The notes below the pieces were generated by a model that saw only the letters and a list, made by a program, of their open reading frames with translations, did not search any database and was not told the DNA's origin. Shown one piece after another: positions 1 through 64,000 of a stretch of 64,000 bases of DNA (its first letter is position 1; the number at the start of each line of letters is the position of its first letter). The position numbers were made by a program, and so were the translations under genes. Source of the stretch: Haloarcula salinisoli (GTDB lineage: Archaea; Halobacteriota; Halobacteria; Halobacteriales; Haloarculaceae); assembly GCF_019599405.1 (NCBI RefSeq), contig NZ_RKLQ01000001.1, positions 310,001 to 374,000 of the forward strand, in the 5' to 3' direction.

Positions 1-95
1 AACCCGCTAATAAATCATCGGGCCCTCATGGCGTGGACACCGGCCGCTGGGGGTCGCATCGTACTCTCTTCCGTGGGTCGGCGAGCTCTCCCAAC

Positions 96-110
96 CGAAG
101 TTTTTATATA
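96..110 (+). promoter_or_regulatory. BRE/TATA promoter of the thermosome gene
   Basis: A CGAAG element followed by TTTTTATATA lies 38 nt upstream of the ATG. This matches a purine-rich BRE plus TATA box, and transcription would be expected about 25 nt further on, giving a short leader. The CGAA-plus-TTTATA arrangement resembles what has been described for heat-inducible chaperonin promoters in Haloferax; that heat control applies here is inference. Confidence 0.75.
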
Positions 111-147
111 GAACCGCTTGCGATGAACAAAGTGAGGCTACATCACT

Positions 148-1728
148 ATGTCATCTGGCCAGCGACGCATGGGCGGCCAGCCCCTCTTCATTCTCGACGA
201 GGACGCCCAGCGTACACACGGGAAGGACGCACAGTCGTCGAACATCTCTGCCGGCAAGGCCGTTAGCGAGGCCGTACGCACCACCCTCGGTCCCCGAGGC
301 ATGGACAAGATGCTCGTCTCCGACAGCGGCGACGTCGTCATCACGAACGACGGCGCGACCATCCTCTCGGAGATGGACATCGAACACCCGGCCGCACAGA
401 TGATCGTCGAAGTCGCCCAGACCCAGGAGGACGAGGTCGGCGACGGGACGACCACGGCGTCGGTTCTGGCCGGTGAACTGCTCGCGAAGGCCGAGGACCT
501 GCTCGACGACGACGTCCACCCGACGACCATCGTCGAGGGCTACCACGAGGCCGCGGGTCTGGCCCAGGAGGCTATCGAGGCCGAAGTACTCGACGTCGAA
601 CTCGACGACGACACGCTCGTCGAGGTCGCCGAGTCCTCCATGACCGGCAAGGGCACCGGCGACGTCGACGCCGAGCGACTCGCCGAGGTCATCGTCGACG
701 CGGTGCGCCACGCCAAGACCGACAACGGGGTCCTGCGTGACAACATCGAGGTCCACACCCAGACCGGCGCGGCCACCTCCGCGACGGAGCTCGTCGAGGG
801 CGTCATCATCGACGACACGCCCGTCCACGACAACATGCCCCACTCGGTCGAGGACGCAGACATCGCCGTCCTCGACGCCGAACTCGACGTCAAGGAGAGC
901 AACGTCGACGCCCAGTACAACGTCACCAACGTCGACCAGCTCAACGCCGCCTTAGACGCCGAGGAGCAGGAGCTGTCGGGGTACGCGGAAGCGGTCGTCG
1001 ACTCGGGCGCTGACGTCGTCTTCGTCACCGACGACGTCGCGGACCGCGTCGCCTCCCAGCTGGCGAAAGCCGGCGTGCTGGCCGTCGAGAGTGTCAGCTC
1101 CGGCACCGCGAAGGACATCGTCGAGACCACCGGCGCCAAGCGCGTCGGCTCCGTCGAGGACCTCGATTCCGACGCGCTTGGCTTTGCCGAGTCTGTCGGC
1201 GTCGAGAAGCACGGCGACGAGGAGGTCACCTTCATCCAGGGCGGCGCCGCCGCGGAGAAGGTCACCGTCTTCGCGCGTGGCTCGACCGAGCACGTCGTCG
1301 ACGAGATTGAGCGCGCGCTCAACGACGCACTCGACGTGACCATCGCCGCCCTCGACGCCGGCGGCGTCGTTCCCGGCGCCGGCGCGACCGAGATCGCCGC
1401 CGCCGACCACATCCGCTCGAAGGCCGCCTCCATCGAGGGCCGCAAACAGCTCGCTGTCGAGGCGTTCGCCGACGCTATCGACGTCCTCCCGCGCACGCTC
1501 GCGGAGAACACCGGCCTCGACGCCATCGACGCCCTGGTCGACCTGCGCTCGCGCCACGAGAGCGAGGGCATCGCCGGTGTCATCAGCGAGGGCCAGACGG
1601 GCGTCGTCGACAACCCCATCGAGTACGGTATCCTCGACCCCGCCGCGGTCAAGCGCGAAGCGGTCGACTCGGCCACCGAGGCCGCGACGATGATCGTCCG
1701 CATCGACGACGTCATCTCGTCGAGCTAA
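148..1728 (+). CDS. Thermosome (group II chaperonin) subunit, Cct3-like
   Basis: The 526-residue product is a group II chaperonin subunit that folds proteins in the cytoplasm as a double ring driven by [13 protein letters not shown] (about residues 47-56), NDGATIL (68-74) and GDGTTTAS (98-105) form the nucleotide site in the equatorial domain. The late equatorial motif, usually GGGAPE, reads GAGATE near residue 411. The protein stops at DDVISSS and lacks the Gly/Met-rich tail common in the main haloarchaeal subunits. The divergent apical domain and missing tail suggest the third paralog (Cct3/ThsC type) rather than the principal alpha or beta subunit; this assignment is inference. It is transcribed alone from a strong TATA promoter. 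Confidence 0.95.
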
Positions 1729-1729
1729 G

Positions 1730-1750
1730 CGAGGTCGCCCCGCGACCTCG
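1730..1750 (+). terminator. Perfect hairpin just after the thermosome stop
   Basis: CGAGGTCGC and GCGACCTCG form a 9-bp perfect stem around a CCC loop, starting 2 nt after the stop codon. No T-run follows, so it is not a classical archaeal terminator. It may instead define or protect the mRNA 3' end. Confidence 0.4.
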
Positions 1751-1799
1751 AAACGAACGGCAAAGCCGTGAGTTAACCACCCGAGCGTTTGAGCGCGAG

Positions 1800-1835
1800 G
1801 GCTTCGGTAGACGAGATTCCAGCTCGTCGGAAGCC
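1800..1835 (+). terminator. Second hairpin downstream of the thermosome gene
   Basis: GGCTTC (1800-1805) pairs with GAAGCC (1830-1835), and the inner GACGAG (1810-1815) pairs with CTCGTC (1823-1828). The structure is followed by GTTTAA. It could be the 3' end of the thermosome transcript. No expression evidence is available. Confidence 0.3.
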
Positions 1836-2258
1836 GTTTAACACGGCCCTATCGCCGATTTTCTGACACTCGCAGTACAGAGTAATTCATAGACAGACCG
1901 ACACAGCAGGCTATTAGCTGTCGGGTGTGACGAACCGCAAGAAGGGACAGACACGAGTTGGAGCTCGTGGTGCGGCGACAGCGTCGGTGTGACCGACGAC
2001 CATGCCCACGGTACGTCGCCGCGATAACAGATGGCACCGTTTGCCGGGGACCGTCGCCCGTTGTCACGACCCTCGCCGCCCGGAGGCGGCGGTGGCCGGA
2101 CACGACGGACAACAGTTCCGCGACGCTGTCGTCAGTTCGTTGTGGTCTCACCTCCCGTGACTCGCTCGGTGACCGCAGTCCGGCGAACAGGCTCGCTCCA
2201 GCCCGTCTCACACCCACGACGCGACAGCGGGGGCGCCTGTTCGTCCGGCATACATTGG
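1836..2258. other. Gene-free stretch, nothing recognised
   Basis: This part of the 659-nt gap contains only short reading frames with arginine-rich, non-haloarchaeal composition. They look like antisense noise. I see no tRNA-like fold, Shine-Dalgarno site or protein family. It could be a decayed gene or the leader region for the operator that follows. Confidence 0.5.
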
Positions 2259-2309
2259 TTTAGGCACGCCTAAAATACAAAAAGTTGTCGGTTTTCGGCG
2301 AGCCTAAAA
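2259..2309. promoter_or_regulatory. TTTAGGC/GCCTAAA palindrome plus second GCCTAAAA site (DtxR-like operator candidate)
   Basis: TTTAGGC (2259-2265) and GCCTAAA (2268-2274) form a 16-bp inverted repeat with a 2-nt centre. GCCTAAAA occurs again at 2302-2309, 34 bp further on. The TTAGG...CCTAA pattern resembles operators of DtxR/SirR/Idr-family metal regulators. An AT-rich segment, TTTAATTAATT (about 2330-2340), and AAATATTAT (2351-2359) follow and could be core promoter elements for the gene at 2388. Which regulator binds, and whether any does, is not shown. Confidence 0.45.
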
Positions 2310-2387
2310 GCTCGAACAACTATCAAAAATTTAATTAATTCTCCGGCCGGAAATATTATTTGCCCCCCTTTTGAACGGCCTCTCTGT

Positions 2388-2585
2388 ATGTCAACAGAAA
2401 CTCCAGAAACGAAAGAAGAGTTCGCCGGAGAGATGGCCGTCCTGGTCCTCGGGCTCCTGGTCTGTCTCCCGGTTGGTATCTACTACTACTTCGCCAACAA
2501 GGAGGAGCGACAGGTCTGTCCCGAGTGTCGAGAGACGGCCGACATGGCCGCTTCCTCGTGCCCGAACTGCAGCAACGAGCTCTAA
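2388..2585 (+). CDS. Small membrane zinc-ribbon protein
   Basis: The 65-residue protein has an acidic N-terminus, one hydrophobic segment (about residues 17-36) and a C-terminal CPEC...CPNC pair (about 45-60) that should bind one zinc ion. It is probably anchored with the ribbon on one face of the membrane. The ATG lies about 30 nt after an AAATATTAT box, so the transcript may be leaderless. The next gene starts 8 nt downstream, suggesting an operon. The function is unknown. Confidence 0.75.
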   Translation: MSTETPETKEEFAGEMAVLVLGLLVCLPVGIYYYFANKEERQVCPECRETADMAASSCPNCSNEL

Positions 2586-2592
2586 TCGGGCG

Positions 2593-3150
2593 ATGGTCGA
2601 CCTCATCGGACGCATCGCTGGGGCACTGGACGACGTCGACCGGTTCGTCCTCGCCCACCATCCAAGCTGTGAGTACTACGACCACCACACGTTCGAGCTG
2701 CGCGGTCTCGAACTGTGTATGGGCTGTTTTATCGTCTACCCGGTCGGGCTGGCGTCGCTGCTGGTGCTTTCCCTGCTTCACCTGACCGTCCCGGCGGTCG
2801 CGACGCTGCCCGTGCTGGCGTTCTACGCCGTCGGCGTCGGCGCCATCGTCCCGATGGTGGGGTACAAACTGCTGTACCGGCGTGGGAGCCGACTCCTGTA
2901 CGAGCTCATCTACCGGACGAGCGAGCACACGCTCCGTGTCCTCACGAAGGCCGTCCTCGCCGTGGGGCTTGCCTGTCTGGCGTATCCGGTCGTCTTCCGC
3001 CCGGCCGTCCGACTCCCCGCCGTCGGGTTCTTCCTTGTCATGCTGGTCCCCTACGTCGCCTACAAGGGCCTGACCGCGCTCGATGAATGCGAGGAGTGCC
3101 CGGAGCAGTCTGAGTTCCCGAACTGCAGCGGTATGGACCTCAACGACTAG
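2593..3150 (+). CDS. DUF2085-type membrane protein
   Basis: The 185-residue protein has about four hydrophobic segments. A pattern of HHPSCEYYDHHTFELRG followed by CMGCF (about residues 22-45) matches the conserved cysteine region I associate with DUF2085 membrane proteins, whose function is unknown. A second Cys cluster (CEECPEQ, CSG) sits at the C-terminus. I chose the ATG at 2593, which places the protein immediately after the zinc-ribbon gene; an upstream extension in frame has no support. Co-transcription with the preceding gene is likely. Confidence 0.75.
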   Translation: MVDLIGRIAGALDDVDRFVLAHHPSCEYYDHHTFELRGLELCMGCFIVYPVGLASLLVLSLLHLTVPAVATLPVLAFYAVGVGAIVPMVGYKLLYRRGSRLLYELIYRTSEHTLRVLTKAVLAVGLACLAYPVVFRPAVRLPAVGFFLVMLVPYVAYKGLTALDECEECPEQSEFPNCSGMDLND

Positions 3151-3158
3151 GCCGCCCG

Positions 3159-3914
3159 TCACCAGCGCAACTCGATGTCGTCGCCCGCCGCGACGCCGAA
3201 GGCGTCGTCGCCACGGCCCCGATTGACCGCGAGTTCGACGTTACCGTGGCTCCCGACGGTGACCAGCGGTTCGCCGGCCTCGACGCCGGCGTAGGCCCGT
3301 CGCACCGGCGCTCGAAGCCCGTTCACCGTGACCGTCTCGCCACCGTGGGCCCGTAGCTCCTCGCCGGAGACGTTGGTGATGGCGTTGCCGAACTCGTCGA
3401 CGACGAGTACTTCGCCGCGAGCGCCGTCGCGGTCGACCGTCGGGTCCGGGAAGCGGCGGTCGACGTAGCCGTCGGTCCGGGAGGCCCGCGGCAGCTCGTC
3501 CAGCCCGGCCACGCCGTGGTTGTGGACGGTCGCCGCGGCGGGGGCAAAGACGTCCCGGCCGTGGAACGTCGCGCTCTCGGGGTCCTCGTAGGCCCAGCGG
3601 AACACCTCCACCTCGTCAGCCAGTCTCCGGGCGGCCGGGAGCAGGACCCCGTTGTCGGGGCCGACGAGGGCGTGGTCGCCGGCGCGGAGGGCCAGCGCGG
3701 CGCGGTCGGTGCCGACGCCGGGGTCGACGACGACGCAGTGGACCGCCGGGGGGAAATACGGCAGCGTCTGGGTCAGCCAGAACGCCGCCGCCCGCACGTC
3801 CTGTCTGGGGAGGTCGTGGGCGATATCCACGAGGCGGGCGTCGCTGTGCTGGCAGATGACGCCTTTCATCGCCGCGGGATAGGGGGAACCGAAGTCGGAG
3901 GTGAGCGTTATCAT
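3159..3914 (-). CDS. SAM hydrolase / DUF62 (SAM hydroxide adenosyltransferase) family
   Basis: The 251-residue protein belongs to the DUF62 family, whose archaeal members split S-adenosylmethionine to adenosine and methionine using water. Family motifs are intact: DFGS (residues 7-10), DPGVGTDR (64-71), GPDNG (85-89) and HGRDVFAP (118-125). The start at MITLTSDFGS is chosen because the family begins there and because the ATG overlaps the TGA of the upstream nadM gene by one base. The arginine-rich upstream extension is an out-of-frame shadow of nadM. Coupling with nadM suggests shared control of adenylyl cofactor metabolism, which is inference. Confidence 0.9.
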   Translation of the reverse strand: MITLTSDFGSPYPAAMKGVICQHSDARLVDIAHDLPRQDVRAAAFWLTQTLPYFPPAVHCVVVDPGVGTDRAALALRAGDHALVGPDNGVLLPAARRLADEVEVFRWAYEDPESATFHGRDVFAPAAATVHNHGVAGLDELPRASRTDGYVDRRFPDPTVDRDGARGEVLVVDEFGNAITNVSGEELRAHGGETVTVNGLRAPVRRAYAGVEAGEPLVTVGSHGNVELAVNRGRGDDAFGVAAGDDIELRW

Positions 3915-4477
3915 CAGTCTTCGCCGAGGTCCGCTTCCTCGAGGGACTCGTCTTCGGCCACGTAGCGGGCCAGCGAGTCCGTATCGGAAATGTGCCGGAG
4001 CCGCTGGATACCGTTTATCTCCTCGATGGTCTCGACGACCGGGTCGGGGACGCGGTCGCGCCACGCCCGGTCAGCGATTATCCGCTCGCGTATCTCGCTG
4101 CCCTCCAGCCGGTCACGGTCGAACATGGGCGACTGGCGCACCTCGATGCCGCTCTCCTCGAATAGCCGAACGACGAGGGGGTTGTTCGAGTACGCCACCT
4201 CGAACTCCGGGCACATGCTCTCGACGTGGCTCACCCAGACGGCGTTGCGGTTGATGTCCTCGAGTGGAACGACGTAGGTCGGCAGGTCGAACTCGGCGAC
4301 GGCCTTCGTTATCATCATGATGCGCTCGCCCGCGGTGAACGGGTCGTGTGTCGTGTGCGAATCGTCGGCGCTCCCGATACCCAGTACCAGCTCGTCGACC
4401 TCCTCGGCGATGCGTCCGACCATCGCGTGGTGGCCGTCGTGGTAGGGCTGGAACCGACCGATGTAGAACCCGCGCAT
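3914..4477 (-). CDS. nadM: Nicotinamide-nucleotide adenylyltransferase (archaeal type)
   Basis: The 187-residue enzyme joins NMN and ATP to make NAD+ and pyrophosphate, the last shared step of NAD synthesis. The nucleotidyltransferase motif GRFQPYHDGH lies at residues 7-16 and the second ATP-binding motif GSEIRERI at 126-133. An acidic tail of about 20 residues extends beyond the usual archaeal length. It is first in a two-gene leftward operon with the SAM hydrolase, whose start overlaps its stop. Confidence 0.95.
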   Translation of the reverse strand: MRGFYIGRFQPYHDGHHAMVGRIAEEVDELVLGIGSADDSHTTHDPFTAGERIMMITKAVAEFDLPTYVVPLEDINRNAVWVSHVESMCPEFEVAYSNNPLVVRLFEESGIEVRQSPMFDRDRLEGSEIRERIIADRAWRDRVPDPVVETIEEINGIQRLRHISDTDSLARYVAEDESLEEADLGED

Positions 4478-4600
4478 ACGGGGAAGTGCGGTTGGCGGTC
4501 TGATAAACCCGACGGGCTTTCGACTGGTGTGAACTCACCCTAGCCCGAACCGCCGCTGTCTGGCGATTACGCGGGTGTGGTAACGGTACACCCGGGGAGA

Positions 4601-4608
4601 AAGTATAT
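4601..4608 (+). promoter_or_regulatory. TATA box of lonB
   Basis: AAGTATAT lies about 45 nt before the lonB ATG at 4649. It would place transcription start near 4630. This supports the start at MSDNTD rather than the upstream in-frame MVTVHP, whose codon lies upstream of this box. Confidence 0.55.
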
Positions 4609-4648
4609 CAGTGGACAGGCCTTCCAAACCGATGTTAACAACGTTTGT

Positions 4649-6757
4649 ATGAGCGACAACACCGACACTGACGCGGCTCCCGACGCCGACCGGGAGGCGA
4701 CCGAACCCGAGGAGGAAGAGACGCCCGCCGCTGGCCAGCAGGTGGCCAGGGAAGAGGCGTCCGACTCCGAGGGCGAGGCGCCCGACACCGGCGAGGGAGC
4801 AACGTCGGACACGACGCTCGGCAGCGACGTCGAGATTGAGGGTGGGTCCGAGTTCGAGGACGCCGAAGAGCAACTGCTGGGCGGCCTCGACATCGACTCG
4901 ACCGAGGAAATCGAGGTCCCCGACCGCCTCGTCGACCAGGTCATCGGACAGGACCACGCACGGGACGTAATCAAAAAGGCAGCCAAGCAGCGCCGCCACG
5001 TGATGATGATCGGCTCGCCCGGGACGGGCAAGTCGATGCTCGCGAAGGCGATGAGCCAGCTGCTCCCGCGCGAGGAACTGCAGGACGTGCTGGTCTATCA
5101 CAACCCCGACGACGGGAACGAGCCGAAGGTTCGCACCGTTCCCGGCGGAAAGGGCGAACAGATAGTCGAGGCCCACAAGGAGGAGGCCCGCAAGCGCAAC
5201 CAGATGCGGACCTTCCTGATGTGGATCATCATCGCCATCGTCATCGGCTACTCGCTGATTATCGCCCAGCAGATTCTGCTGGGGATTCTCGCCGCAGGTG
5301 TCATCTATCTCGCCTTCCGCTACAGTTCGCGTGGCAGCGACTCGATGATTCCGAACCTGCTGGTCAACAACGCCAGCCAGAAGACCGCGCCCTTCGAGGA
5401 CGCGACCGGCGCTCACGCGGGTGCCTTGCTGGGCGACGTTCGCCACGACCCCTTCCAGTCCGGTGGGATGGAGACGCCGAGCCACGACCGCGTCGAGCCC
5501 GGTGCCATCCACAAGGCCAACAAGGGTGTGCTGTTCGTCGACGAGATCAACACGCTCGACATCCGCTCCCAGCAGAAGCTGATGACCGCCATCCAGGAGG
5601 GCGAGTTCGGCATCACGGGCCAGTCCGAGCGCTCCTCCGGGGCGATGGTCCAGACGGAGCCGGTCCCGACGGACTTCATCATGATAGCGGCGGGGAACCT
5701 CGACGCCATGGAGAACATGCACCCGGCGCTGCGCTCCCGTATCAAGGGCTATGGCTACGAGGTGTACATGGACGACACCATCGAGGACGACGCAGAGATG
5801 CGCCGGAAGTACACCCGCTTTGTCGCCCAGGAAGTCGAGAACGACGGGCGCCTGCCCCACTTCACCGAGGAGGCCGTCGAGGAACTCATCCTCGAAGCCC
5901 GCCGCCGTGCGGGTCGGAAGGGCCACCTCACGCTGAAGTTCCGCGACCTCGGTGGGCTGGTCCGCGTCGCGGGCGACATCGCCCGCGCCGAGGACAAGGA
6001 CCGCACCACCCGCGAGGACGTGCTGCAGGCCAAACGGCGCTCTCGGTCCATCGAGCAACAGCTCGCGGACAACTACATCGAGCGCCGCAAGGACTACGAG
6101 CTCACGGTCAACGACGGCGACGTCGTCGGCCGCGTCAACGGGCTCGCCGTCATGGGCGAGGACAGCGGTATCGTCCTCCCGGTGATGGCCGAGGTCACCC
6201 CCTCGCAGGGTCCGGGCCAGGTCATCGCGACCGGCCAGCTCAAGGAGATGGCCGAGGAAGCAGTGCAAAACGTCTCCGCCATCATCAAGAAGTTCTCGGA
6301 CGAGGACATCTCCGAGAAGGACGTCCACATCCAGTTCGTGCAGGCCGGTGAGGGCGGCGTCGACGGCGACTCCGCCTCTATCACGGTCGCGACCGCGGTC
6401 ATCAGCGCACTGGAGAACGTCCCCATCGAACAGCACATCGCCATGACCGGCTCGCTGTCGGTCCGCGGTGACGTGCTCCCGGTCGGCGGGGTCACCCACA
6501 AGATAGAGGCGGCCGCCAAGGCCGGCCTCGACACGGTCATCATCCCCGAGGCCAACACCCAGGACGTGATGATAGAGGAGGAGTACGAGGAGATGATAGA
6601 GATCATCCCGGTCTCACACATCTCGGAAGTGCTCGAAGTGGCCCTGGCCGGCGAGCCCGAGAAGGACTCGCTGGTCGACCGCCTCAAGTCCATCACGGGC
6701 AAGGCGCTCGAACACGAGGTCGGGCGACAGGGCAGCGGCAGTCCCAGCCCGCAATAG
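4649..6757 (+). CDS. lonB: ATP-dependent membrane protease LonB
   Basis: The 702-residue protein is the archaeal membrane-anchored Lon protease. In Haloferax LonB is essential and controls membrane composition by degrading phytoene synthase. After an acidic N-terminus come Walker A GSPGTGKS (about residues 122-129), two adjacent membrane helices (about 187-230) inserted in the AAA+ module, Walker B LFVDE, and a C-terminal protease domain. The catalytic dyad is Ser575 (in GDSAS) and Lys618 (in THKIE), 43 residues apart as in bacterial Lon. The CPBP gene begins at the base after its stop, so the two are probably co-transcribed. Confidence 0.96.
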   Translation: MSDNTDTDAAPDADREATEPEEEETPAAGQQVAREEASDSEGEAPDTGEGATSDTTLGSDVEIEGGSEFEDAEEQLLGGLDIDSTEEIEVPDRLVDQVIGQDHARDVIKKAAKQRRHVMMIGSPGTGKSMLAKAMSQLLPREELQDVLVYHNPDDGNEPKVRTVPGGKGEQIVEAHKEEARKRNQMRTFLMWIIIAIVIGYSLIIAQQILLGILAAGVIYLAFRYSSRGSDSMIPNLLVNNASQKTAPFEDATGAHAGALLGDVRHDPFQSGGMETPSHDRVEPGAIHKANKGVLFVDEINTLDIRSQQKLMTAIQEGEFGITGQSERSSGAMVQTEPVPTDFIMIAAGNLDAMENMHPALRSRIKGYGYEVYMDDTIEDDAEMRRKYTRFVAQEVENDGRLPHFTEEAVEELILEARRRAGRKGHLTLKFRDLGGLVRVAGDIARAEDKDRTTREDVLQAKRRSRSIEQQLADNYIERRKDYELTVNDGDVVGRVNGLAVMGEDSGIVLPVMAEVTPSQGPGQVIATGQLKEMAEEAVQNVSAIIKKFSDEDISEKDVHIQFVQAGEGGVDGDSASITVATAVISALENVPIEQHIAMTGSLSVRGDVLPVGGVTHKIEAAAKAGLDTVIIPEANTQDVMIEEEYEEMIEIIPVSHISEVLEVALAGEPEKDSLVDRLKSITGKALEHEVGRQGSGSPSPQ

Positions 6758-7600
6758 ATGCCCCAGTGGGCCGCGTTCGTCGGCCTCACGGGCTTTCTGC
6801 TGACTGTGTTACTCGCGCTTTCGAAACTCTCCCAGCGCTCGCTCTCGGCTGAGGGCGGCGGCGTCACCGCCCGCACCGACGGACTGGAACGACTCTCGGC
6901 TGCTGGCCCCGCCGACGACACCTATCCGCGGTTCGAGACCGCGAGGGCCGCCAGGGAGCGCCGGCACATCGAGGGGCAGCTCTCCAGCGATACACTGTCG
7001 ACGGGCGCCGTGCTCGCGAACGTCGCGCTCACACAGGGCCTGTTCGGCCTGCTCCTGCTGGGCGGTGCGTTCTTCTTCGAGATACCTCTCGCTGCCTTTG
7101 GCGTCACCGCCGACGCACTATCGACGGGGCTGCCGGCCGTCGGTCTCGGGCTGGCGGCCGGCGTCGGATTCTGGGTGGGCAACGAGTTCGCCGCAGCGGT
7201 CGCCGACGGCTTCGGCATCGGGGTCGACGAGTCCCTGCGCGAGCTGCTCGCACCCGACTCGGCCGGCGGGTGGGTCGTCCTGCTGGGCGTCGTCTTGCCG
7301 ATAATCGCTCTCGTCGAGGAACTGCTCTTTCGGGCCGCCGCTATCGGCGTCCCGGTCACCGGACTGGGTATGCCCGCCCCCGCGATGGTCGTCGTCTCCT
7401 CGGTGGCGTTCGCGCTGGGCCACGGCGCCCAGGGGCGGGTCGGTATCGTCGTCACGGGCGCGCTCGGGGCGGCACTGGGCGCCCTCTTCGTGCTCACGAA
7501 CAGCCTGCTGGCCGTCGTCGTCGCCCACTATCTCGTCAACGCCCTGGAACTCTGTGTCCACGAGGGACTGGGAGTTCGGCGGCTGGGGTCGGCGTCCTGA
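6758..7600 (+). CDS. CPBP-family intramembrane metalloprotease (Rce1/Abi)
   Basis: The 280-residue protein has about seven hydrophobic segments. The CPBP/Rce1 active-site motifs are EELLFR (187-192), a conserved His in ALGHGAQG (His222), and HYLVNALE (257-264). Members are intramembrane glutamate/metal proteases or immunity-like proteins; the substrate here is unknown. It starts directly after the lonB stop with no spacer, so both membrane proteases are likely made together. Confidence 0.88.
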   Translation: MPQWAAFVGLTGFLLTVLLALSKLSQRSLSAEGGGVTARTDGLERLSAAGPADDTYPRFETARAARERRHIEGQLSSDTLSTGAVLANVALTQGLFGLLLLGGAFFFEIPLAAFGVTADALSTGLPAVGLGLAAGVGFWVGNEFAAAVADGFGIGVDESLRELLAPDSAGGWVVLLGVVLPIIALVEELLFRAAAIGVPVTGLGMPAPAMVVVSSVAFALGHGAQGRVGIVVTGALGAALGALFVLTNSLLAVVVAHYLVNALELCVHEGLGVRRLGSAS

Positions 7601-7613
7601 ACCCCGGCGTCGC

Positions 7614-8084
7614 CTACAGCCCCTCGACGGACCGAAGCTTCTGCTCGACCTCGGGCGGCGCGCCACTGGGGCCGTCGCGCACGCGGTGGTCGGGAATCAA
7701 CAGCGGTGCGGGATTGGCCGCGAGCGCTTCCCGGACCTGTTGCTGGTCCTCCTGCTCGTCGGCCCCCAGTCCCTGTGTCATCATCACGACCTGCTCGACT
7801 GTCCCCTCCTCACCGTAGGGAATCTGCTGGACGGCTTCGAGGACGTTACGCTGGGCGGTCGGCACCGTCAGCCCGACGGTCACGTCCTCGAACTCCTCAC
7901 CCGCCCCGCCGAGGTACGCCTCGATACGGTCCAGCAGCGGATGGCTGTCGTCGGCGTCGGCATCTGGCTGTGTCGGGAACGACACGGAGAGTATCCGGTC
8001 CCCGGCTTCGCCGAACTGGACGTGGCGGTCGAGATACGCGGACTCCCGTGCGTAGATGCCGGCGTCTCCCGATGGTGTCTCCAT
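7614..8084 (-). CDS. Alkylguanine-DNA alkyltransferase-like protein lacking the active-site Cys
   Basis: The 156-residue protein resembles O6-alkylguanine-DNA alkyltransferases (Ogt/MGMT) through its IPYGE helix-turn-helix segment (about 88-92) and its C-terminal PxHRV loop. The active site reads PDHRV (131-135), so Asp132 stands where the methyl-accepting Cys should be. By analogy with ATL proteins it may bind alkylated bases without repairing them, but ATLs usually carry Trp at this position. I chose ATG 8084 over a TTG at 8093 because a GAATATAC box lies about 30 nt upstream. Confidence 0.75.
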   Translation of the reverse strand: METPSGDAGIYARESAYLDRHVQFGEAGDRILSVSFPTQPDADADDSHPLLDRIEAYLGGAGEEFEDVTVGLTVPTAQRNVLEAVQQIPYGEEGTVEQVVMMTQGLGADEQEDQQQVREALAANPAPLLIPDHRVRDGPSGAPPEVEQKLRSVEGL

Positions 8085-8143
8085 GGCTGCCAATCGGCCC
8101 GCTGGCCCTTGAATATACGGACTGCTGTCGACGACTGTGAGGG

Positions 8144-8608
8144 CTACGTCAGGGCCCGTACCACGAACAAACCCATGAGAACGAGTCCGAATACGAGGGG
8201 AATTATCGCATCGGCGCCAGCCCCTGGCGCATTTGATTCCTTGAGACGTGCTGTCCCCGGGTTCTCTGCGTCGATGTACGCTGTCACGTTCGTTCCCTCA
8301 GCGTACGTCTGCTTCGCTTCCTGCAGCTCTGACTCCGAGAGACCCGACATCTCTTCTTGCAGCGGGTAGATGTTGTTCGATTCGTAGGTCTTCCTCTCGT
8401 ATTCGTACTCGTACGTGACGTGTAGCTCGAAGGCATAGTCGTAATCTGGATCCGGCTCGGAGTTCGTTTCGACGATCGTCGCCTGCACCGGAGTCTGTGC
8501 CGCTGACTGGTAGGAGGCTGTGAGTGCGAACAAACCGATGGCAGGGACGAGCGCGAGAACCGCGAGGGCGAGTAGCACTTTTTGCCCGTTCTTGTCGAAT
8601 ATCCCCAT
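8144..8608 (-). CDS. DUF3592-type membrane protein
   Basis: The 154-residue protein has an N-terminal membrane helix (about 10-32), a central extracytoplasmic beta-rich part and a C-terminal helix (about 133-152). This is the architecture of DUF3592 proteins. The central part is rich in Tyr and Glu (YEYEYERKTYESNNIYP). The function is unknown. It stands alone between oppositely unremarkable intergenic regions, with AT-rich DNA upstream at 8609-8650. Confidence 0.7.
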   Translation of the reverse strand: MGIFDKNGQKVLLALAVLALVPAIGLFALTASYQSAAQTPVQATIVETNSEPDPDYDYAFELHVTYEYEYERKTYESNNIYPLQEEMSGLSESELQEAKQTYAEGTNVTAYIDAENPGTARLKESNAPGAGADAIIPLVFGLVLMGLFVVRALT

Positions 8609-8679
8609 ACATCGGCTGTTCGGGATTCGAGTATATTATTTCCGGTTTAGTGGGTTGTAATCTAGGGCCACGACTCCTT

Positions 8680-9033
8680 CTACGCGTTCTCCTCGGGCGG
8701 TGGGGTGGCCGCGCGCGAGCGTCTGTACCGGACGGCGAAGAGAAGTCCCGAGCAGACGAAGCCGGCCGTCAGTCCCACGACCAGCGGCGAGCCGTAGCCG
8801 AGCAACAGCAGCCCGACGCCGAACAGCCCCAGCATCGCACTCTGGAGGACGTAGTACCACGACGCGACCTCGGCCACTACCTCGCTGGCGCCGACCGCTC
8901 CGACGACCGTCGCGGTTCCGAGAAAGACCGCAAGCGGGAGGGGGCCGTTGGTGGCTATCGCCCAGCCCGTCAGTCCGGCCAGTCCCAGCGTGCCGACCAG
9001 CATCGGGGCCCGCGATGGTGGGGTGGTACCCAT
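8680..9033 (-). CDS. Small four-helix membrane protein, unknown
   Basis: The 117-residue product is almost entirely hydrophobic, with about four predicted membrane segments and a short basic and proline-rich tail (RYRRSRAATPPPEENA). I recognise no family. Codon use fits the neighbours. It is divergent from trpC. Confidence 0.6.
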   Translation of the reverse strand: MGTTPPSRAPMLVGTLGLAGLTGWAIATNGPLPLAVFLGTATVVGAVGASEVVAEVASWYYVLQSAMLGLFGVGLLLLGYGSPLVVGLTAGFVCSGLLFAVRYRRSRAATPPPEENA

Positions 9034-9101
9034 CTCGTCTCATCCGTGGCTCTCCGACCGCAAAAAGCCCGGCACCGACCCGAATTCTGCCAGTAGACGA
9101 C

Positions 9102-9133
9102 AACACTTATGTACACTTCTGTACGTTAGTGTT
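9102..9133. promoter_or_regulatory. 32-bp dyad with two TGTAC boxes overlapping the trp promoter
   Basis: AACACT (9102-9107) and AGTGTT (9128-9133) flank GTACA (9111-9115) and TGTAC (9120-9124), all arranged about one centre. TGTACA occurs at 9110-9115 and TGTACG at 9120-9125. The TRP box bound by the archaeal repressor TrpY in Methanothermobacter is TGTACA. The dyad ends 5 nt before the trpC ATG and covers the likely TATA region (CTTATGTAC), so a bound protein should block initiation. The regulator itself is not in the window. Confidence 0.65.
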
Positions 9134-9138
9134 CAGTA

Positions 9139-9939
9139 ATGGAATCTAACGGACGAATGGCCCCGGAAGTACAGTCGATACTCGCGGCGGCCCGCGAGCG
9201 CGGGGGCGGCGGTGACCGTGTCGCGGTCGACGCGCGCTCGCTGCCCGCCGCGTTCGAAGCGGCCGAGGCGGACGGTCGCGTACCGGTCATCGCGGAGGTC
9301 AAGCCGACGAGCCCGACCGCCGACGGCGAGCGGACCGACGACCCGGTCGAACTCGCCGAGGCGATGGTCGCGGGCGGCGCGGCGGCCCTGTCGGTGCTCA
9401 CGGAGCCCGACCACTTCGGCGGCTCGGCCGAGACCTTACAGCGGGTCCGCGAGGCCGTCGACGTCCCGGTACTGCGCAAGGATTTCATCCTGCACGAGGA
9501 ACAGCTGGACGTAGTCGAAGCCGACGTTATCCTCCTCATCGTGCGGTTCCTGGAAGAAGACGGGACGGACTCCCTGGAAGACCTGCTCTCGGCGGCCCGC
9601 GAGCGTGGCTTTCAGGTGCTCGTGGAGGCCCACACGGCCGCGGAAGTCGAGCGAGCGGTCGAGGCCGGCGCGGACATCGTCGGCGTGAACAACCGCGACC
9701 TCGCGAAACTGGAGGTCGACCTGGCGACGTTCCCCGACGCGGCCACGGCGGCGCCCGAAGCCGTCACGCTCATTGCGGAAAGCGGCATAGGCTCACCGGA
9801 CGACGTCGTCCGGATGCGCGAGGCCGGGGCCGACGCCCTGCTGGTCGGCTCGGCCATCATGGACCACGGCGGCGATTCGGACGTGACGGCGAACACTCGG
9901 CGGCTGACGGCCGCGACAGATACGGACACACAGACATGA
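9139..9939 (+). CDS. trpC: Indole-3-glycerol-phosphate synthase
   Basis: The 266-residue TIM-barrel enzyme closes the indole ring in tryptophan synthesis, turning CdRP into indole-3-glycerol phosphate. Conserved catalytic positions are visible: Lys55 in EVKPTSPT, Lys114 in LRKDF, Glu163 in VLVEAH, Asn185 in GVNNRDL and Glu214 in AESGIG. It heads trpCBA and overlaps trpB by 4 nt (ATGA). The promoter region carries the TGTAC dyad just upstream. Confidence 0.96.
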
Positions 9940-11198
9940 GTACAGAGGACGCACACGACCCCAAGTTCGGCGAGTACGGCGGACAGTTCGTACCCGAGGC
10001 GTTGATGCCGGCCATCGAGGAGCTGGCCGACGCCTACGAGCGGTACGTACTGAACAACGAAGACGGCTTCATGGACGAGTTCCGTTCCAGACTGGCGGAC
10101 TTCGGCGGCCGGCCGACCCCGCTGCAGTACGCCGACCAGCTCTCCGAACGGTACGACACCGACGTCTACCTGAAACGCGAGGACCTGCTCCACGGCGGCG
10201 CTCACAAGCTCAACAACGCGCTCGGACAGGTCTTGCTCGCCAAATACATGGGCAAAGAGCGCATCATCGCCGAGACCGGCGCCGGGCAACACGGCACCGC
10301 GACGGCGATGGCCGCAGCCCACCTGGATATGCCCTGTGAGATTTACATGGGCGAGACCGACATCGCCCGCCAGCGGCCCAACGTCTTCCGGATTAAGATA
10401 AACGGCTCGGAGGTCGTGCCGGTGACCGTGGGCCGGGGCACCCTGAAGGAGGCAATCTCGGAGACGATGCGCGAGTGGGCGACCACCGTCGAGAACACCC
10501 ACTACGTCATCGGGAGTGTCGTCGGACCCCACCCGTTCCCGAAGATGGTGCGGGACTTCCAGTCGGTCATCTCGGAGGAAGCCCGCGAACAGGCCATCGA
10601 ACAGACCGGCGGGCTCCCGACCGACGTGGTGGCCTGTGCCGGCGGCGGCTCGAACACGATGGGTGCGTTTGCGGAGTTCGTGGATGATGAAGAAGTCGCA
10701 CTGCACGCCGTCGAGGCCGGCGGCTCCTCGCTCACCGTCGACGAGGACGAGGGGGTCGCCCCCAACTCCGCGACCCTCTCGACCGGCGACGAGGGCGTCC
10801 TCCACGGCGCGCGAACCAAACTCCTGCAGGATTCGGACGGACAGATAATGGAGTCACATTCGGTCTCCGCGGGGCTGGACTACGCCGGCGTCGGACCGGA
10901 ACTCGCCCATCTCGTCGACGAAGGCCGGGTCACTCCGGTCAACGTCGACGACGACCTCGCCCTGGAGGCGTTCCACCGCCTCTCCCAGGACGAAGGTATC
11001 ATCCCAGCGCTCGAAACCGCTCACGCCTTTGGCTATCTGGAGAAGTACCACGAGGACCTCGGCGACACCGTCGTCGTCAACGTCTCGGGGCGCGGGGACA
11101 AGGACTTAGAGACCGTCATCGAGGAGACGACCAAGCGCGACCTAGATATCGCGCCCGATATGTCCATCCTCCAGCGGATGGGCGGGAGTGGGCTCTGA
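9936..11198 (+). CDS. trpB: Tryptophan synthase beta chain
   Basis: The 420-residue PLP enzyme condenses indole with serine to give tryptophan. The PLP lysine is Lys91 in AHKLNN, and the phosphate loop GGGSN is at 236-240. [10 protein letters not shown], near 116-125, is the usual substrate carboxylate site. It is the classic TrpB1 form that partners TrpA, which is encoded next with a one-base overlap. Confidence 0.97.
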
Positions 11199-12028
11199 TG
11201 GGGCTCGAATCGGCCTTCGCGGACGAACCAGCCTTCGTCCCGTATCTCGCCGCGGGCGACCCGAACTACGAGGACTCGCTGGCGTACGTCGAGGCGCTGG
11301 CCGAGGGCGGCGCCGACGCCATCGAACTCGGCTTACCTTTCTCCGAGCCCATCGCCGAGGGGACGACCATCCAGAACGCCATCGTCCGCGCACTGGAGTC
11401 GGGGATGACCGTCGAGCGGTTCTTCGAGTTCGTCGAAGACCTCGACGTAGACGTGCCGCTGGTCTGTATGACCTACTACAATCTGATTTATCAGTATGGC
11501 GCGGACGAGGGACCTCGCCCCTTCGTCGAGAAGGCCGCCGACGTCGGAATCAGCGGCTTCGTCGTGCCCGACCTGCCGGCCGAGGAGGCCGGCCCGCTCC
11601 GGGACGCGTGTGACGAGTTCGGCCTCGATCTGGTCTTCATCGTCGCCCCGACCACCACGCCGGAACGACTCGAACGGATGCGCGAGCAGGTCTCTGGCTA
11701 CGTCTACGTCCAGGCCCGTCTGGGCGTCACCGGCGCGCGCGACGACGTCGACGACGCCACCGAGGAGTCGCTTGCCCGCATCGCCGACTGGGACGTGCCC
11801 AAGGCCGTCGGCTTCGGTATCAAGACCGGCGACCACGCCGAGCGTATCGTCGGTGCCGGCGCCGACGGCGTCATCGTCGGCTCCGCGCTGGTCGATATCG
11901 TCGCCGAGGGCTACGAGAACGGCGACCCGACAGCGGAGGTGGCCGACCGACTCGAAGCGCTGGCCAGAGAACTCAAGGATGGTGCCCTGCGGGGGGCACA
12001 GGAACGGCCGCAACCGGAACGAACTTAA
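11198..12028 (+). CDS. trpA: Tryptophan synthase alpha chain
   Basis: The 276-residue TIM barrel cleaves indole-3-glycerol phosphate and passes indole to TrpB. The catalytic Glu43 sits in IELGLPFSE. The position of the second acid (Asp60 in E. coli, in LADG) is Glu54, in the local sequence IAEG, a conservative change. The [10 protein letters not shown] segment near 205-214 binds substrate phosphate. Its start overlaps the trpB stop by one base. The next gene follows after 26 nt. Confidence 0.95.
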
Positions 12029-12054
12029 TCGTTCTTGCCACAGATTCCCATAAC

Positions 12055-12858
12055 ATGAACACAGGGACACGCGCTCGACTCGACCGCATCGGGACAGACG
12101 ACCGCTACGTCGTCGTCCCCATGGACCACGGTATCACACTCGGAGCGACGCAGGGGCTCAAGGACCTCGAATCGACCGTCGACGCCATCACCCGCGGGGG
12201 CGCCGACGCGGTGCTCACCCAGCGCGGCGTCGCGGACCGCGTCCATCCGAACAAGAACGACGCGGGCTACATCGCCCATCTGAACGGCTCGACCGTCATC
12301 GGCCCCGACGAGAACGACAAGCGGATGACCGGTACCGTCGAGGACGCGATTCGCGCCGGCGCCGACGCCGTCTCCATGCACATCAACGTCGGGAGCGTCC
12401 ACGAACGCGAACAGATAGAGGACCTCGCACAGATGACCAGCGAGGCCGAACGCTACGGTCTCCCGGTGCTGGCGATGACCTACGCCCGCGGCCCGGATAT
12501 CGACCCCGAGGCCGACGACTACAACCAGGCCGTCGGCCACGCCGTCCGCCTGGGCGAGGAGCTCGGTGCTGACGTCGTCAAGACCGGCTACACCGGCGAC
12601 GCCGAGAGCTTCCAGCACGTCGTCGAATCGACCTCGCTCCCGGTCGTCATCGCCGGCGGCTCGAAGGGCACCGACGAGGAGACCCTCGATATGGTCCGGG
12701 GCGCCATGGACGCCGGCGCCTCGGGCGTGTCGATGGGCCGGTCTATCTTCCAGCACGACGAACCGGAGAAGATTGCACGCGCCGTCGCCAGCGTCGTCCA
12801 CGACGACGCGGAAGCGGACGCCGCGTTGCGCGAGGCCGGGCTGGCCGTCGAGGCCTGA
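12055..12858 (+). CDS. 2-amino-3,7-dideoxy-D-threo-hept-6-ulosonate (ADH) synthase
   Basis: The 267-residue class I aldolase-family enzyme performs the first step of the archaeal DAHP-independent route to dehydroquinate. It joins a 6-deoxy-5-ketofructose phosphate with aspartate semialdehyde. The Schiff-base lysine is Lys176 in VVKTGYTGD; PMDHG (22-26) and MTYARG (141-146) are conserved active-site segments. Phosphate binding uses GGSKG (about 199-203) and the GRSIFQ loop. It follows trpA closely and precedes the enzyme that uses its product. Confidence 0.93.
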   Translation: MNTGTRARLDRIGTDDRYVVVPMDHGITLGATQGLKDLESTVDAITRGGADAVLTQRGVADRVHPNKNDAGYIAHLNGSTVIGPDENDKRMTGTVEDAIRAGADAVSMHINVGSVHEREQIEDLAQMTSEAERYGLPVLAMTYARGPDIDPEADDYNQAVGHAVRLGEELGADVVKTGYTGDAESFQHVVESTSLPVVIAGGSKGTDEETLDMVRGAMDAGASGVSMGRSIFQHDEPEKIARAVASVVHDDAEADAALREAGLAVEA

Positions 12859-12940
12859 ACGCGGCGTCTTTTTCCGACCGCCAGCGCGCCGGGCTGCGGG
12901 TTCCGCCACGTTCAAGCCCCATCGTCGCGCAGGTGGGGCC

Positions 12941-14113
12941 ATGACACGAACCGTCTGGCTCAAGGCCGACAGCGACGTCGGCGACTGGGAGACACGCAGA
13001 CGACGCATCACCGCCGGCCTGGAGGCCGGCGTGGACTGGGTACTGGTCGACGAGAGCGACGTCGAGAAAGTACGGGAACTCGGCGAGGTCAACGTCGCCG
13101 CCTTCGCGAACGGCGACGTCCACGTCATGGAGGCAGAGGCCGAGGAGGAGGAGTCCACCGCCGACGCGACTATCGTCGGAAAGGACGGCGAGGGCGACGG
13201 CACCGTCGACCTCCCGACCGACTTCTCCGGCTCCGCGGACCTCTCGGCGCTCCGGCGCAACGGGACGGTGACCGACGGCGGCTACGTCCGTATCTTCGAC
13301 GAGGACTACGAGGCCTTCGCCGAGGCCGTCGCGGCCGAATCAGACTACACCATCGTCATCGGCGACGACTGGCAGATAATCCCGCTGGAAAACCTCATCG
13401 CCCGGGTCGGCGAGGAGACCGACCTCATCACCGGCGTCCAGACCGCCGAGGACGCCCGCACCGCCTACGAGACCCTGGAGCTGGGCGTCGACGGCGTGTT
13501 GCTGGACACGGACGACGTCGACGAGATTCGCAAGACCGTCGAGGTCAGGGACGAGGCCGGGCGCGAGAGCGTCGAGCTGGAGTACGCTGAGGTCACCGCC
13601 ATCGAACAGACCGGCTCCGCCGACCGGGTCTGTATCGACACCGGCAGTCTGATGGAACACGACGAGGGGATGCTCGTGGGCTCGATGGCCCGCGGCCTCT
13701 TTTTCGTCCACGCCGAGACGGCCGAGTCGCCCTACGTCGCCTCCCGACCCTTCCGGGTCAACGCCGGCGCCGTCCACGCCTACGTCCGCACCCCCGACGG
13801 CGGCACGAAGTACCTCTCGGAGCTCCAGTCCGGCGACGAGGTCCAGATAGTCGACGAGCAGGGCCACACCCGCGAGGCAATCGTCGGCCGTGCGAAAATA
13901 GAGAAGCGGCCGATGTTCCGGATTCAGGCCGAGACCGCCGAGGGCGACCGCATCGAGACGCTGCTGCAGAACGCCGAGACCATCAAGGTCCACGCTCGCG
14001 ACGGGCGCAAAGCGGTTACCGACCTCGACGAGGGTGACGAGATTCTGGTCCACTACGAGGACACGGCGACGCACTTCGGCGAACACATCGAAGAGAGCAT
14101 CATCGAGAAGTAG
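12941..14113 (+). CDS. 3-dehydroquinate synthase II (archaeal type)
   Basis: The 390-residue enzyme oxidatively deaminates and cyclises ADH to 3-dehydroquinate, replacing bacterial AroB. The family start TVWLKAD and the segment GLFFVHAETAESPYVASRPFRVNAG are intact (only part quoted). I chose ATG 12941 because it matches the family N-terminus; longer in-frame extensions run antisense-like through the upstream gene. Its place after ADH synthase and trpCBA makes a five-gene aromatic cluster. The aroD gene that uses its product is 6 kb downstream. Confidence 0.93.
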   Translation: MTRTVWLKADSDVGDWETRRRRITAGLEAGVDWVLVDESDVEKVRELGEVNVAAFANGDVHVMEAEAEEEESTADATIVGKDGEGDGTVDLPTDFSGSADLSALRRNGTVTDGGYVRIFDEDYEAFAEAVAAESDYTIVIGDDWQIIPLENLIARVGEETDLITGVQTAEDARTAYETLELGVDGVLLDTDDVDEIRKTVEVRDEAGRESVELEYAEVTAIEQTGSADRVCIDTGSLMEHDEGMLVGSMARGLFFVHAETAESPYVASRPFRVNAGAVHAYVRTPDGGTKYLSELQSGDEVQIVDEQGHTREAIVGRAKIEKRPMFRIQAETAEGDRIETLLQNAETIKVHARDGRKAVTDLDEGDEILVHYEDTATHFGEHIEESIIEK

Positions 14114-14138
14114 TCGCTCGGCCCGCGTTCGTTCGGCG

Positions 14139-14558
14139 CTACTGTTCGGGTTCGGCGGGCCGGTCCAGCTTCGTCGTACACCAGTGACAGAAGTCGAGGT
14201 CGTCCTCGAGTTCCTTCCCGCAGTGCGGGCATTTCGCCCCCTCGACGACCTCGGCCTCCGCGTTCCCTCGCGTGGCCATGTAGAAGGCGTCGGCCATCGA
14301 GAAGGCCGTGATGACGAACAGCACCACCGATGCTTCTATCGGAATCGATCGGCTGACGGTCAGGAGCGCCTCGAGCGAGACGCCGTCGGAAAGTGGCGCC
14401 ACCATCGAGTCGTTGATGAGCAGCGTCGTCGTGCTGAAGACGAGCCCGAACCACAGGAGCGCCCGCAGCCACTCCCGGAGATAGAGGTGTCCCAGGCCGG
14501 GATAGATGAACGCGAGGAGGGCGGCGAGCCACGGCCGCTTGCGTCCGGTATCGGTCAT
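14139..14558 (-). CDS. Membrane protein with C-terminal zinc ribbon
   Basis: The 139-residue protein begins with a short basic stretch. It has a helix pair containing YPGLGHLYLREW, as in TM2-like proteins, then a further membrane segment (about 65-90), and ends in a CPHC...CHWC zinc ribbon (about 112-130). I chose MTDTGRKRPW because the 28 residues before it are not haloarchaeal in composition. The function is unknown. It is convergent with the dehydroquinate synthase gene. Confidence 0.75.
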   Translation of the reverse strand: MTDTGRKRPWLAALLAFIYPGLGHLYLREWLRALLWFGLVFSTTTLLINDSMVAPLSDGVSLEALLTVSRSIPIEASVVLFVITAFSMADAFYMATRGNAEAEVVEGAKCPHCGKELEDDLDFCHWCTTKLDRPAEPEQ

Positions 14559-14728
14559 ACTCCCCGAATCTAGTGGGGACACCCCTATATCTTCCGAACA
14601 CGCGAGCGAACTGGTCGGGCTGGCCGTCGCGACTGCGGCCACGGTACCGCCCTCGCCGTGCCGTTACTGGTCCAGTGACGGCCGAACTCTCACCAACATT
14701 TATTGGAGTTTCGGCTGTGCACCCATCT

Positions 14729-14953
14729 ATGGGCGTCCTGTCAACGGTAACGAAGCTCCTCCGGGCATCGACGGAGTCGACTCATCGCGGCGACGGGGCC
14801 GGCGACGCGCCGACCGGCGCCTACTGGTGTGAAGATTGCGACCAGCGGATTCCCGACACCGCCGTCGAGGACGATTCGGCGCCGGACTGTCCCGACTGTG
14901 GCGAATCGATGGCCTTCGAGCGCTCGCCGGGAACAACCGGCTGTGCCTGCTGA
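14729..14953 (+). CDS. Zinc-ribbon microprotein
   Basis: The 74-residue protein has a CEDC...CPDC ribbon (about 34-57) and ends in CAC. An ATTTATTGG box lies about 28 nt before the ATG, pointing to a leaderless transcript. The next gene starts 2 nt after the stop, so this appears to lead a three-gene operon ending in the Get3/ArsA-like ATPase. Confidence 0.7.
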   Translation: MGVLSTVTKLLRASTESTHRGDGAGDAPTGAYWCEDCDQRIPDTAVEDDSAPDCPDCGESMAFERSPGTTGCAC

Positions 14954-14955
14954 CG

Positions 14956-15252
14956 ATGTCCCTCGAGACTCGCATCTCGGCGTATCTCGAGGGCCTAGAG
15001 GAGTGGCTCCACGGGCTCTACCACGGGATGGTCGAGCACCCGGCCCACGAGAAAATCCAGAAGGAGGCCGAGGACACGACCGACGTGTTCCTCTTTGCGT
15101 GTTTCGCCGACGCCTTCGGCATTCCGAGCCCGGTGTCGTACTACACGGCGGAACTGCTCCCGTACCTGGCCGAGGAGTTCGTTCAGTGGGAACGGCGGCT
15201 CTGGGACCGCGAGTCGCTCGTCGAACGCAAGGGCCAGCAGTACCATTTCTAG
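14956..15252 (+). CDS. Conserved haloarchaeal protein of unknown function
   Basis: The 98-residue acidic, soluble protein has no motif I recognise. It contains a helix-rich pattern with several Trp and Tyr residues (EEWLHGLYHGM, SYYTAELLPYL). ATG 14956 is 2 nt after the zinc-ribbon stop, and the ATPase gene starts one base after its own stop. That packing suggests it works with the ATPase or is co-regulated with it. Confidence 0.65.
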   Translation: MSLETRISAYLEGLEEWLHGLYHGMVEHPAHEKIQKEAEDTTDVFLFACFADAFGIPSPVSYYTAELLPYLAEEFVQWERRLWDRESLVERKGQQYHF

Positions 15253-15253
15253 C

Positions 15254-16225
15254 ATGGACCGGTTCGTCTTCTTCGGTGGGAAAGGCGGTGTCGGCAAGAC
15301 CACGGTCGCCAGCGCCTACGGCGTCCAGTGCGCTCGCGGGGGCCAGCAGACCCTGCTGGTCTCGACCGACCCGGCCCACAGTACCTCGGACGTGTTCGAC
15401 CAGGGCTTCGACGACGAGCCGGCGCCGGTCGAGGGGTACGACGGGCTCTCGGCGATGGAACTCGACCCCGACGCGGAGGTCGAGCGGCACATGCGCGAGA
15501 TAAAGCAGGCGATGTCCGACCAGGTGAGCCCGGCTATCGTCAACGAACTCGACCGCCAGATTGAGCTGGCCCACCGGACGCCGGGCGCCTACGAGGCCGC
15601 GCTGTTCGACCGCTTCATCGACGTGATGCGGTCGAGTGACGACTACGACCGCGTCGTCTTCGACACCTCGCCGACCGGGGGGACCCTTCGCCTGCTCGCG
15701 CTGCCGGAGCTGCTGGAGTCGTGGGTCGACCGGCTCCGCCAGAAGCGCGCCGAGAGCGTCGACCTCTTCGAGAAAGCCGCTATCGGCGACCGCGAGGCCC
15801 GCGCGACGCTCGAGGACGACCCCATTGTCCGGCGACTCGCCGAGCGAGCGGAGACCTTCGACTTTGCCGGCCGGGTGCTTTCCGAGCAGGCAACCTTTTT
15901 CCTCGTACTCAACCCCGACGACCTCTCGATTGCGGAGTCCCAGCGGGCCATCGAGGACCTCCGCGAGGCCGACCTCTCGGTCGGTGGCCTCGTGGTGAAC
16001 AAGGTCGCGCCGGCGCCGGGAGAGAGCGAGACCGGCATCGGGGCCACCTACCTCCGGGAGCGCCGGCGGGCCGAACAGGCCCGGCTCGACCGCATTCACG
16101 AGTCGTTCGACCAGCCGGTAGTCGCGGTGCTCGAACAGCGCGCGGGCGTCGACGGGACCGACCTGCTTGCCGACCTCGTCGCGGATCTGGCGCTCGGTAC
16201 GGCCGTCGAGCCGCCGGCGACCTGA
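15254..16225 (+). CDS. Get3/ArsA-family ATPase
   Basis: The 323-residue protein has the deviant Walker A GGKGGVGKTT (8-17), STDPAHSTSD (37-46) and a switch II-like DTSPTGGTLRLL near residue 136, where the family usually has DTAPTGHTLR. Archaeal homologs are thought to handle tail-anchored membrane proteins, and bacterial ArsA drives arsenite export. No arsenic gene is near, so a Get3-type role is favoured. It is third in an operon with two small proteins. The replacement of the canonical His in the switch motif by Gly may alter client handling. Confidence 0.85.
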   Translation: MDRFVFFGGKGGVGKTTVASAYGVQCARGGQQTLLVSTDPAHSTSDVFDQGFDDEPAPVEGYDGLSAMELDPDAEVERHMREIKQAMSDQVSPAIVNELDRQIELAHRTPGAYEAALFDRFIDVMRSSDDYDRVVFDTSPTGGTLRLLALPELLESWVDRLRQKRAESVDLFEKAAIGDREARATLEDDPIVRRLAERAETFDFAGRVLSEQATFFLVLNPDDLSIAESQRAIEDLREADLSVGGLVVNKVAPAPGESETGIGATYLRERRRAEQARLDRIHESFDQPVVAVLEQRAGVDGTDLLADLVADLALGTAVEPPAT

Positions 16226-16261
16226 CCTGGCAGGCCGACTCTCTCCACGGTCGGGGTGGCA

Positions 16262-16300
16262 CTGCCAAAATGTCCACAATAATTAAATATATATTGGCAG
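16262..16300. promoter_or_regulatory. cstA promoter with inverted repeat flanking the TATA box
   Basis: CTGCCAA (16262-16268) and TTGGCAG (16294-16300) are perfect 7-bp inverted half-sites 32 bp apart centre to centre, about three helical turns. Between them lies AATTAAATATATA, a strong TATA region about 35 nt before the cstA ATG. The arrangement suits a dimeric or tetrameric regulator clamping the promoter. The identity of such a regulator is unknown. Confidence 0.5.
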
Positions 16301-16324
16301 ACATATACTGTGAGGTCGATTACC

Positions 16325-18154
16325 ATGGTACAGGTGATCTGGCTCGTCGCCGCCACACTCTTGACGTTCAGTATCGGCTACCTCGGGTACTCACGGTACC
16401 TCTCGCAGTTCGTCGAACTCGACGACGACAACGAGACACCGGCCCACAAGTACGAGGACGGACAGGAGTACGTCCCCTCGAAGAAGCCGGTGTTGCTCGG
16501 CCACCACTACTCCAGTATCGCCGGCGGGGCGCCAATCGTCGGGCCCATCACTGCCGGCGTCGTCTGGGGATGGGTGCCCGCGTTGCTGTGGATCGCCATC
16601 GGCAACCCGCTGATGGGGGCGGTCCACGACTTCGTCTCACTGTCGGGGAGCCTGCGCCACGAGGGCAAGTCCATCGGCTACATCATCGGCGAGTACGTCG
16701 GCGAGCGGGGCAAGAATATGCTGCTGTGGTTCGCCTTCCTCACCATCATCCTCGTGGTCGCGGTGTTCGCCCTGGTCGTCGCCATCGTGTTCAACGCCTA
16801 TCCCGCAGCGGCGACGGCCAGTTTCGTCTACATCGCGCTGGCGCTGATATTCGGCGTCTACCTCTACCAGCTGGACCTGCCCTTTATCCCCGGAACGGCC
16901 GTCTTCGTCTCCGCCGTCTTCGCCGGCGTCTGGGTCGGCATCACCTACCCAATCGCGCTGTTCCCGGCCGCCGAAGCCGGGGCCTACCCCGCCGATACCA
17001 TCGTTCTCTTTGGCTCCGGGCTCGCCTCGCTGGTGCCGGCGGCCGGCACCCTCGGGGCCAACACCGCCGCGTGGATTCCGGTCGTCCTCGTCTACGCTGC
17101 CATCGCATCGGTGCTCCCGGTGTGGACGCTGCTGCAACCCCGTGACTTCCTCTCGTCGTTCCTGCTGTACGCCGGCGTCGGCGGGACGCTGCTTGCCATC
17201 ATCGTCGGCACCGTCTTCGGTACCTCGGCCCAGCCCCTGGACATCGCGCTGGAACCGTACTACGGATTCATGGGCACCGCGAGCCTGCCACTCTTTCCGC
17301 TTCTGTTCGTCACTATCGCCTGTGGCACCATCAGCGGCTTCCACTCGCTGGTCTCCTCTGGGACGACGGCCAAACAGCTCAACAAGGAGTCGGACGCCCG
17401 CGCCATCGGCTACGGCGGGATGCTCGGGGAGGGGCTGCTGGCGACGGTCGCGCTGGGGACGGTCGCCATCGCCGGCGTCACCGCCGGCGGCGGTATCGGC
17501 CGTGCGCTGCCGAACTTCGCCTCCGGCGGCTCGGTCATGCTGACGAGCTTCGGCATCCCGACGGCCGTCGGTGCCCCGTTCATGGCGCTCGTTCTGGTGA
17601 GCTTCTTGCTGACCTCGACTGACACCGCAGTCCGGCTGGGCCGGTACATGGCCGAGGAGATAGTCGGCACCCCCGACGCGACGAGCGACGCCGTCCGGAC
17701 GGCCCAGTCCGTCGGTACCAACCGCTACAGCAACGCCGTCATCCAGTGTCTGGTCGCCTACGCGCTGGTCGCAAGCGGCTCCTGGGCGAGCCTCTGGCCG
17801 CTGTTTGGCGGTGCGAACCAGCTGCTGGCCGCGCTCGCCCTGCTGACCGCGACGGTGTGGCTGGCCAACTGGGACTCGGACAAACAGCTCATCAGCACCG
17901 GCGTCCCGATGGCGCTGATGACCGTCGTCACCATCTGTGCGCTGCTGTATCTCGCCCTGTACCAGAACCTCTACCAGCAGTTCATCCTGGGCGGGTTCGC
18001 CGAGAGCGCGGGGCTGGTCGCCCGGCTCTCCGTCGGCGTCCAGATACTCCTCGCATTGGTGCTGGTCGGCCTGGCGCTGTCACTCGTAGGCATCGGTTAC
18101 CGGAACATTCGCGACGTACACGAACAGCCGGCCGCGACCCCCGCTGACGACTGA
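16325..18154 (+). CDS. cstA: Carbon starvation protein CstA (membrane transporter)
   Basis: The 609-residue protein has about sixteen membrane segments and the CstA N-terminal family pattern: GYLGYSRYLS, then a cytoplasmic stretch ending KKPVLLGHHYSSIAGGAPIVGP (part quoted). GFHSLVSSGTTAKQL near residue 340 is another conserved CstA block. Bacterial CstA and relatives import peptides or pyruvate during starvation; the substrate here is not evident. I chose ATG 16325, since it begins the hydrophobic N-terminus and follows the TATA region at a suitable distance. Confidence 0.93.
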   Translation: MVQVIWLVAATLLTFSIGYLGYSRYLSQFVELDDDNETPAHKYEDGQEYVPSKKPVLLGHHYSSIAGGAPIVGPITAGVVWGWVPALLWIAIGNPLMGAVHDFVSLSGSLRHEGKSIGYIIGEYVGERGKNMLLWFAFLTIILVVAVFALVVAIVFNAYPAAATASFVYIALALIFGVYLYQLDLPFIPGTAVFVSAVFAGVWVGITYPIALFPAAEAGAYPADTIVLFGSGLASLVPAAGTLGANTAAWIPVVLVYAAIASVLPVWTLLQPRDFLSSFLLYAGVGGTLLAIIVGTVFGTSAQPLDIALEPYYGFMGTASLPLFPLLFVTIACGTISGFHSLVSSGTTAKQLNKESDARAIGYGGMLGEGLLATVALGTVAIAGVTAGGGIGRALPNFASGGSVMLTSFGIPTAVGAPFMALVLVSFLLTSTDTAVRLGRYMAEEIVGTPDATSDAVRTAQSVGTNRYSNAVIQCLVAYALVASGSWASLWPLFGGANQLLAALALLTATVWLANWDSDKQLISTGVPMALMTVVTICALLYLALYQNLYQQFILGGFAESAGLVARLSVGVQILLALVLVGLALSLVGIGYRNIRDVHEQPAATPADD

Positions 18155-18187
18155 TAGGGGTTGTCGTACGGTATTTCGGTCGGTCGG

Positions 18188-18775
18188 CTACCCCAGCAGC
18201 CCTCGGATGCGCTCTATGACACCGGGACCATCGGGGTCGTAGGCCTCCCAGAAGTCGAACGCGGCCGCGCTGTCGGCCTCCTGACTCGCCACGATACGCT
18301 CGCGGTCGGGTGCGACGACGACCAGATTCACCTCGTAGTCCCCGTAGTAGCCGAACTTCAGCAGCCTCCGCTCCCGAAAGCCCGTCACGTACTCGCGAAC
18401 CGGCTCGGGAATCGACGGTACCACCAGACCGAACGTGAACTCGGTCCCGCGGTGTTCCTCGTCGGCGTCTATCCAGTCGTCGGCCAGCTCGTGTCCCAGT
18501 TCGACGAGCGCGTCGAGGTCGGCCCGCGAGACGCCGTCGGCCCGGCGGACGAACAGGTATTCAGCCGTTTCGTAGTTGGCCCAGTTGAGCGACTGGTGGA
18601 GGAACTGCTTCTGGCTCTCGACGGTCAGGCGGCCATAGAGGTCGAAGCGCTCGCCGCGGACCTCGTAGTCCCGTTCGACGTCGTAGGCGTGGGCGAGCCG
18701 GTCACCGACGCGCTGGAGGTAGTCGTCGTCCCACGTCGGGACCGCAGCCTGCGGTGGCTCGTCCACGTCGCTCAT
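18188..18775 (-). CDS. Conserved haloarchaeal protein of unknown function
   Basis: The 195-residue acidic protein starts at MSDVDEPP; the eight residues before it would be a frame extension. It contains a conserved-looking block around YDVERDYEVRGERFDLYG and ESQKQFLHQS. No catalytic motif is evident. It is convergent with cstA and separated by 33 nt. Confidence 0.7.
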   Translation of the reverse strand: MSDVDEPPQAAVPTWDDDYLQRVGDRLAHAYDVERDYEVRGERFDLYGRLTVESQKQFLHQSLNWANYETAEYLFVRRADGVSRADLDALVELGHELADDWIDADEEHRGTEFTFGLVVPSIPEPVREYVTGFRERRLLKFGYYGDYEVNLVVVAPDRERIVASQEADSAAAFDFWEAYDPDGPGVIERIRGLLG

Positions 18776-18872
18776 ACCGGGGCTATCGGCCCGGTCCACC
18801 CTAAAAGTCAGGTTGGCTGTCAGCTCTGGACGGCACCAACGTTTTCACGTCAGCACAGCAACAGTATCGGCT

Positions 18873-19076
18873 ATGGGAAGACAGACCGAGACCTGTGGCC
18901 GCTGTGGCATGAGCACGGTCGTCGATGCCGCCGACGGCGAAGGTGCGGGCCCCGACACTGACGACGCCATCGAAGTCGCCGAGGCGGACGCCCGTCGGGT
19001 ATCGCCGGCTGCGTGGCTCGGCGGCCTGAAACGGCGGCTGGACGCGGTCGCGACGCGGCTCACTTACCGTCGGTAG
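18873..19076 (+). CDS. Small Cys-containing protein
   Basis: The 67-residue product begins MGRQTETCGRCGM and carries only that CxxC pair, an acidic middle and a basic C-terminus (KRRLDAVATRLTYRR). A single CxxC could bind zinc as a dimer. Codon bias fits a real gene, but the short length leaves doubt. Confidence 0.5.
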   Translation: MGRQTETCGRCGMSTVVDAADGEGAGPDTDDAIEVAEADARRVSPAAWLGGLKRRLDAVATRLTYRR

Positions 19077-19089
19077 CTCACGGCTCGCG

Positions 19090-19758
19090 CTACTCGACGG
19101 CCCGAACCAGGTCCAGTAGCGCCGAGCGGAAGTCGTTCGGGTCCGTCGCCGGCCGCTCGCTTTCGGGCGTTTCGGCCAGCAGGCCGTCCAGCCCTCCCAC
19201 GGGGTAGGCGCCGCCGGCGATGCGGAAGCCGCTGCCGTGCCAGACACCGAGCCACCCCTCGATTTCCAGGTGGTCGGCGGTGTCGACCGCCAGTGGATAC
19301 GAGGCGGTCACCTTCGCGAGCCGGGCACGGTCGCCCGACTCCGTTCGCACCCGCTGGCTCCGGCCCCGCTCTACGTCCCGAAAGCCCCGCGCTTCGAGGT
19401 CGCCGGTAAAGGTTCGCCGCGCCTCGGTCACGACGGTCGGGAGCATCGACGCCGGGCCGATACCGGGGGCCAGCGGCGGCCGGAAAGATAGCGCCGTCGC
19501 GAAGAAGAAGCGCCAGTAGCCGCCATCGGCGCCCGTCTCGACGAGTCGGCGGCCCCCCGACTCGGCCCGGCCGGCGAGCAGGTCCCCGAACCCGGCCGTC
19601 TCGAGGGCGTCCCGCAACGCCCGGTCGTCGTACAGCACGGTCCGGCCCACGATGCGTGCGGTCGGCGTCCGGAACACCGTCGACTCGGTGCGAACGCGTT
19701 CCTCCCAGCCGCCCTCGGCGAGTCGTTCCTCGGGCACCGTCGGATAGCCATCTCCCAT
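19090..19758 (-). CDS. Conserved haloarchaeal protein of unknown function
   Basis: The 222-residue soluble protein has no membrane segment or catalytic signature that I recognise. The central segment ARIVGRTVLYDDRALRDAL and a region rich in aromatic residues (GYWRFFFATALSF) stand out. It lies between a small Cys protein (convergent) and aroD (same strand, 52 nt upstream), so it may be co-transcribed with aroD. Confidence 0.65.
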   Translation of the reverse strand: MGDGYPTVPEERLAEGGWEERVRTESTVFRTPTARIVGRTVLYDDRALRDALETAGFGDLLAGRAESGGRRLVETGADGGYWRFFFATALSFRPPLAPGIGPASMLPTVVTEARRTFTGDLEARGFRDVERGRSQRVRTESGDRARLAKVTASYPLAVDTADHLEIEGWLGVWHGSGFRIAGGAYPVGGLDGLLAETPESERPATDPNDFRSALLDLVRAVE

Positions 19759-19810
19759 TACCGACGACTATGGTCGGGGGCGGGTTCGGTGTTGCGGTGG
19801 GTTGTAGGTG

Positions 19811-20497
19811 TCACTCGCTCTCGAGCTGGTCGACGAGCGACCGCAGCGTCGCCAGGTCGTACTGACCCGGTGCGGTCGCCGCTGCCGGGTCGACCGGCGC
19901 GTAGCCGATACGCGAGCCATAGAGGGGTGCGACGGCCCGGGAGTGGCGGCCGGCCTCGCCCATGCACATCGTCGCGACGGTCTCGCCGCCAGCGGTCAGT
20001 TCGCGTGTCGCACCCAGCATCGCCAGTACGTCGTCGGGCGAGTGTGCAGTCGAGGCCATCTTCCCGACGTCGCCGTAGTCGCAGGCCCGTTCGAGGCGGT
20101 CGACGATGGCGTCCCGGTCCGGTGTCGCCTCGAAGTCGTGGGTCGAGACGACCACCGACGCGCCGTGGTCGCGTGCGTGGTCGGCGACACGGTCCGCGTC
20201 GTGGTCGCCCTCGCCGGAAAGGGCGGCGAGTTCGAGGTCCACGGCGGTGACGGCATCGAACTCGACGGCGCGTTCGAGCAGGTCGAGTCGCTCGGCGGTG
20301 TCGTCGGCCTCGCCGCCCTCCCAGCCGACGCGGTTGGTCACGAGCACCGGCAGGTCGCCGTCGTAGCCGGCCAGCTGGTCGAGCGGGTCGGCGGCGAAGT
20401 CCATTCGCAACTCGATACCGTCGGCGTCGGCCCGCGCGTGGGGCTCCATCGCGAGGTCGGCACCGGCCGCGAGCAGCCGGAACGAACTGAAATCCAT
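19811..20497 (-). CDS. aroD: 3-dehydroquinate dehydratase, type I
   Basis: The 228-residue TIM barrel converts 3-dehydroquinate to 3-dehydroshikimate through a Schiff base. The expected residues are present: ELRMD (29-33), His120 in STHDF and the Schiff-base Lys146 in GKMAST. MGEAGRHSR near 178-186 binds the substrate carboxylate. It continues the pathway begun by ADH synthase and DHQ synthase II at 12-14 kb, though it is separately transcribed. Confidence 0.95.
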   Translation of the reverse strand: MDFSSFRLLAAGADLAMEPHARADADGIELRMDFAADPLDQLAGYDGDLPVLVTNRVGWEGGEADDTAERLDLLERAVEFDAVTAVDLELAALSGEGDHDADRVADHARDHGASVVVSTHDFEATPDRDAIVDRLERACDYGDVGKMASTAHSPDDVLAMLGATRELTAGGETVATMCMGEAGRHSRAVAPLYGSRIGYAPVDPAAATAPGQYDLATLRSLVDQLESE

Positions 20498-20749
20498 ACC
20501 CCGTGTTCGCGGAAACGGGGCAAAGTACCGTCGGTGTCTCCCGGCTCGTCCGTCACTCGCTTACGTACCACTCCGTCCCCCGCTGGGGTCGGATGCGGCC
20601 GTTCACCGTCCCTATCGATACCGTAAGGTCGACCGGACCAGGGAACGGTCTGTCGGGTTTATCTACGGCGGTTTGGCAACGTCTGCCATGAACCAGAGCC
20701 ACGCGTGTCGCGACCTGAATGGCGTGCGGTCCCGCCGGAGGGCCGACCG

Positions 20750-23700
20750 ATGACACAAACCCGGACTATCGTACTCGTCGCCCTGCTGGTCGTGAGCGTC
20801 GTCGCGGTGTCGGCCACCCTGCTCGGAGGCGACGGTCCCCAGCAGGTCGGCGGAGAGAACCAGGCGGGTGACTCGGTCGACTACAGCGCCGTGAGCGACC
20901 AGCTGGACACAGCCGCGTCGGTCGACGCGACCCAGAGTGACCAGCCAGACAATCTCTCCGCGGACGAGCGGACTGCCGCGACACAGGGCGCACAGGCCGG
21001 TATCAACCTGACCCAGCGCCAGGGCGTCACTGTCACGCAGGAACAGCGGCAGGCGGCCATCGACGCCGCGCGCCTCGCTGCGAGTCAGCAGCAAAACGCC
21101 TCGGTCGAGCAGATACAGGCCGCCGCGACGGGGGCGAGCCACGGGGCATTGCTCCAGAGCCAGTCGGCGAACGTCACGCAGCTCCAGACAGCCATCTACG
21201 GGAGCACCGCCGGCTCGCTCACACAGACCCAGTCGGCGAACGTCACACAGGTCCAGGCGGCGGCCTACGGCGCGGCCCACGGCTCGGTCGCCCAATCCCA
21301 GCGGGTCAACGTGACACAGATACAGCGCGCTGCAATCGGGTCGGCCGCGGGCGCCGCTGGGGCCCAGTCACAGACCGTCACCGTCTCACAGGTCCAGGAA
21401 GCCGCTCAGGGGGCCGCCTACGGCTCGCTCACGGGGAACCAGTCTGTCTCTGTCACGCAGATACAGGCAGCGGCCTTTGGCGCGGCCGGTGGCGGTGCTA
21501 CGGGTGCCGGTGACCAGGACCTGAAGAAGGTCCAGGAGGCGTCGCTGGGCGCCGCCTCGGGCGCGCTCGTCCAGAGTCAGTCCGTCTCTGTCACCCAGAT
21601 ACAGGCCGCTGCTCGCGGCGCCTGCCGCGGTGCGCTCACGGCCGGCCAGGAAGCGTCGGTCTCCCAGATTCAGGCCGCGGCCGCTGGCGCGAGCCAGGGG
21701 ACGGTCATCCAGATACAGCAGGTACAGGTCCTGCAGGTACAGACTGTCGCACAGAGCGCCGCGAGCGGTTCCATCTCGCAGTTCCAGCGCGCAAGCGTCA
21801 CGCAGATACAGTCGGCCGCCAAGGGCGCCGGTGAGGGTGGGCTCTCGCTCGTACAGCGCCAGCAGGTCACGGTCGAGCAGCTGCAGGTCCAGACCGAACG
21901 CGCGGCCTCTGACGCCGCCGGCACGGCCGCGGAGATAAATATCGACAACGAGCAGACAATCGAGGTGTACGCCACGGGTGCCGTCGAATCGGACCGGCCC
22001 GACGACGGTGACGAGGACGGCCTCCGGAGCCTGTTCGCCTCGGCCGACGACGACCGTATCTTCCTCGCGAATCCCAACGACGTGGCCGTAACGGTGACCG
22101 TGACGGGCGGCGAGAACCCACAGACGGTGACGCTCGCCGCCGGCGAGTCGACCACGGTCGACCTCGACCCCGGCACGTACACGCTGACGGCCGAGAACAG
22201 CGAGGGTGACACCGTCCAGATTGCCGGCCGCGACGAACTCACGCTCTCGGTCGGCGCGGCGCTCCAGAGCCTGACCGCGACCGTCGACAATCGGACGCTG
22301 ACGGTCGGGAACCCGAACGACGACCGCGTGCGGGTCACCGCCAGCGCCGACGGCGAGGCCGTCGCCCGGTTCGAGGTCCCGCGCAACTTCGAGGCGAGCC
22401 AGCGGCTAGACCCCGGTACCTACACGCTGACCGCCGAGACGACCGACGGGCGGTCGGTCCCAATCGACGGCTCCGACCAGGCGACTGTCACGGTCGCCGG
22501 GCCGCCGACGGAGACGGTGACTGAAACGCCGACGGAGACACCGACCGAGGCAGTCACCGAGACGCCGACGGAGACACCGACGGAGACACCGACCGAGGCA
22601 GTCACCGAGACGCCGACGGAGACACCGACGGAGACACCGACGGAGACGGTGACTGAAACGCCGACGGAGACACCGACGGAGACACCGACCGAGACAGTCA
22701 CCGAGACGCCGAACGAGACTCCAAACGCTGCCAGCCCGGTTATCGACTCGTGTCGGAACATCTCCGAGCCCGGCAGCTACGAACTCGCCGGTGACATCCA
22801 GGCCGATGGGACGGCGTCCTGTCTTGTGGTCACCGCCAGTGACGTGACCATCGACGGCAACGGATACTCGGTCGACGGGTCGGCCGGGTCGGCCGATTCG
22901 GCGACGGGCATCGCGGTGCCCTCGGAATCGAGAGCCGAGAACGTCACCGTCCGCAACGTCGAAGTCCGCGGCTGGGACATCGGCATCAGTACGCTCCCGG
23001 CGTTCGACGCCGGGGTGGGACTCACGGTCGAAGACACCGTCGTCGCCGACAACGGCCAGGGGCTTCGGTTCACCGAAGCGGACGAAACCAGCCTGTCGAA
23101 TCTGACTATCGAGGCAAACGACGAGGGCGTGTTCGCGCTCGAAGGCGCGACAGAACTGCGGGACTCCGTGGTCCGAGACAACGCGGGCAACGGCGTCAGC
23201 GCCTCGCAGGCCAACGACCTGGTCATGACGAACGTCGAGGTGACCGACAACGGTGGCACGGGGGTCCTCGTCTCGAACGAGGGACAGACCGGCCGACTGG
23301 CGAACGTCGTCGTCTCGGACAACGCCGGTCCCGGTGTCGCCATCGGGAGCGACACGAGCACGACCATCGTCGACTCCCGTATCGAGAACAACGCCGTCGG
23401 CATCAACACCACGCCGGATTCGGGGCCCGCCGCGGACCTCACCATCGACGCCACGGTTGTGCAGGGCAACAACGGCCCAGAGATCGACGTGCCGGGCCAG
23501 TCAATCGACGCGACCGGCCTGCGGCTCGCCGAGACGACGACGGTCGGTATCGACGCCCAGGGTGTCACGCTGGACGCCGTCGAGCAGGGCGGGCTGCCGC
23601 CGGTCGACAACGGGACACTCGCCGGTCCCGGCCTGAACGCCTCGACCCTCGAGGGGTCCGTTCAGGCGACCATCGGCACCGACACAGCGGCTAACGCGAC

Positions 23701-24253
23701 GCTGTGGCGCTACGACGGCAGCGCGTGGGCGCCGGTCGCGGGGTCGACTGCCACCGACGGCGGCGTCACGGCCCAGCTCACCGAAGCCGGGCTCTACGCG
23801 CCGGTGGTCCCAGAGGTCCAGACTCCGACCCCGACGGCAACGCCGAACGAAACTGAGACGCCGACACCAACGGAAACCGAGACGCCGACGGAAACTGAAA
23901 CCGAGACGCCGACACCGACGGAGACCGAGACGCCGACATCGACGGAGACTGAGACGCCGACACCGACGGAGACCGAGACGCCGACCCCAACGGAGACCGA
24001 GACTGAAACACCAGAACCAACCCCGGAGCCGACGCCTGAACCAACTCCGGAGCCGACCCCAGAGCCGACGCCCGAGCCAACGCCTGAACCAACTCCGGAG
24101 CCGACCCCAGAGCCGACGCCCGAGCCAACGCCTGAACCAACTCCGGAGCCGACCCCAGAGCCAACCCCGGAACCAGAGCCGGAGCCGACCCCGGAGCCCG
24201 AACCGGACGACGAAACCACGCCTCTGGAGACGCTTTCACGACTCCTGCCGTAG
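20750..24253 (+). CDS. Large secreted repeat/beta-helix surface protein with Thr-Pro and Glu-Pro stalks
   Basis: The 1167-residue protein starts with a hydrophobic signal or anchor (residues 6-25). Residues 93-391 hold about a dozen copies of a 23-residue repeat of the form xxVTQIQxAAxGAAxGxLxQxQ. Two similar beta domains follow (about 430-580), each with NPND and [11 protein letters not shown]. Then come a TPTE-rich stalk (about 587-658), a right-handed parallel beta-helix of NosD/pectate-lyase type (about 665-970), a short [11 protein letters not shown] domain, and a long TETP then EPTP stalk. There is no PGF-CTERM sorting signal at the end (LETLSRLLP), so attachment must be by the N-terminal segment or other contacts. 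Many NxS/T sequons suggest N-glycosylation. An adhesin or cell-surface fibre role is inferred. Confidence 0.85.
21026..21922 (+). repeat. Coding array of 23-residue (69-nt) Q/A-rich repeats
   Basis: About twelve tandem units encode a pattern with paired Gln at two points, Val-Thr after a small residue and a Gly at a fixed place, for example [17 protein letters not shown]. Most units are exactly 23 residues; some are 21-25. The DNA of the units has diverged, so the array is old or under protein-level selection rather than recently amplified. One unit starts [13 protein letters not shown] and has lost the VTQ core. Confidence 0.85.
22510..22722 (+). repeat. TPTE-encoding tandem repeat (first stalk)
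   Basis: Repeats of CCGACGGAGACA encode TPTE/TETP units interrupted by AVTE and TVTE. Near-identical copies suggest recent slippage. It encodes a probably O-glycosylated extended linker between the beta domains and the beta-helix. Confidence 0.85.
23821..24216 (+). repeat. TETP and EPTP-encoding tandem repeats (second stalk)
   Basis: The first half encodes TPTETE units and the second half about twenty EPTP units with nearly identical 12-nt and 60-nt periodicity. Length is likely to vary between strains. It forms the acidic C-terminal stalk of the surface protein. Confidence 0.85.
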
Positions 24254-25282
24254 TCACTCCACGGGCGTGTGGGTGACGCGGTACCCCTCGTCGGTCCGCT
24301 CGACGTCGTCGACGGCGTAGAAACGGATACGGCGCTCCTGTTTCGTGTTGACAGCGAAGTCGTAGTACTCGGCCTCGTAGCCCGGTTCCTTGCCGTCGGC
24401 GCGGCGTTTCGTGACCCACTCGTGGTGTGCGTCGAGGCGCTCGCGAGCTATCTCACGGGAGCGGTCGTCGACGCGGTCGACGCGGTCGTCGAGCGCCCCA
24501 ATCAGCTCCGCGTCGCGCTCGATACCGACGGAGTTGCGGCCGGCGACCATCGCCGCCAGCGTCGTCGTCCCCGTCCCGAGGAACGGGTCCAGGACGGTGT
24601 CGCCCCGGACCGAGAACATCGAGACGAGGCGGTGGGGAATCTCGAGCGGGTAGGCGCCCGAGCGGTCCCGCAGGCCGTCGTCGATGTTCTGGGTCTCGCC
24701 GGGGAGGTCCCAGAGGTCCGAGAACCACTCGTTGCGCTCCTCCCAGAAGTACGCGCTCTCGTAGCGGCGGTCGGCGCCGGGTTCGAGCGTGCGGCGCTTT
24801 CCGTTCCGAAAGACGAGGATATGTTCGTGTTCCAGCGTGGGATAGGCGTTGGGGGGGACCATCCCCGAGCCCATGAACTTCGCGCCGCTGTTGGTGGGTT
24901 TCCGCCAGAGGATATCGGGCAGCGCGCGCAGGCCGTGGTCGGTCACCCGATTCGTTATCTCGGTGTGGTTGGGGTACTGTCGGAAGCCGTCAGCGAGCGA
25001 GCGGGTCGCGTCCCCGACGTTGATACAGGCGATACCGCCGGGTGCGAGCACGCGAGCCAGTTCGGCCCACACCGTATCGAGGACGTCGTGCATCAGCGAG
25101 AAAGCGCGGTCGCCGTCGCCGGCACCGAGCGCGTCGGCGATTGCCGGGTCGAGCGCCCCGAAGATGTCGTCCCACATCTCTATCATCGGATAGGGCGGGG
25201 AGGTGACCACGAGTTCGACGCTGTCGTCGGCGAGAGGTAGGTCGCGGGCGTCGCCGGTGATGGCCCGGTGGCGCGTCTCCAT
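24254..25282 (-). CDS. zim: Orphan DNA methyltransferase, SPPY type (probably CTAG m4C methylase)
   Basis: The 342-residue enzyme has TSPPYP (27-32) as its catalytic motif and DPFLGTGTT near residue 230 for SAM binding, in the beta-class order. SPPY usually indicates N4-cytosine methylation. Haloarchaea widely carry an orphan CTAG methyltransferase called Zim, and length and motif order fit it. The target here is inferred. No restriction endonuclease gene is adjacent. It is convergent with the surface protein gene, with adjoining stop codons. Confidence 0.75.
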   Translation of the reverse strand: METRHRAITGDARDLPLADDSVELVVTSPPYPMIEMWDDIFGALDPAIADALGAGDGDRAFSLMHDVLDTVWAELARVLAPGGIACINVGDATRSLADGFRQYPNHTEITNRVTDHGLRALPDILWRKPTNSGAKFMGSGMVPPNAYPTLEHEHILVFRNGKRRTLEPGADRRYESAYFWEERNEWFSDLWDLPGETQNIDDGLRDRSGAYPLEIPHRLVSMFSVRGDTVLDPFLGTGTTTLAAMVAGRNSVGIERDAELIGALDDRVDRVDDRSREIARERLDAHHEWVTKRRADGKEPGYEAEYYDFAVNTKQERRIRFYAVDDVERTDEGYRVTHTPVE

Positions 25283-25312
25283 ACGGGTCGATGCAGGGCC
25301 GCTGCCTTGTGG

Positions 25313-26200
25313 CTACCGTTCGTCGATCAGCGTCTGAATCTCGTTTATCTTCGCGGTCTGCTGTTCGTTGGCCGCGGCGATCTCTTCGATTTCGTTCGCG
25401 ACTTCCTCCGCGTTCTCGGCGGTCATGTCGACCATGCTCGCGACTTCCTCGGTGGAGGCGGCCTGCTCGTCGGTGGCGGAGGCGACCTCCTCGGCGCCGC
25501 GTGCGGCCTCCTTGACCGACTCGTCGATGTCACGCAGGATTTCGACCGTCTCCGAGACCTGGTCGATACCGGACTCGACCTGGTCGTTTGCCTCGTCGAT
25601 GCTCTCGACGGTGTCCTCGGTGTCGGCCTTGATGTTCGAGACGAGCTGTTCGATTTCGGTGGCGTTCTGCTGGGACTCCTCGGCCAGCGATTTGACTTCG
25701 TCGGCGACGACGGCGAAGCCCTCGCCGGCCTCACCGGCCCGCGCGGCCTCGATGGAGGCGTTCAGCGCCAGCATGTTCGTCTGGTCGGCGATGTCGTTGA
25801 TGACCTCGACGATCTCGTCGATTTCGTCGATGCGCCCGCGGAGCTGTTTCACGTCTTCCGAGACCATCTCGTTGGCCTCGTCGACGGCCTCCATGGCGTC
25901 GATGGCGTCGTCGGCCACGTCCCGGCCCCGGTCGGCCAGCTCCCGGGCGCGTTCGCTGACCTGCTGGACCTGGTTCGCACTGGAGGCGACTTCCTCGACG
26001 GTCGCCGAGAGGTTCGATACCTCGCCTGCGACCTCACGCATATTGTCCGATTGCTGGTTCGCGAGGTCGCTGATCTCCTGTGAGCTCCGCGAGACGTTCT
26101 CGGAGGTGCGCAGTAACTCGTCGATAGCACTCCCGAGTTCCTTGTCGGTGTCATCCGACTCGGCCATATCCTGGCCGCTACTGCCGAAATCCGTAGCCAT
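25313..26200 (-). CDS. Soluble methyl-accepting chemotaxis-type transducer
   Basis: The 295-residue protein is entirely a coiled-coil signalling domain. The hairpin tip that docks CheA and CheW (about 134-174, with DQTNMLALNAS and EGFAVVADEV) is intact. No membrane helix, HAMP or sensor domain is visible, so it is a cytoplasmic Htr-type transducer with only about 120 residues before the tip. Glu/Gln-rich helices on both sides offer methylation sites. No che gene is in the window. I chose the ATG at MATDFGSSGQ over the upstream extension. Confidence 0.9.
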   Translation of the reverse strand: MATDFGSSGQDMAESDDTDKELGSAIDELLRTSENVSRSSQEISDLANQQSDNMREVAGEVSNLSATVEEVASSANQVQQVSERARELADRGRDVADDAIDAMEAVDEANEMVSEDVKQLRGRIDEIDEIVEVINDIADQTNMLALNASIEAARAGEAGEGFAVVADEVKSLAEESQQNATEIEQLVSNIKADTEDTVESIDEANDQVESGIDQVSETVEILRDIDESVKEAARGAEEVASATDEQAASTEEVASMVDMTAENAEEVANEIEEIAAANEQQTAKINEIQTLIDER

Positions 26201-26286
26201 GTAGCTAAAGCAACTGGCCACTGAATTAAACGTACCTCCGCGGTTATCAGCCCTGATTCTCCCCGACCGAAAACGTGACTGCGAAC

Positions 26287-27252
26287 TTACGCGACGGGGA
26301 GGTCCTGCTCGGCTTCGAGCAGCTCGTGGTAGCGGTTGCGGATGGTGACCTCGGAGATGTCCGCGACCTCGCTGACGGCGGCCTGCGTGGTCTTCTCGTT
26401 GGTCAGGAGGGCGGCGGCGTAGACGGCGGCCGCTGCCAGTCCGACCGGTGACTTCCCGGAGTGGACGCCCTGTTCCTTGGCGTTCTGGAGGAGCTGTCGG
26501 GCGCGGTGTTCGGCCTCGTCGGAGAGTTCGAGCGACGACGCAAAGCGGGGGACGTAGCTCTCGGGGTCGGCCGGCTTCACTTCGAGTCCGAGTTCCCGGA
26601 CGACGTAGCGGTACGTGCGGGCGATTTCGCTCTTCTCGACGCGCGATACTTCGGTGATCTCGTCGAGGCTCCGCGGGACGCCGGCCTGTCGCGCGGCGGC
26701 GTAGACAGAGGCCGTCGAGACGCCCTCGATAGACCGGCCTGGAAGCAGGTCCTCGTCGAGGGCCCGCCGATAGATGACGCTGGCCGTCTCACGGACGTTC
26801 TCGGGCAGCCCCAGCGCGGAGGCCATGCGGTCTATCTCGCCCAGGGCCTGCTTGAGGTTGCGCTCCTTGGAGTCACGGGTTCGGAAGCGCTCGTTCCACT
26901 TGCGTAGCCGTTGCATCTTCTGGCGCTGCTTGCCCGACAGGGAGTTGCCGTAGGCGTCCTTGTCGCGCCAGTCGATGTTGGTCGACAGCCCCTTGTCGTG
27001 CATCATGTTCGTCGTGGGGGCACCGACGCGGGACTTCTGGTCTTTCTCGCTGGAGTCGAACGCGCGCCACTCCGGCCCGCGGTCTATCTCGTCGGACTCG
27101 ACGACGAGGCCACAGTCCTCACACACGGTTTCGCCGTGTTCGTCGTCGATGACCAGCGAGCCGCTACACTCCGGGCAGGCTGTCGCTTCCGACTCTGTCG
27201 ATTCAGTCTCTTCTTCTCCGGTTCGCTTTCGCGTTCGTGTTTGCTCGTTCAT
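26287..27252 (-). CDS. tfb: Transcription initiation factor TFB
   Basis: The 321-residue protein bridges TBP and RNA polymerase at promoters. The zinc ribbon uses Cys26/29 and Cys44/47. The B-reader and linker segment (about 55-120) contains RGPEWRAF. Two cyclin repeats follow, with a helix-turn-helix near the C-terminus that contacts BRE. Haloarchaea usually hold several TFBs; the paralog cannot be named from sequence alone. Confidence 0.95.
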   Translation of the reverse strand: MNEQTRTRKRTGEEETESTESEATACPECSGSLVIDDEHGETVCEDCGLVVESDEIDRGPEWRAFDSSEKDQKSRVGAPTTNMMHDKGLSTNIDWRDKDAYGNSLSGKQRQKMQRLRKWNERFRTRDSKERNLKQALGEIDRMASALGLPENVRETASVIYRRALDEDLLPGRSIEGVSTASVYAAARQAGVPRSLDEITEVSRVEKSEIARTYRYVVRELGLEVKPADPESYVPRFASSLELSDEAEHRARQLLQNAKEQGVHSGKSPVGLAAAAVYAAALLTNEKTTQAAVSEVADISEVTIRNRYHELLEAEQDLPVA

Positions 27253-27461
27253 TGGTTGCGATGGCGGGCGCTCACCGGGTACAGTACACTGCTGAGGAAC
27301 CCGGAGGCAATCGGTAAAACTGAATCCGTTCGAAAGACATTTAAAAATTGTGGTATCGTCCGGTGGACGACAGTCTCACGTCACCTACCACCGGTTTACA
27401 GATGGTTGAGACCACCATTCAAATAATAACTATCATGAACCATCCGGTAGTTTCCCCGTCC
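27253..27461. promoter_or_regulatory. Divergent promoter region between tfb and the NTPase gene
   Basis: TTTAAAAATT (about 27340-27349) and, on the minus strand, GGTTTTACC-like DNA near 27313-27321 could serve tfb. CAAATAATAACT (about 27419-27430) lies 32-43 nt before the rightward ATG at 27462 and suits its TATA box. No inverted repeat of note is present. Confidence 0.4.
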
Positions 27462-27971
27462 ATGCACGTCGCCATCGGGAGCGAGAATCCAGTGAAAGTG
27501 AACGCGGTCGAGCGCGTCGTCCCCGACGCCGAATCCGTCGCTGTCGCGGTCGAATCGGGTGTCCCCGAACAGCCCTGGGGCCGCGAGGAGACGGTCCGTG
27601 GCGCGGGCAACCGCGCGGACGCTGCGCTGGCGGCGACCGACGCCGACTACGGCGTCGGTATCGAGGGCGGCGTCGCCGAGCGCGCGGTCCCCGGCGGCGT
27701 GTGGCTCGTGATGTGGGCCGCCGTCACCGACGGTGAACGGACACAGTACGGCGCCGGCCCGTCGATTCTGCTCCCCGACCCTGTCGCCCAGCGGCTCCGT
27801 GACGGCGAGGAGCTGGGTCCCGCCCTCGACGACGAGCTGGGCCGGGAAGAACTCGGCAGACAGGAGGGTGCTATCGGCGTCTACACTGCCGGTCGGGTCG
27901 GCCGGACGGACGCGCTCGTCGATGCCGTGGCTGGTGCGTTCGGGCCGTTTCTGCGTGAGAGCGGTGACTAG
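27462..27971 (+). CDS. Inosine/xanthosine triphosphatase (YjjX/DUF84 family)
   Basis: The 169-residue protein begins HVAIGSENPVKVNAVE, the phosphate-binding opening of YjjX-type NTPases, which remove ITP and XTP from the nucleotide pool. EGGV near residue 67 and RVGRTDALVDAV near the end are family features. ATG 27462 is preferred to ATG 27435 because the putative TATA box sits too close to the latter. The structured element at 28.0 kb lies directly downstream on the same strand. Confidence 0.85.
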   Translation: MHVAIGSENPVKVNAVERVVPDAESVAVAVESGVPEQPWGREETVRGAGNRADAALAATDADYGVGIEGGVAERAVPGGVWLVMWAAVTDGERTQYGAGPSILLPDPVAQRLRDGEELGPALDDELGREELGRQEGAIGVYTAGRVGRTDALVDAVAGAFGPFLRESGD

Positions 27972-28012
27972 CAGCGACGCAGCGTTGGATTACTACTATC
28001 ACTGGTCTTGCC

Positions 28013-28166
28013 GAGAGTCAGAAGGTCCCACCCGTCGCCGGCCGGTCAATCAGTGCGGGATGGGACTGAAAGGGGCGAGTGGCTCCGGGAAGGCGGGCGA
28101 CGCAAGCACCTGCTGGCGCGCAGCGAGCCCCCCGACCGGAGCCACTCGGGGCTTTCTGGCTGTTCA
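28013..28166 (+). ncRNA. Structured intergenic element, copy A (candidate RNA or palindromic repeat)
   Basis: Shared blocks with the copy at 45.8-46.0 kb occur in the same order: GAGAGTCAGAAGG, a hairpin, CTGAAAGGGGCG (28065-28077), GGCTCCGGGAAGGCGG, GACGCAAGCAC, AGCCCCCCGACCGGAGCCA and GGGGCTTTCTGGCTGTT. Helix P2 pairs GTCCCA (28025-28030) with TGGGAC (28061-28066). P3 is a perfect 13-bp stem, 28076-28088 with 28136-28148. P1 pairs 28018-28029 with 28148-28159 using G-U wobbles. P1 and P2 share GTCCC, so they compete. It lies in the 3' region of the YjjX-type gene, between convergent genes. Transcription and function are not shown. Confidence 0.65.
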
Positions 28167-28250
28167 GAGACGAACTGCATTCACGATTAACAACTAGACC
28201 GACTCTATTCCTCGCTGCTCACGGGTCGCGTTGCTCCCCGTTCGCGTTCC

Positions 28251-28279
28251 CGAGGTTTCGCCCAGCGGGCGAAACCTCG
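28251..28279 (-). terminator. Perfect 13-bp hairpin after the AglD-like gene
   Basis: CGAGGTTTCGCCC (28251-28263) and GGGCGAAACCTCG (28267-28279) form a perfect stem with a 3-nt loop, ending at the base next to the stop codon of the leftward gene. It probably marks the 3' end of that transcript and insulates it from the convergent one. Confidence 0.6.
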
Positions 28280-30097
28280 CTAGTCGTCCGCTTCGGGCTG
28301 GATATCCTCGACGCTGCGGGACTCCTCGACGGCGGTCGTCAGGGAGACGTTGAGCCAGGCCATCGAGACGACGCCACCCAGGATGGTGACGGCGTTCTTG
28401 ACGGCGTGGTCGACGATGGCGATGCTGAGCGCGGCCGTGACACCGACGGGTGTCAGCGGCGCGACGATGATGGTGAAGGCGCCCTCGTAGAGGCCCACGC
28501 CGCCGGGGGTCAGCGGGAGGACCTTCGCTAAGTTCCCGACACTGACCGCGAAGAAGCCGACGGCGACCAGCGACGGGGTCAGCGAGTAGCCAAAGGCCGC
28601 GAAGACGGCCAGCGCGGTCAGCACGTCCAGCGACCAGATAGCGAGGCTGCCGATGCCCACTCGGGCGAAAGCGGGGCCGTCGGCGGTCACGGTCTGGATG
28701 TCGGCGACGAACCCCTCGACGATGCCGGCGACGTAGTCGGCGTAGGAGTCGTCGGAGAGGCGCCCGATGGTCGCCCGGACGAAGTTGGCGTCGGTGCGGG
28801 CGCTGGCGACGATGGCGACGACGGCGCCGATGGCCGCGAGGCCGACACCTCCTGCCACGTAGACTGCGGTCTGGCCGCTCTGTGCGGTGTCGCCGCCGAC
28901 CGCGTTGCCGGTGATCGCGGCGAGCAGTTCGCCGGCGCTCCCGGTGGCGGCCAGCCCCAGCATGACAGTGCCGGCAAGCACCGTGATGGTCAGCAGGTCG
29001 AAGACGCGCTCGACCGCGAGCGAGGCGAAGCCCGACTGGTAGGGGATAGAGCGACGTGCCTTGACGACGTAGGCGCGCACCCCGTCACCGAGTCTGGCCG
29101 GGAAGACGAGGTTCCCGGTCTGGCTGATAAACACCGCCCCGGTGAGAAAGCCCCACTTCTCGTGGAATCCCATCGAGTCCAGTATGTCCCGATAGCGCAG
29201 CCCGCGGAGCGGCCACGAGACCGCATAGATGAGAGCGCTGACAGCCACGAGCGCCGGGGAGGCCCCGGCCATCTCGTTCAGCACCGTCTGTGGGTTCAGG
29301 TATTGGGTCATCAAGAGCAGGGCGAGGACGACCAGCAAGGTTCCGGCGCCCATCGACACCCGGCGGGTGATACGGGGGCTGACCGACAGCTCCCAGAACG
29401 TCCGGAGAATCTGGCTGCCCATACCGAAGACGTCCCGGACGATGTCGACCTTGGAGTCGCCCTTGGGTTCCCAGTCGACGGCGAACTCGTTGACGCGATA
29501 TCCCTCGCGCTGGGCTTTGACCAGGAGTTCGGTGTCCCAGAACCAGTGTTCGTCCTCGACTTTCGGGCCGAGCTGTTCGAACGCGGTCCGGGAGAGGGCC
29601 TTGAACCCACACTGGTGGTCTTTCAGCTCCGACCGGAGGAAAGTCCGCACGAGCGCGTTGAATCCCATGCTCGGGATGCCACGCTTTGCCGGGCGGTCGG
29701 CGCGATTCTCGGCCAGCCACCGTGAACCGGTGGCGACGTCGTACTCGCCCGAGCGGACGCTCTCGACCAGCTCTTCGAGGTGGCGCATATCCGTCGCGAG
29801 GTCGGTGTCGAAATACACCAGCGTGTCGCCGTGGGCTCGCTCGAAGGCGTATTCGAGCGCGCCGCCCCGCCCGAGCCGCTGGTCGCTGTGGATGTGTCGG
29901 ATCCGGTCGTCCTCCTCGGCCATCCGGGTCGCGATATCGGGCGTCCGGTCGTCACAGCCGTCTTCGGCGACGATGACCTCGAACGAATCCGCCGGCAGAA
30001 ATGCTCCGAGGGTATCGAGCGTGACCGTCACCGTCCGCTCGATGGTGTCCTCCTCGTTGTACGCGGGGAGGACGACGCTCACCTCGATATCGTTCAT
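28280..30097 (-). CDS. aglD: AglD-like glycosyltransferase with flippase-like membrane domain
   Basis: The 605-residue protein joins an N-terminal GT2 domain (about 1-240) to a C-terminal integral membrane region of the LPG synthase/UPF0104 type (about 255-590, about eight helices). PAYNEEDTIE (11-20), the metal-binding DTD (97-99) and GFKAL are typical of dolichol-phosphate hexosyltransferases. In Haloferax AglD makes mannosyl-dolichol phosphate for S-layer N-glycosylation, with the same two-domain layout. ATG 30097 is preferred over a GTG two codons earlier. It stands alone, not in an agl cluster, as aglD also does in Haloferax. Confidence 0.85.
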   Translation of the reverse strand: MNDIEVSVVLPAYNEEDTIERTVTVTLDTLGAFLPADSFEVIVAEDGCDDRTPDIATRMAEEDDRIRHIHSDQRLGRGGALEYAFERAHGDTLVYFDTDLATDMRHLEELVESVRSGEYDVATGSRWLAENRADRPAKRGIPSMGFNALVRTFLRSELKDHQCGFKALSRTAFEQLGPKVEDEHWFWDTELLVKAQREGYRVNEFAVDWEPKGDSKVDIVRDVFGMGSQILRTFWELSVSPRITRRVSMGAGTLLVVLALLLMTQYLNPQTVLNEMAGASPALVAVSALIYAVSWPLRGLRYRDILDSMGFHEKWGFLTGAVFISQTGNLVFPARLGDGVRAYVVKARRSIPYQSGFASLAVERVFDLLTITVLAGTVMLGLAATGSAGELLAAITGNAVGGDTAQSGQTAVYVAGGVGLAAIGAVVAIVASARTDANFVRATIGRLSDDSYADYVAGIVEGFVADIQTVTADGPAFARVGIGSLAIWSLDVLTALAVFAAFGYSLTPSLVAVGFFAVSVGNLAKVLPLTPGGVGLYEGAFTIIVAPLTPVGVTAALSIAIVDHAVKNAVTILGGVVSMAWLNVSLTTAVEESRSVEDIQPEADD

Positions 30098-30280
30098 TGA
30101 CACTCTTTGCGCAGTCGAGACAAAAGTAGCTTCCGTTCGCTTCTGCGGGCATTATACTATGCTTACCACACCTATCACCCGAGAGACCATTCGCCTGACA
30201 GGGGCCGGATAGGGCGGGTGCGTAGCGGTCCCAGGCGGGGGCTACCGGAACGCCGGCTCAGTCGGGTGTCCCCGCTTATG

Positions 30281-31996
30281 TCAGTCCGCGCGCTCTGGCG
30301 ACCGGGCGGTTATGTACTGCCTGAGGTCCTCGCCGACCTCGCTGGCCGCCTCGTAGGGGCGTCCGACCACGATATCGCCGGCCCGGCTTCTACCGACGCC
30401 GGGCACGGTCGCGAGTTCGGCCATCGACGCGCTGTTGACGTCGAGCGGGTAGGGGACGCCGGTCACCGAGCGGTAGCCATGGTCGGTGATGGCCACGTCG
30501 ATGGTCCGGCCCAGCTCGCGCTCGCCCGGCAGGCCCACCAGCAACGGATAGGTCCCCAGCTGCCGGCCAAAGGTCTTGCCGTCCTGGTGGTACTCCAGAT
30601 GCACGTCCGGGAGCACGGTGCCCGGCGGCGCGACCCGCTGGAGCATCGGGTTGTCGATGGTCTCGCGGACCTCCTGTTTGTACTGCTTGAACAGCTGCTT
30701 GTGGTCCTTGGCGATGTCGGCGCCGGTCTCGGCCATGTCGGTCCCCTCGAAGGCCATCACCTGCCGGATGTTCACGCGCCGGAGCATGAGCCCCTCGTCG
30801 TACACCCGCTGGAGGAATCGCTTGTTGTGCTCGAAGGTCTCCCGGCGCTCGCCTTTCAGCCCGTGGACGAGGTTGATTCCGGGCAAGAGTTTGGGAAGCC
30901 GCCGGGCGGCGTCGTCGCCGAAGTTCGGCGCGCTGTCCCTGTCGCCCCCCGGCCGGAACCCCGCCACCTCGTTGACTATCTTCACCGCTTCGAAACACTC
31001 GTCGGCGGTGACGTTGAGGTTGTTGTCGCTCATCACCTCGGGGTCGGCCGATTCCAGCCCGAACGCGGCCGTGTCGCCGGGCGTGTTGTGCTCGGCGATG
31101 ATCCGAATCCCCTCGCGGGCCTTTTCGGGCCACTTCACGACGGTGATGGGGTTCATGTTATCCAGATGCAGCGTTTCCAGGTCCGGCGCGACATCCCGGA
31201 TGCCGCCATAGAGCCGCTGCAGGGCGTCCGGATTGGGCGCCTCGCCGTCACCGCCGTAGGCGAGGATGTCGGCCTGTCGGCCGAGCCGGAAGTGCGCGAC
31301 GCCGCGGTCCGAGAGGGCGTCCACTTCGTCGACGACGGACTCGGGCGGGCGGAAGTCCGGGTTGCCGTACATCGGCTCCGTACAGAACGAGCACCGATAG
31401 GGACAGCCTCGCGAGGTCTCCATCTCGCAGATGAGATAGTCGGGGTGGTTCGGGTGCTGTTCGACGACGAACGCGCCGGCGCGGGCCCAGCGTGTCTCCT
31501 CCTCGACGTCCCGGTAGCGGTCGTTGAACCCCTCCAGTCCGGATTCGACGAGGTCGTAGACGGCCGCCTCGACGTCGGCCATCGCGAGAAAGTCGAAGTC
31601 GAGGTCGTCGCGCGCGGTCTCGCTGGCCCCTTCGTTGGCCTCGCCGACGCCGAAGCGGACGGGCCCGCCGATTATCGAGGTGCCGTCGGCGGTCCAGGCC
31701 AGCTTGCGCACCTCGTCGGGTTCGGCGGGCGTCCCGCCGACGTACTTGCCGGGGACGGTCATCCCGCCGACGTAGACCATCAGGTCGGCGTCTTCGACGT
31801 CGCGCCACAGCTGGGTGTCCTCGCGGAGCTCGTCGATAGTGTGGTAGGTTATCTGTGCCTCGGGGATGCCGGCGTCGACCATCGCCCCGGCGGCGTACCG
31901 CGGGTACGTCGAGATGTACGGCGGGACCCCGAAGTGGGCGGGCTCGTCGACGTAGCCGTCGACGATGGTCACGTCGAGTTCGGCGGGGTCAGTCAT
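30281..31996 (-). CDS. Radical SAM protein with C-terminal helix-hairpin-helix
   Basis: The 571-residue protein has an N-terminal B12-binding-like or UPF0313-like region, the radical SAM cluster motif Cys198-x3-Cys202-x2-Cys205 (in SRGCPYRCSFC), a barrel, and a C-terminal HhH (NSASMAELATVPGVG, about 528-542). The HhH suggests binding to nucleic acid. The reaction is unknown. Its start overlaps the stop of the upstream DUF389 gene by 8 nt, so the two are likely co-translated. Confidence 0.85.
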   Translation of the reverse strand: MTDPAELDVTIVDGYVDEPAHFGVPPYISTYPRYAAGAMVDAGIPEAQITYHTIDELREDTQLWRDVEDADLMVYVGGMTVPGKYVGGTPAEPDEVRKLAWTADGTSIIGGPVRFGVGEANEGASETARDDLDFDFLAMADVEAAVYDLVESGLEGFNDRYRDVEEETRWARAGAFVVEQHPNHPDYLICEMETSRGCPYRCSFCTEPMYGNPDFRPPESVVDEVDALSDRGVAHFRLGRQADILAYGGDGEAPNPDALQRLYGGIRDVAPDLETLHLDNMNPITVVKWPEKAREGIRIIAEHNTPGDTAAFGLESADPEVMSDNNLNVTADECFEAVKIVNEVAGFRPGGDRDSAPNFGDDAARRLPKLLPGINLVHGLKGERRETFEHNKRFLQRVYDEGLMLRRVNIRQVMAFEGTDMAETGADIAKDHKQLFKQYKQEVRETIDNPMLQRVAPPGTVLPDVHLEYHQDGKTFGRQLGTYPLLVGLPGERELGRTIDVAITDHGYRSVTGVPYPLDVNSASMAELATVPGVGRSRAGDIVVGRPYEAASEVGEDLRQYITARSPERAD

Positions 31997-33401
31997 ACCC
32001 CGGCGTAGCATCTCGACGCCTAAAACCGTGTCTGGTCGCCCTCGTCGGTGGTCGGTCGGCGGTGGGACGCTGGACCGCCATCTGGGCCGTGGTCGGCGGC
32101 CCCGCCGGCGACGCCGAGACGTTCGACCGCTGGTAGTCCTGGAACCGGACCTGTACCCGAACCCGCTCGTCGGTCCGGTTGCCGATAGCCTGTGCGAGTT
32201 CGTCGGGCAGTCGACTGTACGACTGGTCCCCGGTGCGAGAGAGCGCCACCGTCACCGTCGAGGGCTCCAGAAACGGGCCGATACCGACGTACTCGGCGGT
32301 TATCGAGACGACGCCCAGCGCTTCGTAGGCGTCTCGCTGGAGCACCTCCGTCGCCGCTTTGTTGACCGACCGCTCGTAGGTCACTTGCTGGTAGGTCCCC
32401 ACGGCGACGGCGCCCATCACGGCGACGACGAGGAGGACGGTGACCCCCAGCGTCACAGTGTCCTTGAGCCGGGTGGTTGTGAAGACGCCTCTGTCTACCT
32501 CGTCGGGCTCGTAGCCGAGATATTTGAACGTCAGGAAGGCGCCGAGGTTGACGGCGACGATGGTCATCACCAGCAACACGGTGCTCCCAGCGCCGACGAC
32601 GGGGCGGTCCCAGGCGAAGCCGATGCCGGCGGCAGCCGCCGTCGGAATCAGTGCCGCCGCCACCATCACGCCGACGATAGTGACCTGCCCTTTCGTCGCG
32701 AGGCTGAAGGAGCCGGCCGCCCCGGCCGCCAGCCCGACGACGACCGAGAGGATACTGGGCGAGAACCGGATGGCTATCAGCTCGATGTTGGCCACCGCGA
32801 GTTCGGCCGGCACGGCGAAGAGGTACTTCAGGAGCAGGCTGAACGCCGTCGCGCCCACGACGGCGAGTCCGAGACCGACCCCCTGCATCCGGATGCTGTC
32901 GAAGACCATCCGCTGGTCGTCCCGCACGAGGCCGATACTGGCGGTCAACATCGGGCTGACGATGGGGGCCAGCACCATCGAGCCGACGACGATGGCCGGC
33001 GAACCGACGAGCAGCCCGGCCGTCGCGATGACCGTCGAGAGCGTCATCATCCACAGGTACGACCGGGTGTTGAGCCGCATATCCTTGCCCTTCGACCGCA
33101 ACGTCCGGGGGGCGACCCGGTTGGGCGTCTTCGCCCAGCGGTCCTGCACCTCGTCGACGTTCTCGTAGGAGGCGAACTCCGTCTCGATTGAGACGATGTA
33201 CCACTCGTCTTCGAAGCCGACCTCGTGCAGTTCCTCGAGGACGGCCTCGACGGCGTCGGCTGGCACGACGAACGAGACCAGTGTCCGGTCGTCCTCGCCG
33301 CTGGTCTCCGTGGTCGTCGAGACGCCCAGTTCTCGCTCCCGCAGCGCCGACACGATAGCCTCGCGCTTCTCGTCGGGGACGACGACCTGGACGAGTCGCA
33401 T
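31989..33401 (-). CDS. DUF389 (TIGR00341-type) membrane protein
   Basis: The 470-residue protein has an N-terminal ferredoxin-like regulatory domain (about 1-80), six or so membrane helices (about 115-335) with GSMVLAPIVSPMLTASIG, the DUF389 core motif, and a soluble C-terminal domain. The role of the family is unknown; transport has been suggested. The last 40 residues are basic and unlike the rest, since they overlap the next gene's start region. Confidence 0.88.
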   Translation of the reverse strand: MRLVQVVVPDEKREAIVSALRERELGVSTTTETSGEDDRTLVSFVVPADAVEAVLEELHEVGFEDEWYIVSIETEFASYENVDEVQDRWAKTPNRVAPRTLRSKGKDMRLNTRSYLWMMTLSTVIATAGLLVGSPAIVVGSMVLAPIVSPMLTASIGLVRDDQRMVFDSIRMQGVGLGLAVVGATAFSLLLKYLFAVPAELAVANIELIAIRFSPSILSVVVGLAAGAAGSFSLATKGQVTIVGVMVAAALIPTAAAAGIGFAWDRPVVGAGSTVLLVMTIVAVNLGAFLTFKYLGYEPDEVDRGVFTTTRLKDTVTLGVTVLLVVAVMGAVAVGTYQQVTYERSVNKAATEVLQRDAYEALGVVSITAEYVGIGPFLEPSTVTVALSRTGDQSYSRLPDELAQAIGNRTDERVRVQVRFQDYQRSNVSASPAGPPTTAQMAVQRPTADRPPTRATRHGFRRRDATPGYD

Positions 33402-33533
33402 GGGCTATGCGGTGGGTTGGCACTCGCAAAAGTAGCCGTCGGGTATCGGGTGTGGCCGCGCCGAGGCGGGCAGAAAGCTCGACGTTTCGACCGTCCGGGT
33501 CCGGTAAGTTCGGCGTAGCTCCCCGTATAGTCC

Positions 33534-33761
33534 TCACTCCTCGGAAATCCACGGCCGGTCGTCGCCTCGTCGCTCGTACAGTTTCAGCCCGCCAGCGGCG
33601 GCGAGTGCGACCGCCAGCAGGGCCAGCTCGACGCCGGTCCCGAGCTGTGTCTCTATCACTCCTTCGAGATAGGTCGTCTCTTCGGTGCGGTGCGGTCTCA
33701 TGAGAACCAGAAAGACCGTCGAGAACAGCACAGCGCCGGCTGTCCAGTCGAGGGTCGACAT
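33534..33761 (-). CDS. Small two-helix membrane protein
   Basis: The 75-residue protein has two hydrophobic segments (about 7-22 and 44-61) separated by a charged loop, and ends RRGDDRPWISEE. No family is recognised. It is 37 nt upstream of the ABC exporter's stop, with both genes leftward. Confidence 0.55.
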   Translation of the reverse strand: MSTLDWTAGAVLFSTVFLVLMRPHRTEETTYLEGVIETQLGTGVELALLAVALAAAGGLKLYERRGDDRPWISEE

Positions 33762-33798
33762 GTTATCCCTTTTTCAGGGCTCGCGATTTAAAACCCAC

Positions 33799-35700
33799 TC
33801 AATCGTCCGCGCTGACCGGCTGCTCGTCGGCCTGGGCCGCCCAGAGGTCGGCGTACTCGCCGCCGGTCGAAAGCAGCTCGTCGTGGCTGCCCCGTTCGAC
33901 GATTTCGCCCTCGTCCATCACTACGATGGTGTCGGCGTCCTGGATGGTCGAGAGCCGGTGGGCGATGACGAAGGCGGTCCGGTTCTCGACCAGCCGCTCG
34001 ATGCTTTCCTGTATCGCCCGCTCGGTCTCCGTGTCCACGTCGCTGGTCGCCTCGTCGAAGATGATTATCTCGGGGTCGTTCAGCAGGGCGCGTGCGATGG
34101 CGACCCGCTGGCGCTGGCCGCCCGAGAGCTTGATACCGCGTTCGCCTATCTCGGTGTCGTACCCCTCGGGCAGGTCGCGGACGAACTCGTGGGCCTGGGC
34201 CGACCGGGCGGCCTCGCGGACCCGCTCGCGGGCGCCCTCGTCGCCGTCGGCTTCCCCGTCCAGCACGTCGCGGTCCCCGTAGGCGATGTTCTCGGCGACG
34301 GTGCCCGAGAACAGGTAGGGGTTCTGCTCGACGACGGCGATGTCGGCACGCAGCGCCCGGAGGGCATACTCGCGAACGTCGACCCCATCGACCGACACCG
34401 ACCCGGCGTTCACGTCGTGGAAGCGCGGAACGAGTTTCAGCAACGTCGACTTGCCGGCGCCGGTCGGACCCGCTAACCCCACTGTCGCACCGCTTGGCAC
34501 GTCCAGCGAGGCGTTCCGGACCACTGGCTCCCCGTCGCCGTAGCCGAACGTCACGTCGTCGAACTCGACGGTACCGTCGATGCGCTCGGGCGTATAGGGG
34601 TCTTCGGGGTCCGTGATGGTCGGGTCCTGTCCCAGCAGGCCGAACACCCGCTCGGCGCTGGATTTCGCGAGCTGGTACTTGTTGGCGGACTTGCCGACGC
34701 GTCGCATCGGCGAGTACAGGCGGCGGATGTAGAGGAAGAAGGCGGCGAACCCACCGGCGCTGAGGATGGCCTCGTTCTCGGGACTGGTGATGACATCCAT
34801 TCCGGCGATGTAGAGGATAGCGACGAAGACGACGCCGGTCAGCAGCCGTAACCCGGCAAAGAAGGCCCGTCGGATTCGCAGCGCGGCGACCTTCTCGTCG
34901 TGGTACTGCTGGCTCTGCTGGCTCACTCTGCCGTTCTCGAAGTCGTAGCGGTCGAACGCCTTGATAACTGGGGCCCCGCTCAGGTTGTTCTCCAGTCGGG
35001 TGTTGAGCCGGCTGACTGTCTGGCGAATCGAGCGGTAGCGAGGTTCGATGTAGGAGAGAAAGAGATAGCTCGCGAGCCCGATAATCGGAACCGGTGCCAG
35101 CGCGACGAGCGCCAGCAGTGGTGAGTACGTATAGAGGATGAACGCGATACCGCCGACAGTCGCGACGACGCGGATTATCTGGCGAAACTCCGTGTTGAGA
35201 AAGGACTCCAGTCTGTTGATGTCGCTGTTGAGGATGGACATCATCCCGCCGGTCTGGTGGTTGGCGAAGAAGTCCATCGAGAGGCGCTGGAGGTGGTCGT
35301 AGGTGTCGTTGCGCAGGTCCCGCTGGATCTTCTGGGCGGAGGACTGCAACAGATATCTGGAGGCAAAGCGGGTCGCGGACCTGATGAGATACGCTATCGC
35401 CGCGATGACGACGAGTCGCTGGAGAAAGGAGACGCGGGCGGCCTCCGTGGTAATCTCGCCGGGCGGGAGCAGGCCGGCCTGCGTGAGGAGGCCGGGGTCA
35501 CTGCGCTGGCTGATGATGCGGTCGATCGCCGCTGCGACGATGATTGGTGGCACCAGCCGTGCGAACCGCGTCATAAACGACGTGAGAATCCCCGCAATCA
35601 GGCGGATTCGGTAGGGCCGTGCGTAGCCGACGAGCTTCAGTATCGGGTTCCCGTCGACGTTCTCGCGGACCCCCTCGAAGCCGCCGTCGTCGTCAGCCAT
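33799..35700 (-). CDS. ABC exporter, fused membrane and ATPase domains
   Basis: The 633-residue half-transporter has a six-helix type I exporter domain (about 30-340) and a C-terminal ATPase. Walker A GPTGAGKST is near 413-421, the signature LSGGQ near 526 and Walker B IIIFDEATSDVD near 545. It should work as a homodimer, as MsbA-like exporters do. The substrate (lipid, drug or peptide) cannot be told. A charged insertion (DGEADGDEGARERV) sits in the ATPase before the signature. Confidence 0.93.
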   Translation of the reverse strand: MADDDGGFEGVRENVDGNPILKLVGYARPYRIRLIAGILTSFMTRFARLVPPIIVAAAIDRIISQRSDPGLLTQAGLLPPGEITTEAARVSFLQRLVVIAAIAYLIRSATRFASRYLLQSSAQKIQRDLRNDTYDHLQRLSMDFFANHQTGGMMSILNSDINRLESFLNTEFRQIIRVVATVGGIAFILYTYSPLLALVALAPVPIIGLASYLFLSYIEPRYRSIRQTVSRLNTRLENNLSGAPVIKAFDRYDFENGRVSQQSQQYHDEKVAALRIRRAFFAGLRLLTGVVFVAILYIAGMDVITSPENEAILSAGGFAAFFLYIRRLYSPMRRVGKSANKYQLAKSSAERVFGLLGQDPTITDPEDPYTPERIDGTVEFDDVTFGYGDGEPVVRNASLDVPSGATVGLAGPTGAGKSTLLKLVPRFHDVNAGSVSVDGVDVREYALRALRADIAVVEQNPYLFSGTVAENIAYGDRDVLDGEADGDEGARERVREAARSAQAHEFVRDLPEGYDTEIGERGIKLSGGQRQRVAIARALLNDPEIIIFDEATSDVDTETERAIQESIERLVENRTAFVIAHRLSTIQDADTIVVMDEGEIVERGSHDELLSTGGEYADLWAAQADEQPVSADD

Positions 35701-35763
35701 ACAGAGTCTTCGGCTACGAACTGAAATACTCGGGGCTTCTGGCCAATATTAAATTCGTCGTGC

Positions 35764-36564
35764 TTAGACGTAGATACAGCCTTCTTCGCGGGTGCCTGCC
35801 GGCGTCGTCCGGGCACCACTGGCGACGCGGGCCGCCGACACTGCGGCGGCCAGCGAGTCCAGGGCGTCGTGGTTCCCCAGATACGTCTCGCGGTGCTCGC
35901 CCAGCGCGACGCTGCAGTCTTCGACAGCTGCGAGGTTGTACTCTCGGCGGGCCCGTGCGCCGTCGGTGTTCTTGTACCCCTCGCGGTACGCGCCCAGCCA
36001 GCCAAAGGTCGCTGCGGGGTATATCTCACAGACGACTGTCTCGGCGTCGGCGTCGTCCTGCATCGGCACGACCGCGGTGTCCTCGCGGTCCGCGAGCCGT
36101 CCGAGGACGTCCCGGGCGCCGTGGTAGGTCATACTTCTGACGCGGTTGGTGTAGGGACAGAGCGCCCCCCGGCGCGCGTCGGTCTCGCGGCGCAGGTCGC
36201 GCTTTCCGATAGTCGTCTCCGCGGTGTCGCGACAGGCCGCCGAGAAGGCCGCAGGGTCTGCCGGCCCGTCCTCGCTTCCGACCCACTCCAGAAACCCCCG
36301 CCAGGTCCCGTCGCACTCGGCGTCGAGCACTGACTGCGGCAGGCTGAAGGGGAAGTCGAGGCCGACCGTGCGCACATCGTCAGCTGCGATACGTTCGACC
36401 AGCCCCGCGTGGGCGCTCTCCCGGTCGCGCCCCCACCGCTCGGTCGCCCGATAGCAGTCGTCGATACGTACCCCTACGTCGGTCTGTGTGGCTTCAGTCA
36501 CCCAGAGCGCGTCGCCCGCCGCGCTCGCCCCGCTGAAGTCCACACCCAAGACTTCGCCAGTCAT
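35764..36564 (-). CDS. DUF429 family protein (predicted nuclease-like fold)
   Basis: The 266-residue protein begins EVLGVDFSGA, the acidic strand typical of DUF429, a family predicted to have an RNase H-like fold. DFPFSLP near 87-93 and HDALDSLAAAVSA near the C-terminus carry further conserved acids. The biochemical role is unproven. ATG 36564 is chosen because it gives the family N-terminus; the ten preceding residues are out of character. Confidence 0.8.
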   Translation of the reverse strand: MTGEVLGVDFSGASAAGDALWVTEATQTDVGVRIDDCYRATERWGRDRESAHAGLVERIAADDVRTVGLDFPFSLPQSVLDAECDGTWRGFLEWVGSEDGPADPAAFSAACRDTAETTIGKRDLRRETDARRGALCPYTNRVRSMTYHGARDVLGRLADREDTAVVPMQDDADAETVVCEIYPAATFGWLGAYREGYKNTDGARARREYNLAAVEDCSVALGEHRETYLGNHDALDSLAAAVSAARVASGARTTPAGTREEGCIYV

Positions 36565-36636
36565 GCCCGACCTGTCTGGGGCGAGTGGCATCAATCTTCT
36601 GACAGCCTGGCGGCGCTCGCTCGCGCCCCGCTGTCT

Positions 36637-37776
36637 TCAGTCGAGCAGCCCCCACGAGCCCCCCTGTCGTGAGGTCTCGCGGTTCCGTCGACGGTAGCGA
36701 CCGGTCCCGACCAGCCGGCGGCCGACGAGATAGAACGGGACGCCTACCATCGCGAGCGCGGTGCCGATGGGAAGCCACGGGTGTGCCCGATGGAGGGCGA
36801 CGAGCACATCCGGCGGGAGGACGGCGATGTATCGGTGAGTCGTGAGGTAGCGCGTGTACGCGCCGGTCTCCGCCGGCGCTGTCGTGGTCACCGACACCTC
36901 TGCCTCGCTGCGAGGGGGGAGCACGACGGTCCGGTCGTCGACCGACACGCCGTCGCCCGGCTCCAGATAGACGACGGTCGGGACCAGTCCGGGGTTCGAG
37001 AGCGTCTGGGTCCGTGTCTGGCTCCCGCCGCCCTCGACCACGGTCGGCCGCTCGGACTCGAAGTCGGCGCTCACGATGGTCATCTCGTCCGTCTCTGCCG
37101 GCAGCGCCATCGGGAGCCACAGCCCCAGGAGGAGCAGGAGCGTGAACCCACCCACGAGGAGCCGGGGGTCGAGCCCGCGCGACCGCGCCCGACTGCGCTG
37201 CCGGTCGCGGTCCCCCTCCGCGCGGTACTCGGTGACCGCCAGATAGGCGAAGGCGGCGACGGCGATGAGCGACAGGAGCCCGCCAGTCCCGAGCAGCAGT
37301 CCGGTGCCCAGCAGCGCAGCCAGCGTCCGCTGCCCGCCAGCCACCGCCGTACGGCTCGTCGTGATAGCGGTCCCGAGCCCCGGAATCACGACCACGTGGC
37401 CGTCGACACGTACCACCTCCGCGACGATTCTGTGTTCCGGCACCGGCGGCTCACCCGCCGTCTGGTCCGTGACCGCGTTCGCATCCCCCTTCGTGATGTA
37501 CCCCTCCGACGTCCGGCCGACGACGCGATGGGTCGTCAGTCCACCACCCTGTATCTCCCTGGCCCGGAAGACCACCACATCCCCCTCTTCGACGTCCGTC
37601 AGTTCGCTCGGGACGCTGACGTAGCCGTCCTCCGGTTCGAGCGTCGGCGCCATGCTGCCGGTCTCGACGAAGCCAAGCAGCACCGGCTGACCGAGGAAAT
37701 GTCCGGCGAGCAGCAGCACCGCTATCGCGACCACCGAAAGCTCCGCCGTGCGAACGAGTCGGCTACGGACTGTCAT
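36637..37776 (-). CDS. SipW/Sec11-type signal peptidase with extra C-terminal domains
   Basis: The 379-residue protein is an S26B signal peptidase with Ser41 (TGSMAP), His83 (THRVVG) and Asp98 (KGDAN), the Ser-His-Asp arrangement of archaeal and SipW enzymes. Beyond the peptidase domain it has two membrane segments (about 150-180 and 205-228), an extracytoplasmic beta-type domain (about 230-315) and a last helix (about 335-355). Typical haloarchaeal Sec11 proteins end much earlier. The next genes encode proteins with SipW-cognate-like signal regions, so this may be their dedicated peptidase. Confidence 0.85.
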   Translation of the reverse strand: MTVRSRLVRTAELSVVAIAVLLLAGHFLGQPVLLGFVETGSMAPTLEPEDGYVSVPSELTDVEEGDVVVFRAREIQGGGLTTHRVVGRTSEGYITKGDANAVTDQTAGEPPVPEHRIVAEVVRVDGHVVVIPGLGTAITTSRTAVAGGQRTLAALLGTGLLLGTGGLLSLIAVAAFAYLAVTEYRAEGDRDRQRSRARSRGLDPRLLVGGFTLLLLLGLWLPMALPAETDEMTIVSADFESERPTVVEGGGSQTRTQTLSNPGLVPTVVYLEPGDGVSVDDRTVVLPPRSEAEVSVTTTAPAETGAYTRYLTTHRYIAVLPPDVLVALHRAHPWLPIGTALAMVGVPFYLVGRRLVGTGRYRRRNRETSRQGGSWGLLD

Positions 37777-37836
37777 CGACAGATAGCGAGAGCGTCCTCC
37801 CTCCGCTCCCGAGTCCCGTGTGTCTTCTGAAGCGTG

Positions 37837-38640
37837 CTATCCGCCGGTTTCGGGCTTCGCTGCCTTGTTGGCACTGACCACGAGGTCGCCGTCGAGGTCA
37901 GAGTGGGTCTGCTTCCCGCGCGTGTCGACGAGCAGCGAGACGTAGATAGCCGCGCCTGGCGGAATCCCCTCGTTGCCGCTGACGTTGCCCGACTGGAAGC
38001 TCAGGGCCTGCTCCTTCTCGACCTGTCCGGTGTTCTCGTCGAAGTCGACCGACGTGGTCGCGACGGCGTCGTCCGTGCGGGAGTTGTCGTTGCGCGGCGT
38101 GTCGTTCTCGATGAGTTCGCTCGCGTGGGCCTGCAGATACAGCTCCGCGCCGCTGGCCGACTCGTCCAGGCTGTAGCCGATCTGGATGTCGAGGTCCTGG
38201 CCGCTGAGGTTCTTCACCACGAACGCCGACTGGTCGACGGCGTCGCCGTTGTATCCGGGCTGGTCCTCCGGGACGTACGGCGTCCCGGCGCCCGCCGCGC
38301 TCGGGTTCGTGTCGCTGTCGTAGAGACTCTCGAACTCCGGGACGGTCCCGGTCGCGCCGTCGTCCATCGCACCGACCTGATAGCGGGCCTCCTCGTTGAC
38401 ACCCTCGCCTTCGGCGCCCTTTCCAAAGTCGATGGACAGCTGGCCGCTGTCGTTGTGGACGCGCTTGTCCGCGCCGAGTCCGTCACCCACCTGGAGCGCG
38501 ACGAACGCGTCCGAGTCGTTCGTCACGCCGATTGTCGACTCCCGATTCGCCCGCGCAGCCGTGAACGCACCAGTACCTGAGACGACTGCCCCGCCGGCAG
38601 CCACCGATCCCACTCCGATGAGGAACTTTCTTCGATCCAT
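37837..38640 (-). CDS. Secreted protein with RR/SipW-type signal, DUF1102/TasA-like
   Basis: The 267-residue protein starts MDRRKFLIGVGSVAAGG, has a hydrophobic stretch, and then TGAFTAARANRESTIGV (only part quoted), the pattern seen in SipW-cognate and DUF1102-like secreted proteins. The rest is acidic and beta-rich with no membrane anchor. Relatives with this N-terminus include fibre-forming TasA-like proteins; that this one forms fibres is inference. The signal peptidase gene lies 60 nt downstream on the same strand. Confidence 0.75.
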   Translation of the reverse strand: MDRRKFLIGVGSVAAGGAVVSGTGAFTAARANRESTIGVTNDSDAFVALQVGDGLGADKRVHNDSGQLSIDFGKGAEGEGVNEEARYQVGAMDDGATGTVPEFESLYDSDTNPSAAGAGTPYVPEDQPGYNGDAVDQSAFVVKNLSGQDLDIQIGYSLDESASGAELYLQAHASELIENDTPRNDNSRTDDAVATTSVDFDENTGQVEKEQALSFQSGNVSGNEGIPPGAAIYVSLLVDTRGKQTHSDLDGDLVVSANKAAKPETGG

Positions 38641-38920
38641 ATGTTGTCACAGCCCGCGGTGTGGCCGCGAGCGTATTTCACCTCATGGCGCGGAGGGGTG
38701 TCGTTATACACCAGTACTAGTGAGCGAAACCGACTGGTTGCGAGGCGCATACGGCCGATAGAACGCGCGAAAACACTCCTTGTAGCGGCCGTCTCGAAGA
38801 CCTCTGTACTTCTGGGAGCGCTTGTATGCGGCGAAAGAGCTGATTTAGCGATAAATTTAGCGAAAACATGTCCGCAATTTTAGTACCAGCGCCCTGTTCG
38901 ATTCGGCGGGGGACTAACCT
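38641..38920. promoter_or_regulatory. Divergent promoter region with ATTTAGCGA direct repeats
   Basis: ATTTAGCGA occurs at 38843-38851 and 38855-38863, a 12-bp direct repeat. CGTTATACAC (38702-38711), read leftward, offers a TATA box for the secreted protein gene. AATTTTAGTA (about 38876-38885) precedes the rightward regulator gene by about 40 nt. The repeats lie just upstream of the rightward promoter and are candidate regulator sites. Confidence 0.45.
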
Positions 38921-39514
38921 GTGGAACTACACACATCTCGTCTGGAGGAGGGGCTGGCCGATGGGACACGGAGTGACGACCTCGACGATCTCTTCGACGT
39001 CCTTAGCAACGGCCGGCGGCGGGCGGTGCTGCACTATCTGAAACAACACAGACAAGACTGTCCTATCGAGATCAGCGAGCTCTCCCGCGTCCTCGTCGCG
39101 TGGGAAGAGGGCATCCCGCGGGACCAGGTCGGTTACGACGAGCGCCACTCGGTCCACACGTCGTTGCGGCAGTTCCACCTTCCGAAGATGGCCAGCAGCG
39201 GGCTGGTACGCTACAACGACCAAGAGACGGAGGTCGAACTGACGCCGATAGCGAACGAACTGGATGTCTACGTCGAGACGGTCGGAGCGGACACCACCCC
39301 GTGGTCGAAGTACTTCGTCACGCTCTCGCTGACTATCGGTGCTGCCCTCGTGGCGACCTCGCTCGGTGTCGTCCCATTCACCGTCCTCTCGGGGCTTCAG
39401 TGGTCCATCGTGACGGTGGTCGCCTTTATCGTGTCGTCGCTCGCGTTCGCCTACGACCAGCGACAACACCGGCTCGGCGAGGGGGAGAAACCGCCGCTGT
39501 TCACTCGGGGGTAA
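38921..39514 (+). CDS. Haloarchaeal winged-helix regulator with two membrane helices (DUF7344-like)
   Basis: The 197-residue protein starts at a GTG. An N-terminal winged helix (about 20-110, DLFDVLSNGRRRAVLHYL) resembles the haloarchaeal family I know as DUF7344. Two membrane helices follow (about 128-170). A membrane-anchored DNA-binding protein between two secreted-protein genes suggests control of surface gene expression. The start is set by the position of the AT-rich box. Confidence 0.75.
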   Translation: MELHTSRLEEGLADGTRSDDLDDLFDVLSNGRRRAVLHYLKQHRQDCPIEISELSRVLVAWEEGIPRDQVGYDERHSVHTSLRQFHLPKMASSGLVRYNDQETEVELTPIANELDVYVETVGADTTPWSKYFVTLSLTIGAALVATSLGVVPFTVLSGLQWSIVTVVAFIVSSLAFAYDQRQHRLGEGEKPPLFTRG

Positions 39515-39518
39515 ACAG

Positions 39519-39902
39519 ATGGTACGCAAGGTCACGCTGCTCGCGACTGTGCTCGTCGCTGTCCTCCTCGTCGTCGGGACGAGCGGGTTCACCGCCGCGA
39601 CCGTGACGCGCCCGGGCGACATCGACGTCGCCGACGACGACCGCGCCTACCTCTCCTACGAGACCGGCTGTGACGGTGACGCCCTCGAAACGACGCTGAC
39701 GAACCGGTACACGGAAACTGAACTCCGGGTGACAGTCACAGCCAACGGGACGGAACGGACCACCGCTCTGGACTCGCTGACCGAGGCGACGCTTCGGTTC
39801 GACGCCGTCAGCAGGGGCGATTCGGTCGCCGTCAGCGCGGCGAACCCCGACGGCGGTATCGCCATCCAGTTCACACGCTCGGTTACAGCGTCGTGTCCGT
39901 GA
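39519..39902 (+). CDS. Small secreted protein with SipW-type signal region
   Basis: The 127-residue protein has a hydrophobic N-terminus (6-26) running into SGFTAATVTRPGDIDVADDD (20 residues). This parallels the TGAFTAA...R...IGVTND pattern of the protein at 37.8 kb. The mature part is beta-rich and has two Cys (C51 region and C126). It starts 4 nt after the regulator's stop codon, so both are probably co-transcribed. Confidence 0.7.
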   Translation: MVRKVTLLATVLVAVLLVVGTSGFTAATVTRPGDIDVADDDRAYLSYETGCDGDALETTLTNRYTETELRVTVTANGTERTTALDSLTEATLRFDAVSRGDSVAVSAANPDGGIAIQFTRSVTASCP

Positions 39903-39946
39903 CACAGGCCGAAAGCGGTTTGACGCTGACGGACCAAGGAATTAGC

Positions 39947-40105
39947 ATGCCAGAGACGCTGGAGGTCGTCTGTACCGACGACGACTGCACGCTCGATATG
40001 TTCGAGCTCCACTACACCTACGATATGCCCGACGAGACGGGCGTGACGGACTTCGCCTGCCCGTACTGCGGGGGCGTGGACTGTCTGGAGGCGGTCGAGT
40101 TATGA
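39947..40105 (+). CDS. Zinc-ribbon microprotein
   Basis: The 52-residue protein has CTDDDC near the start and CPYCGGVDC near the end, enough for one zinc site. The stop overlaps the Hsp20 ATG (ATGA), so translation is likely coupled. The function is unknown; many haloarchaeal microproteins of this kind exist. Confidence 0.7.
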   Translation: MPETLEVVCTDDDCTLDMFELHYTYDMPDETGVTDFACPYCGGVDCLEAVEL

Positions 40106-40572
40106 TGGGTATCGGCGAGTCCATCGGCTCGGCCATCTTCGAGAACCTGGGTCGGGCCGCGGGCCGGGTCCAGGAGAACAAGCCGCTGCCGGCGGACCTG
40201 CTCGAATCCGACGACGCCTACCTCGTCGTCTTCGACGCGCCGGGCGCGACCGCGAGCGACCTGCAGGTCCGCTACGTCGAGGACCGCGTCGAGGTCCGCC
40301 TGGACCGGTTCCGGGAGTTCTACGACGACTACGAGATGACCTATCCTGGCCGCGGACTCGCGCTGGACGGCTCGGTCACGCTGCCCGAGGACGCCGTCGT
40401 CGACGCCGGAGCTGCCTCGGCGACGCTGAAAGGCGACGGAACCTTGCACGTCGAGATTCCCAAGGTCGAGGCTCACGAAGCCGACGAACCGGTTGGAGAG
40501 CAGACGGCCCACGACGCGAGCGAAGACGCCGACACGGCCGCCGACGCCGAGGACGAGTCGACCGAGGAGTAA
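40102..40572 (+). CDS. Hsp20/alpha-crystallin-family small heat-shock protein
   Basis: The 156-residue protein carries a divergent alpha-crystallin domain (about 27-120), with DAYLVVFDAPGA, a beta-strand region and the family closing pattern GDGTLHVEIPK. The last 35 residues are almost all acidic or small. It should be a cytoplasmic holdase. It overlaps the zinc-ribbon gene by 4 nt. Confidence 0.88.
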   Translation: MMGIGESIGSAIFENLGRAAGRVQENKPLPADLLESDDAYLVVFDAPGATASDLQVRYVEDRVEVRLDRFREFYDDYEMTYPGRGLALDGSVTLPEDAVVDAGAASATLKGDGTLHVEIPKVEAHEADEPVGEQTAHDASEDADTAADAEDESTEE

Positions 40573-40605
40573 GGGCCGCTCGGCCGACGCCGTTTTCCGC
40601 CCGAT

Positions 40606-41706
40606 TTACCAGTCAGCTGTCGGGTCACCCAGCGGGTGGAACGTCTCGTCGCCGTCGAAGCGGGTCGGGTCGAACTGCTCGGCAGGCGGTGCGTCGATGA
40701 TGGAGGTTGTCCCACGGAGCTGCTCGGCCAGATACTCGCCGAGAGCCGGCGCGCGCATCAGCCCGTGGCCCTGCCAGCCGGTCGCCACCCAGCAGCCGTC
40801 GGCGACCTGTCCCACGAGCGGGTCGCGGTCCGGTGTCGCCGTACAGAGACCGGCCCACGACCGGCCGACGGCCGGGTCGAGCGCTGTCGCGCCCCGAAAT
40901 CGCTCTCGCGTCGACTGGACGAACTCGGGGTCGGCCGCCGGGTCCCACTCCGCGGGGTCGACCGCGTGGGCACCGTCGCCGACGAGGATTCCTCCCTTCC
41001 AGGGACGCCAGTAGAACTCCCGGCTGGCGTCGTACAGCGACGGGAGGGCGGCGGCCACCGGTTCGGTGACCAGTACCTGCGCTCGATACGTTTCGAGTGC
41101 GAGCGGGATATCGAGGGCCGCCAGGAGCGGTTTCGTCGCCGGGCCGGCGGCCACGACCACGGCGTCGAACGCGGTCTCGGTGCCGTCGGGCATCGCGACG
41201 GTCGTCGGGTCGGCCAGCGACACTGGCGTCCCCGTATAGACGGTCGCGCCCACTGCTCGCGCCCGGTCGGCGAGGCGCTCGACCACAGCGTCCGGGTCCA
41301 CCGTCCCGGCGTCGTTCGCGACGGCGCAGGCGGCCAGCCCACCCGTCTCGACGGCTGGGTACCGTTCGCCGAGCGCCTCGGGTGTGATTTCCTCGACGTC
41401 GAGCCCGAGCGCCCGCATCTCCGCGACCTGCTCGCGGACCGCTCTCGCGTCCTGGGCCTCGCGGGCGACCCAGACGTAGGGACACGGCGACAGCAGGCCC
41501 CACTCGCGGTACCGTTCCAGCGCCCGCGTGGCCACGGCGGCGTCGGTCGGGTCGGCGAAGGCGTCGTAACAGATGCCCGCCGCGCGGCCGCTCGCGCCGC
41601 TGCCGAGGCGGTCGCGTTCGTACAGCGTGACCGCGCTGCCCCGCTCGGCCAGGTCCCCGGCGACAGTGAGGCCGACCGCCCCGCCGCCGACGATACCCAC
41701 GTGCAT
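40606..41706 (-). CDS. FAD-dependent oxidoreductase (DAO/glycine oxidase-like)
   Basis: The 366-residue flavoprotein has the dinucleotide-binding GGGAVGLTVAGDLAERG (about 7-23), then ERD. A late segment GRSWAGLCTATPDRDPLVG followed by GHGLMRAPALGEYLAE is typical of D-amino-acid/glycine/sarcosine oxidase relatives. The substrate is not evident. Confidence 0.88.
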   Translation of the reverse strand: MHVGIVGGGAVGLTVAGDLAERGSAVTLYERDRLGSGASGRAAGICYDAFADPTDAAVATRALERYREWGLLSPCPYVWVAREAQDARAVREQVAEMRALGLDVEEITPEALGERYPAVETGGLAACAVANDAGTVDPDAVVERLADRARAVGATVYTGTPVSLADPTTVAMPDGTETAFDAVVVAAGPATKPLLAALDIPLALETYRAQVLVTEPVAAALPSLYDASREFYWRPWKGGILVGDGAHAVDPAEWDPAADPEFVQSTRERFRGATALDPAVGRSWAGLCTATPDRDPLVGQVADGCWVATGWQGHGLMRAPALGEYLAEQLRGTTSIIDAPPAEQFDPTRFDGDETFHPLGDPTADW

Positions 41707-41750
41707 CTATGGGCTCGTCTGTGCCGCAGTCGGCGTGGTCGCCCGCCCCA

Positions 41751-42371
41751 TCACTGCACCTCGTCCCGTACCCGCTCTGGCAGGTCGTCGTCCGGGTCGG
41801 CGTAGCGGTCCGGCTCCGGCGGCATCTCCCAGTCGGTCGCCAGTTCGAGCAGCTGGACCAGCATCTTCGCCGTCGCTCCCCAGACGGTGTAGCCGTCGAC
41901 GTAGAAGAAGTGCAGGCGCACCTCGCCGTAGTGGGGGTGGTCGCGGTGTTCGGATTCGTAGTTGTCCAGGTCCGTCAGCGCCGCCACCGGCAGCGTCACG
42001 ATTTCGGCCACCTCGGCGTCGTCGGGAAAGTACTCGCGGTCGGGGATGCGGCCGACGAAGGGCCGAACGGAGTAGCTGGTTATCGTGCGGATGTCGTCTA
42101 TCCGGCCGACGACGTGGACCGCCGCCGGATCCAGTCCGATCTCTTCCTCGGCCTCCCGCAGCGCCGTCGCCAGCAGGTCCTCGTCTTCGGGTTCACGGCC
42201 GCCGCCCGGGAACGCCATCTGACCGGGATGGTCGCTCAGGTGGTCGGCCCGCTTCGTGAATAGAATCGCCGCGCCGTCCTCGCGGGTGACGACCGGGACG
42301 ACGATGGCCGCCTCGCGCTCCTCGCCCGTGACCGTCACGGGGTCGTGGGCACCCACCCGGTCGAAGTCCAT
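41751..42371 (-). CDS. Nudix hydrolase, CoA diphosphatase-like
   Basis: The 206-residue protein has a perfect Nudix box (Gly58, Glu64, Arg72-Glu73, Glu76-Glu77, Gly79). Just before it comes LSDHPGQMAFPGG, the extra motif of CoA pyrophosphatases (NUDT7/8, UPF0035). It probably hydrolyses CoA or oxidised CoA. I chose ATG 42371; the 20-residue extension upstream is not conserved-looking. It lies 25 nt downstream of the next gene. Confidence 0.88.
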   Translation of the reverse strand: MDFDRVGAHDPVTVTGEEREAAIVVPVVTREDGAAILFTKRADHLSDHPGQMAFPGGGREPEDEDLLATALREAEEEIGLDPAAVHVVGRIDDIRTITSYSVRPFVGRIPDREYFPDDAEVAEIVTLPVAALTDLDNYESEHRDHPHYGEVRLHFFYVDGYTVWGATAKMLVQLLELATDWEMPPEPDRYADPDDDLPERVRDEVQ

Positions 42372-42396
42372 GTCGATACGGACGGGGCCGACGCTC

Positions 42397-42927
42397 TTAA
42401 TTCGCGTGGGTGGCCTCGTCGAGGAGGCCACGCGCCTCCGCCAGTTCCACCGGCCCCCACGCTTCGAGGTCGTAGCTCACGTCCAGCAGCGCCTGGATTC
42501 GCTCGTCGTCGCCGGCCCGGACCGCCTCGGCGGCGTCCTCGCGGAACCGCTGTTCGGCCGCCGCGGCCACCGTCTCCGTCGACGGGTCGCGCGCTGGGAC
42601 GTCGAGGATGTGCGGGAGGTCCGCGGCACCCTCGACGATTTCGGGGAACGCCGCCGGACCGACCACCACGAGCGGTGCGTCCGCGTCGGCGTCGTGGTCG
42701 CGCTCCGCGGTTTCACCGCTTCGCTTCGAGGCCCGCTGGGCCTCGCTATCGACTGCGATGACGTGGTACGTCGAGAGGGCGTCGTCGATGGCCGCTTCGA
42801 AGGCATCACTGTCGACGTCCTCGCCCCGCTTGAACGCGAGCTCCCCGCAGGCCTGGACGAGCTCCTCGCGCGTCACCGGCCCGACGACGTCGACGACTCC
42901 GGCGAGTTCGTCCGGTGTCAGCTCCAT
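42397..42927 (-). CDS. Conserved haloarchaeal protein of unknown function
   Basis: The 176-residue, very acidic protein is mostly helical. It starts MELTPDELAGVVDVVGPVTREEL, which looks like a small winged-helix-type opening (only part quoted as motif: GPVTREELVQA). No catalytic pattern is visible. It is transcribed leftward with the Nudix gene. Confidence 0.65.
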   Translation of the reverse strand: MELTPDELAGVVDVVGPVTREELVQACGELAFKRGEDVDSDAFEAAIDDALSTYHVIAVDSEAQRASKRSGETAERDHDADADAPLVVVGPAAFPEIVEGAADLPHILDVPARDPSTETVAAAAEQRFREDAAEAVRAGDDERIQALLDVSYDLEAWGPVELAEARGLLDEATHAN

Positions 42928-43037
42928 ATCCCTATGCCAGGGGCCAGCGGCTTCAGCGTTTCCGAGTACCTTTTTCCGCCTCGGGTGCGCTCGCTTCGCT
43001 CGCCCACCGCTCGGCGCAAAAATCTACGCTAAAAAGG

Positions 43038-43066
43038 CTGAACGCTCGGCTACGCCTCGCGTTCAG
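43038..43066. other. Hairpin in the 42.93-43.18 kb intergenic region
   Basis: CTGAACGC (43038-43045) and GCGTTCAG (43059-43066) can pair around a 13-nt loop. The surrounding 248 nt hold GC-rich palindromic pieces and AAAAATC/AAAAAGG runs but no gene. This may be the 3' region of the MFS gene transcript. Confidence 0.3.
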
Positions 43067-43175
43067 TGAACCGCGCTCACTCCGTTCGCGCGAATGCTCA
43101 CTGTACGCCTGTATCGACCGCACTGGGAAAGGTCGTCTCTGCTTTCGAGGGTTCGACAGCTGTCTCCCCTCGTTC

Positions 43176-44348
43176 TCACGCCCGCGCCGTCTCGGGCAGA
43201 CGGCCGTCGGCGTGTAGCAGGAGCAACACGACCAGCAGCGCGACCAGCCCGCCGCCCATCCACTCGAAGATGGTCGGGAACGAAACGCCGGCGTCACGGA
43301 GGAGTCCGACCAGCAGGCTCCCGGGGGCCTGGATGAGCATCATCCCGGCGCCGTAGGCCGAGTACGCGCTGGCCCGATGGTAGTCCGGCAGCGAGCCCAG
43401 CAGGTAGGTGTCGACGGCGGGGAAGATGCTGTGGATGACATAGCCCATGACTGTGCTGAGCGCCGCCAGCGGCCAGAACCCGCCCACTGCGGGCAGGAGG
43501 AGGATACAGCCCGTAAACGAGGCGAGGATAGCCAGCATATACGGAACAGCGGGCAGCCGGTCGGCGAGCCGGCCACTGAGGTAGAACGCCGGGACGCCGG
43601 CGGCGAAAAGCACCTGCAGCAGCGTCCGACCGGTGCGCTCCGCGATACCGATGGTCCCCAGATACGTCACATAGAAGTTGAACACGCCGTTCCAGACCAT
43701 CGTCGTCAGTCCGAGCGTGGCCACGGCCGTCAGGACGATGGGCCACTGGGCGCGGACCGCAGCCAGAAACTCCGTGTCTTGCTGTCCGGCGTCGGGAAAG
43801 TCGGTCCGTCGGGCGACGAGCGTGAAGACGACGGTCATCAGCGCTGCGGCGACGGCCAGCGCCTGGAGCGTGGTCCGCCAGTTCCCGACGAGGAGTGCGG
43901 CGGTGACGATGCCGGGCGCGGCCACGGCGGCGAGCTGGCTGGCGACGCCGTGTTGTCCGAGCGCCCGCCCGGGGGACTCGGGGAAGAGCTCGCTGATGAG
44001 CGGGTTCGCGGCGATGAAGTAGACGCCGCTTGCGGTCCCCATGACGAAGGCGCCGACCAGCAACAGCGTCGGGTCGGTCGTCAGGGCGGTAAAGGCCGTG
44101 CCGGCGGTCAGTATCACGCCCGAGGCGAAGATGGCCTGCGCTCTGCTGATTCGGGTCAGCAGGAGCCCGGTCGGGAGCCGGGGCACCGCGCTGCCGGCCC
44201 ACACCAGTGTCGCCAGCAGCCCCAGCGTGGCGTCGCTCGCCCCGGTGGCCGCTCTGATGGGTTCGATGAGCGGTGCGAAGACGACGCGGGCGAGGTTGAT
44301 GAAGAATATCAGCCCGAGCAACGAGCCGAAGACGGACCGGCGGGACAC
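43176..44348 (-). CDS. MFS transporter
   Basis: The 390-residue protein has twelve predicted membrane segments and the early MFS loop motif (GLLLTRISRAQAIF). I chose a GTG start (VSRRSVFGSL). An upstream ATG at 44429 would put translation start before the palindromic TATA box at 44394-44408, and the intervening residues are unlike an MFS N-terminus. The substrate is unknown. Confidence 0.8.
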   Translation of the reverse strand: MSRRSVFGSLLGLIFFINLARVVFAPLIEPIRAATGASDATLGLLATLVWAGSAVPRLPTGLLLTRISRAQAIFASGVILTAGTAFTALTTDPTLLLVGAFVMGTASGVYFIAANPLISELFPESPGRALGQHGVASQLAAVAAPGIVTAALLVGNWRTTLQALAVAAALMTVVFTLVARRTDFPDAGQQDTEFLAAVRAQWPIVLTAVATLGLTTMVWNGVFNFYVTYLGTIGIAERTGRTLLQVLFAAGVPAFYLSGRLADRLPAVPYMLAILASFTGCILLLPAVGGFWPLAALSTVMGYVIHSIFPAVDTYLLGSLPDYHRASAYSAYGAGMMLIQAPGSLLVGLLRDAGVSFPTIFEWMGGGLVALLVVLLLLHADGRLPETARA

Positions 44349-44393
44349 AGCCGGCGTTGGGCCGATACCGCAAAGGCGCTTCCGGAACGCCGC

Positions 44394-44408
44394 GGCCTTT
44401 TTAAGGCC
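44394..44408. promoter_or_regulatory. Palindromic TATA box shared by two divergent genes
   Basis: GGCCTTTTTAAGGCC is a near-perfect palindrome with a TTTTTAA/TTAAAAA core. It lies 20 nt before the rightward zinc-finger ATG (44428) and 46 nt before the leftward MFS GTG (44348). One element could serve both directions, giving a leaderless zinc-finger mRNA and a short MFS leader. Confidence 0.55.
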
Positions 44409-44427
44409 GGCTGTCACACTGGGGCAC

Positions 44428-44598
44428 ATGGACTCGGTCAGAAAGGCCCTCCGGAGCGGGGACGTCGAGAAGGACAGCTACGGACGGCTCTCGTGTAGCG
44501 CCTGCGAGGAGGAGCTGGCGACGGACAACGACCCCGACGAAATCGGGAAACAGCGGGTCTGTCCGGAGTGTGGGAGCACCTGGACGGAGCTGAGCTAG
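44428..44598 (+). CDS. HVO_0758-type zinc-finger microprotein
   Basis: The 56-residue protein has the layout RKALRSGDVEKDSYGRLSCSAC (part) then CPECGSTWTELS, matching the haloarchaeal HVO_0758 zinc-finger family in length and sequence pattern. Four Cys (two CxxC pairs, about 23-26 and 45-48) bind one zinc. Its TAG stop is part of a CTAG palindrome that also supplies the stop of the convergent gene. Confidence 0.88.
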   Translation: MDSVRKALRSGDVEKDSYGRLSCSACEEELATDNDPDEIGKQRVCPECGSTWTELS

Positions 44599-45683
44599 CG
44601 CTCGAAGACGGCGTCGAACGCGTCGGCGCCCAGCGGTTCGTACCGACCCGCATCGACGTTCTCTCTTGCGTGTTCGACCGACCCGGTCCCGACCAGCGAG
44701 CACGTCACCCCGGGCGCACTGCGTGCGAAGTTGATGGCTCGCTGGGCCCGGCTCTCCCCGGCCAGCTTCGCTTCCACGCTGTCGGGCATCTCCGTCGCCA
44801 GGCGACCTTGCATGATGGAGGCGCTCGTAAACACGTCCAGGCCGGCCTCGTGGGCGAACCACAGCGCCGATTGGGGTCCGTCGGGTCCCTCGTGGGCCGC
44901 GACGGTGAAGGCGTCGGCCATGAACACGTTGAACGGGAGCTGAATCGCCCGGAAGTGCGTCGCGGTGTTGCCCGCCGACTTGGCCGCGGCACGGGCCCGC
45001 TCTACTACCTCGGGGAGTGAGAGGTACTTCTCGTGGTCGGCCGGCACGCGGAAGGCGTCCCACGTCGCCACGCCGTAGTGGTTGATCTCACCGTCGTCGG
45101 CGCGCTCTTCCAGCCGTTCGAAGGCGGCTTCGAGCTGGTCGTAGACCTGCTCCCGACTGTTCTCGGCGAGCTGTGTCTCCGGGTTGTGGACGTAGTACAG
45201 GTCGAGGGTGTCGAGGGCGAGGTTGGAGAGCGAGCGGTCGAGCTGGTCGTCGAGAAAGGCGGGCGCGATGCAGTGCTGGCCCCCGACGAGGTCCTCGCGG
45301 TCGACCAGTCCGGTGTCGACGTACTCGCGCTGGACGAACGCGCCGGGGTCCGGTGGCCGCTCGCCGTCGAAGGGGACGAAGCCGCCTTTCGTCGCGACCA
45401 CGGCCGCGTCACGGTCGATATCGGCGTCGGCCAGCGCCCGCCCGACCACCCGCTCGGAGCGCTGGTGGCGGTAGTTGATGGCCGTGTCGACTACGTTGAC
45501 TCCCGAGGATAGCATCGTCCGGATAGCCCCGTAATACTCGTCGTCGCGCTCGTCGGTCGGCTCGCCCAGGTACGTCCCGACGCCGATGCTGGAGGCGACG
45601 CCGTCGCCGAAGCGCCGGAAGAAGGTGCGTGCGAAGTCGTCGTGGGCGTCCCGGTACGCCCACGTCCCCTCACGTGTTGCCAT
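44595..45683 (-). CDS. Aldo/keto reductase family protein
   Basis: The 362-residue protein shows the AKR pattern VVDTAINYR (catalytic Asp and Tyr), VVATKGGF (Lys) and YYVHNPE (His). A 40-residue insertion (PDPGAFVQREYVDTGLV...) lies between the Lys and His blocks. It is longer than usual AKRs and may act on a sugar or keto acid. Its stop shares 4 nt with the convergent zinc-finger stop. Confidence 0.88.
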   Translation of the reverse strand: MATREGTWAYRDAHDDFARTFFRRFGDGVASSIGVGTYLGEPTDERDDEYYGAIRTMLSSGVNVVDTAINYRHQRSERVVGRALADADIDRDAAVVATKGGFVPFDGERPPDPGAFVQREYVDTGLVDREDLVGGQHCIAPAFLDDQLDRSLSNLALDTLDLYYVHNPETQLAENSREQVYDQLEAAFERLEERADDGEINHYGVATWDAFRVPADHEKYLSLPEVVERARAAAKSAGNTATHFRAIQLPFNVFMADAFTVAAHEGPDGPQSALWFAHEAGLDVFTSASIMQGRLATEMPDSVEAKLAGESRAQRAINFARSAPGVTCSLVGTGSVEHARENVDAGRYEPLGADAFDAVFER

Positions 45684-45763
45684 ACCGGAGGTTGCGGTCG
45701 TGTGGGTAAAAGGTGCGAGGTCTGGGAGGTGGTGATTCTTACAGGGTGCTATCTACATCTAAC

Positions 45764-46028
45764 AGCCAGAAAGCCCCGGCTGTCATCGGACGCGAAGCGT
45801 CCGATTACCCGCGAGAGCTATGCTCTCGCCCTGGCTCCAGTCGGGGGCTTCGCTGTGCGCTTCCCTCACTACGTTCGGTCCAGTGCTTGCGTCAGCCGCC
45901 TTCCCGGAGCCAGCCACCGGGAGACCGGCGGTCTCCCGAGCTCGCGGGCGGCACAGCCGCCCGCGAACGCCCCTTTCAGCCCCACCCGTAGCCGGTTGAT
46001 CAGCTGGCATAGGTGGGGCTTTCTGGCT
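45764..46028 (-). ncRNA. Structured intergenic element, copy B (candidate RNA or palindromic repeat)
   Basis: Read on the minus strand it starts AGCCAGAAAGCCCC (46028-46015) and ends GGGGCTTTCTGGCT (45777-45764), a perfect 14-bp terminal pairing (P1). P2 pairs AGCCCCACC (46020-46012) with GGTGGGGCT (45986-45978). CTGAAAGGGGCG follows (45979-45968). P3 pairs GGAGCCAG/CTGGCTCC (45906-45913 with 45831-45838 on the plus strand). Four extra perfect hairpins absent from copy A are inserted: 45942-45966 (10 bp), 45918-45938 (9 bp), 45811-45829 (8 bp) and 45785-45805 (9 bp). It is directly downstream of the DHH gene, on the same strand. Confidence 0.65.
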
Positions 46029-46063
46029 CTCAGAGGTCTCTGCTGTTGCGGTTGCAATATCTG

Positions 46064-47263
46064 CTAGCGCTCGCCGGCCATGGCCTCGAACAGCCGCTCC
46101 TGGAGTTCCGCGCGTGTGACGCCCTCGCTGGGACCGAGTCCGTCGAGATAGTCGACGGATATCTTCCCGCCGCCCATGCGGGCGTGGCCGCCGCCCTCGG
46201 CCATCGGGATGTCGTCGACGACGGCCTCGATGGCGCGGCCGATGTGGACCCGGTCGTCCCGGGAGCGGCCGGCGATGCGGATAGTCCCCTCTTTCTCGCC
46301 GACGACGACGACGGCCGAGACGCCCTCCAGGGTCTCCAGTTCGTCGGCCGCCTGGGGAATCGCGTCCGTGTTCGACACCTCGCCGACGTCGCTGAAGCCG
46401 TAGGGAGCCCTGACCTCGCGGTCCCTGATGGCCCGCGATTTCACGTCCAGGACTTCCGCGTCGACCTGCGGGTTGGCGATGCGGTTCAACAGGTCGGTGT
46501 CGACGCCCTGGTAGAGGTACGCCGCCGCGGCGAAGTCGGCCGACGAGCAGCCGTTGGTCAGCGACCGCGTGTCCGACTGGATGCCGTAGATGAGTCCCGT
46601 CGCGACGTGGCTGGGCATCGCGTCCTCGGGGACGTCGGCCGTGTCGACGCCGCCGTCGGTCAGTGCGATGTCGACCTCGAAGAAGTCCCACTCCAGGTCC
46701 TCGAAGTACTCGGCGAAGATAGTCGCACACGCGCCCATATCGGTTCGGACGTCGGTGAACTCGGTGCCGGTCCCGCCGCCGGGGTGGTGGTCGATGACGG
46801 CGATGGGTTCTATCTTCTCGGCGCCGGCGAAGCCGCGGGGCTCGTTGTGGTCGACGAGCACGACCGCCTCCGTCTCGATGTCACCGACCGACTCGACGCG
46901 GTCGAAATCCAGGTCCAGCACTGTCTCGAAGGCTCTGTTTTCCGGCCGACGGATCTCGCCGGAGTAGCACAGCTTCGTGTCGGTCCCCGCGGCGGTCGCG
47001 AGCTGGTCGACGGCCAGCGCCGACGACATCGCGTCCGGGTCGGGGTTGGGATGCATCAGCACCGTCACGGCGTCGTACTCGGTCAGCAGCGACTGGAGCC
47101 GGGTGACTGGTGGCCGCGTCAGATACCGATAGAGCGCGAAGCCGCCGCCAAACAGCACGATAAGGCCGACGACGACACCGGCTACCAGCACCGGATTCTC
47201 GCTCACGTAGCCCGGGAGCCCCTCGGCCAGACTGACGAGGTTCCCCTGGGCCAGCGGATTCAT
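46064..47263 (-). CDS. Membrane-anchored DHH/DHHA1 phosphoesterase
   Basis: The 399-residue protein has one N-terminal membrane helix (about 24-45). A DHH domain follows, with HPNPDPDAM (71-79), VDHNE (138-142) and DHHPGG (158-163), and then a DHHA1 domain with GGGHARMGGGKI near 366-377. Relatives are nanoRNases (NrnA), RecJ-like enzymes and cyclic dinucleotide phosphodiesterases. Membrane anchoring favours a signalling-nucleotide or nanoRNA role at the membrane, which is inference. Copy B of the structured element follows its stop. Confidence 0.88.
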   Translation of the reverse strand: MNPLAQGNLVSLAEGLPGYVSENPVLVAGVVVGLIVLFGGGFALYRYLTRPPVTRLQSLLTEYDAVTVLMHPNPDPDAMSSALAVDQLATAAGTDTKLCYSGEIRRPENRAFETVLDLDFDRVESVGDIETEAVVLVDHNEPRGFAGAEKIEPIAVIDHHPGGGTGTEFTDVRTDMGACATIFAEYFEDLEWDFFEVDIALTDGGVDTADVPEDAMPSHVATGLIYGIQSDTRSLTNGCSSADFAAAAYLYQGVDTDLLNRIANPQVDAEVLDVKSRAIRDREVRAPYGFSDVGEVSNTDAIPQAADELETLEGVSAVVVVGEKEGTIRIAGRSRDDRVHIGRAIEAVVDDIPMAEGGGHARMGGGKISVDYLDGLGPSEGVTRAELQERLFEAMAGER

Positions 47264-47305
47264 ATTCCGTATCTGCTTCGGGAAACAATAAGAAGGTTCC
47301 CCCGA

Positions 47306-48190
47306 TTACCCCACGTACGATTCAATTGCAGCCCGATACCCCTCCCTGAACGTCGGGTAGGCGAACTCGTAACCCAGATTTCGAAGCCTGTCGTTCGAAC
47401 AGCGCTTGCTCGTCTGGATGCGGCGCCTGGCCGTCTCGGAGAGGTCGGGGTCGTCGAGACGCTCCGCAGTGGTCTGTTTCGGCGGGAACGCGACATCGCA
47501 GGCCTCGGCCAGCCAGTCCGCAAAGGCCCACTTCTCGACCGGCTCGTCGTCCACTACGAGGACGACCTCGTTGCGGTGGTCTTCTTCCAGCAGGAAGCAG
47601 ACGGCTCCAGCCGCGTCGTCCCGGTGGACCATGTTCAGATAGCCAGCCGTCACCGGTCCCTCCAGATACCGCTCCAGTCGGTAGCGCTCCGGTCCGTACA
47701 GGCCCGCATAGCGCGCGACCGCCCCGTGGCCGCCGTACTCGGCCGGCCGCTCGCGAGCCACGCGTTCGGCCTCCGCAAGCACTTCGGTCTTCTCGGTCTG
47801 GGGGTCCAGTGGCGTCGCCTCGTCGACCCACGCGCCGTCGTGGTCGCCGTAGACGCCGGTGCTGGAGGTGTACACCAGCCGCTCGGGGGCGTCGGCCCGC
47901 GCCCAGAAGTGGTCGATTGCAGTTTTGAGCCCCTCGACGTACACCTCGCGGGCGACGTCGGCCCCCCGACCGCCCGAACTCGCCGCGAAGACGACCCAGT
48001 CGGCGTCGGGAACCGCCGACAGCGAGTCGTCGTCGGTGACGTCCGCCTGGACCGCCTCGAAGCCGGCGTCCTCGATAGCCTCGAGGCCGCGCTCGGAGCG
48101 TCGCACCCCGACGACGTCGTGGTCGTCCCGGAGCTGTCGACCCAGCTCCAGCCCGACGTAGCCACAGCCCAGGATGGCGACCCGACTCAT
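47306..48190 (-). CDS. NAD(P)-dependent epimerase/YeeZ-like SDR protein
   Basis: The 294-residue extended SDR has an N-terminal GCGYVGLELGRQL nucleotide site and YTSSTGVYGDHDG, the Ser/Tyr region of sugar epimerases. The usual YxxxK lysine is not clearly present, as in YeeZ-type members. The substrate is unknown. It overlaps the upstream DUF5791-like gene by 4 nt. Confidence 0.85.
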   Translation of the reverse strand: MSRVAILGCGYVGLELGRQLRDDHDVVGVRRSERGLEAIEDAGFEAVQADVTDDDSLSAVPDADWVVFAASSGGRGADVAREVYVEGLKTAIDHFWARADAPERLVYTSSTGVYGDHDGAWVDEATPLDPQTEKTEVLAEAERVARERPAEYGGHGAVARYAGLYGPERYRLERYLEGPVTAGYLNMVHRDDAAGAVCFLLEEDHRNEVVLVVDDEPVEKWAFADWLAEACDVAFPPKQTTAERLDDPDLSETARRRIQTSKRCSNDRLRNLGYEFAYPTFREGYRAAIESYVG

Positions 48191-48615
48191 CGTTTCTGAC
48201 TCTCGATGTAGCTGTGCAAGAGCGCGTACTCCTCGAGTGTCATCGGGTAGCGCCCCTCTATCTTCTGCTGTATCTCCTTGGGTTCGAGCTGGCTGTCGAT
48301 GCCGGAGGCCAGGGCCTCGACGTCCATCACGGCCGTCGTCATCCCCATCAGGAGGATGTCCTGGGCCTCGGCCTGCAGGGTGTCGGCGTCGGGCTGGTCG
48401 GGATCGGTCGCGAGGACGGCCATCGCGTCGGAGAGCGAGAGCTGTGCGACTTCGCCGTCTGCGACCGCCTCGACTGTCTCGCGGTCCAGTTCAGTCTCGT
48501 CGACGACGGTGTCGGCGCCGACGGACGCGACCGTCTCGGCGAGCACCGACCCGTAGGCCGAACGCAGCGCCTCGGGCGACTGCTCGCCCGCATCCGGAAA
48601 TTCGGCTCTGAGCAT
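48187..48615 (-). CDS. Conserved haloarchaeal protein (DUF5791-like)
   Basis: The 142-residue acidic helical protein matches, as I recall, a haloarchaeal family called DUF5791; I could not check it. YPMTLEEYALLHSYIESQ at the C-terminus is the most distinctive block. It shares an ATGA overlap with the epimerase gene downstream, so they form an operon. Confidence 0.65.
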   Translation of the reverse strand: MLRAEFPDAGEQSPEALRSAYGSVLAETVASVGADTVVDETELDRETVEAVADGEVAQLSLSDAMAVLATDPDQPDADTLQAEAQDILLMGMTTAVMDVEALASGIDSQLEPKEIQQKIEGRYPMTLEEYALLHSYIESQKR

Positions 48616-48719
48616 GGCCGTGGCTACGGGGCGGGGGTGTAATAGGAATTGGCTTCGCCGCTGATACTATCGGTTTCGAAAGGTACCGGTGGCCCGCATT
48701 CGAGGGGTCCGGGACAGCG

Positions 48720-51700
48720 CTACCCCGGCTCGGGCCACCCCGCTGACGTCTCAACGGAGTTACCGTCCTTGTCGCCGACCCCGCGTGGCTTCGGTGGCAC
48801 CGCGACGACGACGCCGGTGTCGGCCCGGAAGGAGATGCGTGTGTTCTGTCCCAGCCGCTCGCTGTTCCCGTCACCGTCGACGTCGAGCTGGACTGCTCGG
48901 TCCTCGCGGACGTACCGCACCGCTGCGCCGGGGGCCCCGGGCGGGCCGTGGTTGGCCGTCACGCTGAAGCGGGCGTAGGTCCCCTCGACTGTCACCCACC
49001 AGATGTTCAGCGTCAGATACCACGGGAGGTAGGGCGGTGCGAGCGGCAAGCCGGCGGGCAACACCTGCGCCCCGAGCTTTTTCTTCGCGACTCGTTCGAC
49101 CTCCTCACGGGTCCGGTCGGCGAGTGCGCTCTGGACCCGGCTGCGCGAGCGGTCGCGGACGATGTTGGCGGTTCGGTTCACCAGCCCCTTCGGCGGTCGC
49201 GCCCCGGTGGTCGACAGCGCTTTGGTCGTCGTTCGCAGGAGTCTGAGACGGAGCCAGTCCTGTTTCAGTGTGGAGAGCCCCCGACGGCTGCCGGCCACCT
49301 CGGCGACGCGGGTGGCCGCGGACTCGTTTGCGAGGGCCAGCCCACGCGACGCCGTCGTCTCCCATCGGTCCATCGCATCCTCGACGATGCGTTCGCTTTC
49401 CCGCTTTCCGGCGTCCGTCCCAGTGCGTACCCGCTCGACGAGCGCAGCGACGACGGCGTCGTTGGCCCGGGCGACCTCGGTCCGGAGTCGCTGTCGGCGC
49501 TGGCGGACGGTCGTGTTCGAACCGGCCTCGGTGTCCTCGGCCGCCGCCAGCGTCTTCGCCGCCGTCGCGAGGCCGACCCGGTTCCGGCTGCCGGTGCCGG
49601 CCGTTAGCACCTCGGTCGCGGCGTTACCGTAGGGAATAGAGAACACGTTGACGTTCCGGGCGACGAGCGGGTGTTCGGTCCCGTCGACGGCCGGGACCCG
49701 CGACTCGCTCACCGACGCCAGCGTCAGGTACTGCGGCTGGGCGTCGACCTGTGTCCGGACCGGCCCTGCCGGACCGGTCGGCGTCGGTCGTGTCCGGGGC
49801 ACGCGCGTCTCGCGGGCGGTCAGTGCCCGCCTGAGTCCGGCCAGCGACCCGCCCGGAACCGCCGCTAGCTGGTCGGTGATGTCGGATTCGACCGCTGAGT
49901 GGTTGCCCGCCGCCCCGCTCAACCGCCGGGAAACGGCGTCGAGGAACGCGACCCGGGCCGCGACACGGGCCCGCTGGGCAACGCTGTCGTAGGTCTCGGG
50001 CGCGTCGACCAGCTCTGCCCGTCGTTGCTGGAGCTTTCCCTGGAGCCGCTGGGCGGGGTTGGTCTGGAAGGTCCCAACTGTGCCACGGTCGGTCCGAATA
50101 GCGATGTCTCGCACGCGCTCGCGAAGTCCACGCAGGTCCCGGGCTATCCAGGTGTGTATCGAGTCCGGTCGCTCCCCGGTGATACGCACCGTCTCTTGCT
50201 CGAACTCCGCCAGTGCGACCTCTTTTGCGAGTGGGTTCCGGCCCCGGTCCAGCAGCCTGTCTTTCGCCGTCTGTTCAACGTCGGCGAGATTCTCTCCCCC
50301 GAGCGGACTCCCATCCGCATCGTGGACTGTCTCGATGCCACGGACCGGCACGAGGGAGTCGTTCCGATGGTTGCCGACGAGGGCGAGACTCACGTCGAAT
50401 CGCTCGGTACGCTTGTTTCTGGTGACCCTGTTGCTGTTGCCGTTCACCCAGGTCACCTTGCGCGTGTGCGTGATTTCGATGGTCCGCCCCCATCGGTCGA
50501 ACGCGTGCCAGCCATCCGGGCTGTCCACCTCGCTCTCGACCGTTCCGACGATGGTCGCGGTCGATTCGGTGGTATCTCTGGCAACGGTCCAGTTGGGGCC
50601 CGGCGACGCTGGCCGGTCGGGTCGGCCGCCCCAGCGGTGCTCACGTTCGGTCACGACCGTCGCCTCGACAGTGTAGGCGTCCCTGGCGGTGGCGTTGAGC
50701 GCGCCGGGCAGCCCGACCTCCCGGTAGGCCGCGTCGGCGGTCCCGTTGACGCCGATATGGAGCGGGTCGCCTGGTCCCGTCGCAGCTTCGGCGCCCGTGG
50801 TGATGTTCTGACTCGCCGGCCGGTAGCTGGTCTGGCTGAGGATGTCCTTGGCGAGCTGGCTGTTGGAGCCGGCGACGATATCGGTGATTCCGACGGCGGC
50901 CGTCGCTTCCTTGAGTGCCTGTCGCCCCTCGGGGTCACTCCGGCCGAACACTGACCGCTGCACCCCGAGCAGGGCGCCGTTGGTGGCCAGGCTCGCGTGT
51001 CTGTTCGCGATGACGTTCTCGATTGGCGCCCCGCCGAACTGCGCGTATCCACGCGCCCACGCGATGGGATACAGTCGGGCGGTCATGCGCTGGCTCAGCC
51101 CGGGTTTCGTCAGCCCGTTCGTCACTCTGGTCTCGTAGGTGTCGATCTGGTCGTGGACGTGTAACACCGGCGTCGGGACGACGACGGTCCGGTCGACGGT
51201 CCGCCGGGTGAGGACCTCGCCGTCACGACGGGCGGTCAGCGTGACGTTCTCGACGGTGGCGCGGACGGCGGTGTCGTTGTCGCCGGCGCGCTCGACGTGG
51301 ACGCGCCCGATAGCCCGCTCGTACTCGCCCGTCGAATCTACTGCTGGCAGGGACGCCGTCGCCGTCACCCCGTCGCTGCGGGCCGAGAGCCGTTCCAGGT
51401 TCGCACGCACCTGCAGATACACCCGGAGTCGCAGGCTGTCACGGAACGGCCGGTCGTCGCTCAGTGCCCGGCCGACGGGTGTGTCGGCCGGTTCGACGAC
51501 CGGCGAGGTGGCGGCCCGGCGACTGGCCGTCGCGACGCCATCCCGGACGGCGGTCGCGCTGGCAGCGCTCACCTGAGACAGCGAGCGTTCGACCGCCGTC
51601 TCGTCGGGCGCCGACTCGGTCGACAGCGTCGGTGCGAGCGAGAGACTGGCCACCACCAGGACGACGCCGACCACGGCAAAGGGCACGCGGCCCCGCCGGT

Positions 51701-51728
51701 CCGACGCGAGCGAGACGCCCCGGTTCAT
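48720..51728 (-). CDS. Very large membrane-anchored secreted protein of the pilus-like operon
   Basis: The 1002-residue protein has one N-terminal membrane helix (about 14-35) and a long acidic, Ser/Arg-rich extracytoplasmic part. A second hydrophobic stretch occurs near residue 890 (GLPLAPPYLPWYLTLNIWWV). No catalytic motif is seen. The operon encodes a secretion ATPase and a T2SSF-like protein, and this is the largest component. An analogous role would be a minor pilin-like or tip/scaffold protein; that is inference. Its ATG overlaps the stop of the upstream gene by 4 nt. As I recall it corresponds to a haloarchaeal DUF72xx family. Confidence 0.75.
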   Translation of the reverse strand: MNRGVSLASDRRGRVPFAVVGVVLVVASLSLAPTLSTESAPDETAVERSLSQVSAASATAVRDGVATASRRAATSPVVEPADTPVGRALSDDRPFRDSLRLRVYLQVRANLERLSARSDGVTATASLPAVDSTGEYERAIGRVHVERAGDNDTAVRATVENVTLTARRDGEVLTRRTVDRTVVVPTPVLHVHDQIDTYETRVTNGLTKPGLSQRMTARLYPIAWARGYAQFGGAPIENVIANRHASLATNGALLGVQRSVFGRSDPEGRQALKEATAAVGITDIVAGSNSQLAKDILSQTSYRPASQNITTGAEAATGPGDPLHIGVNGTADAAYREVGLPGALNATARDAYTVEATVVTEREHRWGGRPDRPASPGPNWTVARDTTESTATIVGTVESEVDSPDGWHAFDRWGRTIEITHTRKVTWVNGNSNRVTRNKRTERFDVSLALVGNHRNDSLVPVRGIETVHDADGSPLGGENLADVEQTAKDRLLDRGRNPLAKEVALAEFEQETVRITGERPDSIHTWIARDLRGLRERVRDIAIRTDRGTVGTFQTNPAQRLQGKLQQRRAELVDAPETYDSVAQRARVAARVAFLDAVSRRLSGAAGNHSAVESDITDQLAAVPGGSLAGLRRALTARETRVPRTRPTPTGPAGPVRTQVDAQPQYLTLASVSESRVPAVDGTEHPLVARNVNVFSIPYGNAATEVLTAGTGSRNRVGLATAAKTLAAAEDTEAGSNTTVRQRRQRLRTEVARANDAVVAALVERVRTGTDAGKRESERIVEDAMDRWETTASRGLALANESAATRVAEVAGSRRGLSTLKQDWLRLRLLRTTTKALSTTGARPPKGLVNRTANIVRDRSRSRVQSALADRTREEVERVAKKKLGAQVLPAGLPLAPPYLPWYLTLNIWWVTVEGTYARFSVTANHGPPGAPGAAVRYVREDRAVQLDVDGDGNSERLGQNTRISFRADTGVVVAVPPKPRGVGDKDGNSVETSAGWPEPG

Positions 51729-52597
51729 GGCTCCCACGTCCTGACGGTGATACTGACGTTGCCGGTCCGAACGGCGTCTGCGGCGGCCTCGGGGGAGTCG
51801 AAGCGCCGTTGCATATCCGTCGCGAAGCGTTCCGTAAGTGCCGCCGACAGCTCCGCGTTCAGGTCACTCGCCGACGTGGATTCGACCGAGAGCTCTCCGG
51901 CGCGGGTGAGCGCTCTCATCCGGCGGTATCGACGTTCCATCAGCCGTTCGTCGGGGTAGTCACCGTCGAGGGCGAGTTGAGCCTGCTGTGGCGGGAACAG
52001 TCCATCCACGACGGCGCCGGCAACCACCCCCGCTACGCCCCGGTACCCCGAGGTCTTCGCGACTCGCTGGAGTTGGTCGTTCCTGACCGACGCCGGACTC
52101 GCGACGGTCGTCGTCGCCGCGTCCACGTCTGCCGAGGGCGGCGGGCGCTCGCCAACGCGCATCGTGCCGTCGAGCGGCGAGCCGCGATACGGCTCCCAGT
52201 GGGCCCACACGGCGGTCCGGCGGCCCCGTTCGTGGAGGCGGTTCCGTATCGTCGTCGCCACTTGCCGCTCGAATCCGGCTCCGGCCCGCGAGAGCCGGTT
52301 CCCCTCGAAGCTGACGTGGCTCATCGCCGCCTCGGCCAGCAGCTGCGCGAGCGTGCCGTGGGCGGTGCGCGTGTGGGTCGCCGTCGCGTTGGTCGTCCCG
52401 TTTGGCGGCCTTCCCGGCACGGCGAGTGTGTACTCGATACTGGCCGTGCTCGTCGCGAGCAGTTCCGTCCGCTCGGCGGCCGGATTCTCTGTCGTCACCG
52501 GCTCGACTGCGGCACCGTTGACGACGACTGCAACGGCGGCGCCGACGAGCAGGAGGAACGCGGTCACGTCGACCACGGTGCTGGTCGCGCGACTCAT
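51725..52597 (-). CDS. Pilin-like membrane-anchored protein of the pilus-like operon
   Basis: The 290-residue protein starts SRATSTVVDVTAFLLLVGAAVAVVVNG, a short charged head and one membrane helix (part quoted), as in pseudopilins. The rest is an extracytoplasmic domain with Trp residues (WAHWEPYRG). The start was chosen because the region upstream is out of frame and the ATG overlaps the previous gene's stop. The exact role is unknown. Confidence 0.75.
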   Translation of the reverse strand: MSRATSTVVDVTAFLLLVGAAVAVVVNGAAVEPVTTENPAAERTELLATSTASIEYTLAVPGRPPNGTTNATATHTRTAHGTLAQLLAEAAMSHVSFEGNRLSRAGAGFERQVATTIRNRLHERGRRTAVWAHWEPYRGSPLDGTMRVGERPPPSADVDAATTTVASPASVRNDQLQRVAKTSGYRGVAGVVAGAVVDGLFPPQQAQLALDGDYPDERLMERRYRRMRALTRAGELSVESTSASDLNAELSAALTERFATDMQRRFDSPEAAADAVRTGNVSITVRTWEP

Positions 52598-52983
52598 CGC
52601 CAGACCGCCACCCTGAGTCGGCCCCGCCGGACCGTCGCCGGACCGAGCGCGACGCTGACAGTTCGGTTGTCGGTGTCGGCCGTCGCCGGCGGCGTCGGCC
52701 CGGCGGACCACTGTCGCTCCGCCCGCAGTGTGACGTTGCCTTCGTAGCCCGACGGCACGGCCGCCAGCGCGTCCGGCACCCGTTCCGGGTCGACGACGCC
52801 GCCGGAGGTCACCCGTCGTTCGACCGCGTCCGCGGTGGGACCTGCCAGGTCCCGCTCACCACCGACGCCGGCGAGCGTGTCGTCGAGGGTGCCGGCGTAC
52901 AGCGCGAGCCCGGCGGTGACGGCGAAGACAGCGACGAGCGCCGCCAGCGGCTCGGTGGCCGCTCTAGCCGACGAGCGTGACAT
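52594..52983 (-). CDS. Small pilin-like protein of the pilus-like operon
   Basis: The 129-residue protein has a membrane helix at about 12-30 preceded by SRSSARAATEP, then a beta-rich soluble part. It overlaps the next gene by 4 nt and the previous by 20 nt. It fits a pseudopilin or minor subunit of the same apparatus. Confidence 0.72.
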   Translation of the reverse strand: MSRSSARAATEPLAALVAVFAVTAGLALYAGTLDDTLAGVGGERDLAGPTADAVERRVTSGGVVDPERVPDALAAVPSGYEGNVTLRAERQWSAGPTPPATADTDNRTVSVALGPATVRRGRLRVAVWR

Positions 52984-53425
52984 CGACCCCTCCCCAGGCG
53001 ACGTGTCTGGCCGTCAGGCGGTCCGGAGCCGCTCGCCACTGTTCCCGCTCGGTGGTGGCCCGCTCGTTCGCTCGTCTGAACGCGTCGGGCGAATCGAACA
53101 CGCTCGACGGCCGTTCCCCGTCGAGGACGGCGGCGAGACTCGGGTTCACTGCCGGAACGACCTGGTGTAACAACGTCTCGTGGACGGTACCACCAGCGGA
53201 CCGAAGACCGAGCTGGCGGCCCGCCAGCGACCACTCGGTCGCGTGCAGTTCACGGGTGGCGACCGACCCCGGTGGGCCAGTCGCCACCTCGTCTATCGTC
53301 GTCGCCGCGGCGGCTGCGTCAGGTGGTGCCGACGTGGGCAACTGGGTGATCACGCCGAGGACGGCGACGCTCACCGCCCCGACGGCCACCCAGACGGACA
53401 CCGTGTCGACGTTGGTGTCGAACAT
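52964..53425 (-). CDS. Small membrane-anchored protein of the pilus-like operon
   Basis: The 153-residue protein begins MFDTNVDTVSVWVAVG with a single helix (about 9-27). A conserved-looking soluble domain contains HVAWGGVDVTLVG at the C-terminus. ATG 53425 is preferred; the upstream 42 residues are antisense-like. It lies 34 nt before the T2SSF gene's stop. Confidence 0.72.
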   Translation of the reverse strand: MFDTNVDTVSVWVAVGAVSVAVLGVITQLPTSAPPDAAAAATTIDEVATGPPGSVATRELHATEWSLAGRQLGLRSAGGTVHETLLHQVVPAVNPSLAAVLDGERPSSVFDSPDAFRRANERATTEREQWRAAPDRLTARHVAWGGVDVTLVG

Positions 53426-53459
53426 GGCGCGGGCTGGCCCCGGCTTCGGATATAAACGC

Positions 53460-55190
53460 TCACACGACGAGCCCCGTCGCCACCACGGCCACGCAGTACA
53501 CCGTCGTCGCGGACCAGAGCGCCAGCCCGGCCCGGTAGCCCACCAGCGCACGGTCGAGCCCGCGGTGCAGGCCGGTCGAGAGCGCCGTCAGCACGACCGC
53601 CAGCACGAGACAGTACCAGCCGATGACCGGGCCGAGCGACGCGGTCGACACCGACTCGATGGGGCCGCTGGTACCCATCGCGGCCGACATCGCGACGGTC
53701 GTGCCGCCGACGAGCGGGCCGAAGAACGCGGCGGTGTTCGACAGCGTGCCGGTGACCTGCGAGAGCTGCCGGCGGGTCTCCTGTTCGACCTCGGCCAGTT
53801 CGTCCAGGTGGTCGCCCATGGTCGCGATGGTCTCGCCGGCCGGCGGGCCGATATCGGCAGCCGCACCCAGCAACACGGCGCCACGCCGGAGTCGGGGACT
53901 GGGGAGCGTCGACAGCGTGCCGTGGTCGCCGCGAAACGCCGTCTCGATGTCGACGCCGAGCGTCCCCTGGCGTTCGACGGTCCGCTGTAGCACGGTCGCC
54001 AGTGGCTCCGGTGTGGCGTCGACCGCGGCGTCGAACGCCGACTCGACGGACTCGCCGCGCTCGACGCGGCGCCCGATGGCCGACAGTGCGGCGGGCAGCC
54101 CGTCCTCGACCGCACCGACGTGGTCCCGAACCTCCTTTACCGGTCGGTAGTAGACGAGCAGTGTCGACCCGGCACCCAGGCCGAGGGCCGCAATCGGTGG
54201 GGCCCACGCCGGGAGGAAGAGACCTCCGGCGAGCCAGCCGCCGACGGCGGCGGCCGCCCCGGCGCCGAGCGCGTCCAGCGACCCGGTCGAGACGTCCGGG
54301 TGGCGCCGCGGGACCGGCGCCGGTGGGAAGGCGACGGGCCGCTGGGCCAGCAGCCACGCACTCGCGGCGACGAGCCCGCTCGGGAGGACGATGCCATATG
54401 TCACGACCAGCAACGGGAGGGAGACAGGCACTCCGGCCGCACCGACGGCGGGCAGCAGTGCGACCATCGCGAGCGGGAGCAGGACGCCGAAGGCGTACAG
54501 CGCCGTCGCCGGCGCCCGGAGGTCGGCGGCGAAGGCCGCCATCTCGTCGCGGGTCCCGTGGAGGATTCCTCGGCGGGCCGCGTCCAGCAGCTCGGCGCGC
54601 TCTTCGGCCGTCACCACTGCTGCCCGCTCGATACGGGTAAGCGCAATCTCGAGTGCCGGGAACTCGTCGGCCCACCCCTGGCCGAACGCGTCCAGCCCGC
54701 TTCGGGGAGTTCGAGACGCTCGCCGCCGATAGCTATCGAGACTCTCCGCCAGGAGGCCGTCGCCGGCGCTGGCGGCGAAGGCAGCCGCCCGTTCGGCGCT
54801 GGGCCACAGCGCCATCCCCAGCACGAGTGTCGCCACGAGCGACGGTGCGGCGCCCAGCGCACGGATACGACGGGCCTGTGCCGCCAGGCCGACACCGTAG
54901 CGACCGCCGAGTGCGAGCCCGACGGCGGCGACCGCGCTCCCGGCCCCGACGACGACTGCGAGGGGCCCGGAGCCGACGGCGAGGGCGGCGACACCGACCA
55001 GCCAGACGGCGACGGCCAGCGCGTAGCTCCCCGCGAGCACCGTCTCGGGTGGCATCGACAGGCCCAGCAACCGACAGGCGCGCCCGTACCCCTCGGGCAC
55101 AGTGACCAGTCGCCCGAGCGGTTCGGCCGCGCCGCCGTCCGCCCCCTCGGCTGCTCCACCGTTCGCCGCTTCGGCCGCTGATTCACTCAT
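53460..55190 (-). CDS. Archaeal type II/IV secretion system membrane protein (T2SSF, TadB/C or PilC-like)
   Basis: The 576-residue protein has two T2SSF-like halves, each with amphipathic helices followed by membrane helices (about 50-130 and 205-260, then 310-350 and 500-575). GLPAALSAIGRRVERGESVESAFD in the second half is typical of F proteins (part quoted). It should be the membrane platform that pairs with the ATPase encoded directly upstream, with which it overlaps by 4 nt. Confidence 0.87.
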   Translation of the reverse strand: MSESAAEAANGGAAEGADGGAAEPLGRLVTVPEGYGRACRLLGLSMPPETVLAGSYALAVAVWLVGVAALAVGSGPLAVVVGAGSAVAAVGLALGGRYGVGLAAQARRIRALGAAPSLVATLVLGMALWPSAERAAAFAASAGDGLLAESLDSYRRRASRTPRSGLDAFGQGWADEFPALEIALTRIERAAVVTAEERAELLDAARRGILHGTRDEMAAFAADLRAPATALYAFGVLLPLAMVALLPAVGAAGVPVSLPLLVVTYGIVLPSGLVAASAWLLAQRPVAFPPAPVPRRHPDVSTGSLDALGAGAAAAVGGWLAGGLFLPAWAPPIAALGLGAGSTLLVYYRPVKEVRDHVGAVEDGLPAALSAIGRRVERGESVESAFDAAVDATPEPLATVLQRTVERQGTLGVDIETAFRGDHGTLSTLPSPRLRRGAVLLGAAADIGPPAGETIATMGDHLDELAEVEQETRRQLSQVTGTLSNTAAFFGPLVGGTTVAMSAAMGTSGPIESVSTASLGPVIGWYCLVLAVVLTALSTGLHRGLDRALVGYRAGLALWSATTVYCVAVVATGLVV

Positions 55191-57022
55191 GAGCCGGGCT
55201 CGACGCTCCCTGCCGTCCGGTCCGGGCCGAGTGCCGCCGTGCGGTCACGGATGGTCTCGCGGACGCTGGCGTAGGACTCCCCGGCGTGGGCCAGCGACTC
55301 GACCAGACGACTGGCGCCCCGGTCGATGTGCCCGGTCGCCGTCGCCGTGGGGCCCTCACGCACGAACAGCGGTTCGAAGGCGACACCGTCCTCGTGCCCG
55401 CGGACCTCCTCGACCGCCGCGATACCGCGCCCGCCGTCGGCTGTCGGCGGGTCGAGGGTCACGACCAGGTCCGTCGCGGCGAAGGCGCTCTCGGGCACGT
55501 CGAGGTCCGAGACGAGTCGCTCTCGCACACTGTCGCCGCCGGTGCCGTGGATGGTTCCAAGCACCGCGCTGTCGCCGCCGCCGACACGCATCGCCTCGTA
55601 GAGGACGCCGGCCTCTTCGCCCCGGACTTCGCCGACGACGAGAGCGCCGTCGCCGAGCCGGAGCGCGGTCCGTAGCGCGGCCGTCGCGTCCACTGACGGG
55701 CCGTCGCCGCGTTCGGTTCGCAGCGGCTGAACGTCTCGGCCGGCCGACTGCAGCGCCGAGACGGGCAGTTCCGGGGTATCCTCGATGACGACCGTGCGGA
55801 CGGTCCGTGGCAGCTCCCACAGCAACGCCCCAAGCGTCGTCGTCTTCCCGGCGCCACGGGGCCCGGCGACGAGACACGCCGCGCCGCGCTCGACGGCGAC
55901 CGAGAGGAGACCGGCCACCCTCGGCGGAACGCTGCCGTTCTCGACGAGGTCGACGAGCCGAAAGGACTCCTCGTCGTGGCCCCGGAAGGCGAAGCCGACC
56001 CCGTCGCTGACCGGCTCCGTCACGCCGGCCACCCGGACCTGCCTGTCCGCGACGGTCGTCGTCGCGGAAAGCGTCGGGCTCGCCCGGGAGAACGCCCGCC
56101 CGCTAGTCCGGCGGAAGGTAGAGGCCAGCGTCCGGGCGCCCCGCTCGGTCAGCCGGATGTTGGTCCGGTAGGTCTCGCCGTCGGCGCGCACACGCAGTCG
56201 GGTCTCCGCGACGGGGGCCGTCGCGAACACGTCCGAGACACGCGGGTCGGCGAAGACGTCCTCGAGGATGCCGAGCCCCTCGGTGTGTTTCCGGAGGACG
56301 CTCGCCAGACGGGTCGCCGTCCCGCCGTCGTCGACGACCCGCTCGGCGGCCGCCTCGGGGGCGATCGGCTCGTCGGTCGCCGCCGCCAGCAGGGAGACAG
56401 CCTCGGCCAGTGCCGCCGTCGTCGCCGCGTCGAACTCGTGTTCCTGCGGGCGGACGTGGTAGCTGTCCAGTCGCTCCGAGGGCGTCTCGTACCGGCGGAC
56501 GGTCGCCCCGGTCTCGACGGTTCGGCGGTCCCTGAGCTCCGCCCTGGCGGGGGGACTGGCGGCGATACGAGCGTCGCTGACCGACGGACCGACGTACGGG
56601 TCGAGCGCGCGCTCTGGCGAGACTCCCTCGGCGGCAACCGCGAACCCGGTCTCGGCAGCCAGGTCGGCGATGTGGCCAGCCCGCCCGGTCGCTTCGGTCG
56701 CGGCGGCAAGCGGGTCCCGTCGAGCGCGCTCGGCCAGGCGCTCGTCCGTGGCCGCCACCCGCGTCGCGAACCGCCCGGCAGCCACCAGTAATGCTGCGTC
56801 GGCGTCGAGATACGCGCGTTCGAGACCATTGCTCGTGGTGACGACGCTCTCGACGTCCGCCTGACCCAGCGCCGCGACGACAGTCGCCCGGCAGTCCGGT
56901 GACTCGCCCAGGCGCCCGTCGCCAGGGCAGTCGGTGGCGTCGACGGTCAGTGTCGCCCGCTCGAGCTCGGTCGTACAGCGGCAGTCGGGCTCGGGCTCCT
57001 CGTCGGTGAACCACTCACGCAT
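55187..57022 (-). CDS. Type IV pilus/secretion ATPase (VirB11/TadA, PilB-like)
   Basis: The 611-residue ATPase drives pilus assembly or secretion. Walker A AGPRGAGKTT is near 385-394. The Asp box and Walker B segment (DGALVVGEVRGEEAGVLYEAM, part) and the His box (GTIHGTGGDS) follow. An N-terminal region with four Cys (CRCTTE...DCPGDG...DC) is a small metal-binding-like head. ATG 57022 is chosen; it overlaps the upstream gene by 8 nt. The paired platform gene follows. Confidence 0.92.
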   Translation of the reverse strand: MREWFTDEEPEPDCRCTTELERATLTVDATDCPGDGRLGESPDCRATVVAALGQADVESVVTTSNGLERAYLDADAALLVAAGRFATRVAATDERLAERARRDPLAAATEATGRAGHIADLAAETGFAVAAEGVSPERALDPYVGPSVSDARIAASPPARAELRDRRTVETGATVRRYETPSERLDSYHVRPQEHEFDAATTAALAEAVSLLAAATDEPIAPEAAAERVVDDGGTATRLASVLRKHTEGLGILEDVFADPRVSDVFATAPVAETRLRVRADGETYRTNIRLTERGARTLASTFRRTSGRAFSRASPTLSATTTVADRQVRVAGVTEPVSDGVGFAFRGHDEESFRLVDLVENGSVPPRVAGLLSVAVERGAACLVAGPRGAGKTTTLGALLWELPRTVRTVVIEDTPELPVSALQSAGRDVQPLRTERGDGPSVDATAALRTALRLGDGALVVGEVRGEEAGVLYEAMRVGGGDSAVLGTIHGTGGDSVRERLVSDLDVPESAFAATDLVVTLDPPTADGGRGIAAVEEVRGHEDGVAFEPLFVREGPTATATGHIDRGASRLVESLAHAGESYASVRETIRDRTAALGPDRTAGSVEPGS

Positions 57023-57479
57023 CGGTCTCACCCCCAAGTCGCTTCACCGTCAGGACGGGCTTCCCGGCCCGGGACCGCAGTTCGAAGACGAGCCGGTGGG
57101 TTCCCGGCTCGCGGACAGTCACCGGTCCGCCGCCAGCGCCCCGGACAGGGACGCCGGCGAGGCGCGTCCGGCTCGTCGCGCTGTCACCGACCCGCCACGA
57201 GGCCACGGCGACCTCCTCGCGGCTGAGAAAGCGGAGGCGGGTGACGGCCGCGCTCGTCAGCGACCGGTCGGGCAATCGGAGTTTAGCGACGTGGCGGGCG
57301 CCACGGCCCACCGTGGGGTCGTCCGTCTCGACCATCGTCTCCAGCTCCTCGCCGAGGGTCCCGAGCTGGCGGTCCATGGTGCTTTCTGCCCTGTTCGCAC
57401 CGACATCGGCCATCGCCGGGAGTGCGACCGCAAGCAGCGCGGCGGTCAGTACCGCCGCCAGAACGACGCGCAGTATCAC
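57015..57479 (-). CDS. Membrane-anchored protein of the pilus-like operon
   Basis: The 154-residue protein uses a GTG start. The next gene's stop overlaps it (GTGA), as the other genes in this operon overlap. An N-terminal helix (about 3-23) precedes a beta-rich domain with THRLVFELRSRAG. The longer reading frame upstream is arginine-rich and not real. The family is unknown to me. Confidence 0.7.
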   Translation of the reverse strand: MILRVVLAAVLTAALLAVALPAMADVGANRAESTMDRQLGTLGEELETMVETDDPTVGRGARHVAKLRLPDRSLTSAAVTRLRFLSREEVAVASWRVGDSATSRTRLAGVPVRGAGGGPVTVREPGTHRLVFELRSRAGKPVLTVKRLGGETDA

Positions 57480-58000
57480 AGCAGGGACCGTATCTGTTCG
57501 AGCACGCCGGGGTCGCGCCCCGACGACTCCGACTCGTCGTTCCCGGCCCGTCCCGGCCCGTCGGTGTCGACCCCGGACAGACCCCGTGTCGTCCCGCCGT
57601 CGTGGCCTTCGGGGTGGCCGTCGCGCAGTCCCCGGCCGCCACCCGGTTCGGTATCCCCGGCGTCGGTCGATTCGGCGTCCGCGGCGCCGGCCGATCGGCG
57701 TTCCTCGGTGACCGCGTCGAGGCGCCGCTCCAGCCGCTCGGTCGCCGCCAGCGCCGCGTCGGCCCGCCCCTCGACTCGCTCGTTGACCGAGCGGACGTTG
57801 CCGACGTACCCCCTGAGCGCCTGTGTGGCGGCCTCGAGCTCGTCGGCGTGGTCGTTCAGCGCGGCCACCTCGGCTTCGAGCGTCTCGACCCGTTCGGAAA
57901 GTTCCGCGAGGTCGTCGACGGCCGGGAAGCCGTGGTCGCCGTCCGTGACAGCCCGTTCGACCGTGTCGACCCGTTCTTCGAGTGTCTCCACGTCGGTCAT
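57476..58000 (-). CDS. Coiled-coil protein, first gene of the pilus-like operon
   Basis: The 174-residue protein is a heptad-type coiled coil for about 100 residues (DVETLEERVDTVERAV, then LAELSERVETLEAEV). A Gly/Asp-rich linker and a short C-terminal block (LEQIRSLL) follow. No membrane helix is seen. It probably acts in the cytoplasm with the ATPase. It is 75 nt from the divergent gene on the right. Confidence 0.7.
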   Translation of the reverse strand: MTDVETLEERVDTVERAVTDGDHGFPAVDDLAELSERVETLEAEVAALNDHADELEAATQALRGYVGNVRSVNERVEGRADAALAATERLERRLDAVTEERRSAGAADAESTDAGDTEPGGGRGLRDGHPEGHDGGTTRGLSGVDTDGPGRAGNDESESSGRDPGVLEQIRSLL

Positions 58001-58075
58001 AGCCGGGCGTGCTCCCGGCACCGTACTTCAACTCTCGGCCGAAGGTTCATATGCGAAACCGGGGCCACCGACCCT

Positions 58076-58459
58076 GTGACCGAGAGCGAACAGGCGAAGG
58101 CGGCGCTGGCCGCGCTCGCGGAGGGGGAGTGTGAACAGACGGAGGGACCGCCGAACGAGCGAACTGGTGGCGGACCCACCCGTACGCAAAGCACAGCGTT
58201 CGAGTGGGGAGCAGACGAGACGGCTGCGCAGGCGGTTCCTGAGCGAGGCGACCCGGGGGACTACCGGGCTGTCATCGAGCGGGCCGTCGATGCGACCGAA
58301 GACATCGAGGCGGCCGCCGCGTTCGTCGAGTCGGTCGGTCTCGACGGGCTGGAGCGGGCAGTCGAGCGGGCCGAACACGAGGTCAGCGGGCTGGCTGCCG
58401 ACGGTCGCGAGGCGCTCGCGACCTTCGAGCGGTTCCGGGCCGCGGCGGACGAGGCGTGA
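58076..58459 (+). CDS. Small acidic protein upstream of mre11
   Basis: The 127-residue protein starts at a GTG. It has an acidic opening (ESEQAKAALAALAEGE) and a helical C-terminal half (RAVIERAVDATEDIEAAAAF). No motif is recognised. Position 61 nt upstream of mre11 on the same strand suggests joint expression. The ATG at 58051 is out of frame with it. Confidence 0.65.
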   Translation: MTESEQAKAALAALAEGECEQTEGPPNERTGGGPTRTQSTAFEWGADETAAQAVPERGDPGDYRAVIERAVDATEDIEAAAAFVESVGLDGLERAVERAEHEVSGLAADGREALATFERFRAAADEA

Positions 58460-58520
58460 CCCACTACTTTCACCGCGGTGGCGACACGGCTTTAGGAGCG
58501 GCTGGCATACGCCCGCACAG

Positions 58521-59795
58521 ATGACACGGGTGATACACACCGGCGATACCCACATCGGGTACCAGCAGTACCACGTACCCGAGCGCCGGCAGGACTTCCT
58601 CGCGGCGTTTCGGGCTGTCGTCCGGGACGCCATCGACGCCGACGTGGCTGCGGTGGTCCACACCGGGGACCTGTTCCACGACCGCCGGCCGACTCTCTCG
58701 GACATCATGGGAACGCTGGATATTCTCGAAGAGCTCGCCGCGGCCGACATCCCGTTTCTCGCCGTCGTGGGCAACCACGAGGCCAAGCGGGACGCCCAGT
58801 GGCTCGACCTCTATGCATCGCTCGGGCTGGCGACCCGTCTGGACGGCGAACCGACCGTCGTGGGCGAGACGGCCTTCTACGGGCTCGACTTCGTCCCGCG
58901 CTCGAAGCGCGACGACCTCGACTACGACTTTGCCCCCCACGACGCCGACTACGCCGCGCTCGTGACCCACGGTCTGTTCCAGCCCTTCGACTACGGCGAC
59001 TGGGACGCAAGCGAAGTGCTGACCGAATCGTCGGTCGACTTCGACGCCTTGCTGCTGGGGGACAACCACAAGCCGGGCAAACAGGAAGTCGAAGACGCGT
59101 GGGTCACGTACTGCGGTTCGACCGAGCGCGCAAGCGCCAGCGAGCGGGAGGACCGGGGCTACAACATCGTCAGCTTCGACGACGGGGTCCGAATCACCCG
59201 ACGCGGCCTCGAGACCCGCGATTTCGTCTTCGTCGACGTAGAGCTCGACGCCGAGGAAGGCATCGAGCGGGTCCGCAGTCAGGTCGGCCAGTACGACCTG
59301 GACGACGCCGTCGTCATCGTCAGTATCGACGGCGACGGCGAGCCCATCGCACCCGCGAGCATCGAGGAGTACGCCCTCGACCACGGGGCGCTCGTCGCCC
59401 GCGTCACCGACCACCGCGAACTCGCCGCCGACGAACGGGAGACGAGCGTGAGCTTCGCCGACCCCGACGACGCCGTCGCCGAACGCGTGCGGGAACTCGG
59501 CCTGAGCGGGGCCGCCCGCGACATCGACGAGACGGTGCGGGCTTCGAAGGTTGCGGACTCGAACGTTCAGGATGTCGTCAAGGACCGCGTCAGCAATCTG
59601 GTCGAAGAAAACCCAGAAGCGCTGGATGCCGCCGCCGGGGCGGCGGGTGACGGCGACACCGCGACGGGCGACGACGACTCTGCCGCCACCGCCGAGACTG
59701 ACGGCGGCGACGCAGACGAGGAATCGACCGCCGCCGAGCCGGAACCGGATGCGGCCGGGGGCGGCGAGGACCAGTCTCTGGAGGAGTTCCTGTGA
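58521..59795 (+). CDS. mre11: DNA double-strand break repair nuclease Mre11
   Basis: The 424-residue nuclease works with Rad50 to process DNA ends. The phosphoesterase signature is complete: DTHIG (9-13), TGDLFHD (48-54), GNHEAK (84-89), THGLF and LGDNHKPG. The C-terminal 60 residues form a Ser/Glu/Asp-rich linker. ATG 58521 matches the family start; the longer frame is antisense-like. rad50 starts 11 nt downstream. Confidence 0.96.
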
Positions 59796-59805
59796 GGTGT
59801 CGATA

Positions 59806-62487
59806 ATGCGGTTCCAGCGCGTTTCGATGGAGTCGTTCAAGTGTTACGACGACGCCGACCTTACCCTCGACCCCGGCGTGACCGTCATCCACGGGCTCAA
59901 CGGGAGCGGGAAGTCTTCGCTGCTGGAGGCCTGCTTCTTCGCCCTCTATGGCTCGAAAGCCCTCGACGAGAACCTGGGCGACGTGATTACTATCGGGGCC
60001 GACGACTGTACCGTCGAACTGTGGTTCACCCACGCCGGTGGGGAGTATCATATCACACGGCGCGTGCGAAACACCGGTGAGCGACCGACGACTGCCAAAT
60101 GCGTACTCGAATCTCCCGACGGCACCTTCGAGGGGGCGCGGGCAGTCCGCCGTCGGGTCACCGAACTGCTGCGGATGGACAGCGAGGCGTTCGTCAACTG
60201 CGCCTACGTCCGCCAGGGCGAGGTGAACAAGCTCATCAACGCCTCGGCGAGCGACCGCCAGGATATGCTCGACGACCTCCTGCAGCTCGGCAAGCTAGAG
60301 GAGTACCGCGAGCGGGCAAGCGATGCGCGCCGCGGTGTGAAAAACGTCCGCGACGAGAAACGGAGCCAGCTCGACCAGCTGGACGACCAGATCGAGGCGA
60401 AAGAGGAGAAGGGACTCCACGAGCGCCTGAACAGCCTGGAGAGCGACCTCTCGGAGACGACCGCCGAAATCGACCGCATCGAGGGCCAGCGCGAGACGGC
60501 CGCCGAGACGCTGGAGCGGGCGACGACAGTCCTCGAAGAGCACGAGGAGCGCCGCGAACAGCTCACCGAGCTGACCGGCGATATCGAGAAGCTGGAGGGC
60601 GAGATTACGGAGACAGAACGCGAGCGCGAGCAGCTCAAGGAGCGCATCTCGGGACTGAAGACCGAGCGGACGGAGCTGGAGACGGACCTCGACGAGACAA
60701 TTGCGGCGACCGACCTCGCTGAGCCCGACCCGGACCGTGTCGAGGACCGTCTGGACGAACTGGAGGAACGCGCCGATGACCTCCGCTCGCGCATCGAGAG
60801 CCAGAAGCTCAAGGCCCAGAAACACAATAGCGAGGCCGAGTCGCGACAGTCGGAGGCCGAGGACCTCGACTCGCGGGCAGAAGCCAAGCGCGAGGAGGCC
60901 GACGATCTCGAATCGGCGCTCGAAGCTGCCCGGGAGACGGTCGCCGAGCGCCGCGAGAAGCTCGACGACATCGACTCGGAGATCGAGACGCTCGAAGCGC
61001 GCTTTGCGGACAGTGATATCGACCGCGAGTCCGCCGGTGACCACCGCGACTCGGTCGCTGGGGACCTCGAGGAAGCCCGAAAACGGGTGACGGAACTGGG
61101 GACGAAAGTCGAGAGCGAACGCGAGTCGCTCCGGGAGGCCGAGGCGCTGCTGGAGGAGGGGAAATGTCCCGAGTGCGGCCAGGACGTCGCCGAGTCCCCC
61201 CACGTCGAATCCATCGAGGACGACCGCGAAGGGGTCGCCGAGCTGGAGAGCGACCTGGAGGCGGCACGCGAGCGGGTCGAGAGTCTCGAAGACGACTTGG
61301 AACGGGCCGAGTCGCTGGCCGAGGCCGCCGACCGGCTCGATTCGCTCGAGTCGAACCGCACGAACGTCGTCCAGCTCATCGAGGAGAAGGAATCCGGCCT
61401 CGAAGCAGACGAGGAGCGGATCGCGGAGCTCCGTGAGTCGGCCGACGAACTCGAATCGGAGGCCGAGGAGAAACGCGAGGCCGCCAGCGAGGCCGAGGAC
61501 GAGGCCGCCGAGGCCCGCTCGGTCATCGGCGAGTGCAACCAGGAACACCAGCAGGTGAAACAGGCTATCCAGCGACTGGAACGGGTGACGGAGCTACTCG
61601 AAGCCGTCGACGACCGCGAGAACGACATCGAGCAGTTACGCGAGAAACGAAGCCAGCAGGCCGAGATGAACGAGCAGCGCCGCGAGCGACTCGCCGAGAA
61701 ACGCGAGCGAAAGCAGGAACTCGCAGAGAAGGTCGACGAGAACCGTATCGAGGAGGCCAGAAACGAGCGAGAGCGTGCCGAAGCGTACATCGAGAAAGCC
61801 GACGGGAAACTCGAGGAACTGCGCGAGGAGCGCGACGACCTGCAGACGGCTATCGGCGGCGTAACGAACGAACTCGAGGAGCTTGCGGAGTTGCGCGACC
61901 GCCGCGAGGAACTCGCCGATACCGTCTCGAAGCTCGACGCGCTGTACGACGAGAGCGAACAGCTCCAGGGGATGTACGGGACCCTTCGAGCGGAACTCCG
62001 CCAGCGAAACGTCGAGACGCTCGAACGGATGTTGAACGAGACGTTCTCGCTGGTGTACCAGAACGACTCGTACTCGCATATCGAACTCGACGGGGAGTAC
62101 CAGCTGACGGTGTACCAGAAGGACGGCGACCCGCTGGAGCCCGAACAGCTCTCGGGCGGTGAGCGGGCGCTGTTCAACCTCAGTCTGCGCTGTGCCATCT
62201 ACCGGCTGCTGGCGGAGGGTATCGAGGGAGCCGCGCCGATGCCGCCGCTCATCCTCGACGAGCCGACGGTGTTCCTGGACTCGGGCCACGTCACGCAGCT
62301 GCTCGACCTCGTGGCGTACATGCGCGACGAGGTCGGCGTCGCCCAGATTCTGGTCGTCAGCCACGACGAGGAGCTCGTCGGTGCGGCCGACGACCTCGTC
62401 CGGGTCGAGAAGTCCGCGACGACGAACCGTTCGCACGTCTCCCGCGTCGAGCGCATCGAGGAGACGGTCGCCGAGCTGGCCGACTAA
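59806..62487 (+). CDS. rad50: DNA double-strand break repair ATPase Rad50
   Basis: The 893-residue SMC-like ATPase pairs with Mre11. Walker [10 protein letters not shown] is at 30-38, followed by two long coiled coils. The zinc hook CPEC is at 454-457. The ABC signature [14 protein letters not shown] is near 782-795 and Walker [13 protein letters not shown] near 813. The stop overlaps the convergent gene's stop by 4 nt. Confidence 0.97.
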
Positions 62488-62906
62488 TCGGTGAGGAACT
62501 CGACGGCGTCGCTCGCTGTTTCTGTGGTATCGTAGCCGCGCTGGCCGAACACGTCCGCTTCGTCCACCAGTCCCGCGGCGCGAAACTCCCCGAGCAGGCC
62601 GTGGAGGTCGCTCTCACAGAGGTCGTAGCTATCCAGCAGGTCGTGGACCGATAGCGGGCCCCGGCGGTCGAGTTCGACCAGCAGCCCCAGCGCCCGGTCG
62701 TCGTGGGCGGCGGTGAGGGCCGTCCGGACGGCCTCGGGGACGGCGCTCGCGGCGGTCACGAGCGGGGACTCGCCGTCGACCGGTTCGATGGCCTCGTTGG
62801 CGACGTGTTTCTCGGTCCCCGTCTCCGGGTCCCGTACCAGGCTCGACTCGCCCGACTGCTTCAGCAGGACGTAGTGGGTGCCCGACTCGTCGCGGACGGT
62901 GCGCAT
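62484..62906 (-). CDS. Haloarchaeal protein of unknown function, winged-helix-like
   Basis: The 140-residue protein has an N-terminal beta-rich part ([21 protein letters not shown], part) and a C-terminal helical part that reads like a winged helix ([20 protein letters not shown]). No family is recognised for certain; I recall a haloarchaeal DUF7346. Its stop overlaps that of rad50. Confidence 0.65.
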
Positions 62907-62930
62907 ACCCGCAGTTGCCGACGGGGCTGG

Positions 62931-63314
62931 TTAGCCGTTGTGGTCCGCGGGGTCGCCGTCGGCGTCGGTCGCGTCGCTCTCCTCGTCGCTGTCGCGCTCG
63001 GTCACGAACTGGCGGTACCGGAACAGTCCGTACGCGGCCATAATCGCGCCGACGACTGTCACGCGGATACCGAGGTCGACCTGCCCCTCGAAGTAGGCCA
63101 GCATTGGCCCGACAGAGAGCGCCAGTAGGGCGATATTGAACACGACGACGAGCTTCCAGAACAGTGCGGTCACCTCGGTGTTTGCGGCGCCCTCCGGTGG
63201 GTCCGGGGCCTCCGGGACGTCGGGGCCGAGGCTCGACGGGTCGAACTCGTCCGGTTCGTAGGGGCTCTTCTCGGAGAGGACGCCTTCGCCGTCCTCGTCT
63301 GGACCGTCAAGCAC
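62931..63314 (-). CDS. Membrane protein of unknown function
   Basis: The 127-residue protein begins at a GTG with a Pro/Asp/Glu-rich head. It has two membrane segments (about 50-70 and 80-100) and an acidic tail. It is conserved-looking in haloarchaea, but no function is evident. The gap to the next leftward gene is 32 nt, so a transcript shared with it is possible. Confidence 0.6.
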   Translation of the reverse strand: MLDGPDEDGEGVLSEKSPYEPDEFDPSSLGPDVPEAPDPPEGAANTEVTALFWKLVVVFNIALLALSVGPMLAYFEGQVDLGIRVTVVGAIMAAYGLFRYRQFVTERDSDEESDATDADGDPADHNG

Positions 63315-63346
63315 GACCGGACAGTCGGCCGCGGTAGATAAAAGTC

Positions 63347-63538
63347 TCAGGCCTGGTCACTGAGTGCGACAGTCGTGTCGGTCTGCACCCACGCGAGCGG
63401 ATTCTGGGCGTCGTAGAACACTGTCCCCTCCTCGGTCTCGTAGGTCTCGGTCGTCTGCACTGCCTCGGGGAGCGCAGGGTCCGACCGGAGCTCGTTTGCC
63501 CTATCCGACTCGCCGTCCGGAGATGCGCGGTGCGACAT
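63347..63538 (-). CDS. Short acidic protein of unknown function
   Basis: The 63-residue protein has an acidic N-terminal half and a C-terminal part with VFYDAQNPLAWVQTDTTV, a pattern I associate with a small haloarchaeal family. A minus-strand AGTATATG box near 63567-63574 lies about 30 nt upstream and supports ATG 63538. Confidence 0.6.
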   Translation of the reverse strand: MSHRASPDGESDRANELRSDPALPEAVQTTETYETEEGTVFYDAQNPLAWVQTDTTVALSDQA

Positions 63539-63630
63539 TGGGGTCGTCTCTGGGTATGACACTCTTTAGCATATACTTTGTGCCTGTGACAAAGATGTAC
63601 GCTACCGGGGGAGACCGCCGACCGCCGACG

Positions 63631-63640
63631 TTTTTATGTA
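63631..63640 (+). promoter_or_regulatory. TATA box of polB
   Basis: TTTTTATGTA, preceded by GCCGACG, lies 20-29 nt upstream of the polB ATG at 63660. The spacing suits a very short or absent 5' leader. Confidence 0.65.
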
Positions 63641-63659
63641 TCGTCTCGAAGGACGGGCA

Positions 63660-64000
63660 ATGAGTGAGGAGAGTCAAAGCGCCCTCGGGGACTTCGGATC
63701 GGACGGGGGCGACGACCGGCCGGCGGCGGAGGCCGCGGCCATCGCGGGCAACGGCGACGGGGACGCGAGCGTCGTCGACATCGACGAGCGCCAGTTTCCC
63801 GACGTCGAGGAGACCGTCGAGTTCGTGGTCACGCAGGTCGACTACACGGTCGAGGGACGGGGCGACGACGAGTTTCCGGTCGTCCACGTCTTCGGCCGGA
63901 CCGAGGACAACGAGGCGGTCCACGCGCGTGTCTACGAGTTCAAGCCGTACTTCTACGCGCCGACCAGCAGCGTCAGCGAGGACCGACTCCGCCAGTACGA
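63660..64000 (+). CDS. polB: Family B DNA polymerase, N-terminal part (cut by the window end)
   Basis: Only the first 113 residues are inside the window. After an acidic head of about 50 residues comes EFVVTQVDYTVEGRGDDEFP (20 residues, about 57-76), followed by VVHVFGRTEDNEAV and YEFKPYFYAP, the beginning of the exonuclease-side N-terminal domain of the haloarchaeal replicative PolB. The remainder, with exonuclease and polymerase motifs and any inteins, lies beyond 64,000. Confidence 0.85.
   Translation, partial: MSEESQSALGDFGSDGGDDRPAAEAAAIAGNGDGDASVVDIDERQFPDVEETVEFVVTQVDYTVEGRGDDEFPVVHVFGRTEDNEAVHARVYEFKPYFYAPTSSVSEDRLRQY

Follow-up and report, generated by a model that had tools for sequence, protein, structure and literature searches.

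The window analysed here, a 64,000-nucleotide stretch of the Haloarcula salinisoli genome, contains two copies, A (28016-28164, + strand) and B (46028-45761, − strand), of a palindromic repeat family that is unnamed, is present in most haloarchaea, often in tens of copies, and lies between genes. Both are atypical one-arm short forms, without the left arm, of an inverted pair of ~265 bp. We consider it somewhat probable that both copies are degraded representatives of a family of dispersed intergenic palindromes, class-wide in haloarchaea, that has no transposase of its own and works like REPINs. The element would then spread and reshuffle as folded single-stranded DNA, a putative structure-specific protein would recognise it in trans, and A, B and other copies with a single arm would have arisen by deletion. 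A literature search, in which few subscription journals were covered, returned no description of these sequences in haloarchaea.

Architecture of the element and of copies A and B

The terminal 16-mer (GGGGCTTTCTGGCTGTT) has 174 matches in this genome at two or fewer mismatches, compared with 1 for a reversed control, and dozens of matches were obtained both with a 16-mer from the arm and with a 158-nt half element. From 41 compared copies, the usual form has a central palindrome flanked by two hairpin arms that point outward and, beyond these, terminal repeats (AACAGCCAGAAAGCCCC, hairpin arm, GCCCCTTTCAGTCCCACCC, ~22 nt, GGGTGGGACTGAAAGGGGC, second arm, GGGGCTTTCTGGCTGTT; ~265 bp), and the full element drawn as one strand is a four-way junction. 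Read from the centre to the end, both arms have the same motif, GAAGGCGGGCGACGYAAGCAC ... GCGCAGCGAGCCCCCCGA or variants of it; thus, a single oriented unit, a hairpin of ~105 nt (...GGGACTGAAAGGGGC-arm-GGGGCTTTC...), is present twice in the element, in inverted arrangement. A covariance model of the arm found 100 arms in this genome, belonging to 66 elements, of which 34 are inverted pairs and the other 32 have a single arm that can be recognised; every two-arm element found had the '-+' order, and 55 distinct stems were counted among 62 arms. A and B are thus members of a dispersed family and not a two-copy RNA.

Within the window, A (28067-28156 +, 96.8 bits, E 2.6e-19) and B (45913-45831 −, 65.5 bits, E 2e-12) were the only strong matches to the covariance model. 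Weak matches at 20215 and 22561 are probably due to chance; they lie near or in a large open reading frame (20705-24253) with C-terminal repeats of TETPTPT type, which is surface-protein-like. The blocks first noticed in A (+) and B (−) do occur in the same order and where they had been placed, and both blocks and helices go far beyond chance. Copy A begins with a remnant of the left terminal repeat joined to the centre (AGTCAGAAGGTCCC, 28016..28029, +; compared with full form L001/L011), followed by the central palindrome (GTCCCACCC...GATGGGACTGAAAGGGGC, 28025..28076, +), an outward-pointing arm (28077..28147, +) with a variable basal stem of 12 bp, tandem G.A and an CGACGCAAGCAC/GCGCAGCGAG core, and the right terminal repeat GGGGCTTTCTGGCTGTT (28148..28164, +). 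In copy B, the left terminal repeat (AGCCAGAAAGCCCC, 46015..46028, −) is joined to the centre at AGCCCC without a left arm; the central palindrome (GCCCCACC...GGGTGGGGCTGAAAGGGGC, 45969..46019, −) and the right terminal repeat GGGGCTTTCTGGCTGTT (45761..45777, −) enclose an outward-pointing arm (45831..45916, −) into whose stem a two-hairpin cassette is inserted on both the 5' side (45917..45968, −) and the 3' side (45778..45830, −).

Folded as RNA, copy A reaches −88.1 kcal/mol (z −4.3) and copy B −166.9 kcal/mol (z −9.0), values that no dinucleotide shuffle equalled. The helices described from the two copies fared unequally once the family was available for comparison. P1 does contain G-U pairs in A (three, where A-G-T-C-A-G-A-A-G-G-T-C-C-C pairs with GGGGCTTTCTGGCT) and is perfect in B. 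The change in P2, from GTCCCA/TGGGAC to GCCCCA/TGGGGC, is real but is only one variant of an AGTCCC/AGCCCC alternation found family-wide, and the difference in P3, although present, comes mainly from the cassettes that break the stem of B on both sides.

The cassette on the 5' side of the arm stem of copy B recurs in elements at C2:833036, C1:595098 and C1:582673, and two-hairpin cassettes of ~50-60 bp recur nested in arms and centres (45917-45968 and 45778-45830 in the window; C1:279057, C1:286970 and C1:569327 in the genome). Two copies of a cassette in element centres are bordered by 8-bp direct repeats (GGGACTGA; TCAGTCCC), and the sequences suggest that the nested cassettes may be a smaller mobile repeat with target duplication.

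Copies A and B apparently each lost one arm by deletion between short direct repeats. Copy B reads CCAGAAAGCCCCACC, as expected from a deletion running from AGCCCC in the left terminal repeat to AGCCCC in the centre, while copy A reads TCAGAAGGTCCCACC, which would follow from the same kind of deletion at AGTCCC and a single substitution. Support for this route comes from Haloarcula rara SHR3, the closest relative among those searched, in which site B holds the full element, though with other arms, and site A retains just the opposite arm.

Pairing constraint and strand-specific folding

Among 100 elements from many genera, the seven outer pairs of the terminal helix (outside GAAAG) are Watson-Crick in 87% of cases against 65% in shuffled controls, and the 11-pair basal stems of the two arms in 92% and 89%, compared with 48% after shuffling; distinct 5' sequences number 78 and 84, respectively. 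The claim that structure is kept by compensatory change was borne out in 36 diverse arms, in which 21 of 27 predicted pairs have changes on both sides, paired cells amount to 94.2% (69.3% when shuffled) and the covariation score is 0.614, compared with 0.181 for shuffled and 0.06-0.10 for slid controls. The arms are phylogenetically non-independent and the shuffle test is inflated by their relatedness; the slid controls, together with the many distinct stems, nevertheless argue that chance or shared descent is inadequate to explain the pairing. The sequence-only reading would have been refuted by a total of two copies and an absence of covariation; many copies and strong covariation were found instead.

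The strand on which pairing is constrained can be read from the exceptions. On the outward strand, the 12 basal pairs of 187 arms include 65 G·T and 17 A·C, an imbalance confined to one strand that agrees with the earlier view of G-U pairs as informative; the counts are 28 and 6 when restricted to unique stems with at most two departures, and 13 and 5 in this genome alone (one-sided p 0.048). At arm positions 13-14, G·A occurs in 131 of 187 arms and A·G in 117 of 187. Because the G·T excess over A·C and the G·A steps are found on the outward strand only, it is most likely one strand, taken from the centre outward, that folds. A purely double-stranded role, or correction of palindromes during replication, would neither favour G·T over A·C nor keep G·A on one strand; strand-biased mutation could be the source of some of the G·T excess but cannot give the G·A steps. 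We caution that the excess is compatible with RNA as well as with single-stranded DNA. Folding energies of the whole element showed no strand asymmetry, since the element is a dyad, and for single arms the outward strand folds better in 112 of 187 cases as RNA and in 92 of 187 as DNA, a difference so small that the strand argument is carried by the wobble counts and not by the energies. A kink-turn was considered for the G·A step and rejected, as the step is present but the three-nucleotide bulge is absent by eye.

The same data bear on whether the family consists of ordinary MITEs, moved by a DDE transposase acting on the terminal repeats, with arm pairing that is incidental or a product of palindrome correction during replication. 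The resemblance is considerable: the elements are short, non-coding, non-autonomous, intergenic and high in copy number, they have terminal inverted repeats, and their distribution is patchy, with sites gained or lost. We nonetheless consider this improbable because terminal recognition predicts fixed ends and a freer interior, whereas the reverse is found. Which letters stand at the termini depends on the genus (CAGCCA in Haloarcula, ACCTC in Halonotius, ACCAC in Natrialbaceae), remaining complementary always, while the inner GAAAGCCCC and the centre are constant; the stems are constrained to pair, and palindrome correction would have removed the G·A mismatches and equalised G·T and A·C. In this genome, no two terminal repeats stood out as lying a gene's length apart with a transposase between them, and no parent insertion sequence was found.

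Distribution, turnover and genomic context

The arm model matches 245 of the 292 Halobacteria genomes sampled, in 65 of 77 genera; most best matches have E-values below 1e-10, on a short calibration without decoy genomes, and arm counts per genome are lower bounds, many genomes having at least 13 scored candidates. The exact central palindrome is found in only 23 of the 293 genomes sampled from the order and in 118 GTDB genome stretches, and all 80 of the 80 among the matches listed are haloarchaeal, so that the hunch of related GCCCCTTTCAG elements in other haloarchaea proved correct. Phage records contain no match to the arm pattern or the centre, and IMG/VR contains one to the arm pattern and none to the centre; a virus origin was rejected on this near absence. 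The only contig of the viral collection with the arm pattern, IMGVR_UViG_3300009514_000014 (83,955 bp), could be a provirus or plasmid.

Occupancy of individual sites differs even between close relatives. The element at site B is absent in 27 of the 29 other congeners recovered, and H. rara lacks the elements at 496163 and at 582673, where 9 bp separate the convergent stop codons instead of about 450. At sites that the two species have in common, 9-17 of 24 stem letters match, and the best H. rara match is always at another locus, with up to 24 of 24 letters, a pattern that argues for exchange between copies or repeated insertion and not for simple divergence. No transposition event or intermediate was seen, which we count against a mobile reading. 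The ends of the element are approximate, as even the nearest relatives (~92% identical) have diverged too far between genes for boundaries or a target duplication to be defined.

The flanks provide one indication of where the ends may lie. A CTAG ~45 nt outside copy A (27968..27971) is the stop codon of the upstream gene and has a partner on the other side of the copy (28194-28197), and a CTAG ~36 nt outside copy B (46064..46067) overlaps the stop codon of the gene upstream. At this site, congeners without the element have other stop codons, which the element replaces with one in CTAG. The density of CTAG 35-65 nt outside element ends is 7.84 per kb, compared with 1.09 in other spacers and 0.46 overall, and the flanks in other genera are likewise enriched (2.72 versus 0.36). 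This enrichment implies that the true ends may be ~50 nt further out, and the CTAG flanks may mark either these ends or the target. Solo terminal repeats (GGGGCTTTCTGGCTGT) were also observed ~45 nt from complete elements, often beside GCTAGC (C1:251745, C1:582670 and the regions of C2:780021 and C3:97968).

Placement is extragenic (1 of 154 called inside a gene, with genes called crudely by a simple codon-usage method) and follows the background of available spacers: of the two-arm elements, 30 are in tandem, 14 in divergent and 6 in convergent spacers, compared with 302, 127 and 85 for all spacers. A terminator or 3'-UTR element was rejected on these counts, as context equals background and divergent spacers are occupied at the expected frequency. 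Single-arm copies in tandem spacers weakly favour the transcribed strand (27 versus 13), and a gene on the same strand does precede both A and B, as the sequence-only reading noted, but the family overall has no such preference.

These observations are central to the main rival interpretation, a family of structured non-coding RNAs in which the outward units are transcribed as tandem-GA hairpins, forming tens of RNA genes or 3'-UTR modules. Strong covariation, a G·U-type asymmetry with conserved sheared-type G·A on one strand, the weak strand bias of single-arm copies and the same-strand gene before both A and B are all what such a family would give, and we treat it as a serious contender, yet unlikely, because placement is independent of gene orientation, presence differs among close relatives, and a transcript of a full element could fold only one of its two units, the other folding on the opposite strand. 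The GC-rich centre, moreover, has no promoter-like sequence by eye. In keeping with the earlier remark that no named RNA with these blocks was known, Rfam release 15 has no match at gathering score in the window, and a permissive search around copy A gave just two matches, to mir-3200 and to a betaproteobacterial sRNA, both scoring far under the threshold. The original description of A and B as an RNA element is thus doubtful at present, given a context that equals background and a presence that differs between close relatives.

Comparison with known repeats and the plasmid locus

REPINs are inverted doublets of REP sequences with high copy number, random extragenic placement, compensatory changes in their hairpins and decayed singlets (PMC3116915). 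The haloarchaeal family resembles REPINs and BIMEs in each of these respects, being an inverted doublet of an oriented palindromic unit at high copy number, with extragenic and orientation-independent placement, compensatory changes and decayed singlets. It differs in that its unit is ~105 nt with internal G·A steps, whereas a REP is 20-40 bp; in that the base of the unit is GAAAGGGGC/GGGGCTTTC, with no GTAG- or CGTC-type tag; and in that it spans most of one archaeal class and no RAYT partner was found. Only IS200-type TnpA has been reported in archaea (PMC6006769). The one Y1_Tnp in this genome is IS200/IS605-like and lies about 1 kb from a TnpB gene, and no RAYT (TnpA-REP) bordered by repeats was found. 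A Y1 transposase was rejected as a necessary mover because four element-carrying congeners (G009, G010, G022 and G026) have none; the searches found no trans factor or transposase partner.

Two repeat types already described from haloarchaea invite comparison. The SMRs of Haloquadratum walsbyi are dispersed repeats of 80-110 bp, >95% identical, that have terminal inverted repeats unrelated to known transposons, target PATEs and have no transposase (PMC3119063). The present family is likewise dispersed, with terminal inverted repeats and without a related transposon or transposase, but by the published description of SMRs it differs in being ~265 bp or more, very diverse and located between genes. 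PATEs are, like our elements, palindromic, non-coding, haloarchaeal and heterogeneous, and the nested cassettes recall the insertion of SMRs into PATEs in PATE-rich haloarchaea (PMC3119063). That the family is a PATE-type remnant of IS200/IS605-type transposons with near-terminal palindromes is nevertheless hardly credible: PATEs by definition have no terminal inverted repeats, none of 16 TnpB 3' ends resembles the element, and the four congeners named above carry elements without a Y1 transposase. An origin from an IS200/IS605 omega-RNA or a PATE was rejected on the ends of the same 16 TnpB loci, where the single apparent match was a neighbouring element. The longer unit, the absence of a REP tag and of a RAYT, and the dissimilarity to SMRs and PATEs together indicate a new variant of dispersed palindromic repeat that falls outside those families.

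If the REPIN-like reading is correct, most haloarchaeal genomes contain an overlooked repeat family that persists without a recognisable transposase, its letters changing fast while its folds are kept; the REPIN idea would extend to archaea with a different partner, much haloarchaeal intergenic sequence would be explained, and the family would provide a ready test set for single-strand selection. Should the arms instead be RNAs, they would form a very large unrecorded RNA family. Whichever reading holds, both Rfam and repeat annotation miss the family.

Plasmids offer the strongest hint of a function or a trans partner, though no more than a hint. When plasmids are matched to the chromosomal element, the top matches are often a single arm upstream of a conserved non-coding block of ~500 nt, downstream of which lies a gene for a protein of 285-299 aa with a C-terminal OB fold and a weak match to replication factor A (RPA). 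The distance from arm to block stays constant on plasmids across many haloarchaeal families. Matches to the block occur in 170 plasmid records, likewise from many families, and in 42 of these they cover at least 80% of a 681-nt query in which the arm is included. A clear arm was detected by the model in 19 of 20 plasmid loci examined, with the outward strand always directed away from the gene, and at least 10 of the 20 plasmid records among the matches listed for the chromosomal query are at this RPA-like locus. The arm on plasmids is a case of synteny, not of mobility. This syntenic copy next to an RPA-like gene and the deeply conserved core hint that the family does more than parasitise and may serve the host or the plasmid, which counts against reading the family as a mobile palindrome.

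Taken furthest, this locus would make the family primarily a host or plasmid signal, such as a single-stranded-DNA initiation or loading site bound by the OB-fold protein, with the chromosomal copies arising by secondary spread. The constant spacing upstream of block and gene on plasmids of so many families, and the share of listed plasmid matches at that locus, are in its favour; we regard it as very improbable all the same, because some plasmids (H64-H66) carry block and gene without an arm and, in the window, no such gene lies near the chromosomal copies. A narrower version of the REPIN-like reading, in which a class-wide, RAYT-free system of head-to-head units folds as single-stranded DNA (or RNA) hairpins and has the OB-fold RPA-like protein as its trans partner, is likewise improbable.

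The ~500-nt block may itself be a plasmid origin, a transfer-related site or a large RNA. It has no Rfam match, and its covariation term is about zero in an alignment too conserved to tell. The block is GC-rich and often 80-92% identical across families (L310:2490-3170; Haloferax mediterranei pHME132, L325).
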